Positions 1 through 37,390 of a stretch of 37,390 nt of DNA are shown here, one piece after another. The notes under the pieces are model-generated. The model made no database searches. It worked only from the letters and a program-made list of their open reading frames with translations, and was not told the DNA's origin. Numbering within the stretch: the stretch's first letter is position 1; each line of letters opens with the position of its first letter. The DNA comes from Pseudoroseomonas ludipueritiae (GTDB lineage Bacteria; Pseudomonadota; Alphaproteobacteria; Acetobacterales; Acetobacteraceae): NCBI RefSeq assembly GCF_014490445.1, contig NZ_JACTUZ010000029.1, positions 1 through 37,390 of the forward strand. Reading direction: 5' to 3'. The position numbers and the translations under genes are program-made.

Positions 1-986
1 CTCCGCTTCATGTTCCGCGCCGCCGCCTGCTGGCCGCAGGCGTCGCCCTCGCGGCGGCGCCACTCGCGCGCCCGGCGCTCGCCCAGGCAGCCTGGCCCAC
101 CGGCCGCGCCATTGAGATCGTGGTCGGCTTCGCGCCGGGCGGCGGCACCGACGTGATGCTGCGCGCCCTGGCGCAGGCTTTATCCACCGAGCTGCCAGGC
201 GCGAACTTCGTCATCAACAACAAGCCTGGCGCGGGTGGCGAGACCTCCTACGTCGCGCTGCAGTCGGCGCGGCCAGACGGCTACACCATTGGCAGCATCA
301 ATACGCCGGGCTACCTGTCCGTGCCGGTGGAGCGCCGCGTCCGCTACGACCGTGCCAGGATCCGTGCCATCGCCCGCCTTGTTGATGACCCGACGGCCTT
401 CGTGGTGCACCAGGAATCGCCCATCAAGTCGCTGGCCGACCTGGTCGCCGAGGCGAAGCGCCGCCCGGGCGAGATCAGCGTCGGTACCTCCGGCGTGGGC
501 ACGGACGATCATCTGGCGTTGACGCTCTTTCAGGCAGCCACGGGCACGGAATTCATCCACACGCCCTATGCCGGGGCGGGCCAAGTCAAGAACGCCGTGC
601 TGGCCAGGCATATCGACGTGGCCGGGCTGAACCTTGGCGAGATCGGCATGCTGGGCCAGGACAAGCCCGCGCTGCGGCCGCTGGCTGGCATGGGCGAGAA
701 GCGCTGGGACATGATGCCGGACGTGCCGACCTTCCGGGAGCTGGGATACGACGTGCTGATGACCAGCGAGCGCGGTATTGGCGCGCCGCGCGGCATTCCG
801 GACGAAGTAGCCCAACAACTCCAGGAGGCCGTCGCCCGTGTGGTGGCCAAGCCGGAATGGGCGGAGAAGGCGCGGCAGCTTGAATTGCCCATGGCTTACC
901 TGCCCGGTGCGGAGTGGGAAGCGCAGATGCCTGCCCAGGAAGCCCGCTACCGCCAGATCTGGGACAAGACGCCGTGGCAGCGCTGA
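1..986 (+). CDS. Bug-family (TctC-like) periplasmic substrate-binding protein, 5' end cut
   Basis: The reading frame is open from the window edge, so the start codon lies upstream. The first visible residues form a signal peptide: RRRLLAAG, an Ala/Leu-rich core, then ALAQ as the likely cleavage site near position 86, with a Tat-like arginine cluster. The mature part carries the family hallmarks: FAPGGGTDV shortly after the first strand, NKPGAGG, PDGYT, HTPYAGAG and a late PDVPTFRELGYD. Bug proteins bind small carboxylates or similar organic acids for tripartite tricarboxylate transporters and are often orphan receptors; no TctA or TctB gene is visible here. The stop at 984-986 lies 12 bases before a broken amidohydrolase, and a 2-hydroxyacid dehydrogenase follows, which suggests organic-acid catabolism. 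The ligand cannot be read from the sequence. Confidence 0.9.
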   Translation, partial: PLHVPRRRLLAAGVALAAAPLARPALAQAAWPTGRAIEIVVGFAPGGGTDVMLRALAQALSTELPGANFVINNKPGAGGETSYVALQSARPDGYTIGSINTPGYLSVPVERRVRYDRARIRAIARLVDDPTAFVVHQESPIKSLADLVAEAKRRPGEISVGTSGVGTDDHLALTLFQAATGTEFIHTPYAGAGQVKNAVLARHIDVAGLNLGEIGMLGQDKPALRPLAGMGEKRWDMMPDVPTFRELGYDVLMTSERGIGAPRGIPDEVAQQLQEAVARVVAKPEWAEKARQLELPMAYLPGAEWEAQMPAQEARYRQIWDKTPWQR

Positions 987-998
987 TGCCCGGCCGTC

Positions 999-1156
999 GT
1001 GCCGCGCTGCATGTTCGAGAGCAACTTCCCCGTCGCCAAGGGCAGCTACGGCTATGTGGTGCTGTGGGACGCCTTCAAGCGGCTAGCTGCTGGCGCCTCG
1101 GCTGACGAGAAGATGGCCCTTTCAGCGGAACGGCCACACGGGCCTACCGCCTGTAG
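999..1156 (+). pseudogene. C-terminal remnant of an amidohydrolase-2 family enzyme, frameshifted
   Basis: The first frame encodes RCMFESNFPVAKGSYGY followed by WDAFKRLAAGASADEK, the characteristic C-terminal end of TIM-barrel amidohydrolases of the ACMSD-like (amidohydrolase 2) family. After Ala-Leu near 1120 the frame is lost. Reading on one base back gives SGTATRAYRL and a TAG at 1154-1156, the ending expected for the family, so one base is missing. Nothing of the N-terminal roughly 230 residues remains: the preceding sequence runs straight into the stop of the Bug receptor gene. This is a deletion scar plus a frameshift, not a functional gene. Confidence 0.75.
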
Positions 1157-1170
1157 CCAGGAAGCAATTC

Positions 1171-2475
1171 ATGATGCCAGACGTGAAACGGCGTGACGTT
1201 GGGGCACCCGATGTGGCCGTGGGAATGCGCGAGGCGGCAGGCGCCCGGCCGGACCTTGCCAAGCCGCTGGTCCGCCAGGTGCCGCGCAGGATGCGGCATA
1301 TCCTGAGCCTCGACGATCTTGAAAAGGCGGCACGCCGTCACCTGCCGCGGCCGATCTTTGGGTATGTCTCCGGCGCGGCGGAGGACAACCTCTCGCGCGC
1401 CGACAACCGGCAGGTCTTTTCGGAATATCGCTTCATCACGCGCGTCCTGCGGAACGTCTCGGCACGCAGCCAGGCGACAGATTTGCTCGGCCGCACCTAC
1501 GCCATGCCGTTCGGCATCGCGCCAATGGGCATCAGCGCGCTGATCGCCTACCGGGGCGATCTCGTGCTCGCGCGCGCGGCACGGCAACTCGGCATTCCGA
1601 TGATCATGAGCGGCTCCTCGCTGATCCGGCTGGAGGAGGTGTTCGAGGCCAATCCGGACATGTGGTTCCAGGCCTATCTGCCCGGCGAGCCGGACAAGAT
1701 TGCGGCGCTGGTGGACCGTGTGGCGAAGGCAGGTGTCGAGACCCTGGTGCTCACCGTTGACACCGCTGTCCTGGCTAACCGCGAGAACAATATCCGTAGT
1801 GGCTTCTCCACGCCTCTCAAGCCCAGCCCGCGCCTGGCCTGGGACGGATTGCTGCGCCTGGACTGGACAATCAACACCTTCCTGCGAACGCTATGGCGGC
1901 ACGGGATGCCGCATTTCGAGAACTCCTACGCCACGCGCGGCGCGCCCATCATGTCCGGCGCCGTCATGCGCGACTTCGGGCGCAAGGACCATCTGGACTG
2001 GGGGCATCTCGGCCAGATCCGGCGGCAGTGGAAAGGGCGCCTGATCGTCAAAGGCATTCTGCATCCCGAAGATGCGCGGCTGGCGCGCGAAGCAGGTGCG
2101 GACGGCATCATCCTGTCCAACCATGGCGGCCGTCAGCTCGATGGCGCCGTGTCGCCCCTGCGCACACTACCCGCGGCGGTGGAAGCTGCGCGCGGCATTC
2201 CGGTGATGATGGACTGCGGCATCCGGCGCGGCACGGATGTGCTCAAGGCCATGGCGCTGGGTGCCGCCTTCGTTTTCGTCGGCCGCCCCTTCGTCTACGC
2301 CGCCGCGCTGGCCGGGGAGCAAGGTGTTCTGCACGCAGCCAATCTTCTCGGCGCGGAGGTCATGCGGGACCTGGGGCTGCTTGGCGTCTCCTCGCCGTCT
2401 GAGATCGCGGAGGATCTTCTGGTCCGCCTCGACGCCAGTTCCCGGAACCAAGGTGTGCCGGTCAGCATACCATAG
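1171..2475 (+). CDS. FMN-dependent alpha-hydroxy-acid dehydrogenase/oxidase (LldD-like)
   Basis: A 434-residue member of the FMN-dependent 2-hydroxyacid oxidoreductases (L-lactate dehydrogenase, glycolate oxidase, mandelate dehydrogenase). The substrate and FMN residues are readable: Tyr65 in FGYVSGAAED, WFQAYL at 165-170, Lys294 in LIVKGIL, the catalytic His318 with Arg321 in SNHGGRQLD, and the phosphate-binding segment IRRGTDV near 351-357. It oxidises a 2-hydroxyacid to the 2-oxoacid; the exact acid is not determined. The ATG at 1171 is preceded by AGGAAG at good spacing. An internal ATG at 1291 (MRHILSLDD) matches the usual family start but has no convincing ribosome site, so the first 40 residues may be an extension. 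The flanking Bug receptor and amidohydrolase remnant suggest a former uptake and degradation cluster. Confidence 0.9.
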   Translation: MMPDVKRRDVGAPDVAVGMREAAGARPDLAKPLVRQVPRRMRHILSLDDLEKAARRHLPRPIFGYVSGAAEDNLSRADNRQVFSEYRFITRVLRNVSARSQATDLLGRTYAMPFGIAPMGISALIAYRGDLVLARAARQLGIPMIMSGSSLIRLEEVFEANPDMWFQAYLPGEPDKIAALVDRVAKAGVETLVLTVDTAVLANRENNIRSGFSTPLKPSPRLAWDGLLRLDWTINTFLRTLWRHGMPHFENSYATRGAPIMSGAVMRDFGRKDHLDWGHLGQIRRQWKGRLIVKGILHPEDARLAREAGADGIILSNHGGRQLDGAVSPLRTLPAAVEAARGIPVMMDCGIRRGTDVLKAMALGAAFVFVGRPFVYAAALAGEQGVLHAANLLGAEVMRDLGLLGVSSPSEIAEDLLVRLDASSRNQGVPVSIP

Positions 2476-2558
2476 GTCCGGAGACACGGCTGCACTGTTC
2501 AGCCACACCACCAGACAAGCCTGTTGCCAAGCCCGACGCATTCGGGGACGCCTCGGGG

Positions 2559-2862
2559 GTGGTTGAGAACCGCACCGGGACGGCGACAGCCGCGCATGCG
2601 GAGCCAGATGGCTACACGCTCGGCACCATTGCCGTGAACAACCTCTCCATCAGCCAGTTCCTCTACCGCGACCTATCCAAGCCGACGTCCCTCGGCTGGA
2701 AGGCGCCGCTGGCGGTCGTGCCGACCAACCATGTTCCGGCGAAGGCCATGGCGGAACTCATGGCCTGGACGGAACAGCGGCAGGGCGACAAGCCAGCGCG
2801 CTGGCGGTGACCTGGGCCGAGCGATCGCCGGATCTGCCGGATGTGTCCAGCCGGTGGGCTTC
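2559..2862 (+). pseudogene. Decayed Bug-family receptor fragment
   Basis: The frame from 2559 gives VENRTG, then EPDGYTLGTIAVNNLSISQF and AMAELMAWTEQRQGDK, which is recognisably the first third of a Bug-family receptor (compare VENRPG and PDGYTLG in intact members). There is no signal peptide and no plausible start. In another frame from about 2797 the sequence reads ALAVTWAERSPDLPDV, which corresponds to the late LAVTSAERSPxLPDVPT segment of the same family. The middle of the gene has therefore been deleted and the frame shifted. The residues after 2862 up to the TAG near 2935 are not recognisable. Confidence 0.7.
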
Positions 2863-2942
2863 CAAGGCGGCACTCTGGTCCATGCCGGGCCACCGGCCGG
2901 GGCTGCGCTGCGTCGCGCCGCTTCTCAGCTAGCTTGACATCC

Positions 2943-3361
2943 TCAGCGACCGACCGGGGGGCGTTCATCCCGACGCGCACTGCTATTCGCTTGGTCCATC
3001 AGGATTGCGCTTGCGACGAGGTCGAAGAGGTGCTCGGCACGAGGCGCGAGCGAGGGTTGGTCTCCAACCCAGGCCAGTGCTCCTATCAAGGCGAACAGGT
3101 CTGCCCCATCCATGTCGTTCCGCGCCATCCCTTCTTCCTGGGCGCGGGCAAGCAACCGCGCTCCGGCCGCCTTCATCGCCACGCAGGAGGCATGGAGGGC
3201 GGAATCCGGGTCAGCGATCGCGGCCGCCATCGAGGCCACGACCCCGCGGTAGTCGCGCGTCACCTTGAGGACGTGCCGTACCCACGACACAAGGGCGCCA
3301 TCGGGACGCGCTGACATTGCGAGCTCGCGCGCCTCGCTTGCCAGCGCGTCGAAGCTTTCGG
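2943..3361 (-). pseudogene. TetR-family regulator, C-terminal ligand domain only
   Basis: Minus-strand translation gives SFDALASEARELAMSARP, then SWVRHVLKVTRDYRGVVASM, a DPDSALHASCVAMKAAGARL helix and GADLFALIGALAWVGDQP, ending with a typical amphipathic helix. This is the C-terminal ligand-binding domain of an SbtR-like TetR/AcrR regulator. The DNA-binding helix-turn-helix (about 60 residues) is missing. The open frame continues to 3455 only because it is antisense to the neighbouring dehydrogenase fragment. Homology stops at about 3355-3361, exactly where homology to the plus-strand dehydrogenase begins, so a deletion junction lies there. Confidence 0.75.
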
Positions 3362-3810
3362 TGCAGCTGGCCAAGTGGAAGGGAGCGCGCGTCATCGCCG
3401 TGGCGTCGGGCAAGCACGAGGCGTTTTTGCGCGGCCTCGGCGTCGACGAGTTCATCGCCTATACCAGGACCGCTCCGGAGGATGCCGTGCGCGACCTTGA
3501 CCTGGTTCTCGACACTCTCGGCGGCCCCACCAGCGGCCGGTTCCTGCGCACGCTCAAGCGTGGTGGCGCCCTGTTCCCGGTGTTCCTGGGCTTCTCCGAC
3601 GCCACTGAGGCCGCCGAGCGGGATGTAACGGTCTCAATAACGCAGGTGCGCTCAAACGGCGCCCAGCTCGCGCGGCTGGCGGCATTGCTGGATGCAGGCA
3701 CGGTTCGTGTCGCTATCGACAGCGCCTTTCCGCTCGCAGAGGCCCGCAAGGCGCATGAACGGGCCGCCCGAGGACACATCCAGGGGAAAATCGTCCTCAC
3801 AGTCGCCTGA
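3355..3810 (+). pseudogene. Zinc-type medium-chain dehydrogenase/quinone reductase, C-terminal half only
   Basis: From the junction near 3355 the plus strand encodes VQLAKWKGARVIAVASGKHE, then LGVDEFIAYT, LDLVLDTLGGPTSGRFLRTL, KRGGALFPV and a final ARGHIQGKIVLTV. This is the NADPH-binding Rossmann half and C-terminus of an MDR-family NADP-dependent oxidoreductase. The N-terminal GroES-like domain and the GxGGVG dinucleotide loop are absent. The only upstream starts lie inside the antisense TetR remnant, so no functional enzyme is expected. The geometry matches an ancestral divergent TetR/MDR pair whose facing 5' ends were removed by a single deletion. Confidence 0.78.
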
Positions 3811-3903
3811 AACCCGGGCCCGGACAACATGCCGCCTCGGGTGCGTGGCCAGCCGCCTGCGCAGATCGCCATACCTTCCGTGCTCAGCGCGGCTACCAGT
3901 TAA

Positions 3904-4140
3904 AACGCGGAAGATGGACGCAGCAGGGACTGCAATAATGCCCTGCGCCCGCTTGCCGCAATTCAATCCGAGGAGGCAGTGCGAGTGCTGCTACAACGCG
4001 GCGTGTGCATAGCGGCTCGAAACCGCTGGCAGCAGACGGCGCTCGAACTCGCGCCAGCGGACGATCTTCACGCAATTGCCCGGCAGGTCGCAGCAAGAGC
4101 CGGAGCTAGCGATTCTCTACAGCTGACTTGCGCTGGCTGA
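3904..4140 (+). pseudogene. Ankyrin-repeat-like fragment
   Basis: Between a TAA at 3901 and a TGA at 4138 one frame reads EEAVRVLLQRGVCIAARNRW, then QQTALELAPADDLHAIARQV. The spacing of VRxLLxRG, ARNRWxQTALxLA and the following helix matches one ankyrin repeat (compare VRLLLERGADVNARNxxGxTALxLA). There is no start codon and the earlier residues are degenerate. I read it as the tail of a lost ankyrin-repeat protein; a chance match is possible. The rest of the gap between the dehydrogenase remnant and the LysR gene shows nothing recognisable. Confidence 0.4.
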
Positions 4141-4147
4141 GTTCCGT

Positions 4148-5053
4148 CTACCAGTTCTTCGCTTCGGTTCCGATAACCTCGACGCACCAGTCTATGAACG
4201 CGCGGACAGCTGGTGAGAGATGGCGGCTCTGCGGATACAGAAGCGACAGGGGCACCGCCGGGGCTTCCAGCTCGGGCAGTATCCGCACCAGCCGGCCTTC
4301 GGCGAGCTGACGGCGAACCATGTAGCTGGCCGCCCGGATCAGGCCCAGACCGGCAACACCTGCGGCGACATACCCGTCGGTATCGTTCACCGTCACACGC
4401 GTCTTCATCGATACAGGATGCAGCTGATCTCCGTCCTGGAACGCCCAACTCGTCGGCCGCCCCGTGCGGCTGTCGGCGTAGCCCACCGCGAGGTGATCGC
4501 GAAGCGCTGCGATTCCGAGAGGTTCGCCATGTCGCTCCAGATAGGCAGGCGACGCGCATACGTACCAATGGAAAGCCCCAAGGCGGCGTAGAACCAGGCT
4601 GGAAGGCTGGGGCTCTCCCGCCCGGATGACGCAGTCGATCCCCTGCTGCACCAAGTCAACAACCGCGTCGCCGAGCTGAAGGTCGATCCCGATTCCGGGG
4701 AAGCGGGCGGTGAAATGGGAAAGCGCGGGGATAATGAAGTAGCGGGCCAGCGACGGGGGCATGCCGGCCCGTACCGTGCCCCGTACCGCGCCCGTACCCT
4801 TTCCCACCGCCCCTTCGGCAGCCTCCACCTCGCGCAGGATCGCCTTGCTGCTGTCGTAGTAGCGCAATCCTGCATCGGTGATGCTCACTGCCCGGGTTGT
4901 CCTGTTGAGCAGTTGGACCCCGAGATGCGCTTCAAGATCCTTGATCGTCTTGGTCACAGTGGACGGAAGCACGCCGAGCGTCTCCGCAGCACGCTTGAAG
5001 CCCCCCGCCTCCACCACCCGCGTGAAGGTCTCCATCGCCTGAAGCCGGTCCAT
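4148..5053 (-). CDS. LysR-family transcriptional regulator
   Basis: A typical LysR protein of 301 residues from the ATG at 5053. The winged helix-turn-helix occupies residues 1-60 (MDRLQAMETFTRVVEAGGF, AAETLGVLPSTVTKTIKDLE, LGVQLLNRTTR), followed by the usual linker and a periplasmic-binding-like effector domain. It belongs to the group that begins MDRLxAMxxF. A TTG three codons upstream is possible, but GAGG lies 10 bases before the ATG, which fits the ATG better. It is transcribed divergently from the NTF2-like/aldehyde dehydrogenase/NmrA genes, and a T-N11-A palindrome sits between them, so it probably activates or represses that set in response to an aromatic or aldehyde metabolite. The inducer is unknown. 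Confidence 0.92.
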   Translation of the reverse strand: MDRLQAMETFTRVVEAGGFKRAAETLGVLPSTVTKTIKDLEAHLGVQLLNRTTRAVSITDAGLRYYDSSKAILREVEAAEGAVGKGTGAVRGTVRAGMPPSLARYFIIPALSHFTARFPGIGIDLQLGDAVVDLVQQGIDCVIRAGEPQPSSLVLRRLGAFHWYVCASPAYLERHGEPLGIAALRDHLAVGYADSRTGRPTSWAFQDGDQLHPVSMKTRVTVNDTDGYVAAGVAGLGLIRAASYMVRRQLAEGRLVRILPELEAPAVPLSLLYPQSRHLSPAVRAFIDWCVEVIGTEAKNW

Positions 5054-5130
5054 CCAAAGCAATCCTCAAGTTTAGCGGGCGTAGGTCACCGGTGCGTCTG
5101 GCCACATACAACGCCGCCGTCTCCACCCAT

Positions 5131-5151
5131 TTATTCACTTTCTGCGAATAA
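5131..5151. promoter_or_regulatory. LysR-type operator (T-N11-A inverted repeat)
   Basis: The perfect inverted repeat TTATTC-N9-GAATAA contains the T-N11-A core that LysR-type regulators recognise. It lies 78 bases upstream of the LysR start and 104 bases upstream of the first divergent gene, the usual position for a shared recognition site. Its AT-richness stands out against the GC-rich surroundings. Confidence 0.6.
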
Positions 5152-5254
5152 TGAAGTCAAGCCGGTTCGCCTTATCCCGATGGACTTTCCCGCCAGATAG
5201 GCACCGAGACAGGCGCACCTTCAGCCGTCTGTCTGCAGACACGGAGTAGCAAGG

Positions 5255-5728
5255 ATGCAGCAAGCACCGAGCAAGGCCGCCCCCGAAGACGAGGACGTCC
5301 GGGCTCTGAATGATCTGGCGCGCGAGTGGGTGGAGATCGGTTGGCGTCATACGTCGCAGGAGCCGTTCGACTTTCGAGGCCGCCTCGCCCGTTTCTACGA
5401 CTGGTCGTCCGAAGACACGCAGTTCTTCGATGACTTCGATACGAAGCGGCGCGTCAACACAGACGTAGCCCAATATGCGGCAATCTGGGACGAACGCATC
5501 CCTTCGATGCAGTGCCTGACCAATGTCACCGTCGACGAACCGCGCACCTTGGTGTCAGGCGACCTCGCGGTCATGAGCGTCCAGTTCGTCACCTCCTACA
5601 CGACCGCGGACGGTGTTGCCGATCAGGCGCTAACGCTCTCGAGCCTCGTCTGGCGGCGCTCACCGGATGGCTGGCGCATCATCCGCGAACACGGGAGCGG
5701 GCTCGCGGCCCATGCGCCATCGCGCTGA
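5255..5728 (+). CDS. NTF2-like/SnoaL-fold protein (DUF4440-like)
   Basis: A 157-residue single-domain protein of the nuclear-transport-factor-2-like superfamily: an N-terminal helix (ALNDLAREWVEIGW), a cone with FYDWSSEDTQFFDDFDT, then a curved sheet carrying VTVDEPRTLVSGDLAVMSVQF and a closing LVWRRSPDGWRIIREHGS. The last motif is the standard end of DUF4440/SgcJ-type proteins. No signal peptide is visible, so it is probably cytoplasmic. Members act as small isomerases, dehydratases or binding proteins, and no specific reaction can be assigned. It is the first gene after the LysR operator, 57 bases before the aldehyde dehydrogenase, and is likely co-transcribed with it. GGAG lies about 10 bases before the ATG. 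Confidence 0.82.
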   Translation: MQQAPSKAAPEDEDVRALNDLAREWVEIGWRHTSQEPFDFRGRLARFYDWSSEDTQFFDDFDTKRRVNTDVAQYAAIWDERIPSMQCLTNVTVDEPRTLVSGDLAVMSVQFVTSYTTADGVADQALTLSSLVWRRSPDGWRIIREHGSGLAAHAPSR

Positions 5729-5785
5729 ACCCCGGATTCTTCCGACGACGCCGGCCTTCCCATTCTCTCACTGGGAGTACTGAGA

Positions 5786-7192
5786 ATGCAGTATGAGACA
5801 AGGCTTACGATCAATGGAGCGCTTATCGACGGCGCTCGCGCACTTGAGGTAGTCGACCCCGCCACCGGCAAGGTCTTCGCAACTGTTGCATGCGCCTCGC
5901 AGCAGCAGGCCGAGGCAGCGGTCCAGGCGGCAAAGAACGCTCAGCCAGGCTGGGAGGCACTGAGCTGGCGTACCCGGGCCGACATGCTGAAGGCGATCGC
6001 CGACCGCATCGAAGCTCGGCGCAGCGACTTCGCCGACGCCATGGTTGCCGAGCAGGGCAAGCCCCACCGTGAGGCGGCCGCCGAGGCGGCCTATGCGATC
6101 GCGTTCATCCGCCACTTCGCCAGCCTGAACTTGCCAGAACGGCTGCTCTCAGTCCCGGGCAGCGGCAGGGTGGAGCTGCGGCACCGGGCTCTGGGAGTGG
6201 TCCTAGGAATCAGTCCCTGGAACTTCCCGCTGCTGATCCCGGCCGCCAAGATCGCACCCGCGCTGCTCGCCGGCAATACGATGGTGATGAAGCCGGCGCC
6301 AACAACGCCGATCATGACGCTCATGCTCGGTGAGATCGCCGCGTCCGTCCTTCCGCCTGGCGTCCTCAACGTCATCACGGACCAGAACGACCTCGGCGGC
6401 CTGCTCACCTCGCATCCCGATATCGCCAAGGTGACCTTCACCGGCTCAACCGCGACCGGCCGAAAGATCATGGCGAGCGCGGCCCCGACGCTGAAGCGCC
6501 TGACGCTGGAACTCGGCGGCAACGACGCTGCGATCGTCCTTGGCGATGTGGACGTACAACAAACGGCGGAACGCATTTTCGCCGCCGCCTTCTTCAATGG
6601 CGGGCAGGCCTGCCTCGCGATCAAGCGCGTCTATGTCGCTGATGCCATTTACGACGAGTTCTGCGAGGCGCTGGCCCGCCTCGCGCGCGAGGCGATCGTC
6701 GGCCCTGGCAGCAGTCCGGAGGCCCGCATTGGTCCGATGCAGAACCGGCAGCAGTTCGAGAAGGCGCGGCACTACCTTGAGGTCGCGCGCAGGGACGGTC
6801 ACATCATCGCGGGAGGCAGTATCCACCCGGGCGACGGCTACTTCGTCGCCCCCACGGTAGTGCGTGACATCGATGACTCCAGTGAGCTCGTGAGCCAGGA
6901 GCAGTTCTCGCCGATCCTGCCGGTCATCCGGGTGACGGACGGCGAGGATGCGCTCGCCCGGACGAATGCCAGCGACTTCGGCCTTGGCGGGTCGGTGTGG
7001 TCCGGCGACGCCGCCCGCGCGAGGGCTTTGGCGGGCCGGATGCAGTCAGGGACAGTCTGGGTGAACCAGCACCTGAACTTCGGCCCGGAGGTGCCGCTCG
7101 TGGGTGCCAAGCAGTCAGGCATCGGGGTCGAGTGGACAGATCTTGGCCTCGCCGAATTCTGCCAGATCCAGGTCATCAACGAAGCCGCCTGA
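5786..7192 (+). CDS. NAD(P)-dependent aldehyde dehydrogenase
   Basis: A 468-residue enzyme of the aldehyde dehydrogenase superfamily that oxidises an aldehyde to its carboxylic acid. The essential residues are present: PWNF with Asn146, Lys169 in VMKPAP, the cofactor turn FTGSTATG at 218-225, the general base Glu242 in LELGG, and the nucleophile Cys276 in GGQAC. The length is normal for succinate-semialdehyde/betaine-aldehyde-like members, but the substrate cannot be read. GGGAG precedes the ATG by 8-9 bases. It sits between the NTF2-like gene and an NmrA-type reductase, and the three genes run in one direction with gaps of 51-57 bases. That implies a short operon for processing an aldehyde or aromatic alcohol under the divergent LysR regulator. 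Confidence 0.93.
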   Translation: MQYETRLTINGALIDGARALEVVDPATGKVFATVACASQQQAEAAVQAAKNAQPGWEALSWRTRADMLKAIADRIEARRSDFADAMVAEQGKPHREAAAEAAYAIAFIRHFASLNLPERLLSVPGSGRVELRHRALGVVLGISPWNFPLLIPAAKIAPALLAGNTMVMKPAPTTPIMTLMLGEIAASVLPPGVLNVITDQNDLGGLLTSHPDIAKVTFTGSTATGRKIMASAAPTLKRLTLELGGNDAAIVLGDVDVQQTAERIFAAAFFNGGQACLAIKRVYVADAIYDEFCEALARLAREAIVGPGSSPEARIGPMQNRQQFEKARHYLEVARRDGHIIAGGSIHPGDGYFVAPTVVRDIDDSSELVSQEQFSPILPVIRVTDGEDALARTNASDFGLGGSVWSGDAARARALAGRMQSGTVWVNQHLNFGPEVPLVGAKQSGIGVEWTDLGLAEFCQIQVINEAA

Positions 7193-7243
7193 CGGATTCC
7201 CCGCAAGGGCATCCGGCCGGATGAAATAGACAAAGAAACACAT

Positions 7244-8170
7244 ATGAACGGCACAAACGTAGATCTGAGGGATATGCTGGTGCTCGGTGCTGGGCAGCTC
7301 GGGATGGCTGTTCTACGGGCCCTCGCACCGCGACTGCGGGCGGCGAAGATGCCGCTCACCGTTCTCGTTGCACCAGGAATGCTGGACAAGCCCTCTCAGC
7401 AGGATGTGGCGACCGTGGCGGAGCTGCGCCAACTGGGCGTGGAGATACTCGGCATCGATCTCAATTCTGACGAGAGGGCCTTGACCGATGTGTTCCGACG
7501 CTTCCGGACAGTGGTGAACTGCACCGGCTTCGTTGCGGGTCCGGGAACCCAGATGAGGATCACGCGGGCGGTTCTTGCGGCGGACGTCGAGCGATACTTC
7601 CCATGGCAGTTCGGTGTCGATTACGACATCGTCGGACGTGGCAGCGGGCAGCCTGTCTTCGATGAACAATATGAAGTTCGGGAGCTGCTCCGTAGCCAGA
7701 GCGATACCGAATGGGTGATCGTCTCGACGGGAATGTTCACCAGCTTCCTGTTCGAGCCGGCATTCGATGTGGTCAACCTCGACCGCGGGACCATCCATGG
7801 GCTCGGCAGCTGGGATACGAAGGTTACGGTGACGACGCCTGAAGATGTCGGGAAGCTCACTACCGAAATCCTGTTGGCCGAACCACGGATCGCCAATCGG
7901 GTCGTCTATGTTGCTGGGGACACGATCTCCTACGGGAGGCTTGCGGAGGTGGTTGAGCGGGTCACCGGCCGCGCATTCCAGAAGGCGGAATGGACTCTCG
8001 ACAAGCTGCGCGCGGATCTCGCCGCCAAGCCCGGCGACCTGATGGCCCGCTATCGCGCTGCGTTTGCTTTGGGCGACGGCATGTGGTGGGAAAAGTCTAA
8101 CACCTACAACGAACGTGAAGGTCTCAAGACATTAAATGTCGAGGAATATCTGCGCGCGCGATTAAGCTGA
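7244..8170 (+). CDS. NmrA-like/aromatic alcohol reductase, atypical SDR
   Basis: A 308-residue atypical short-chain dehydrogenase of the NmrA/isoflavone-reductase group. The NADPH-binding loop GAGQLG lies at residues 15-20 after the first strand. PWQFGVDYDIVG and the later WVIVSTGMFTSFLFEP match the aromatic alcohol reductase/phenylcoumaran benzylic ether reductase-like branch. The C-terminal part has the small substrate domain with ARYRAAFALGDGMWW. Family members are either reductases or redox sensors without activity. The operon with an aldehyde dehydrogenase favours an enzyme, but this is inference. The ribosome site is weak (AAAGAAA before the ATG), consistent with expression from the upstream genes. 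Confidence 0.83.
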   Translation: MNGTNVDLRDMLVLGAGQLGMAVLRALAPRLRAAKMPLTVLVAPGMLDKPSQQDVATVAELRQLGVEILGIDLNSDERALTDVFRRFRTVVNCTGFVAGPGTQMRITRAVLAADVERYFPWQFGVDYDIVGRGSGQPVFDEQYEVRELLRSQSDTEWVIVSTGMFTSFLFEPAFDVVNLDRGTIHGLGSWDTKVTVTTPEDVGKLTTEILLAEPRIANRVVYVAGDTISYGRLAEVVERVTGRAFQKAEWTLDKLRADLAAKPGDLMARYRAAFALGDGMWWEKSNTYNEREGLKTLNVEEYLRARLS

Positions 8171-8254
8171 TCCACGCAGCCAGGCTCATGACCCATCAAT
8201 GAGCCTCTTGCGGCTTGATGTTGCGGTGATGCCATGGCGGCCAGAGGTGCTGCC

Positions 8255-8413
8255 ATGGCTGACCTGCTCCGGCTCCCGACGGTGCAGATCGAGCGGATCG
8301 CGTGCTACTTCCCGCTCTCGCATGCTGTGCCGTGGGCGGACCACAGACGGGTCTTCAGCAGCATCACCTATATCATCCGGCGTGATCTAAACTGGCGCGA
8401 TGCGGCTGCCCAG
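8255..8413 (+). pseudogene. IS5-type transposase, N-terminal fragment
   Basis: The frame from the ATG at 8255 reads PTVQIERIACYFPLSHAV, then WADHRRVFSSITYIIRRDLN followed by WRDA. This is the recognisable N-terminal domain of IS5/IS427-group transposases (compare RIxPYFPLSHGxPRVDDRRVxSGIIxVIRxGLxWRDAP). Homology ends after about 50 residues, and the DDE catalytic part and the terminal inverted repeats are missing. It is a dead remnant and marks past insertion-sequence activity beside another gene remnant. Confidence 0.75.
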
Positions 8414-8600
8414 GCTGGTTGTAGCGAAACTCCCTCTCCCCGAACCGCAGAGCCTTCGACCACCTTCCAAGAAATCCCGAATTCGTGCCAGATCGTTCTG
8501 AGCGACCTGCCCCGACCCGATGCAGGCGTGGAACCTTCCATTGCTACCAGGGGTTCAGCGGGTACGAGAGTGCGCGGTACCGCGACAAGATGTGAAGACT

Positions 8601-8748
8601 TCAGGCGCGACGCATTCCGCCGTCGCCGTAAAGCTCAGCACCCGCGATGAAGCTCGCCTCGTCGCTGAGAAGGAACATCCTGGCTGCTGCCACCTCCTCT
8701 GGACGCGCCCGGTGGTTGAGCCTCCGACGGCCGATGGGCGCTTCCCCA
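8601..8748 (-). pseudogene. Short-chain dehydrogenase (SDR), C-terminal remnant
   Basis: On the minus strand one frame ending at a TGA (8601-8603) reads RPEEVAAARMFLLSDEASFI, then AGAELYGDGGMRRA. This is the conserved end of classical SDR oxidoreductases (RPEEVAxxxxFLASDEAxxxTGxxLxVDGG). Only about 50 codons remain. Upstream the sequence becomes the 3' end of a LysR gene, and downstream 8414-8600 shows nothing recognisable. The truncation lies next to the transposase remnant. Confidence 0.72.
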
Positions 8749-9663
8749 TCAACCGCTGGATCCTTCATCCCTTTGCACCTGTCTCACCATCTCGCGGAAG
8801 CGCAGGAGCGGCCCCGATGTCGACGTCCGCCGCGTGGCGAAGCGCAGCGGCACGGACAGGCCTGAACACTCTGCCAGTGCGTGGAACGTCACCACGCGTG
8901 GTGCTTGGTCCCGAATGGATGCAGGCACCAAGGAAACGCCGAAGCCCGCAGCGACGAGGCTGAGCGTCGACGGCAGTCGCGGCGCCTCCTGCACAACAAC
9001 CGGATCGAAGCCCGCGGCACGGCAGGCCGCGATAATGGGATCATGGAGGCCAGACTGAGTCGGCCGGTGGTAGAGAACGAAGGATTCTGCAGCGAGGCAG
9101 GCAAGCGGCAGCGGCTGTCCGTCTTCCCTCGCCAGAGGATGTCCCGGAGGCAGGGCGGCGAGCATCGGCTCGTCGAGGATGCTCTCCATCCGCACCTCTG
9201 GCATGTCGATGATGTCGGATCGCACGAAGGCTGCGTCGATGCGCTCGCGAAGCAGCGCCTCCACCAGTTCCTGGGCTGTGGCTTCCTCAAGCGTTACCGA
9301 GACGGCGGGCAAGGCCATGCGGAACTGCCGCAGTGTCCTGGGCACAAGGGGGTGCAGAGCCGCTGATCCTGTGAAGCCGATGGCGAGGCGCCCCTGCTCA
9401 CCACGCGCCGCCTTGCCCACCACAGCCCGCAGCCCGTCGACCTTCACGATAACCTGGCGCGCTTCATTCAGCAGCGCGGCCCCTGCCTCCGTGGGCCGGA
9501 TGCCGCGTGGCAGCCGCTCCATCAGCGCGGTGCCGAACTCGGCCTCCATGGCGCGCAGCAGGCGTGTCAGTTGCGGCTGCTGCATGCCCAGCCGCTCGGC
9601 GGCCCGCGTGACGCTGCCTTCCTCCGCAAGGGTGACAAAGGCGCGCAGGCGGCGAAGATCCAT
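8749..9663 (-). CDS. LysR-family transcriptional regulator
   Basis: A 304-residue LysR protein from the ATG at 9663 (MDLRRLRAFVTLAEEGS). An upstream in-frame ATG at 9708 would add 15 residues with no family similarity. The DNA-binding domain includes AAERLGMQQPQLTRLLRAME and FGTALMERLPRGIRPTEAG. The effector domain is typical of the group regulating aromatic or organic-acid genes (GRLAIGFTGSAALHPLVPR, FVLYHRPTQSGLHDPII). AGAGG lies about 10 bases before the start. It is divergent from an MFS exporter 118 bases away, which it probably controls. The intergenic region contains no inverted repeat good enough to call an operator. Confidence 0.92.
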   Translation of the reverse strand: MDLRRLRAFVTLAEEGSVTRAAERLGMQQPQLTRLLRAMEAEFGTALMERLPRGIRPTEAGAALLNEARQVIVKVDGLRAVVGKAARGEQGRLAIGFTGSAALHPLVPRTLRQFRMALPAVSVTLEEATAQELVEALLRERIDAAFVRSDIIDMPEVRMESILDEPMLAALPPGHPLAREDGQPLPLACLAAESFVLYHRPTQSGLHDPIIAACRAAGFDPVVVQEAPRLPSTLSLVAAGFGVSLVPASIRDQAPRVVTFHALAECSGLSVPLRFATRRTSTSGPLLRFREMVRQVQRDEGSSG

Positions 9664-9780
9664 CAGTGCGATGCCTCTGGTGTCATGGGAACGCGCATTC
9701 AGCGGCATTAGAAATCATGGAAGCGCGGGCGTATCAAGGATGCCCATCGTTCGACCAGCGACTTGGGAGGAAACGACACC

Positions 9781-11007
9781 ATGCCGGATGGCTCGCTGCA
9801 CTGGCGGCGCAACATGTATGTCTGTCTCGTCGGCTCCTTCACCAACGTCACGGCCATGACGCTGCTGCTGCCGTTCCTGCCGCTCTACGTGGAGCAGCTC
9901 GGCGTCCAGGGCCGCGCCGCCATCGTCCAGTGGTCCGGCATTGCCTACGGCATCACCTTCCTGGGCGCCGGCATCATGGCACCTATCTGGGGCAAGGTGG
10001 CCGACTTCTACGGCCGCAAGATGATTCTGATGCGAGCCTGCCTTGCCATGGCCGTCTGCATGTCGCTGATCGGGGTGGCGGAAAACATCTACCAGCTCGT
10101 CGGCCTGCGCCTGCTGGCGGGCGTGCTGGGCGGCTACGCCTCCGGCGCCGTGGTGCTGGTGGCGACGCAGACGCCGAAGGAGCAGGCGGGCTGGGCACTG
10201 GGTACCCTCTCCATCGGCACCATGGCGGGCACGCTGCTCGGGCCCCTCGTTGGCGGCGTGCTGCCGGGCCTCATCGGGCTGCGCGGCACGTTCTTCCTGG
10301 CAGGCGGCGTCATCTTTCTGGCTTTCCTGGGCACCGTGTTCCTGATCCGCGAGGACCGGCAGCCGCGGCCGAAGGGCGCGCCGCAGGTGACCGGCAGCGC
10401 CTGGTCAATGATCCCGGACCGGCGCCCGGTCATCGCCATGCTGGCGACGGCGATGCTGCTGATGCTGGCCAATATGTCGGTCGAGCCGATCATCACGGTC
10501 TATGTCGCGCAGTTCGTGCCGCCAGGTGGGGACGTCGTGTTCACGGCCGGGCTGGTGATGGCCGCGTCCGCCATCGGCAGCGTCCTCGCCGCGTCATGGC
10601 TGGGCCGCCTGGCCGACCGGATCGGCTCGTGGAACCTGATCACCATCTGCCTGCTTGCCTGCGGTGTCCTGCTTATCCCGCAGGCCTTCGTCACCGAGAG
10701 CTGGCAACTCATCGGCCTGCGCTTCCTGATGGGCATCTCGCTGGCCGGGCTGCTGCCGGCCATCGCGGCGACCATCCGGCACAACGTGCCGCAGGGCGCG
10801 GCGGGCACCATCCTCGGCTACAACACCTCGGCGCAGTACGCCGGGCAGGTGCTCGGGCCGCTGGCTGGAGGCTTCGTGGGCGGCCATGTCGGCATGCAGG
10901 CTGTCTTCCTGGCGACGACCTTGATCATGTTCGCCGGTGCGGCGTTCAACTGGACGATCAGCAGGCAAGTCAGCGGCATGATGCCGGATCTGCTTCCGAA
11001 GCCGTGA
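9781..11007 (+). CDS. MFS transporter, DHA1 multidrug-efflux type (MdtG-like)
   Basis: A 408-residue, 12-helix major facilitator. LLLPFLPLYVEQLGV in helix 1 and the motif A loop GKVADFYGRKMIL between helices 2 and 3 place it in the DHA1 drug:H+ antiporter family near MdtG. Motif C-like glycines lie in GTLLGPLVGGVLPGLIG of helix 5, and a second motif A copy (GRLADRIGSWNLI) begins the second half, as expected for an intact two-fold repeat. It probably exports a toxic compound in exchange for protons. The ATG at 9781 is chosen because GGGAGG ends 10 bases before it; the upstream TTG at 9763 lies before that site. Its likely regulator is the divergent LysR gene. Confidence 0.92.
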   Translation: MPDGSLHWRRNMYVCLVGSFTNVTAMTLLLPFLPLYVEQLGVQGRAAIVQWSGIAYGITFLGAGIMAPIWGKVADFYGRKMILMRACLAMAVCMSLIGVAENIYQLVGLRLLAGVLGGYASGAVVLVATQTPKEQAGWALGTLSIGTMAGTLLGPLVGGVLPGLIGLRGTFFLAGGVIFLAFLGTVFLIREDRQPRPKGAPQVTGSAWSMIPDRRPVIAMLATAMLLMLANMSVEPIITVYVAQFVPPGGDVVFTAGLVMAASAIGSVLAASWLGRLADRIGSWNLITICLLACGVLLIPQAFVTESWQLIGLRFLMGISLAGLLPAIAATIRHNVPQGAAGTILGYNTSAQYAGQVLGPLAGGFVGGHVGMQAVFLATTLIMFAGAAFNWTISRQVSGMMPDLLPKP

Positions 11008-11098
11008 TCCGGCAGGCTCCGGCGCACACACTCAACTGAACGCCTGAGCGCCATCGGCACAGGGCCGGCCCGGCGGAGATTGGCCGGAAGCGGCCAGT

Positions 11099-11129
11099 CC
11101 GCTTACCGGCAGCCACTGCCGGTAAGCGG
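11099..11129. terminator. Bidirectional terminator-like hairpin
   Basis: A perfect 14-bp stem (CCGCTTACCGGCAG and its complement) with a 3-base loop lies between the convergent MFS and flavin monooxygenase genes. It is followed by a short T-containing run on the plus strand. Its position and strength suit termination of both transcripts. Confidence 0.65.
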
Positions 11130-11195
11130 GCATTTCCTCGGATGACCGTCCATGTGCTGGCACATCTGGGCCAGCCATCGCCATCCTTTCCGCTG

Positions 11196-12809
11196 CTAGC
11201 TTACACTCTCGGCAAGCACGGCCTTGCCAAGGGCGCGGGCCAGGATGTCCTCCGCGTGCTCTGCTGGTCCGCCATCAGCCCAGGCGACGAACTGGTCGGG
11301 GCGGACGAGGATCGTGCCGGACCCGTAAGCCGCCTCAGCATCTGCGCCGAGCGCCACGATCTGCAGCGGGATACCCTGCCGTTTCGCTGCGTCCTCGAAC
11401 CTGGTCGCCTCGGCGCCATCGGGCGCGGAGGTCAGCAGCGTCAACCCCTCGCCAAGGGTGTCGAAGACGTTGCCACCATTGGGCAGCGGCTGCGGCGCCA
11501 AGTGGTGGCCCGCCCGTGCCTGGAAGCTGTGCGAGCCGACCGCACTCGGCTTGCCAGTCCCGTTCACCACAATCGGCGAGCCCTCATAGTTCGGCTCGAA
11601 TGACGCGACCTCGGACCGGGCACCGGACTGCCGCGCCGTCCATTCCGCCTCAAAGGCCGCCCTGTCCCGGCTGGGATCGAACACTGTCAGGAAGTCGCGG
11701 TCGGAGTGGATTGACTTCTCGATGAAGTCGCGGGCGGTGGAGGCGAAGACCGGGCGGCGTTCGGCGTCATAGCTGTCGAGCAGAGCCGGGCCGCCCCAGC
11801 CCTGCAGGGTCGCGGCCAGTTTCCAGCCCAGGTTGGCGGCGTCCTCCAGGCCCGTGTTGATGCCGTAGCCGCCATAGGGCGGATGGCTGTGCGCCGCATC
11901 CCCAGCCACAAAGACGCGGCCCTGGCGATACTGGTCCGCGATGGCGAAGCGCAGGTCCCAGAAGCCAATATGCTCGAAAGCCACGTCGAACTCGGCGCCC
12001 GCCGCCCGTTGCAGGTAAGCGGCGAAGTCCATGCTGTCCTTGGTGGTGCCGGGCGGCACCGGGGCATGGAAGAAGAAGCCGCCATCGAGATCGACGCGGC
12101 CGAAGAACTGCCAATACCCGCGCAAATCCGGGTGCAGCACATTGTAGTAGGACTTGCCGGGGTAGCGGCTCAGCAACTCGTTCAGGCGCCGGGACCGGAA
12201 CACCAGCAGCACCATCAGGCGGTCGTGGTCCGACCGGGTCTGGGTGATCCCCGCGGCTTCCCGGGTGGTGGAGCGGCTGCCGTCGCAGCCCACCGCATAG
12301 TCGGCGCGCAGTTCGCGCCGGGCGGCGCCATGGCGCTCTGCCACCACGATGCGGACGCCGTTGTCGTCCTGCTCCACTGTCTCGGCCGTCCAGCCATAGA
12401 GCGTGGTGACGGAAGGCAGCTCTGCCACGCGGGCGCGCAGCACCGCCTCGGTGGCGTATTGCGGCAGGCGCTCGTTGTCCGTGAAGTAGTAGGGCCGCAC
12501 CAGTTCCCGTTGCAGCCAGTCGTAATGATAGTCCCCGAACAGGGTGCCATAGGACGTCATCCCGCCGATGCCGTATTCCCTCGGGATTGTCCGGGCGGCA
12601 CGCAGAGCCTTCTCGGCACCCCAGAAGTGGAAGTGCTCCATGGTCCGCTGCGTCAGGTTCTGCCCCTTCGGGATGGGCTGCGGCTGCGCGTAGCGCTCCA
12701 CCAGGGTACAGCCGATACCCCGCTGGCCCAGGGCGATGGCGAGGCCTGTTCCCACTGGTCCTCCACCAATGATGACGACCTGGGATGTATCCGGGCTGAT
12801 GGGGGACAT
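11196..12809 (-). CDS. FAD-dependent class A aromatic monooxygenase (MhpA-like)
   Basis: A 537-residue flavoprotein hydroxylase. VVIIGGGPVGTGLAIALGQRG is the N-terminal FAD-binding Rossmann motif, GCDGSRSTTREAAGI is the DG motif, and VFVAGDAAHSHPPYGGYG followed by NTGLEDAANLGWKL is the GD motif of the PheA/MhpA branch. The C-terminal roughly 150 residues form a thioredoxin-like tail (GTILVRPDQFVAWADGGPAE), as in 3-(3-hydroxyphenyl)propionate hydroxylase. It would insert one oxygen atom into a phenolic ring using NAD(P)H. The ATG at 12809 has AGGAAA 7 bases upstream; the open frame continues to 13088 but that part runs antisense to the MarR gene. It is divergent from that MarR regulator. The substrate is unknown. 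Confidence 0.92.
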   Translation of the reverse strand: MSPISPDTSQVVIIGGGPVGTGLAIALGQRGIGCTLVERYAQPQPIPKGQNLTQRTMEHFHFWGAEKALRAARTIPREYGIGGMTSYGTLFGDYHYDWLQRELVRPYYFTDNERLPQYATEAVLRARVAELPSVTTLYGWTAETVEQDDNGVRIVVAERHGAARRELRADYAVGCDGSRSTTREAAGITQTRSDHDRLMVLLVFRSRRLNELLSRYPGKSYYNVLHPDLRGYWQFFGRVDLDGGFFFHAPVPPGTTKDSMDFAAYLQRAAGAEFDVAFEHIGFWDLRFAIADQYRQGRVFVAGDAAHSHPPYGGYGINTGLEDAANLGWKLAATLQGWGGPALLDSYDAERRPVFASTARDFIEKSIHSDRDFLTVFDPSRDRAAFEAEWTARQSGARSEVASFEPNYEGSPIVVNGTGKPSAVGSHSFQARAGHHLAPQPLPNGGNVFDTLGEGLTLLTSAPDGAEATRFEDAAKRQGIPLQIVALGADAEAAYGSGTILVRPDQFVAWADGGPAEHAEDILARALGKAVLAESVS

Positions 12810-12918
12810 GGGCGTTTCCTGATATTGGTTAAGTTGGGCGCCGGTTTGGTCCTGAAGCCCGAGGGGACCCTTCCACGGCACGATTTCGCCGTCAATATCA
12901 TCAGACGACTGACGATTT

Positions 12919-12936
12919 CCACCCGAATTTCGGTGG
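12919..12936. promoter_or_regulatory. Candidate MarR operator
   Basis: The inverted repeat CCACC(C)GAA-T-TTCGGTGG has eight matched positions per arm with one extra C on the left. It sits midway between the divergent flavin monooxygenase (start 12809) and MarR gene (start 13042). MarR proteins bind 16-20-bp palindromes in such intergenic regions. No promoter boxes could be assigned with confidence. Confidence 0.45.
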
Positions 12937-13041
12937 CCAAGGCATGGATGTGGCCGATGGATTGCGGCAAAGAATGAAGGCATCGTGCCTGCCTGGAAGG
13001 GAACCGCCCCGCTGATCGAACGAGCCCGCAAGCGCCTAGCC

Positions 13042-13542
13042 ATGCCGGAGCAGGATGGCGCCGAGAGCCGCATCGAGCCCCTTGCCATGCTCTATGCCCG
13101 GCCCGGCTTCAAGCTACGCCGCGCGCATCAGGTCGCGCTCTCGGTCTTTTCCGAGGAATGCCGCGCCTTCGACGTCACCACCACGCAGTATGGCATCCTG
13201 GTGGCACTGCGGGAACAGCCGGGGCTGGATCAGATCGGCTTGGCACAAGCGTTGGGGCTGGATCGTTCGACAACCGGCATGGTGGCCGGAAACTTGGAAA
13301 CGCGTGGCCTCCTGAGGCGGCAGCGCCATGAGGTGGACCGGCGACGGCATGTCCTGACCCTTACCGCAGCGGGGGAGGAACTGCTGCAACAGATTGGGCC
13401 TGCCACGGAACGCGCGTGGCGGCGTCTCCTGGCGCCCTTGTCAGGGGCCGAAGCGGCAGCACTGGCCGCGCTGCTGGACCGGTTGTTGTCCTATCACGAC
13501 GCCCTGATCCGGGTGCCGCTGAAGCGCAGCCAGGACAGCTAG
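13042..13542 (+). CDS. MarR-family transcriptional regulator
   Basis: A winged-helix MarR regulator of 166 residues from the ATG at 13042. Helices FKLRRAHQVALSVFSEECRA and VTTTQYGILVALREQPGLDQ form the dimer and scaffold part. IGLAQALGLDRSTTGMVAGNLE is the recognition region, and RRQRHEVDRRRHVLTLTAAG is the wing with the family's DxRRxxLxLTxxG signature. The start is uncertain: a GTG at 12985 has GAAGG 4 bases upstream and would add 19 residues. It is divergent from the flavin monooxygenase with a palindrome between them, so it probably represses that gene until a phenolic ligand binds. The downstream Bug receptor may belong to the same pathway. Confidence 0.9.
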   Translation: MPEQDGAESRIEPLAMLYARPGFKLRRAHQVALSVFSEECRAFDVTTTQYGILVALREQPGLDQIGLAQALGLDRSTTGMVAGNLETRGLLRRQRHEVDRRRHVLTLTAAGEELLQQIGPATERAWRRLLAPLSGAEAAALAALLDRLLSYHDALIRVPLKRSQDS

Positions 13543-13605
13543 GCACGCATCTCGCCTGAGGCAGGCCCGGCAGCCCAACGTGCATCCATGCCGAAAATTT
13601 ATTGA

Positions 13606-13615
13606 CAGACGTCTG
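13606..13615. promoter_or_regulatory. Perfect palindrome CAGACGTCTG upstream of Bug receptor
   Basis: The 10-bp perfect palindrome lies 46 bases before the GTG start of the Bug receptor and overlaps a TTGACA at 13602-13607. A half-site-like ACGGTCTGC follows at 13626-13634. This looks like an operator overlapping a -35 box, but no acceptable -10 hexamer is present at 16-18 bases, so the promoter part is not claimed. Confidence 0.35.
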
Positions 13616-13661
13616 CTTATTTTGCGACGGTCTGCGCGAAGAAAAAACGCAGGAAACGTTT

Positions 13662-14642
13662 GTGCGCCCATCTGCTCTCTCGCGACGCGGGCTGGCGTCG
13701 CTCGCCCTCCTCCCGTTCCTGGCCCATCGCGCCGTGGCCCAGCCGCAGCAGCCGGACGGGCCGGTGACCATCATTGTTCCCTATACCGCGGGAACAGGGC
13801 CGGACATCCTGGCCCGCCTGGTTGGCGTGCATCTCCAGCCGCGGCTGAGCCAGCCTGTTGTGGTCGACAACCGGGCAGGCGCCAGCGGCCTGATCGGCAC
13901 CCAGGCCGTGTCGCGCGCCGCGCCGGACGGGCGCACGCTCATGCTGCAGCCCAATACCTTCGTCATGAACGCCAGCCTGTTCCAGCAGGTGCCCTACGAC
14001 CCGGTGAAGGGCTTCACGCCCATCGCTCTGCTGACCCGCGGCGACCTAGCCCTGGTGGTTCACCCGGATGTTCCCGCCCGGGATGCCCGCGCCTTCGCGG
14101 AACTCGCGCGGGCGAAGCCGGGCGCCGTCGATTATGCCAGCCCCGGCAACGGCACTCCGCAGCACCTCGGCATGGCATTGTTTGCGCTCACGGCGAAGGT
14201 GGAACTGACCCATATTCCCTATCGCGGCTCGGCTCCGGCCATCCAGGATCTGCTAGGCAAGCGCGTGGCAGCCATGTTCCTGCCCGTGCACACAGCCCTT
14301 CCCTTGGTGAAGGAGGGCCAGATCCGCATGCTGGCGATCGGCAGCGAGAAGCGCTCGGCCTCCGCGCCGGAGGTGCCGACCCTGGCTGAGGCGGGCTTCC
14401 CTGGTGTGCAGGCGGATCTCTGGTACGGGCTGCTAGGTCCAGCCGGATTGCCGGGCGCGCTGGTGAGGCGGCTCAACACCGAGCTCAATGCCTGGCTCGC
14501 CGAACCCGCCACCACCGAGGCCTTGCAGGCCCAGGGCATGGTCGCGACCCCCTCGACCCCCGAGGCCTTTGGAGAGCTCGTGGCACGGGACTACGTGCGG
14601 TGGGCGTCGGTGATCAAGCAGGCGGAAATCACCGCTGGCTAA
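13662..14642 (+). CDS. Bug-family (TctC-like) periplasmic substrate-binding protein
   Basis: A 326-residue receptor from the GTG at 13662, which has AGGAAA 6 bases upstream; the open frame extends further back but without coding character. The signal peptide reads LSRRGLASLALLPFLAHRAVAQ, with a twin arginine. The mature protein shows the family pattern: VTIIVPYTAGTGPDILAR, VVDNRAGASGLIG, PDGRTLMLQ, LTHIPYRGSAPAIQDLL, PEVPTLAEAGFPG. It captures a small organic acid or similar ligand in the periplasm. No TctA/TctB membrane partners are nearby, which is common for this expanded family. Position after the MarR/monooxygenase pair suggests an aromatic or carboxylate ligand; this is inference only. 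Confidence 0.92.
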   Translation: MRPSALSRRGLASLALLPFLAHRAVAQPQQPDGPVTIIVPYTAGTGPDILARLVGVHLQPRLSQPVVVDNRAGASGLIGTQAVSRAAPDGRTLMLQPNTFVMNASLFQQVPYDPVKGFTPIALLTRGDLALVVHPDVPARDARAFAELARAKPGAVDYASPGNGTPQHLGMALFALTAKVELTHIPYRGSAPAIQDLLGKRVAAMFLPVHTALPLVKEGQIRMLAIGSEKRSASAPEVPTLAEAGFPGVQADLWYGLLGPAGLPGALVRRLNTELNAWLAEPATTEALQAQGMVATPSTPEAFGELVARDYVRWASVIKQAEITAG

Positions 14643-15063
14643 GGCTTGGCGGCTGCGTGCGGACTGTCCTTGGCCAGGCCGCCAGCATCATCCTGGTACA
14701 CCTCGAGAGGAATGAGCGGTATGGCCAGCGCGCGACATCACCGCGGCACGCGAGTTGTCGCTCCGCAAAGCCTAGGCCGCTGAAGAGGCGGCTGGCCAGG
14801 TCCTGAACCAACCTTCAGAGCCGATCGCGGGGAACCACGCTAAGGTGGCTGAGACTAGGCGGCCTGGGTTGGAAGAGCATTGAGGAGAAGCTGATTGCCT
14901 ATAGCGTTCTGGTCGATGTTTTGGCAGCCTCTATCATAGAGGTTGGCCTCGGCTCTCCGTCCTTCGCCTGTAAACCGGAGGGTGCCGGAGCGTAGAGGCC
15001 GGTAGGGTTAACCCTCCTGCGACATCGAGGGGCCGCGGGTTCTGCCAGGGCGAGTAGAACACC
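14643..15063. other. Intergenic region with two perfect palindromes, no gene recognised
   Basis: I find no convincing coding sequence here. Two perfect inverted repeats stand out: CCTCTAT-C-ATAGAGG at 14928-14942 and AGGGTTAACCCT at 15004-15015. The second ends 48 bases before the small lipoprotein start and could be an operator for it. Short open frames on both strands show no family similarity I can name. Confidence 0.4.
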
Positions 15064-15246
15064 ATGCTTATGCAACGAAGGTCAGCGGCTCTCTTCCTAT
15101 GCTGCCTTTCGATCTTGGGCATCGCAGCCTGTGCTGCACCATCGGACCCCATCCCGGCCCAGAGCAGATTTGAACGGTTTGACCGCTATTACCTCCATCG
15201 GGAGTCCCCCTTCGCACCACGGGGCGATCTGTTTGACCGGCCCTAA
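15064..15246 (+). CDS. Small putative lipoprotein, 60 aa
   Basis: A 60-residue open frame starts with two close ATG codons (15064, 15070) and has a clean lipoprotein signal: positive QRR, a hydrophobic core (SAALFLCCLSILG) and the lipobox IAAC with the lipid-bearing cysteine near residue 23. The mature part is about 37 residues, rich in Arg, Phe and Tyr (FERFDRYYLHRESPF). I do not recognise the family. A strong hairpin begins 14 bases after the stop, and palindromes lie upstream, both of which support a real monocistronic gene. The ribosome site is weak. Confidence 0.5.
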   Translation: MLMQRRSAALFLCCLSILGIAACAAPSDPIPAQSRFERFDRYYLHRESPFAPRGDLFDRP

Positions 15247-15259
15247 ATTCCAATGCGTA

Positions 15260-15291
15260 GGCAGGTCACCGCATTGACATGGTGACTTGCC
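15260..15291 (+). terminator. Terminator-like hairpin after the small lipoprotein
   Basis: GGCAGGTCACC and GGTGACTTGCC form an 11-bp RNA stem (one G-U pair) around a 10-base loop. It begins 14 bases after the lipoprotein stop codon and is followed by a pyrimidine-rich stretch (CACTTCTTCT), which fits an intrinsic terminator. Confidence 0.5.
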
Positions 15292-15294
15292 GTC

Positions 15295-15945
15295 ACTTCT
15301 TCTGCTCTGCGATCCTGGCTTTGCCCCGTGACTGGAGAGCATGTTCATGGCTTCGAGCATCAGCTCCTTCGGAGGGGCGGTCCTCATCCAGGGCAATCTG
15401 TTCACAGCCTAGACAAAGGCGGTGACGCCTTGCTTCGCTGCCGCATCCACCTCGGTCGGTATCTCCAGCTCAGCGCGCCACGGACGGGCGTTTAGCTTGG
15501 GCTGGTTACGCAGCGCCATCAGCTTGCGCTGCCCGTCGATATGGAAGCATAGAGGCGTGGCTGCATGTCATCATACAGCTTCGCCACTTCCTCTGCCGCC
15601 TTCCCACCGGGCTCGTATTCCGCTGCGGCATTGCTGGTTGCAAGGCAGTTCCCGAAGCGACCCGGAAGCTGATGATGGCGGCAACACGTCCACTCAGGAT
15701 GGTGCGGAGCATCAGGTCAAAAGCCTCCAGACGCCCCCTTGGCAACTGGACGCCTCCTCGGACGCCAATACAATAATCCTGCGCCAACATGTCCGTCGGT
15801 CGGCTGCCCGGCTGTTGCCCACAGCAGCCTTCCGGACGATCAAGCAGCTTCCACACAGCAGACGCCGGCTTGCGGCTGCCTGTAGATCGCGGAAAGCAAC
15901 CGCTCGCCGGATAACGCGCCGGCGGGCGGTGGCCATGTGCCATGT
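15295..15945 (-). pseudogene. Degenerate coding remnant, product not recognised
   Basis: Minus-strand frames read like protein in pieces: AVWKLLDRPEGC and GGVQLPRGRLEAFDLMLRTI in one frame, YEPGGKAAEEVAKLYDDMQP in another, then IDGQRKLMALRNQPKLNARP, WRAELEIPTEVDAAAKQGVT, an in-frame TAG near 15410, and PPKELMLEAMNMLSSHGAKP. At least two frameshifts and one stop separate the pieces. No family could be named. It reaches close to the 3' end of the PhoX gene. The alternative is a chance run of open frames in GC-rich DNA. Confidence 0.35.
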
Positions 15946-15955
15946 AGTGCCGTGA

Positions 15956-17956
15956 TCAGGCGCCGATCTTGCCGCCACCGGTTTTCGTGATGGCAATGAT
16001 CGCCGGGCGCGGCGGCATGCTGTCCTTGAAGTCCGGCCAGCGGGTGGACGGGTTGGCGAAGGAACTCCCCTTGTCGTCGCCCGGGTGCTGGATGGCCAGG
16101 AACATCGTCTCGTCATCCGGCGTCAGGCAGGGGCCACAAACCTCGGCACCCGTGGGCGCCTGGTAGAACAGCTTGGTCAGTGCCCGGCCTTCGCCATCCG
16201 TATCCGCGCCGTACAGCCCGTCCGCCACCTTGGAGGTGCCGGGGGCGCCGTCGGTCGAGATCCAGATCCGGCCCTTGCTGTCAAAGGTGCAGTTGTCCGG
16301 GCAGCTCAGCCAGCCCTCGGCGCTGAGGCTCTGGTGGTACTGCGCCCCGGCATCGGTGCCCGGCCTGCCGGCGATCAGGAAGATTTCCCAGGTGCCTTCC
16401 AGCGCCGCGTGATCCACACGCTCCGTGCCGGCGCCCGGCGGGATCATCTCGATAACATGGCCGTGCACGTTGTTGGCGCGCGGGTTGATCCTGTCCACCT
16501 GATCCGCCTTGCGGCGGGTGTTGTTGGTCAGCATCACGTAGACGCGGCCGTTCACGGGGTTGGCCTGCACGTCCTCCGGCCGATCCATCGGTGTCGCCTT
16601 CAGCAGGTCGGCGGCGCGGCGGGTGTCGATCGCCACGTCGGCCTGGCTGTTGAAGCCATTGGCGGCGGTCAGCGGACCCTGGCCATGCACCAGCGGCAGC
16701 CAGCGCATCTTGCCGTCTTCCTCGAACCGCGCGACGTAGAGCGTGCCATCGTCCAGCAGGTCGCGGTTCGCGGCGCGGTCATCCGGGTTCCAGGCGCGGG
16801 CGGTGACGAACTTGTAGACGTAGTCGAAGCGCTCATCGTCGCCGGAATAGAACACCACACGACCATCAGGCGCGATGGCGTGGGTGCAGCCCTCATGCTT
16901 GAAGCGGCCCAGCGCGGTACGCTTCACCGGCACGCTTTCCGGGTCATAGGGGTCGTACTCGACCACCCAGCCGAAGCGGTTCGGCTCGTTCGGCTCGCGG
17001 TCCAGGTTGAAGCGCTCGACGAAGTCGGCCCAGTGATAGCTGGCCTGCTTCACAATGCCATAGCGCTTGTACATCGCGGCCTGCGCGCCAGTCTCGGCCG
17101 CCTCGCCACCGAAATACTGGTTGAAGTTCTCCTCGCAGGTGATGACTGTCCCCCAGGGCGTGTTGCCGCCGGCGCAGTTGTTGAAGGTGCCCAGCGCCAT
17201 CCGGCCCTCCCGGTCGGCGGAGGTCTTCATGCGGTCATGGCCAGCGGCCGGTCCGCTGATGCGCATCGGCGTCTCGCCGGTGATGCGGCGATTCAGCTTG
17301 CTGCCTGCCACCGGCGCCCAGCGGCCGTTCTCCTTGCGGATCTCCACGATGGACATGCCATGCGCGGCGATCTCCACCATCGCCTGCTCGCGGCTGGTCT
17401 TCAGGCGGGATTCCTCCCCCGCGCCGAGCCCGTCGAACATCAACTGCGGGTCGGTGTATTCGTGGTTCACCGCCAGCAGGCCGTGGGAGGCATTCTTGCT
17501 GCCCTGCGGCAGTGGAAAGAAGTCCACGTAGTCGTTGTTGTAGCCGAACTGCTGGGCCTGAGCGGCGGCGGTCTGACTGGCTGGGTTGAAGGCCGGCGCG
17601 CCGGGCAGCACCGGGTCACCCCAGCGGATCACGGTCTGCATCTCATAGCCCGGCGCCAGCGCGTCCTCGGGCTTCAGCTGATGCGCCAGTTCCGTGAAGG
17701 TCAGGCTGGAAGGGCCGTTGCGGACGGGGCCGGTGCCCTGCTGCGCGGCGGCGTTCTGCGCCGCGGCGGTGTTGGCCGAGGTCAGGAGCTGATCGGTCAG
17801 CGTCGCGGTCGCGGCCGCGCCGGCCAGTCCGCGCAGCGCGGCGCGACGGGACAGGCGGCGCTCGACCAGTTCGCTAATGGTGTCGCGTGGCGCGGGATTG
17901 CTGCCGATGTCCTCGATCTCGGGCAAGCGCCCGCTGGGCAGGCAGGTGTCAGGCAT
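15956..17956 (-). CDS. phoX: PhoX-family alkaline phosphatase (DUF839)
   Basis: A 666-residue member of the PhoX family, Ca2+- and Fe3+-dependent phosphomonoesterases exported folded by the Tat system. The N-terminus carries EDIGSNPAPRDT, which typically opens the family, then LSRRAALRGLAGAA as the twin-arginine signal and an Ala-rich h-region. The body has HGLLAVNHEYTDPQLMF, FNNCAGGNTPWGTVITCEEN, EHGSGL-free metal-site segments such as VVEYDPYDPES, and PDNCTFDSKGRIWISTDG near the end, followed by MFLAIQHPGDD. The ATG at 17956 is preferred: an upstream ATG at 18025 would add 23 non-family residues and lies only 14 bases from a Pho-box-like repeat, too close for transcription to begin before it. 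It should release phosphate from organic esters in the periplasm. It is divergent from an ABC importer. Confidence 0.9.
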   Translation of the reverse strand: MPDTCLPSGRLPEIEDIGSNPAPRDTISELVERRLSRRAALRGLAGAAATATLTDQLLTSANTAAAQNAAAQQGTGPVRNGPSSLTFTELAHQLKPEDALAPGYEMQTVIRWGDPVLPGAPAFNPASQTAAAQAQQFGYNNDYVDFFPLPQGSKNASHGLLAVNHEYTDPQLMFDGLGAGEESRLKTSREQAMVEIAAHGMSIVEIRKENGRWAPVAGSKLNRRITGETPMRISGPAAGHDRMKTSADREGRMALGTFNNCAGGNTPWGTVITCEENFNQYFGGEAAETGAQAAMYKRYGIVKQASYHWADFVERFNLDREPNEPNRFGWVVEYDPYDPESVPVKRTALGRFKHEGCTHAIAPDGRVVFYSGDDERFDYVYKFVTARAWNPDDRAANRDLLDDGTLYVARFEEDGKMRWLPLVHGQGPLTAANGFNSQADVAIDTRRAADLLKATPMDRPEDVQANPVNGRVYVMLTNNTRRKADQVDRINPRANNVHGHVIEMIPPGAGTERVDHAALEGTWEIFLIAGRPGTDAGAQYHQSLSAEGWLSCPDNCTFDSKGRIWISTDGAPGTSKVADGLYGADTDGEGRALTKLFYQAPTGAEVCGPCLTPDDETMFLAIQHPGDDKGSSFANPSTRWPDFKDSMPPRPAIIAITKTGGGKIGA

Positions 17957-18038
17957 GAAGGGATATCCCACTGACTTGGGCGGCACAGGGGAGCGCCGCA
18001 AAACATCCGGGAGAGAGCGTCTCATCTACGACGCCTGG

Positions 18039-18067
18039 ATGACATCGCGATGAACAAACCATGACGA
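18039..18067 (-). promoter_or_regulatory. Pho-box-like triple direct repeat
   Basis: Read on the minus strand, three heptamers lie at exact 11-base intervals: TCGTCAT, TGTTCAT and ATGTCAT, separated by GGTT and CGCG. The PhoB box is two or more copies of a CTGTCAT-like heptamer at this period, and the copies here match it at 5, 4 and 6 of 7 positions. The block points towards phoX and ends 82 bases before its preferred start, leaving room for a -10 and a leader. Confidence 0.5.
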
Positions 18068-18116
18068 TGCTGATCCGGCCCCCCAATACGCGCAGCCTCC
18101 GCATTTTCCTGCTTGC

Positions 18117-18130
18117 TATGTTATAACATA
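18117..18130. promoter_or_regulatory. AT-rich 14-bp perfect palindrome, Zur-box-like operator
   Basis: TATGTTATAACATA is a perfect palindrome ending 17 bases before the ABC receptor start. Its core TGTTATAACA resembles the half-sites of Zur boxes (TGTTATA and TATAACA arms), though the arm spacing differs from the enterobacterial form. In such GC-rich DNA a 14-base AT-rich perfect palindrome is unlikely by chance. Position fits a repressor site over the start of the transporter operon. Confidence 0.45.
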
Positions 18131-18147
18131 TCGTTCATCAGCGATGC

Positions 18148-19686
18148 ATGACAGCCGTTCCGCTCGCCCGCCGATCCCTTCTCGGCTCTGCCATGAGCCT
18201 TCCGCTGCTGGCCCGCCCCGGCCTCGCGCAGCCGAGCACAAACATCTTCCGCGTTGTCACCTCGCAGGAAATCAACGGGCTGGACCCTGCCCGTTCCGGC
18301 TATGTGTTCACGCGCATGCAGGTGGTGGAAACACTGCTGGGCGCCGACGACGGCGGCCTGCCGGTGCCGCAGCTCGCCCGCGCCTGGACCTTGTCGGAAG
18401 ACCGCCTGACCTGGCGCTTTTCCTTGCGGCAGGGGGGCCGCTTCCACGACGGCATGCCGGTCACCGCCGAGGCGGTGGTGGCCTGCCTGGGACGGGCGCG
18501 GGAGCAGGCCGGGCTGTTGGGCAACCTGCCGCTCGCCAGCATCGCGGCCGAATCCGGGGCGGTGCTGATCCGCACCAGCCGCCCCTTCACGCCGCTGCTG
18601 GCTTTCCTGGCGCATTACAGCACGGGCATCCTCGCCCCCGCGGCCTTCGAGGGGCAGGCGGTCCGCGCCATTATCGGCAGCGGGCCGTATAAGCTGTCCC
18701 GCCTGCTGGCGCCGCAGCGGCTGGAAGCCGAGCGGAGCGAGCACTGGGTCGGCCCGGCCCCGGCCATTGCCCGCCTGTCCTACCTGGCGGCCGGACGCGG
18801 CGAAACGCGCGCCGCCATGGCGGAAGGCGGCCAGGCCGAGCTGGTCGCGCAGCTGGCGCCAGAAACGGTGGAGCGGCTGCGCCGGAACCCGCGCCTCGCC
18901 ATCGATATCCGCGCCATCCCGCGCACCCGGCTGATCAAGCTGAACTGCAACCTGCCGTTGTTCCGCGACCTCCGCGCCCGTCGCGCCCTCAGCCTGGCGC
19001 TGGACCGGCAGGGCATGGCGACGGCGCTGCTGCGCTCCCCCGCCTCGGCCGCCACACAGATCTTTCCGCCTGCCATGGCGGAGTGGCATGTCCCGGAACT
19101 GCCGCCGCTGCGGCGACATGTGGCGGAAGCCCGCCGCCTGCTGGCCGAACTCGGCTGGCAACCAGGCGCCGAGGGCATCCTGCAGCGCGACGGCCAGCCT
19201 TTCTCCTTCACTCTCCGCACCTTCTCCGACCGCCCGGAACTGCCTGGCCTGGCCACCGCCATGCAGGCCCAGCTGCGGGAGGCCGGCATCGACATGAGGG
19301 TCGCCATCGTCAACAGCGGCGAGATCCCGGCCGGCCATCGCGACGGCACGCTGGAAGCGGCGCTGATGGCGCGCAACTTCTCCCTGGTGCCGGACCCGCT
19401 CGGCACCCTGCTGCAGGATTACGGGCCGAACGGCGGCGACTGGGGCGCCATGGGCTGGTCCAGTGCCGCGTTGCAGGACGTGCTCGACAAGTTGGGCACC
19501 ACCTCCGATCCGGCGGAGCGTGCGGCGCTGCGGGGCCGCGCCTCCACCATTCTGCACGAGGAACTGCCCGTCATTCCCGTGAGCTGGTTCGACCTGGCCA
19601 CCGCTGTCTCGAAGCGCGTCGCCGGCCTGACAGTGGACCCGCTGGAACTCTCCTTCCGCGTCGCGAGTGCCCAGTGGGCGGGCTGA
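18148..19686 (+). CDS. ABC transporter substrate-binding protein, SBP family 5 (peptide/nickel type)
   Basis: A 512-residue periplasmic receptor of the oligopeptide/dipeptide/nickel family. The signal peptide is LARRSLLGSAMSLPLLARPG ending in LAQ, Tat-like. Family marks: VTSQEINGLDPARSGY at the mature start, LARAWTLSEDRLTWRFSLRQ, GGRFHDGMPVTAEAVV (the signature segment), IGSGPYKL, LRARRALSLALDRQGM and a final LHEELPVIPVSWFDLATAV. It delivers a peptide, opine-like metal chelate or nickel complex to the membrane partners that follow. No ribosome site is visible before the ATG; translation may be leaderless or weak. The stop overlaps the next start by one base. The palindrome just upstream is consistent with metal control, which favours a metallophore-type ligand, but that is inference. 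Confidence 0.9.
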   Translation: MTAVPLARRSLLGSAMSLPLLARPGLAQPSTNIFRVVTSQEINGLDPARSGYVFTRMQVVETLLGADDGGLPVPQLARAWTLSEDRLTWRFSLRQGGRFHDGMPVTAEAVVACLGRAREQAGLLGNLPLASIAAESGAVLIRTSRPFTPLLAFLAHYSTGILAPAAFEGQAVRAIIGSGPYKLSRLLAPQRLEAERSEHWVGPAPAIARLSYLAAGRGETRAAMAEGGQAELVAQLAPETVERLRRNPRLAIDIRAIPRTRLIKLNCNLPLFRDLRARRALSLALDRQGMATALLRSPASAATQIFPPAMAEWHVPELPPLRRHVAEARRLLAELGWQPGAEGILQRDGQPFSFTLRTFSDRPELPGLATAMQAQLREAGIDMRVAIVNSGEIPAGHRDGTLEAALMARNFSLVPDPLGTLLQDYGPNGGDWGAMGWSSAALQDVLDKLGTTSDPAERAALRGRASTILHEELPVIPVSWFDLATAVSKRVAGLTVDPLELSFRVASAQWAG

Positions 19687-20618
19687 TGCGGGCGCTCGGC
19701 ACCCGTGCCACCCAGGCCGTGCTGGTGGCGCTGCTGGTCGGCACAGCCTGCTTCCTGATGGTGCGGTTGCTGCCGGGCGACATGGCCTACCGCATCGCCG
19801 CCAGCCGCTACGGCTACGACCTGGTGGACGGCGCGGCGGCTGAGGCGGTGCGGCAGGAGCTCGGGTTGGACCGGCCCTGGTTCGCGCAGCTCGGTGCCTG
19901 GTTCGCGGACCTGCTGCGCCTGGACCTCGGCGTGTCGCTGGCCTCGGGCGAGCCGGTGGCGGAGGCGCTGGCCATCCAGCTCGGCCACACGCTGCTGCTT
20001 TCGGCCACGGCGCTGGTCTTCTCGCTGCTGATCGGGCCACCGCTGGGCGCGCTCGCCGGGCTGCGCGGCGGCGGCTGGCTGGATGGTGCCCTGCTCGCGG
20101 CCTCCGCCGCGCTGCGCGCCGTACCGGCCTTTGTGCTGGGTACCGGGCTGATGCTGTGGCTGGGCGTGGAATGGGATTGGCTGCCGGTGGCCGGCGTCGG
20201 CGGCTGGCGGGAAGTCATTCTGCCCGCGCTGACCCTGGCCCTCGGCCTGGCCGCCGCATCGTCCCGTGTGGCGCGGGACGCGGTGGCCGCCGTGGTCGCC
20301 TCGCCCTTCTTCGGCTTCGCGCGCATGAAGGGGCTGGGCGATGCTGCCGCCTTCCGCCGCCACGGCATCCGCAACGCCGCCATTCCCGTGGTGGCCTATC
20401 TGGGCCTGCAGCTCGTGGTGCTGATCGAGGGCGTCGTGGTGGTGGAATCCCTCTTCGCCTGGCCCGGCATCGGGCACGCGCTGGTGCATGCCGTGCTGGG
20501 CCGCGACATCCCCATGGTGCAGGGCACGGCGCTGGTGATGGGCCTGCTCTTCGTCACCCTCAACGCTCTGACCGACCTGTTCTGCTGGCTTCTGGACCCG
20601 AGGCGCCGCACCGCATGA
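19686..20618 (+). CDS. ABC transporter permease, DppB/NikB type
   Basis: A 310-residue inner-membrane permease with about six helices. VALLVGTACFLMVRLLPGDM is the first helix followed by the LLPGD motif of the DppB/OppB group; LGLDRPWFAQLGAWFADLLR and LDLGVSL precede the core. The cytoplasmic EAA-like loop is GFARMKGLGDAAAFRRHGIR, and VVVESLFAWPGIGHALVHAV is the conserved late segment. Its ATG (19686) overlaps the receptor stop by one base, and its own stop overlaps the next permease start by four bases. It is therefore translationally coupled, and it forms the translocation pore with the next gene product. Confidence 0.92.
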   Translation: MRALGTRATQAVLVALLVGTACFLMVRLLPGDMAYRIAASRYGYDLVDGAAAEAVRQELGLDRPWFAQLGAWFADLLRLDLGVSLASGEPVAEALAIQLGHTLLLSATALVFSLLIGPPLGALAGLRGGGWLDGALLAASAALRAVPAFVLGTGLMLWLGVEWDWLPVAGVGGWREVILPALTLALGLAAASSRVARDAVAAVVASPFFGFARMKGLGDAAAFRRHGIRNAAIPVVAYLGLQLVVLIEGVVVVESLFAWPGIGHALVHAVLGRDIPMVQGTALVMGLLFVTLNALTDLFCWLLDPRRRTA

Positions 20619-21397
20619 CACCATCCCGCAAACGCCTGCTGGGCGGCGCCATGCTGGCGGCCGTGGCAGGCCTCGCGCTGCTCGGGCCGCTGCACGGCGC
20701 GGACCCGCTGCGGCAGAACCTGCCGGACGCACTGCTGCCGCCCGGCGGCGCCTATCCGCTTGGCACGGACCACCTGGGGCGCGACATGCTGGCGCGGCTA
20801 TCCGCCGGCGCGCGCTTGTCCTTCGGCCTCGCGCTGCTGGCGGCGCTGCTGTCTGCCATGGCCGGCACGCTGCTCGGCCTGCTGGCGGCGCTGCGCGGCG
20901 GCTGGGCGGAGCGGCTGCTGCTCGGCCTGGCGGATGCGGTGCAGGCCCTGCCGGCGCTGCTGCTGGTGGTGCTGGTCACCGCCTTCGCGCCCGGCGAGTT
21001 CCTGCCGCTCTATCTCGGCATCGCCCTGGCGCTCTGGGTGGAGTTCTTCCGCATCAGCCGCAACACCGCGGCCGGCGTGCTGGCGAGGCCGCAGGTGGAA
21101 GCGGCACGGCTGCTGGGCTTCGGCACCGGCCATATCCTGCGCCGCCACCTGTGGCCGGAGGTCGCGCCGCTGGTCGCCACCCTCTTTGCCTTTGCCGCCG
21201 GCACGGCGGTGACCACCGTGGCCGCGCTGGCCTTCGTGGGCGTCGGCGCCCGCCCGCCCGTGCCGGAATGGGGCAGCATGATGACCGAACTGCTGCCCTA
21301 CTACGCCGACGCGCCCCTGGCGCTGCTGCTGCCGGCCTTCTTGATCTTCCTGACCGTGCTCGGCCTGCATCTGCTGGCGGGGCGGGAGCGCGCATGA
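20615..21397 (+). CDS. ABC transporter permease, DppC/NikC type
   Basis: A 260-residue permease of the DppC/OppC group. YPLGTDHLGRDMLARLSAGA is the diagnostic motif after the first helix, followed by the core helices and the EAA-type loop EAARLLGFGTGHILRRHLWP. ALAFVGVGARPPVPEWGSMM is the conserved C-terminal motif of the group. It starts within an ATGA overlap with the preceding permease and ends in another ATGA overlap with the ATPase gene. It pairs with the DppB-type subunit as a heterodimer. It is somewhat short because the N-terminal cytoplasmic tail seen in many DppC proteins is nearly absent. Confidence 0.92.
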   Translation: MTPSRKRLLGGAMLAAVAGLALLGPLHGADPLRQNLPDALLPPGGAYPLGTDHLGRDMLARLSAGARLSFGLALLAALLSAMAGTLLGLLAALRGGWAERLLLGLADAVQALPALLLVVLVTAFAPGEFLPLYLGIALALWVEFFRISRNTAAGVLARPQVEAARLLGFGTGHILRRHLWPEVAPLVATLFAFAAGTAVTTVAALAFVGVGARPPVPEWGSMMTELLPYYADAPLALLLPAFLIFLTVLGLHLLAGRERA

Positions 21398-22791
21398 GCC
21401 TCGTCGTCGAGAACCTCCGCATCACCGGCCCTGAGGGTGTGCTGGTGCACGGCGCCAGCTTCACCCTGCGGCCCGGGGAACCGCTGGTCCTGCTGGGCGA
21501 GACCGGCTCCGGCAAGTCGCTGCTGGCGCAGGCCGTCATGGGCAGCCTGCCGCCCGGGCTGCATGCCGAAGGGCGTGCGGTGCTGGATGGGCGGGACATC
21601 CTGCCGCTGCCGCCGCGGGATCGCCGCGCGCTCTGGGGCCGGCGCATCGCCATGCTGCCGCAGGAACCCTGGGCCGCACTGGACCCCACCATGCGCGCCG
21701 CCGCGCAGGTGGAGGAGGTGGACCAGCTGGTGCACCGCCGCGGCAAGCAGGACGCGCGGCGGCACACGGCGGCACGGCTGGCACGCCTCGGCCTGGATGG
21801 CGCTGGCCACCGCTACCCGTTCCAGCTTTCGGGCGGCATGAACCAGCGCGTGGCGCTGGCGGCCACCGAGGCCGCCGGCGCCGCGCTGCTGATTGCCGAC
21901 GAGCCGACCAAGGGCCTGGACGCCGAACTGCGCGACACCGCCGGGGCTTTGCTGCGGGCGGAGGCGGAAGCCGGGCGCATGCTGCTGGTCATCACACATG
22001 ACGTGGCGCTGGCCCGGCTGCTGGGAGGCCAGGCCATGGTGATGCTGTCAGGCCAGGTGGTGGAAGCCGGCCGCCTGCCCGCGCTGCTGGACGCACCCAA
22101 GCATGACTACACCCAACTCCTGATCGCCGCCGAGCCGGCGCGCTGGCAGGCATGGCCGCGCCGGCAGCCGGGCCGCACGGTGGTGGAAGCGCGGGGCCTG
22201 CGGAAATCCCTGGGCGGGCGCGAGTTGCTGGACGGCCTCGATCTGGACATCGAAGAAGGCGAGGTGGTGGCGGTCGCGGGGCGCAGCGGCTGCGGCAAGA
22301 CCACGCTCGGCAATCTGCTGATGGGTCTGGCCCGGGTGGACCAGGGCAAGGTGCGGCGCGGCGCCTGGATCGCGCCCTTTGGCTTGCAGAAGCTCTACCA
22401 GGACCCGCTGGCCGCCTTCGCGCCGCATCAAAAGCTGGGGCAAGGACTGGCGGAACTGCAGCACCGGCACGGGCTGGCCGAGGACTCCGCGCGGCGGCTA
22501 TTGCCAAGGCTGCGGCTTAACCCGGCCCTGCTGGCCCGCAAACCAGCCGAGGTTTCGGGCGGCGAGCTGCAGCGGTTTGGCTTGCTCCGCGCATTGTTGC
22601 TGAGCCCGGCGATGTTGTTCGCCGACGAGGCGACCTCACGTCTGGATCCACTGACCCAGCAGGACGTCATGATGCTGCTCGGCGCATGCGTGCAGGAGGC
22701 AAATATGGCGCTCCTGGTGGTCACCCATGAGGCTGCACTGGCGGAAAAGGTCGCGAGCCGCGTGATCCCTCTCGGGACAGCGGCGGCGTGA
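21394..22791 (+). CDS. ABC transporter ATP-binding protein, fused DppD-DppF type
   Basis: A 465-residue protein with two complete nucleotide-binding domains, replacing the usual separate D and F ATPases. Domain 1 has Walker A GETGSGKS, signature LSGGMNQR, Walker B LLIADEPT and switch VITHD. Domain 2 begins near residue 262 with VEARGLRKSLGGRELL, then Walker A GRSGCGKTT, signature VSGGELQR, Walker B MLFADEAT and switch VVTHE. All catalytic motifs are intact in both halves. Each half lacks most of the C-terminal oligopeptide-transporter extension, which makes the protein compact. It overlaps the permease stop by four bases and ends the operon; it energises uptake by the receptor and two permeases upstream. 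Confidence 0.93.
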   Translation: MSLVVENLRITGPEGVLVHGASFTLRPGEPLVLLGETGSGKSLLAQAVMGSLPPGLHAEGRAVLDGRDILPLPPRDRRALWGRRIAMLPQEPWAALDPTMRAAAQVEEVDQLVHRRGKQDARRHTAARLARLGLDGAGHRYPFQLSGGMNQRVALAATEAAGAALLIADEPTKGLDAELRDTAGALLRAEAEAGRMLLVITHDVALARLLGGQAMVMLSGQVVEAGRLPALLDAPKHDYTQLLIAAEPARWQAWPRRQPGRTVVEARGLRKSLGGRELLDGLDLDIEEGEVVAVAGRSGCGKTTLGNLLMGLARVDQGKVRRGAWIAPFGLQKLYQDPLAAFAPHQKLGQGLAELQHRHGLAEDSARRLLPRLRLNPALLARKPAEVSGGELQRFGLLRALLLSPAMLFADEATSRLDPLTQQDVMMLLGACVQEANMALLVVTHEAALAEKVASRVIPLGTAAA

Positions 22792-23132
22792 ACACTGCCT
22801 CATGTCCGCTTCTCCGCGCTTAGGCTTTGAAAGCCGCCGTGCCGTATCGGCCAGACTAGGCTACCGCAGCAGGATAGCTTTTGCATGCCGTCTGCCACGC
22901 TGGACAGGCCGGCGCCGGCCTCCAACTGCGTGCTCCAGAAGCCCTTGCTTCTCGCTGGCTGCGGCCTGCCTCGCTGCAACGGCCAGGGCAGGCCGCAGTT
23001 ACTTCCCTGGCAGCCTCCCGACGGCTGCACCTGGCCATGCCGCCAGCCTGCGCTGACGGCCTTGCGGCAACCTGTGCGGTTCGGGCCCTGTGCCCCGCCT
23101 GCCGCCATCCTGCCACTGGAGGAGACCGCCAC
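22792..23132. other. Intergenic region, no gene recognised
   Basis: The 341 bases between the ABC operon and the RlpA-like gene hold open frames on both strands, but none has family similarity or a supported start. The only useful signal is the strong ribosome site GGAGGAG at 23118-23124 for the next gene. No terminator with a T-run was found after the ABC ATPase. Confidence 0.5.
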
Positions 23133-23588
23133 ATGCGCCATGCGATGATCACCGCCGTGTGCCTGATGCTCGGTATAAGTGCCGTCGCCGCTCCAACCCT
23201 TGCGAAGGAGCCCCGCCACAGTCCGGCTGTCCGAGCGCAGCAGCAGGGGCACAGTCAGCATCTCCGCCCCCAGCGCGGCCGGGCCTCCTTCTACAGCAAC
23301 CGCTTCCACGGCCGCCGCATGGCCAATGGCCAGCGCTTCAACCGCCACTCCAACGCGGCTGCCAGCCGAACCCTGCCACTCGGCACCCGCGCCAGGGTGA
23401 AGAACCTGGAGAATGGCCGCACCGCAATGGTGGTGATCCAGGACCGGGGTCCCCGCACCCGCAGCCGGGTGCTCGATGTCAGCCCCCGTACAGCGACGCA
23501 GCTGGGCATCCGTGAGCAAGGCACGGCCTTGGTCGAGATCGTGCCACTGGCGGTGCCGCGCGGCGGCCGTGGGTCAGGCGCCGGGTAA
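23133..23588 (+). CDS. RlpA-like double-psi beta-barrel protein
   Basis: A 151-residue secreted protein from the ATG at 23133, preceded by GGAGGAG at 8 bases. The signal peptide is MITAVCLMLGISAVAAPTLA. The RlpA-type double-psi beta-barrel follows: RASFYSNRFHGRRMANGQRF, TLPLGTRARVKNLENGRTAM, VVIQDRGPRTRSRVLDVS and TATQLGI. Full RlpA proteins are septal lytic transglycosylases that cut peptidoglycan strands lacking stem peptides and carry a SPOR domain; this one has no SPOR domain and no lipobox. The acidic residue in the DRGP motif is kept, though the usual Asn before it is Gln. It may be a small wall-modifying or wall-binding protein. The gene stands alone. Confidence 0.87.
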   Translation: MRHAMITAVCLMLGISAVAAPTLAKEPRHSPAVRAQQQGHSQHLRPQRGRASFYSNRFHGRRMANGQRFNRHSNAAASRTLPLGTRARVKNLENGRTAMVVIQDRGPRTRSRVLDVSPRTATQLGIREQGTALVEIVPLAVPRGGRGSGAG

Positions 23589-23808
23589 GTCGGCTGCTCT
23601 CTGCCCTCCCCTGCCCTGCACAGTCTGCCCACCCGGTGATCCACAGATCTGTCCCCGCAGTCTGGGGGCAAGTTCCTGGTGGGCTCATTAGGTAGGGCGC
23701 GGCTCAGCGCAGCGCCAGGTCATCCAGATAGGCGTCGAGCGGATAGAAGTGGCCGGCCACCGCCTGTAGCTCACAGTTGGCATGTGCTTGGTAGCGAGGT
23801 GGCACTCA

Positions 23809-23998
23809 TTGGACAGTTTGGCGGTCAGGAAAAGCGCCTGCGGCTGGTGCAAGGATCGCTGGGGATCTCATGGCAGATCACGCCGCGCGTGCTTACAGCC
23901 GCAATGGCGGCGGCCAGGAGGCGAAGAGCGCCTCTTCGACCATGATGACGATGCGCAAGATCGATGCCGCGGCGATTGAGGCAGCCCAGCGTGGGTGA
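23809..23998 (+). pseudogene. VOC/PhnB-like protein remnant with several frameshifts
   Basis: Fragments of a PhnB-type VOC domain are spread over three frames: FGGQEK, then CGWCKDRWG, then ISWQITPRVLTAAMAA, and finally MMTMRKIDAAAIEAAQRG with a TGA at 23996-23998. In intact PhnB/3-demethylubiquinone-methyltransferase-like proteins these lie in one frame as GGQE..CGWLKDRxGxSWQ, xVPxxL, and MMxMxKxDxAxLExA. Single-base changes near 23834, 23855 and 23915 explain the breaks. The N-terminal half is not recognisable. Upstream, minus strand 23704-23765 reads AVAGHFYPLDAYLDDLALR before a stop, possibly the tail of another lost gene. Confidence 0.65.
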
Positions 23999-24069
23999 CC
24001 ATGCGCCAGTTTCGCATCCTGCCGGAGCAACCGCGCTCACGGCCGGAAGGTAGGGCCTTCGAGTCGTTG

Positions 24070-24099
24070 GCTCAGATGGTTTGATCGCACCATCTGAGC
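24070..24099. repeat. 11-bp perfect inverted repeat with 8-base loop
   Basis: GCTCAGATGGT and ACCATCTGAGC flank the loop TTGATCGC. It lies in the gap of about 370 bases between the VOC remnant and the PspA gene stop at 24370. No T-run follows on either strand, so it is not a classic terminator. It could be a transposon end, a protein site or an RNA hairpin. The rest of this gap (24100-24369) shows nothing recognisable. Confidence 0.5.
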
Positions 24100-24369
24100 A
24101 TCTCCGCTCATTATCGTCTTCAGGCACAGACGCAGTTCTTCAACAGGGCGACTTCCAGCACCGCGCCCGGCAGGAAGAGCAATGCGGCCAGCTCAAGGGC
24201 TGGACTCGGCGAGCACCGGTTTCGGGCCGGAACAAGGCCATGCCGCAATCGGACTTCCTGGTCGGCACTTAGCAGGGCCGCTGGCGAAGAACATTCAGAC
24301 CCAATCGAGGGGCACCGTCCACTTGTGGACCGCTAGCATGAGAGGGCTCGGACTGGGCCATCAGGCGGC

Positions 24370-25170
24370 CTAGCCAGCGCCGGATAGGCGCCGTTGCGTG
24401 CCCTGCTTCTGGCGAATGGCCGCCAACCGGTCGGTGAGGCTGGATGGTGCCGGTAGGCGGCCCGCAGCCGCGTCCAAAGCGGCAGCGATGTTTGGATCGT
24501 CCTTCTCTGGCTGTGTGGGAGTCAGAAGTTTGGCCTTGGCATTGGCGGCCTCAGCCTGGGCCAAGTCCCTGGCGGCAGCATCCCGCATAGACTTCAGTGC
24601 CACGCTCAGGCCGCTGGTGGCGCCAGTGAGGCCCGCAGCCTGGCGCGCAGCCTCAGCACGGCGTTCCGCGGTTTGCCGCTGCGCATCCGCACGCGTCATA
24701 TCCCGCTGCGCACGTGACAGCTCTGAGCGTGCGGATTTCAGCTTGTTGCCGGCCTGCTCGTATGTTTGCTGCAGCATGTTCAGGAAGTCCTGTGCGTCTG
24801 CCGCGTCCTGCTTTTCTCGCTCCACCTCGGGAGCCATTTCTTCCAGCATCGTGAGAAGCGTGCCAAGCGAGCGTTCCAACTCGCTCTTCTGGGCGGGATC
24901 TGTCGCTGCCTCCGCGCGGCCCTGGAGTTGCTCGGCGGCGGCGAGGCGCTGTTGTGACAAAGCCTGAATGGTATCGGCTTCACGCTTCTCGCGCTCATAA
25001 GCCTGGCGCGCTTCAGCAACCTGCAGGCCAAGTTGGTCCAGGTGCTGCTCCATGGTCCGCAGCTCCGCCTCCGTAGCGGATTTGGGATCCCAGCGGACAA
25101 TAGCCTCCACGGCATTGTTGACGGCTTGATCGGTCTTCACGCCAACGAGGTTCCGGATAAAGGCAAGCAT
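24370..25170 (-). CDS. PspA/IM30-family coiled-coil protein (YjfJ-like)
   Basis: A 266-residue, almost entirely helical protein. It begins MLAFIRNLVGVKTDQAVNNA, the amphipathic N-terminal helix, followed by long Ala/Glu/Arg/Gln-rich coiled coil through about residue 200 and a Pro-containing tail. The pattern fits PspA/IM30 proteins, ESCRT-III relatives that coat and stabilise the inner membrane. The ATG at 25170 has GGGAG 6 bases upstream; six residues can be added from an upstream start without support. The upstream genes in the same direction encode DUF350 and DUF2491 proteins, matching the enterobacterial yjfJ-K-L set, so this is the YjfJ-like member rather than the canonical stress PspA. 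No pspBC or pspF is nearby. Confidence 0.8.
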   Translation of the reverse strand: MLAFIRNLVGVKTDQAVNNAVEAIVRWDPKSATEAELRTMEQHLDQLGLQVAEARQAYEREKREADTIQALSQQRLAAAEQLQGRAEAATDPAQKSELERSLGTLLTMLEEMAPEVEREKQDAADAQDFLNMLQQTYEQAGNKLKSARSELSRAQRDMTRADAQRQTAERRAEAARQAAGLTGATSGLSVALKSMRDAAARDLAQAEAANAKAKLLTPTQPEKDDPNIAAALDAAAGRLPAPSSLTDRLAAIRQKQGTQRRLSGAG

Positions 25171-25197
25171 GACAGTCTCCCGTTCCAATTGTTCTGA

Positions 25198-25611
25198 CTA
25201 GCCGGCCATGGCACCGGCGTTGAGCAAGGCCACCGCGAGTTGCACGCCCACCAGCAACCAGGCAGCGGCGAGATTGCCGGCCTCGATCATGTCGCGCAGG
25301 CCCCGGATCAGCAGCGTGGCGACCACAAAGGTCACCAGTTGCAGAACCAGCGCCACCAGGCCCCAGATGAGGATATCGAGCGAGAAGCGGCTTGTGGCCA
25401 ATGTGGCTGCCAGGGGAATGGCAAGCGCCACCATGCTGCCCGCCAGCACAATGCCGCCGGCGGCATTGCCCGCGCGAACCAGCCGCATCTCATGAAAAGG
25501 CGTGATGGCCATGTATACCGCCACACCCACGATCAGCAGCGCCAAGGTCAATGCGAACTGCGCCACGAGGACGGGCAGGCCTTCCTGCAGGGTGCCGAGG
25601 ATCACGTCCAT
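25198..25611 (-). CDS. DUF350 family membrane protein (YjfL-like)
   Basis: A 137-residue inner-membrane protein with four predicted helices: LVAQFALTLALLIVGVAVYM, AAGGIVLAGSMVALAIPLAA, LDILIWGLVALVLQLVTFVV and AAWLLVGVQLAVALLNAG. The segment AITPFHEMRLVRAGNAAGGI between helices 1 and 2 matches the TPxxExxLIxxGNxAAA motif of DUF350/UPF0719 proteins such as YjfL. The biochemical role of the family is not established. It lies 27 bases before the PspA gene and 30 bases after the DUF2491 gene, an operon arrangement. Confidence 0.87.
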   Translation of the reverse strand: MDVILGTLQEGLPVLVAQFALTLALLIVGVAVYMAITPFHEMRLVRAGNAAGGIVLAGSMVALAIPLAATLATSRFSLDILIWGLVALVLQLVTFVVATLLIRGLRDMIEAGNLAAAWLLVGVQLAVALLNAGAMAG

Positions 25612-25641
25612 GGTTGTCGTTTCATCCTTCGCTGCGGCGGT

Positions 25642-27330
25642 TCAGGCCAGTGACAAGGAGGCTGGGTTGATGTCCAGCCCGGCGCGGATCTCGATCCAGG
25701 CCTGCCCGCCATCCTCGATGGCGGAGACCAGGATGTATTCCGTTTGAGGAGCGGGCATGGCCAGGCCCGTGGGTGCGGCATAGAGCATGCTCTGGCTGGT
25801 GATGGCCCGGCGGCCAGAGGCTGACTCAACCTGTTCAACCAGTTGCCGCGGCTGCATACGGGACTGGCCGGGCGACCAAGCCCGGGCATAAAGCTTGCCG
25901 TCCTTGGTCTGGAACTCTGGCCAGCCGATCATGCCCTCTCGTGGGTCCAGCCAGGCGCCCCACTCGGCCTCATCGGCCGGCGTGACCTCATCGAGCAACG
26001 CGAAGTACCGGCATTCGTCCGGCTCGTTGTTGTCGCCGAGGTGCAGTTGCAGCATGGCTCTGTCACCTGGCAGGTACAGGCGCACCAGCCCACCGGGCGC
26101 GTCACCGCCGATGCGGCCAACCTCCTCCACGCTGATCGTCTCGCCTGTACCCGGAGGGCTGGACAGATGCGTGGATCCCGCTGCTAGCAGGAATGGTGTG
26201 GGGTCCAGCGTCAGCGTCATCCCAACGCGGAAACGCGACGGCTCGTAGCCTCCGCCGGAAGTCTTGTGGCGCAGCATGTTGGCCGCGCTGGCCAAAGTGC
26301 CACCCGGTCCCATTTCGCCGGCTCCGCCAGGCCGGCTCACCGCGGCGCGTCGGCCATTGCGCCGGCGCCAGGCCAGGACCGCCAGCATACCGCCTCCCAG
26401 GACCACCACGCCGGCCACCGAGGCGGGAATGCCCTGACCGCCCTGCTCGACCGGGACCACGCTGGGTGTCCGCCGGTCAGGCAGGTCGGCACCCTCGGCT
26501 CCGGTCGCAACCTCCACGGGCACGTCAGGCGGCAGGTAATCGGGGTCGCGTGGCTGATCGCCCTTCTCCGCGATCCGCCGGTCAAGGTCCTCCAGCTGAG
26601 CACGTACCTCGGGATCGTTCTGGGCCCGGCGCTCGGCTTCCTGCCGCCACTCCTGATAGCCCGGGTCACCCTGGTGGTTCCGGAAGAAGTCAGAATGGCC
26701 TGGGCGATTGAGGGTGCTGAACAGAAACCAAAGGAAGGCCGCGTCCCAGACACCGAAGGAGCGCGGACCTCTCAGCACGGTGCTTGGAACGGACCAGCCG
26801 CGGTCACGGTACCAGCCGCCGTAATTGGTGCCCGGAGCCGTGCGATACCCTCCAGCGTAGCCCCCACCAGGGAAGCCGGAACCGCCGCGAGGATCCCTGT
26901 AAGGCGATGGGGCCGGGATGGGGGCCGGGCGAGCCGCGCGTTCGGCCGCGGCCTGGTTCTCCCGCATCCTGCGCAGAGCATCGGCGGCCTGGCTCCGGTT
27001 ATAGCTGCGATCCCCGGCTGAGGCCCCGCCACTGTAAGGCGTGGTCCTGCTGCCGGAACGTGGCAGCGCATAGCCGCCGGAAGAGGGGGTACGTGGCCGG
27101 GCATAACTGCCGGAGCTACCGGCCGACGGCGTGCGGAAGGAACCGCCAGGGCGCGAGTAGCCACCACTGGAGCGGGGCCGCGCCTCTGCGGGCGTGCTGA
27201 AGCTCGCCACGCCAGCCGATAAAGCCCCGGCCGACAAGGCCAGCGTCATCGGCAGTGACGGACCGATGGCGCTCCCCGGCCCTTGCAGCAGCAGCAGGCT
27301 CAGCAAGCCCACCGGCAGACGTGTGCTCAT
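25642..27330 (-). CDS. DUF2491 protein (YjfK-like) with secreted Gly/Ser/Tyr-rich N-terminal region
   Basis: A 562-residue protein from the ATG at 27330, with AGGAG 10 bases upstream. Residues 1-50 form a hydrophobic export segment (LPVGLLSLLLLQGPG and MTLALSAGALSAGV). Residues 50-170 are low-complexity and repeat-like, rich in Gly, Ser, Arg, Pro and Tyr (SSGGYSRPGGSFRTPS, GGYALPRSGSR, GGGYAGGYR). Then come VWDAAFLWFLFSTLNRPGHS and a charged DPGYQEWRQEAERRAQNDPE helix with RDPDYLPPDVP. A transmembrane helix (VAGVVVLGGGMLAVLAW) and RRRNGRR stop-transfer lie near residue 310-335. The last 200 residues match DUF2491 (LVRLYLPGDRAMLQLHLGD, YFALLDEVTP, WPEFQTKDGKLYARAW, IEIRAGLDI). Enterobacterial YjfK is only the last part. 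The topology suggests a secreted front linked to a cytoplasmic DUF2491 domain. Function unknown. Confidence 0.75.
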   Translation of the reverse strand: MSTRLPVGLLSLLLLQGPGSAIGPSLPMTLALSAGALSAGVASFSTPAEARPRSSGGYSRPGGSFRTPSAGSSGSYARPRTPSSGGYALPRSGSRTTPYSGGASAGDRSYNRSQAADALRRMRENQAAAERAARPAPIPAPSPYRDPRGGSGFPGGGYAGGYRTAPGTNYGGWYRDRGWSVPSTVLRGPRSFGVWDAAFLWFLFSTLNRPGHSDFFRNHQGDPGYQEWRQEAERRAQNDPEVRAQLEDLDRRIAEKGDQPRDPDYLPPDVPVEVATGAEGADLPDRRTPSVVPVEQGGQGIPASVAGVVVLGGGMLAVLAWRRRNGRRAAVSRPGGAGEMGPGGTLASAANMLRHKTSGGGYEPSRFRVGMTLTLDPTPFLLAAGSTHLSSPPGTGETISVEEVGRIGGDAPGGLVRLYLPGDRAMLQLHLGDNNEPDECRYFALLDEVTPADEAEWGAWLDPREGMIGWPEFQTKDGKLYARAWSPGQSRMQPRQLVEQVESASGRRAITSQSMLYAAPTGLAMPAPQTEYILVSAIEDGGQAWIEIRAGLDINPASLSLA

Positions 27331-27397
27331 CCCGATAGGTCTCCTAGCCATTCATGGGCTGCTCCATGCCGCTGCCCGCTTTGCCGGCTGTTCAAAG

Positions 27398-27616
27398 TTA
27401 GTCTTCCGGCGGAATGGCCTTCTTCACATCCTCCTCTATGCCGGAGATGGCATGGCGCATGGCCGCCATGAGACGGGCTGCCTCCAGCGCACTCAGGACC
27501 AGGAAAGGAGCGTCCCTTTCTTCCTTCATCTCAATAACAACAAATCCATCACGGTTGGCGAAAGCTCTCAGTTCCCCGTGAAAAGGGTCGTCATGCGGGT
27601 GCACAATCTCAGCCAT
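27398..27616 (-). CDS. Small conserved-looking protein of unknown function, 72 aa
   Basis: The ATG at 27616 has a perfect AGGAGG 5 bases upstream, so the gene is likely real. The 72 residues begin MAEIVHPHDDPFHGELRAFA, continue with DGFVVIEMKEERDAPFLVLS and end with a helix, LEAARLMAAMRHAISGIEED. The pattern is a short beta-meander followed by one amphipathic helix, with no signal or membrane segment. I do not recognise the family. It lies 67 bases before the DUF2491 gene on the same strand and may be the first gene of that operon. The upstream part of the longer open frame (to 27718) has no support. Confidence 0.65.
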   Translation of the reverse strand: MAEIVHPHDDPFHGELRAFANRDGFVVIEMKEERDAPFLVLSALEAARLMAAMRHAISGIEEDVKKAIPPED

Positions 27617-27706
27617 GGCAGCCTCCTGGCAGCCAAACGCCCGGGGGCTGGCCATAGTTTTCCTGCCCAACCATGGCTTGCGGCCTGTTTGACAGTCTAT
27701 GAAAGC

Positions 27707-27727
27707 ACGATAACTCATGCTTATCGT
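27707..27727. promoter_or_regulatory. Candidate operator, 7-7-7 inverted repeat
   Basis: ACGATAA and TTATCGT flank a 7-base spacer (CTCATGC). It lies between the divergent small unknown gene (start 27616) and the glycosyltransferase gene (start 27833), 12 bases after a TTGACA at 27689-27694. A TAACTC at 27711 is a poor -10 at 16-base spacing. This looks like an operator overlapping a plus-strand promoter. Confidence 0.4.
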
Positions 27728-27832
27728 ACTCTTGCCACGTTAAAGCTCGAATGCCGCTTTTGGCTAGAAGAATGGCCTCAGCCACAGCACATCCCCCATG
27801 CCGTCTTCACCCAGACGTGCTAAGCCCTGGCC

Positions 27833-29002
27833 ATGCTGCGAGTCGCGACGCTGTCCACCCTGTTCCCCAACCGAGAACAGCCAAATTTTGGCGTCTTCGT
27901 AGAAGGCCAGACCTTGCGTCTAGCCGCTTGCGAGGATGTGGAACTGCGCGTGGTGAACCCGGTCGCCATGCCGCTCTTTCCGCTCAACCTGCTGGACCGC
28001 TATCGCCAGTTGCGTGACCTGCCCGAGGAGGAGGCCTGGAAAGGCGTCCCCGTTAGCCGGCCGCGCCTGCGAGTGCTGCCGGGGCTCAGCGGCCCCTTCA
28101 ACCCTTCCCTGCTCGTGCAGGCAGCGCGGCCGGTGCTGCAGCGATGGCGGGAGGAGGGCTTCGCCTTCGATGTGATCGACGCCCAGTTCTTCTATCCGGA
28201 TGGCCCCGCGGCGGCGCAGCTGGCGGCTGAATTCGGCGTGCCTTACTCCATCAAGGCCAGAGGGGCGGATATCCACTACTGGGGCCGCGTGCCCGGCTGC
28301 CGGCCGCAGATCCTGCGGGCCGCCGCCCAGGCCAAGGGCATGCTTGCCGTGGCGCAGTCGCTGCGGCGGGATATGGTCGCCATGGGCATGGATCCGGCGC
28401 GGATCGCCGTCCACTACACCGGTGTGGACCTGGAGCGTTTCCGGCCACATGACCGTGCTGCAGCCAAGGCAAAGCTCGGCATTCAGGGGCCGTTGATCAT
28501 CAGCCTGGGCGCGCTGATCCCGCGCAAGGGGCATGACATCGTCATCAGGGCCCTGAGGGAGATCGAGGGCGCGACGCTGATGGTGGCGGGCGAAGGGCCG
28601 GAGGAAACGCGGCTGGCTGCCCTGGCGCGGAAGATGGGGCTGGAGGAGCGGGTGCGGTTGCTCGGGGGTGTGCCGCACAAGGAGCTGCCGGCGCTGCTCT
28701 CGGCCGCCGATGTCATGGCCCTGGCCTCGGAAAGCGAAGGGCTCGCCAATGCCTGGATCGAGGCCATGGCCTGCGGCACGCCGGTGGTGACGCCAGAGGT
28801 GGACGGCGCGGCGGAGGCGGTGGACCGCCCTGCTGCCGGGCGCCTGCTGCGGGAACGCACCCCTGCCGCCTTTGCCGCCGCCATCCGCGCCATCCTGGCC
28901 GAGCCGCCCCCGCCCGAGGCGGTGCGTGCCAGCGCCGAACGCTTCGCCTGGGAGCGCAACACGCAGCAACTGCGCCAGCACCTGACGGCACTGGTGCGTT
29001 AA
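27833..29002 (+). CDS. GT4-family glycosyltransferase
   Basis: A 389-residue GT-B fold glycosyltransferase. The N-terminal acceptor domain starts VATLSTLFPNREQPNFGVFV, carries FDVIDAQFFYPDGPAAAQLA and the loop IKARGADIHYWG. The C-terminal donor domain (GT1/GT4) has LGALIPRKGHDIVI, LLGGVPHKELPALLSAADVM and the nucleotide-sugar motif ESEGLANAWIEAMACGTPVV with its EX7E acids. It transfers a sugar to a growing glycan at the cytoplasmic side. It converges on an asparagine-synthase-type gene. Such pairs occur in exopolysaccharide clusters linked to exosortase/PEP-CTERM systems, which fits the PEP-CTERM gene nearby. Donor and acceptor are unknown. Confidence 0.92.
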   Translation: MLRVATLSTLFPNREQPNFGVFVEGQTLRLAACEDVELRVVNPVAMPLFPLNLLDRYRQLRDLPEEEAWKGVPVSRPRLRVLPGLSGPFNPSLLVQAARPVLQRWREEGFAFDVIDAQFFYPDGPAAAQLAAEFGVPYSIKARGADIHYWGRVPGCRPQILRAAAQAKGMLAVAQSLRRDMVAMGMDPARIAVHYTGVDLERFRPHDRAAAKAKLGIQGPLIISLGALIPRKGHDIVIRALREIEGATLMVAGEGPEETRLAALARKMGLEERVRLLGGVPHKELPALLSAADVMALASESEGLANAWIEAMACGTPVVTPEVDGAAEAVDRPAAGRLLRERTPAAFAAAIRAILAEPPPPEAVRASAERFAWERNTQQLRQHLTALVR

Positions 29003-29041
29003 AGCAGCAAGCCTGGCGTCCTGTCGGGGCGCGCCATGTCA

Positions 29042-29066
29042 CCGGCCGGGTGAGATGCCCGGCCGG
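29042..29066. terminator. GC-rich hairpin between convergent genes
   Basis: CCGGCCGGG and CCCGGCCGG form a perfect 9-bp stem with a 7-base loop, 40 bases after the glycosyltransferase stop and 14 bases beyond the asnB-like stop. No clear T-run follows. Position suggests shared termination. Confidence 0.4.
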
Positions 29067-29079
29067 GATGCGCCCCGGC

Positions 29080-31038
29080 TCAGGCAGCCACAAGAGGGGA
29101 GCGCGCGGCCTCCACCGATTGCATCGCCTCGTGCCAGGCCTGGAACATCAGGATATTCCAGATCACCCGGTTCCAGCCGCGGCCATGCTGGGTGAAGCCC
29201 TCCCACAACCGGCGGCAGGCGGCGACATTCAGCAAGCCATGGCGGCCCAGCGCCTCGGGGCTCATCAGGGCTTCCGCCCAGTCGCGCAACTCGTTCTGCA
29301 GCCAGACTTCCACCGGGGCGCCGAAGCCCATCTTGGGCCGGTCCACCAACGCCTGCGGCACATGGCGGTAGAGCAGCGAGCGCAGCGGCAGCTTGCCGAC
29401 CCCGTCGCGGCACTTGGCGTCCGTCGGGAAGCGCCAGGATAGCTCGATCACGCGGTAGTCCAGCAGCGGGCAGCGCACCTCCAGCGAGGTGGACATGCTG
29501 GCGCGGTCCACCTTGGCCAGGATGTCGTCGACCAGATAGGAGGCCGTGTCGATGAAGGTCATGCGGTCGATGGCGGAGGAGCGGCCGAGGTTGAAGGTGC
29601 CATCGGTCAGTGGCCGGCTCGCATCGCCACCCCCGGCCAGCAGGGCGCCGGGGTCGAGCGATTGCGACACCAGCATCTCGTGCACCCGGTCCGGGTCACC
29701 ATGGTCGAGCAGGCTGCCGAGCAGCAGGAAGCGGCGCTCCATGCGCGTGCCGCTGACCCGCCCGACAGGCCCGGCGAGGCTGTTCACCAGCGTGCTGGCC
29801 AGGCTGCGCCCGAAGCCCGGCAGCTTGGCGCGGTGCGACAGCCAGCGGTCAATGGCCGCATAGCGCGCATAGCCGGCAAAAAGCTCATCGCCCCCATCGC
29901 CGGAAAGCGCCACCGTCACGCTCCTGCGCGCCATGCGGCAGAGGAGCGTGGTGGGGATCATGGAATCATCGGCGAAGGGCTCGTCGAGGATGCCGGGCAG
30001 GTCCTTCACCACGCCGATCAGATCGGCCGGGGTGACATAGAGTTCCTCATGCTGCGTGCCGAGATGGCTGGCGACGCTCTGGGCGTGCTCGGCCTCGTTC
30101 CATTCCTTCACGGCGAAGCCAATGGAAAAGCTGCGCACCTGACTGGCGGAGCCGGCCGCCATGACCGCCGTGACCAGCGAGGAATCGATGCCGCCGGACA
30201 GGAAGGCCCCCACCGGCACATCGGCCACCATGCGGCGCGCCACGGCATCGCGCAGCACCGCATCGAGTTCTTCCTCCGTCGCGGTCTGGCCGCTGGCCTG
30301 CGCATCCAGCCCGGCCAGGGCCACCTGCCGCAGGTCCCAGTAGGGCCGCGGCCGCGGCATCTGCCGCCGGCGCACCGCCTGGCGGTCCAGCCGCAGCAAC
30401 GCGCCGCCCGGCAGCTTGAAGGTGGAGGCGAAGATGGTCCGCTCGCCCGGCACGTAGCCCAGCTGCAGGAACTCGTTCAGCGCCTCGGGCGAAATGCCGA
30501 AGTCGAACTGCGGGAAAGGCCAGAGCGCCTTGAGCTCCGAGCCGAAGACAAAGGCATCGCCAGCCCAGCCATAGTAAAGCGGCTTCTTGCCGATGCGGTC
30601 GCGGGCCAGGGTCAGCACCTGCTCCTCGCGGTCCCAGACCGCGAAGGCGAACATGCCATTGGCGCGGCGGATGGCCTCCTCCACGCCCCAGCAGGCGATG
30701 GCCTCGGCCATGACCTCGGTGTCCGAATGGCCGCGCCAGGCAAGCGGCCCGCGCACGGCTTCGACCTCGGCCCGGATATCGGCGAAGTTGTAGACCTCGC
30801 CATTCATCATGACGATGTAGCGCCCATCGGCCGAGGGCATCGGCTGGTGTCCGGCGGGCGAGAGGTCGATGATCGAGAGGCGGCGGAAGCCAAAGGCTAT
30901 GCCGGCCGGGTCCGTCCAGCTGCCGCCGTCATCGGGCCCGCGATGCACCAGCCGGTCCCGCATCCGGACGACGAGGTCATGCGCCTGCCGCCCATCGGCC
31001 AGGCCGTCGGGAGTGAAGAAGCCAACAATCCCGCACAT
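29080..31038 (-). CDS. asnB: Asparagine synthase (glutamine-hydrolysing)-type amidotransferase
   Basis: A 652-residue AsnB-family enzyme. The start must be the ATG at 31038 because the class II glutaminase needs Cys2 exposed (MCGIVGFF); AGAGGAG lies upstream. The glutaminase domain has HRGPDDGG, RRLSIIDLS, MNGEVYN and GHSDTEV. The synthetase domain has the PPi loop SGGIDSS at 281-287, LSGDGGDELFAGY and DRASMSTSLEVRCPLLD. It makes an amide from glutamine nitrogen and an ATP-activated acid. It may be plain asparagine synthase, or the closely related exosortase A-associated amidotransferase of exopolysaccharide clusters. The divergent PEP-CTERM gene and neighbouring GT4 enzyme favour the latter; sequence alone does not decide. 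Confidence 0.88.
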   Translation of the reverse strand: MCGIVGFFTPDGLADGRQAHDLVVRMRDRLVHRGPDDGGSWTDPAGIAFGFRRLSIIDLSPAGHQPMPSADGRYIVMMNGEVYNFADIRAEVEAVRGPLAWRGHSDTEVMAEAIACWGVEEAIRRANGMFAFAVWDREEQVLTLARDRIGKKPLYYGWAGDAFVFGSELKALWPFPQFDFGISPEALNEFLQLGYVPGERTIFASTFKLPGGALLRLDRQAVRRRQMPRPRPYWDLRQVALAGLDAQASGQTATEEELDAVLRDAVARRMVADVPVGAFLSGGIDSSLVTAVMAAGSASQVRSFSIGFAVKEWNEAEHAQSVASHLGTQHEELYVTPADLIGVVKDLPGILDEPFADDSMIPTTLLCRMARRSVTVALSGDGGDELFAGYARYAAIDRWLSHRAKLPGFGRSLASTLVNSLAGPVGRVSGTRMERRFLLLGSLLDHGDPDRVHEMLVSQSLDPGALLAGGGDASRPLTDGTFNLGRSSAIDRMTFIDTASYLVDDILAKVDRASMSTSLEVRCPLLDYRVIELSWRFPTDAKCRDGVGKLPLRSLLYRHVPQALVDRPKMGFGAPVEVWLQNELRDWAEALMSPEALGRHGLLNVAACRRLWEGFTQHGRGWNRVIWNILMFQAWHEAMQSVEAARSPLVAA

Positions 31039-31120
31039 ATAAGCATGCTCCTCTGCCAGACAGAACTGCCACAAGGCACCACAGAGATCCCTGTGACCTT
31101 CAATTCATCACGCTATGGCA

Positions 31121-31136
31121 GGCTTCTATAGTGCCA
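31121..31136 (-). promoter_or_regulatory. Candidate sigma-54 promoter facing asnB
   Basis: On the minus strand TGGCAC-T-ATAG-AAGCC has the -24 element TGGCAC intact and the GC of the -12 element at the required 12-base distance from GG. The -12 context is AAGCC rather than TTGCW, so it is weaker than the plus-strand promoter nearby. Transcription would begin near 31110, giving a leader of about 70 bases. Confidence 0.4.
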
Positions 31137-31175
31137 TGTCATGTCACGGCCCGGGCCGGGCAGGCAACGAGATTG

Positions 31176-31194
31176 CAGCATAACAAAGACGTTA
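31176..31194. repeat. 19-bp repeat, copy 1: candidate enhancer-binding-protein site
   Basis: CAGCATAACAAAGACGTTA matches the second copy (31270-31288) at 17 of 19 positions in the same orientation. It also contains the inverted repeat ATAAC-N6-GTTAT. It lies about 225 bases upstream of the predicted sigma-54 start for the PEP-CTERM gene, and about 65-85 bases upstream of the asnB one. Confidence 0.55.
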
Positions 31195-31269
31195 TTTCTA
31201 CTACCTCATTCTTAATGAACGCCACAACATTTTTACATGAAATCTGCCATTCCAGCGCAACCATGATGA

Positions 31270-31288
31270 CAGCATAACAAAAACTTTA
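31270..31288. repeat. 19-bp repeat, copy 2: candidate enhancer-binding-protein site
   Basis: CAGCATAACAAAAACTTTA is the second copy of the repeat at 31176-31194, spaced 94 bases from it, about nine helical turns. It lies about 115-130 bases upstream of the predicted PEP-CTERM transcription start, a standard upstream-activating-sequence distance for sigma-54 activators. Confidence 0.55.
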
Positions 31289-31374
31289 CAGTTCAGCTTC
31301 CGCTATCTGTCGGAATTTTTGACAGGCACGTTTGCATGGAAATCCAACAAGTTGAAATCCAAGCATTTTTTCTG

Positions 31375-31390
31375 CGGCACGGTGTTTGCT
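31375..31390 (+). promoter_or_regulatory. Sigma-54 promoter of the PEP-CTERM gene
   Basis: CGGCACG-GTGT-TTGCT matches the RpoN consensus TGGCACG-N4-TTGCW at every position but the first, with the obligatory 12-base distance between GG (31376) and GC (31388). Transcription should start near 31401, giving a leader of about 49 bases with AAAGGA before the ATG at 31450. PEP-CTERM genes are known in several bacteria to depend on RpoN with the PrsK/PrsR two-component system. Confidence 0.8.
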
Positions 31391-31449
31391 CCCTGGGGGC
31401 GAGGCTTCCCATCCGGGCAGCCTGGCACTTCCAGACAAAGGACGTCGAA

Positions 31450-32085
31450 ATGCGGAACTTCAAGTCGCTGGTTCTCGGAACGGCTCTTGCGATCGCCACC
31501 AGCGCCTCGGCCATGGCAGCCCCCATCACCGGCAGCTTCGACATCACCGGCCTCTTCCAGGCCGAGAACAGCGCCGGCGTGAATGTCGCTTTCACTCAGG
31601 CCTCCGCCATCGACTTCTGCGCCAGCCCGACTGGCCCCTGCGCGACCGATGCCGGTGCCGGCACCGGTACCGGCACCTTCCAGGTCAACAATGCCTCCAC
31701 CGACAACACCTTCGGTATCACCGATGGCCAGGTGGGCGTGGTGAAGGACTTCAGCTTCAGCCCCTTCAGCACCGTCAACGACTTCCTGAAGATCGGCGAC
31801 CTGACCTTCGACCTGCAGCAGATCGAGAATTCCTCCTTCAGCGCCGGCAATTTCCAGTTCCTGGTGCTGACCGGCACCGGCATGTTCAGCCGCGAAGGCT
31901 ATGACGACACCGCCGGCACCTTCAGCTTCACCGGCCAGACCAACGGCATCGACACCAGCGGCACCTTCACCTTCAGCGGCGCCGCCGCCGCCGTGCCGGT
32001 GCCCGAGCCCGCCTCGCTGGCGCTGTTCAGCGCCGGCCTGCTGGGCCTGGGCCTGGCGCGCCGCAACCGCCGCAAGGCGGCCTGA
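31450..32085 (+). CDS. PEP-CTERM sorting domain protein
   Basis: A 211-residue secreted protein from the ATG at 31450, with AAAGGA 7 bases upstream; the longer open frame starting at 31336 lies before the predicted transcription start. The signal peptide is MRNFKSLVLGTALAIATSASAMA. The middle is Thr/Ser/Gly/Phe-rich, with few Lys or Arg, and has one close CASPTGPCAT cysteine pair that may form a disulphide. The C-terminus is a textbook PEP-CTERM tag: VPEPASL, a hydrophobic helix (ALFSAGLLGLGLA) and a basic end RRNRRKAA. Exosortase would cleave at this tag and pass the protein to the surface or polysaccharide matrix. No exosortase gene is in the window. It has its own sigma-54 promoter and strong hairpins after the stop. 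Confidence 0.92.
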   Translation: MRNFKSLVLGTALAIATSASAMAAPITGSFDITGLFQAENSAGVNVAFTQASAIDFCASPTGPCATDAGAGTGTGTFQVNNASTDNTFGITDGQVGVVKDFSFSPFSTVNDFLKIGDLTFDLQQIENSSFSAGNFQFLVLTGTGMFSREGYDDTAGTFSFTGQTNGIDTSGTFTFSGAAAAVPVPEPASLALFSAGLLGLGLARRNRRKAA

Positions 32086-32093
32086 CGGGCAGC

Positions 32094-32138
32094 CTGTCAG
32101 CTTCCCTGACAGCGGGAGCAGCCTTCGGGCTGCTCCCG
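32094..32138 (+). terminator. Tandem terminator hairpins after the PEP-CTERM gene
   Basis: CTGTCAG-cttcc-CTGACAG (32094-32112) is followed at once by an 11-bp perfect stem, CGGGAGCAGCC with its complement, closed by a TTCG tetraloop (32113-32138). A small GGCGG-CTTTT-CCGCC hairpin follows near 32144-32158. The stable UUCG loop and position make termination of the PEP-CTERM transcript likely. Confidence 0.7.
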
Positions 32139-32220
32139 CCACAGGCGGCTTTTCCGCCGCACCCTTTCGCCCACTGGATTCAGGACCACCTTCCTGGCCT
32201 GCTGCTGGTCAGGAGCCTTG

Positions 32221-33114
32221 ATGTCCCATCCCTTCCGTTTCCTGGTGGCCGAGAGCGAGGCACCGGAAAGCCGTGACCTGCGCCGCGAGAGCGTCGGCCG
32301 CAGTTCCGGCGAAACCTATGTCCATACCCTGCGGCAACTCGCCCCCGGCGCCCTTTGCGACCAATTGAAGCCCGCCGAGGAAGACGGGCCGGAACAACAG
32401 CCCGAGGGCCTGCGCCAGTACGACGCCGTCTTCCTCTGCGGCTCGCCCATGCATGTCTATGAGGACAGCCCCAAGGTGCGCCGGCTGCTGCGCTTCATGC
32501 GGGCCGTCTTCGCTTCCGGCACGCCCGCCTTCGGCTCCTGCGCTGGGCTTCAGGTCGCGGTGGCCGCGGCGGGGGGCAAGGTGCGCCCCCGGCGCCATGG
32601 GCAGGAGGCCGGATTCGCGCGGCGCATCGTCCCCACGGCGGCCGGCGCGCGGCACCCGCTGCTGGCCGGCCGCCCCGCCAGCTTCGACGCCATCGCCATT
32701 CATTCCGACGAGGTGGAGGAACTGCCGTCAGGCGCGACCCTGCTGGCCGGCAACAGCGACACGCAGGTCCAGGCGGCGGAGATCCGCTGTGGCGGCGGCC
32801 TCTTCTGGGGCGTGCAGTACCATCCGGAACTGGCGCTGGACGAAGTCGGGCCAGCCCTGCGGCGGCAAGCGGGCTCGCTGGTGGAAAACGGCCTGGCGCT
32901 GGACGAGGTGGCGGTGGAAGCCTTCGCCACCCGGGTGGATGCCCTGGCCCATGATCCGACACGGCGCGACCTCGCCTGGCAACTGGGCCTGGACGCCCAG
33001 GTCACGGACGCGCGCCTGCGGCAGTTGGAGCTGCGCAACTTCATCCGCCACCTGGCCGAGCCCCGAAGGGCGGCGCGCTGCCGGGCGGCTGCCGGCATGC
33101 CCTCGCCGGCCTGA
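32221..33114 (+). CDS. Class I glutamine amidotransferase (GMP-synthase-like)
   Basis: A 297-residue protein with a class I glutaminase fold. YDAVFLCGSPMHVYED opens the active-site region, the nucleophile Cys107 sits in FGSCAGLQVAV, and the His/Glu pair is His201 and Glu203 in WGVQYHPELAL. The first 60 residues are a lead-in, and about 90 C-terminal residues form helices outside the core. Stand-alone members of this group act on unidentified substrates; some cleave gamma-glutamyl bonds. The ATG at 32221 has AGGAG 5 bases upstream; a TTG directly before it is less likely. The gene stands after the PEP-CTERM terminators and converges on a GGDEF gene 13 bases away. A link to exopolysaccharide synthesis is possible but unproven. 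Confidence 0.85.
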   Translation: MSHPFRFLVAESEAPESRDLRRESVGRSSGETYVHTLRQLAPGALCDQLKPAEEDGPEQQPEGLRQYDAVFLCGSPMHVYEDSPKVRRLLRFMRAVFASGTPAFGSCAGLQVAVAAAGGKVRPRRHGQEAGFARRIVPTAAGARHPLLAGRPASFDAIAIHSDEVEELPSGATLLAGNSDTQVQAAEIRCGGGLFWGVQYHPELALDEVGPALRRQAGSLVENGLALDEVAVEAFATRVDALAHDPTRRDLAWQLGLDAQVTDARLRQLELRNFIRHLAEPRRAARCRAAAGMPSPA

Positions 33115-33127
33115 GGCCGCCACAGCC

Positions 33128-34132
33128 TCAGGCGGATTGATAGGCGCGGTGCAGCACCTGATTCTTGCCGCTCATCTTCGCGCCATACATCAGGGCATCG
33201 GCGGCGCCGACGGCCTTGTCCACGCTGGGCGGCGCGACATGGAAGGAAGCGGCGCCCACCGAGGCGGTGACGGCCCAGTTCCTCGCCACCATGCCCGCCG
33301 CCAGCGCATCCCGGATCCGCTCCGCCATGGCCGGGGCCTCCGCCGGGTCGCTGTTCAGCACCACGGCGAATTCATCGCCGCCCAGGCGCGCGGCGACATC
33401 CTGGTCCGAAATCACGCCATTCAGGATGGAGGCGACCTCCCGCAGCACGGCATCCCCGGCGGCATGACCTTCGCGGTCATTCACCGCCTTGAAGCCGTCG
33501 AGGTCGAGATACAGCAGGGTGAAGCCCGTGCCGCCCTGCTGCTGCAACGTGATGGCCGCGTCCACGGCATCGAAGAGGGCGGAGCGATTGGCGAGGCCAG
33601 TCAGCGCATCCACGAGCGCCAGGCGGCGAACCTGCGCCATCACCCGCCGCAACTCCAGCGTGGTCATCACGGTATCGGCCAGCCGCGCCAGGATCTGCCG
33701 CTGGTTCTCGGTGAACTGCCGCGGCTCGCGGTCCAGGACGCAGAGCGTGCCCAGGGCGGCGCCATCCCGGTTCACCAGCGGCGCGCCGGCATAGAAGCGG
33801 ATATCCGGCTCGCCCAGAACCAGGGGATTATCGGCGAAGCGCGAATCGACGCGCGTATCCGGCACCACCGTCACCTCGCCCGGCTCCAGGATGGCCCAGG
33901 CGCAGAAGGACTGCTCACGTGGCACTTCCACCACCGGCAGCCCCTTGCGGGCCTTGAACCACTGCCGTTCGGCGTCGGTGAGGGAGACAAAGGAGATCGG
34001 GCTGTCGGTGAGCTGCGCGGCAAGCTCGGCGATGTTGTCGAAGGTGGTTTCGCAGGCCGTGTCCAGGATCTCGTAGGACCGCAGGGCCGCGAGGCGTTCT
34101 GCCTCGGTGACAGGAAGGGGAGCAGAGGGCAC
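33128..34132 (-). CDS. GAF-GGDEF diguanylate cyclase
   Basis: A 334-residue protein from the GTG at 34132 (GGAG 8 bases upstream); the open frame reaches 34186 but the extra residues do not look coding. Residues 10-165 form a GAF sensor domain (ERLAALRSYEILDT, FDNIAELAAQLTDSPISFVS, FYAGAPLVNRDGAALGTLCV). A short helix leads to the GGDEF domain: VDALTGLANR at 174-183, LLYLDLDGFKAVND, and the intact GGDEF at 251-255. The position of the inhibitory RxxD site five residues earlier reads SDQD, so product inhibition through the canonical I-site is not expected. It should make cyclic di-GMP in response to a small ligand or light/redox input. No membrane segment is visible. Confidence 0.9.
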   Translation of the reverse strand: MPSAPLPVTEAERLAALRSYEILDTACETTFDNIAELAAQLTDSPISFVSLTDAERQWFKARKGLPVVEVPREQSFCAWAILEPGEVTVVPDTRVDSRFADNPLVLGEPDIRFYAGAPLVNRDGAALGTLCVLDREPRQFTENQRQILARLADTVMTTLELRRVMAQVRRLALVDALTGLANRSALFDAVDAAITLQQQGGTGFTLLYLDLDGFKAVNDREGHAAGDAVLREVASILNGVISDQDVAARLGGDEFAVVLNSDPAEAPAMAERIRDALAAGMVARNWAVTASVGAASFHVAPPSVDKAVGAADALMYGAKMSGKNQVLHRAYQSA

Positions 34133-34445
34133 GGAACAGGCTCCAGCATTCTGACAACAGCATAGGAACTGGGGTTTCGCCGCCATTTTTCGAGATATGC
34201 AAATCGGGAATCAACCAGGGGTTTGGTAGGCTTTTGCAAGGCACCGGTTGGCCTGCCGGATGGGCGCGGCTTCCCGTCGCGTTGTTCACCGCAAGCCTCT
34301 GGACCTATAGAGCGGCAAGGCATCACGGACCGCCGCCTTGCCCCGGCCGTTCCGCTCCCCCTTCCGCTGTCGGCGGAGCGGCATGGCGGGCGCGCCGCAT
34401 CGGGGCCGGAGGCCGCCGCGGCAGTTATGGAGCGAGGGGATCGCG

Positions 34446-35237
34446 ATGGATTACGCGCAGGACATGGCGGGCAAGCGGGTGGTGATCACCGGCGCCTGCG
34501 GCATCATCGGCGGCTGGCTGGCCGAGACCTTCGGCGAGGCCGGCGCCCAGCTCTGCCTGACCGATGCGCGCGCCGAGCCGCTGGAGGCGCTGACCTCCGC
34601 CCCCTGGTTCACCGAGGGCAGCTTCGTCCAGGCCGCCGATATCCGCGATGCCGATGCCATCGAGGCGCTGGCGGCCGAGGTGGGCCGCCGCTGGGGCGCG
34701 GCCGATGTGCTGGTGAACAATGCCGGCGTCTATCCCAGCGGCTTCCTGCTGGATGTCGATGCCGCCGAATGGGACCGCGTCTTCGACATCAACCTGCGCG
34801 CCCCCTTCCTGCTCAGCCGCGCCTTCGCCAAGCTGATGATCGCCCAGGGCGTGAAGGGCAACATCATCAACATCTCCTCCGGCGCCGCCTGGAAGATGCG
34901 CCGCACCGTCTGCCCCTACAGCACCTCCAAGACCGCGCTGGACCGCCTGACCAAGGGCTTCGCGCTGGAGCTGGCGGAATACGGCATCCGCGCCAATGCG
35001 CTGGAGCCAGGATTCGCTCCTGGCAGCGTGGTCAGCCTGCTGCCCCAGGAGCACGTGGACAGCATCGGCGGCGGCAACCCCAGTGGCCGCACCACCTCCA
35101 AGCAGGATGTGGGGAATGCGGCGCTGTTCCTGGCCAGCTCGGCGGCGGCCTATATCACCGGCGCCTCCCTGCCGGTCGATGGCGGCGGCTCGATCGGCTC
35201 GCTGGCCGTCTACCAGGACAAGAAGCACGCGCTGTAA
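34446..35237 (+). CDS. SDR-family oxidoreductase
   Basis: A 263-residue classical short-chain dehydrogenase. The dinucleotide loop is TGACGIIG at 15-22, where the usual TGxxxGIG has Ile for Gly. NNAG lies at 91-94, the catalytic Ser at 144/145, and YSTSK at 158-162 with Tyr158 and Lys162. The C-terminal end ASLPVDGGGSIGSL is the standard family ending. Cofactor preference is probably NAD(H), given an acidic residue (Asp40) after the second strand. AGGGG lies 7 bases before the ATG. It is 13 bases before a polysaccharide deacetylase gene, forming an operon that probably acts on one substrate, possibly a sugar or cyclic amide derivative. Confidence 0.92.
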   Translation: MDYAQDMAGKRVVITGACGIIGGWLAETFGEAGAQLCLTDARAEPLEALTSAPWFTEGSFVQAADIRDADAIEALAAEVGRRWGAADVLVNNAGVYPSGFLLDVDAAEWDRVFDINLRAPFLLSRAFAKLMIAQGVKGNIINISSGAAWKMRRTVCPYSTSKTALDRLTKGFALELAEYGIRANALEPGFAPGSVVSLLPQEHVDSIGGGNPSGRTTSKQDVGNAALFLASSAAAYITGASLPVDGGGSIGSLAVYQDKKHAL

Positions 35238-35250
35238 GGAGGCCCGCCCC

Positions 35251-36144
35251 ATGGTGCAGCCCTGGCCCCGCTACCAATGGCCCGACGGCAAGCAGGCCGC
35301 CTTCTGCTTCACCGTCGATGTGGACGCGACCGCGCCCTATCTCTGGGTGCAGCGGGCGCCGGGGGCGGCCCGCACCCTGGGGCAGCTCGAACAGCGGCAT
35401 TTCGGCCAGCGCCTCGGCGTCTGGCGGATCATGGAGCTGATCGAGCGCTTCGGCATCAAGGGCTCCTTCTTCGTTCCCGGCGCCATCGCCGAGGAACACC
35501 CGAACCTGCTGCCGGCCATCCTGGAGCGCGGCCACGAGGTCGGCCTCCATGGCTGGTTCCATGAGTTGGTGGCCGAGAGTTCGGATGCCGAGTTCACCGC
35601 GGCGCTGGAAGCCTCGGTGGAGCTGTTCCGCCGCCAGACCGGCGCGGCGCCAAAGGGCTTCCGCTCCCCCGCCTGGGAGATGACGCCGCATATGGTGCGG
35701 GAGGTCCGCCGCCTCGGCCTCTGGGACAGTTCCCTGATGGGGGCCGACCACCCCTATGAGATCGAGGGGCTAGTGGAGGTGCCAGTGCAATGGGCCATCG
35801 ACGACGCCATCCTCTACAAATACAGCGGCCTGCCCGGCGACCGCACCCCCGCCACCCCTGGTGTCGTGCTGGAAAGCTGGCGCGAGGAATGGGAAGGACA
35901 GCACCAGTATGGCGGCATGCTGATGCTGACGGTGCATGACTGGATCTCCGGCCGGGTGCAGCGGCTGCGGATGCTGGAGAAGCTGCTGGCGCAGGTCACC
36001 GGCACCCCCGGTGCCTGGACCGCCACGGTGGGCGAGGTGGCGGCCTGGCACGCCTCATCCCCCAATGCCGGGCGCTTCCTGGCCGAGGCCACCATCCCCG
36101 ATCCGGTGGAGCCACGCCGCTTTGGCCAGGGCCGAGCGGGTTAA
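35251..36144 (+). CDS. Polysaccharide deacetylase family protein (NodB/PuuE-like)
   Basis: A 297-residue NodB-homology (CE4) protein. The metal and catalytic residues are readable: FTVDVDA with Asp23 and Asp25, GHEVGLHGWFH with His95, His100 and His104, then GFRSPAWEMTP. FVPGAIAEEHPNLLPAIL precedes the His motif. There is no signal peptide, which argues for the cytoplasmic PuuE/peptidoglycan-deacetylase-like branch that acts on amides or small N-acyl compounds, rather than a secreted chitin or PNAG deacetylase. A perfect TAAGGAGG, overlapping the end of the SDR gene's stop region, drives its translation. Substrate unknown. Confidence 0.9.
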   Translation: MVQPWPRYQWPDGKQAAFCFTVDVDATAPYLWVQRAPGAARTLGQLEQRHFGQRLGVWRIMELIERFGIKGSFFVPGAIAEEHPNLLPAILERGHEVGLHGWFHELVAESSDAEFTAALEASVELFRRQTGAAPKGFRSPAWEMTPHMVREVRRLGLWDSSLMGADHPYEIEGLVEVPVQWAIDDAILYKYSGLPGDRTPATPGVVLESWREEWEGQHQYGGMLMLTVHDWISGRVQRLRMLEKLLAQVTGTPGAWTATVGEVAAWHASSPNAGRFLAEATIPDPVEPRRFGQGRAG

Positions 36145-36255
36145 GCTCCGGAAACATCATACGAAGTTTCTGGCCTGCCCCAGGCCGAAGCTGCTACAGG
36201 CGCGGAGCGCAGTTTCTGCCTCCCGCGCCTCCCAACGCCCGAAAGCGCCTCCCCC

Positions 36256-37390
36256 ATGCGGCTTCCTCGCGGTTTCGTCCTGCCCCTCCTGCTCGCCACG
36301 CTGGCGCCAAGCCTGGCCCTGGGACAGACCGCCCCCGCAGCCATGCCGGCCCCGGACGCGCCCGCCGGCCCGGCGGCCACCGAGCCCGCACCCGCGCCGA
36401 ACGGCCTGGTCTATGTGCTGAATTCGGGCGAGGCCAATATCCTGGTGCTGGATGCCGCGACGCGGGAGGAGGTGCGCCGCATCCCCGTGCTGCGTGAGGT
36501 GCACCACCTGGCCCTGACACCGGATGGCAGCACGCTGATGATCGGCGATTCCGGTGCCAACGAGATGCTCTTCCTCAATCCCGCCACGGGCGAGATGGTG
36601 AAGCGGGAGCCGCTCTCGAACCCCTATCACCTCGGTTTCAGCCCGGATGGCAAGCACCTGGTCATCACCAGCCTGCGCCGCGACCAGGTGGATATCTACG
36701 GCTGGGACGGCCAAGCGCTCACGCTGCAGGCGCGGCTGCGCATGCCGGACATGCCCAGCCACATCGCCTTCAGCCCGGACAGCAAGCTGGCCTATGTCAC
36801 CCTGCAGGGCAACAACCTGCTGACGGCCATCGACCTGCAAACACAAGAGCCCGTCTGGAAGCTCGATGTCGGCCCTCAGCCGGCGGGCGTGACCTGGCAC
36901 GAGGGCAAGCTGCTGGTGGGCATCATGGGCCGCGACTACGTGGCCGTGGTGAATCCCGAGAGCCGGCAGGTGGAGCGCCGCATCAAGGTCGGCCGCGGCG
37001 CCCATGCCATCTTCCCGGCGCCCCCGAAGGAGGGCAGGCCGGGGCTGCTCTATGTCACCAGCCGGGTGGACAGCCGCATCACCGTGCTGGACCCCGCCAC
37101 GCTGGAGACCATCAAGGTGCTGGACGTGCCGGGCGGGCCGGATTGCGTGTCCTTCGACCTGCAGGGCCGGCTCTGGGTGACGCAGCGCTGGATCGGCCGC
37201 GTCGCGATGGTGGACCCTGAGACCGGCACGCTGGAAAACCAGCCGGTCGGCCGTTCCCCGCATGGCGTGCTGTTCCAGCCCGTCGCCACACCGGTGCCGG
37301 TGGCCGCCAGCGCCCCCGCCACCAGCCCCGCGCCCATCGGCGGCGTCAGCCTGGTAGCCCCTGCGGCGGCCGCCGAGGCGCCCGCCGCCG
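36256..37390 (+). CDS. Secreted YncE-like beta-propeller protein, 3' end cut
   Basis: The frame is open from the ATG at 36256 to the window edge (378 residues). The signal peptide is FVLPLLLATLAPSLALGQ, followed by a Pro/Ala-rich linker to about residue 50. Blades of a seven-bladed YVTN/YncE-type propeller follow: LVYVLNSGEANILVLDAATR, HHLALTPDGSTLMIGDSGAN, YHLGFSPDGKHLVITSLRRD, HIAFSPDSKLAYVTLQGNNL, GLLYVTSRVDSRITVLDPAT and RLWVTQRWIGRVAMVDPETG. From about residue 345 the sequence becomes Ala/Pro-rich, a linker or tail. Such proteins sit in the periplasm and act as binding scaffolds or lactonases; no catalytic residue can be assigned. No ribosome site is seen before the ATG. Position after the deacetylase (111-base gap) suggests an independent gene. 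Confidence 0.85.
   Translation, partial: MRLPRGFVLPLLLATLAPSLALGQTAPAAMPAPDAPAGPAATEPAPAPNGLVYVLNSGEANILVLDAATREEVRRIPVLREVHHLALTPDGSTLMIGDSGANEMLFLNPATGEMVKREPLSNPYHLGFSPDGKHLVITSLRRDQVDIYGWDGQALTLQARLRMPDMPSHIAFSPDSKLAYVTLQGNNLLTAIDLQTQEPVWKLDVGPQPAGVTWHEGKLLVGIMGRDYVAVVNPESRQVERRIKVGRGAHAIFPAPPKEGRPGLLYVTSRVDSRITVLDPATLETIKVLDVPGGPDCVSFDLQGRLWVTQRWIGRVAMVDPETGTLENQPVGRSPHGVLFQPVATPVPVAASAPATSPAPIGGVSLVAPAAAAEAPAA

Follow-up and report, generated by a model that had tools for sequence, protein, structure and literature searches.

The question raised by this locus is whether a sigma-54-like sequence, CGGCACGGTGTTTGCT (CGGCACG-GTGT-TTGCT) at positions 31375-31390 of the forward strand, is a promoter for the PEP-CTERM gene just downstream of it and, if so, to which control circuit it belongs. 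The window, i.e. the whole stretch of DNA analyzed, comprises 37,390 nucleotides from Pseudoroseomonas ludipueritiae (contig NZ_JACTUZ010000029.1). PrsR/RpoN control of PEP-CTERM genes is already known, and the promoter in the window adds to that known system. As set out in the part of Haft et al. 2006 drawn on here (PMC1569441), 99 of 167 proteobacterial PEP-CTERM genes are preceded by a 17-nt motif with TTTACA at its end, then by a spacer (mean 62.8 nt, SD 10.6) and then by a sigma-54 motif, with GG at -24 and GC at -12; Rhodospirillum rubrum, an alphaproteobacterium, is among the proteobacteria concerned. The genes are single ones behind large intergenic regions, the end of the sigma-54 motif is on average 71 nt from the start codon, and PrsR was proposed there as the activator of the two-part element.

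The gene and the 16-mer before it

The gene at issue (31450-32085, forward strand) encodes 211 aa with a signal peptide-like start, a PEP motif, a transmembrane (TM) segment and an RR tail, and its product exceeds the cut-offs of both PF07589 (28.6 bits, cut-off 20.7) and TIGR02595 (24.7 bits, cut-off 16). ATG 31450 is likely its start; a longer open reading frame from 31336 was ruled out, as that ATG has a Shine-Dalgarno-like AAAGGA, read directly at 31437-31442 on the same strand, together with the signal peptide-like start of the product. The product scores below the equivalog cut-off of the floc_PepA model NF033554 (33.6 bits, cut-off 80) and below that of the THxN family model (45, cut-off 85). 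Divergent from it is asnB (29080-31038, reverse strand; TIGR01536 445.7 bits, cut-off 267.1), followed by a GT4 gene (27833-29002, forward strand). A GAF-GGDEF diguanylate cyclase gene (33128-34186, reverse strand) lies two genes downstream of the PEP-CTERM gene. The closest relatives of the latter that were found are at two loci, 91% and 83% identical, of Pseudoroseomonas wenyumeiae, now Teichococcus wenyumeiae, of the order Acetobacterales. An earlier note, made from the letters of the window, had described a PEP-CTERM gene downstream of the motif, with asnB and GT4 neighbors, in a likely acetobacterial genome, and all of this holds.

The same note had rated the motif near-perfect, one outer base off consensus and with exact GG-to-GC spacing. 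Direct reading bears this out: against TGGCACG-N4-TTGCW there is a mismatch at one of 12 defined positions, the outer C for T, with GG at 31376-31377, GC at 31388-31389 and 10 nt between. The match itself is real, but taken by itself such a motif could readily arise by chance. Nowhere else in the window is there a match with fewer than two mismatches; if two are allowed, there are five matches, the shuffle mean being 8.47, and with GG and GC fixed and at most one mismatch allowed, the single match of the window compares with at least one in 40.5% of 200 first-order Markov windows. A whole-genome scan with NGGCACGNNNNTTGCW yields four matches, as does the reversed control pattern. As the window and genome counts are at chance level, significance of the 16-mer on its own was dropped, and the evidence has to be sought in its two-part context. 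Where the genome matches lie is far above chance, three of the four (C335, C329, C212) being immediately 5′ of PEP-CTERM genes and the fourth (C57) within a 425-aa open reading frame that by eye is MFS transporter-like. Were the match accidental and the PEP-CTERM gene driven by a promoter of another type, a 16-mer of this quality would be expected about this often; a simple consensus scan of 31030-32250 for sigma-70-like sites, which counts only weakly against this, found none.

A two-part element before PEP-CTERM genes

The second part is a PrsR-type enhancer box (Haft motif 1), TGTCGGAATTTTTGACA at 31308-31324 on the forward strand, whose dyad, TGTC-N9-GACA, is 51 nt upstream of the sigma-54 GG and whose model score of 22.8 is the best of the region. 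Its full TGTC/GACA arms would fit a dimer with a Fis-type helix-turn-helix. A possible second, weaker box (31274-31292, forward strand; score 9.2) contains TTTACA at 31285-31290, 85 nt 5′ of GG, and the box at equal distance (85) in a P. wenyumeiae orthologue (L006) scores 12.2. As a candidate for the main box the TTTACA at 31285 was set aside, being second to the gap-51 dyad (9.2 vs 22.8).

For assessment of the two parts together, a set of 100 two-part sites was assembled from PrsR-positive genomes of the family (108 sites listed of 125 counted). A PEP-CTERM open reading frame, recognized by regular expression, is downstream in 77 of the 100, and of the remaining 23 at least five resemble PEP-CTERM variants by eye (L145, L172, L179, L194, L204). 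The 77 PEP-CTERM-linked sites, which come from 31 genomes outside the genus under study, served to train the two-part model, in which out-of-phase gaps cost 6 bits. With it, the site in the window scores 41.6, the runner-up in the window 10.7, and the best of 11 control stretches of the same genome (215,251 bases) 12.0. The genome scan proposed in the earlier note, extended in this way to both parts, detects the element at all ten of the PEP-CTERM genes above cut-off in this genome, with scores from 23.9 to 47.1; an eleventh, sub-cutoff PEP-CTERM match scores -13.4. The two P. wenyumeiae loci score 34.4 and 32.0, and among 24 PEP-CTERM loci of genus-mates (24 of the 58 matches outside the genome itself) 21 score above 22 and three at or below 22. 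When the upstream regions of the gene in the window, of its paralogue on C329 and of both P. wenyumeiae loci are aligned, strong conservation across all four is confined to the box core and GGCACG-N4-TTGC, the element being retained between species where the surroundings diverge. With this conservation, the presence at ten of ten genes and 41.6 set against 12.0 in controls, the accidental reading becomes very improbable indeed. Motif, genome scan, four-region alignment and two-part model together make it very probable that 31375-31390 on the forward strand is a genuine sigma-54 promoter, of -24/-12 type, belonging to the known surface-protein control circuit. From sigma-54 numbering, transcription is predicted to start at 31401 on that strand, 12 nt past the C of -12.

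Aquincola tertiaricarbonis, in which a related promoter has been analyzed, is a betaproteobacterium. The portion of that work used here (PMC9850573) describes pepA of strain RN12 as a PEP-CTERM gene with GG/GC motifs, a start determined by primer extension, lowered transcription in an rpoN1 mutant and an upstream enhancer sequence. The locus in the window is alike in having a PEP-CTERM gene behind GG/GC motifs with an upstream enhancer sequence; unlike pepA, its protein is no PepA equivalog, and its promoter is deduced from sequence alone. The parallel with floc-forming bacteria drawn in the earlier note is supported for the control element; the product scores below the floc-protein model. Compared with what the consulted part of Haft et al. 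reports (PMC1569441), the dimensions are similar, with a 51-nt spacer, 59 nt from the 3′ end of the sigma-54 site to the ATG, and a 411-nt intergenic region flanked by the asnB and PEP-CTERM starts. Differences are that the box here ends TTGACA, which gives the full TGTC/GACA dyad, that the spacer is quantized in helical turns, and that a subset of sites has an IHF-like element; in the text of that paper, ihf, integration host factor and phase are absent, and the one instance of ‘helical’ is in the title of a cited work.

RpoN, PrsR and a probable gap in the assembly

The genome encodes RpoN (PF04552 228.2 bits, cut-off 22.8; C366), and the possibility that it lacked rpoN, which the earlier note had named as counting against its proposal, falls away. 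With PrsR the picture is less direct, none exceeding the cut-off in the assembly (best TIGR02915 358.6 bits, cut-off 502.6); prsK is also absent from the assembly, and prsK DNA of G107, a genome of the same genus, gave no match there. The full enhancer-binding proteins in the assembly (PF00158) are three, NtrC, NtrX and one encoded beside dctA, with four more PF00158 matches in the genome being weak (22-29 bits). Several candidates for PrsR itself were rejected. The enhancer-binding protein on C290 has 339.4 bits for TIGR02915 (below 502.6) and its gene adjoins those for a histidine kinase and the DctA transporter; the pair on C336 are instead NtrC (637.8, cut-off 558.6) and NtrX (689.1, cut-off 600); and the match to the PrsR C-terminus on C121 is in a 331-aa protein that lacks an AAA+ match, beside an open reading frame that by eye is aldehyde dehydrogenase-like.

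A real sigma-54 promoter driven by the assembled NtrC, NtrX or DctD-like regulator, with PrsR lost, would accord with these three being the only full enhancer-binding proteins in the assembly and with the lack of a PrsR above cut-off. The ends of two contigs point elsewhere. Contig C27 ends inside prsT, leaving a 298-aa piece (158.7 bits, profile positions 630-897 of 899), and the end of C224 falls within the tyrosine-kinase gene of the XrtA operon. In G107 the order is prsT, prsR, prsK, epsB2, an export protein gene, a chain-length protein gene and then the gene matching the C224 end, and the stretch missing between the two contig ends spans about 9.6 kb. Because relatives carry prsR-prsK exactly between the genes at the ends of C27 and C224, their absence is probably due to a gap in the assembly, and by synteny prsR would lie in the part of this genome that was left unassembled. 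Loss of PrsR from the lineage was set aside for the same reason, prsT persisting at a contig end just where relatives hold prsR-prsK. Absence of prsR from a draft genome need not equal absence from the organism. In addition, relatives that encode PrsR have the same box with equally high scores, and no PEP-CTERM genes turn up in genus-mates that lack the prs block, so that control by NtrC, NtrX or a DctD-like protein is unlikely.

PEP-CTERM genes occur in six of 17 genomes of the genus, namely the one under study, G107, G200, G205, G206 and G212. The prsT-prsR-prsK block is present in G107, G200, G205 and G206, and G212 shows prsT and the prsR 3′ end only. G209 (71% complete) has prsR DNA, yet no PEP-CTERM match; the remaining ten have short matches only to the prs block and no PEP-CTERM genes. 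In the family, PrsR is above cut-off in 50 of 200 genomes, and the two-part pattern is found in 43 of these 50 (no match in the other seven) vs 32 of the 150 other genomes (Fisher 2.9e-16, relatedness ignored). The 200 genomes together hold 172 matches to the pattern and 20 to its reversed control. A strict-pattern scan of the phylum gave ten matches in seven of 398 genomes, two of them from the genome under study, with gaps of 44, 44, 54, 62, 63, 63, 63, 63, 64 and 65.

With rpoN and the two-part element in place, and prsR itself placed by synteny, the RpoN and PrsK/PrsR logic suggested in the earlier note is supported, and we assign 31375-31390 with high confidence to the PrsK/PrsR regulon, as the -24/-12 promoter of a unit of one gene. 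The presumed processing enzyme is also encoded: the XrtA exosortase (TIGR03109 291.3 bits, cut-off 208) is on C224, where stp1, femAB and polysaccharide deacetylase of the XrtA locus also exceed their cut-offs. On the opposite strand beside the exosortase A gene (C224; L030:6962-10755) are genes for a BarA-like hybrid histidine kinase and a PleD-like receiver-GGDEF protein, a pair that may possibly be a c-di-GMP input beside the XrtA locus.

Spacing between box and promoter

Helical phasing of activator sites is known from other systems. With the gap defined as the distance from TTTACR to GGCAYG, and the pattern search allowing 40-70, the 108 listed sites (of 125) in PrsR-positive genomes have gaps of 42-43 (n=8), 51-54 (n=33) and 61-65 (n=65), with two at 59/60; the helical-turn classes therewith hold 106 of the 108 listed. 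Drawing a single site from each of 34 genomes gives a vector strength of 0.85 at 10.5 nt, vs a mean of 0.15 and a maximum of 0.44 in 2000 uniform draws. The 42 listed sites of other genomes have a wider gap spread, with 18 at 62-63. On a rescan over the range 15-179 with the phase penalty removed, the best-box gaps of the ten genes of the genome under study were 63, 42, 63, 61, 51, 63, 51, 64, 62 and 62, and of the 21 genus-mate loci scoring above 22, 20 are in phase at gaps 42-72 and one is off-phase at a gap of 25 (L099). The PEP-CTERM genes of the window and of C329 (L023) are paralogous, each resembling one of the two P. wenyumeiae loci, and the gap is kept per orthologous pair, 63 for C329 and 51 for the window.

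Within the spacer of the window, at 31345-31357 on the forward strand, CAACAAGTTGAAA is an IHF-like element with AAN4TTGA at offset -30 from GG, and agrees at 12 of 13 positions with YAANNNNTTGATW. We take YAANNNNTTGATW to be the reverse of the IHF consensus. In 57 sites of gap 62-64, AA is at -31/-30 (86%, 77%) and TTGA[AT]T-like letters are at -25 to -20. Of 100 spacers, 25 contain AAN4TTGAW, against a mean of 1.0 and at most 5 in shuffles and a mean of 2.1 and at most 8 in the Markov control; it is at -31 in 17 of them and at -21 in five, and the 25 are spread over 14 of 34 genomes. AAN4TTGA is at -31 or -30 at four of the ten PEP-CTERM genes of the genome under study. In G342 and G561, other alphaproteobacteria, TTAACCATC replaces the IHF-like element in three of three listed sites (L215, L216, L222); it resembles a CtrA half-site.

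The spacer TTGA element may, with the PrsR/sigma-54 promoter as above, be no IHF site but an intrinsic bend, a contact for the polymerase alpha subunit or a second contact for PrsR, a substantial if lesser possibility. This would sit well with its occurrence in 25 of the 100 sites only and in two of 31 in the gap class of the window (51-54), and with opposite-orientation matches at ten of 100 sites, eight of these at -19/-18. Favoring IHF are the AA-N4-TTGAWT spacing, which is exact IHF half-site geometry, the locking of position (-31 in 17 cases) and the encoding of IHF-alpha in the genome (TIGR00987 125.3 bits, cut-off 120.25; C62), IHF-alpha being above cut-off here and in eight of nine genomes searched. 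In the part of the Desulfovibrio orp work consulted (PMC3897727), the sigma-54 promoters of the operons depend on an enhancer, and IHF is placed between the two. The order of enhancer, bend and promoter, and an NtrC-family activator, are alike here, with IHF putative, whereas the enhancer distance is shorter and the regulon is devoted to PEP-CTERM proteins. Neither helical phasing for the PrsR regulon nor IHF in PEP-CTERM promoters was found stated in the literature searched, to which subscription papers are mostly external.

A scheme consistent with the above is that the kinase PrsK would phosphorylate PrsR, an NtrC-family activator, which would bind the dyad at 31308-31324, perhaps aided by the second box around 31285. 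Between dyad and promoter the DNA would bend, probably through IHF at 31345-31357, allowing PrsR on the right helix face to contact RNA polymerase-sigma-54 at 31375-31390 and, with ATP, to bring about opening; transcription would begin near 31401, with the PEP-CTERM product exported and then processed by XrtA. Refinements beyond the known system are, from sequence comparison, the helical-turn gap classes and the fixed-offset IHF-like element, which suggest that box and promoter are spaced in whole helix turns, often with a DNA-bending site between. The balance tips slightly towards a broader proposal, with the PrsR dyad always on one helix face, at 4, 5, 6 or occasionally 7 turns from the sigma-54 site, a fixed-offset IHF bend in part of the promoters, evolution by whole turns gained or lost, and a gap-43 class that would drive TM-RR proteins devoid of PEP and possibly new substrates. 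At six of seven gap-43 sites there is no PEP-CTERM open reading frame by regular expression. Downstream of four (L119, L138, L140, L141) are proteins of 96-130 aa with signal peptide-like starts, a C-terminal TM segment and an RR tail, the PEP motif being absent; two short non-PEP proteins scanned had no NCBIfam match at E ≤ 1.

If the phasing holds, PEP-CTERM promoters would be a natural experiment on enhancer distance vs sigma-54 promoter strength, and the enhancer-face model of sigma-54 activation becomes testable over many natural spacings. As a rule, phasing may also make such promoters findable despite degeneracy of both box and promoter. For the organism, PrsR/RpoN control of exosortase substrates would extend to a sequenced Acetobacterales genome. 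All of the confirmed PEP-CTERM genes there would share this switch, so that a single deletion could probe the complete set of surface proteins.
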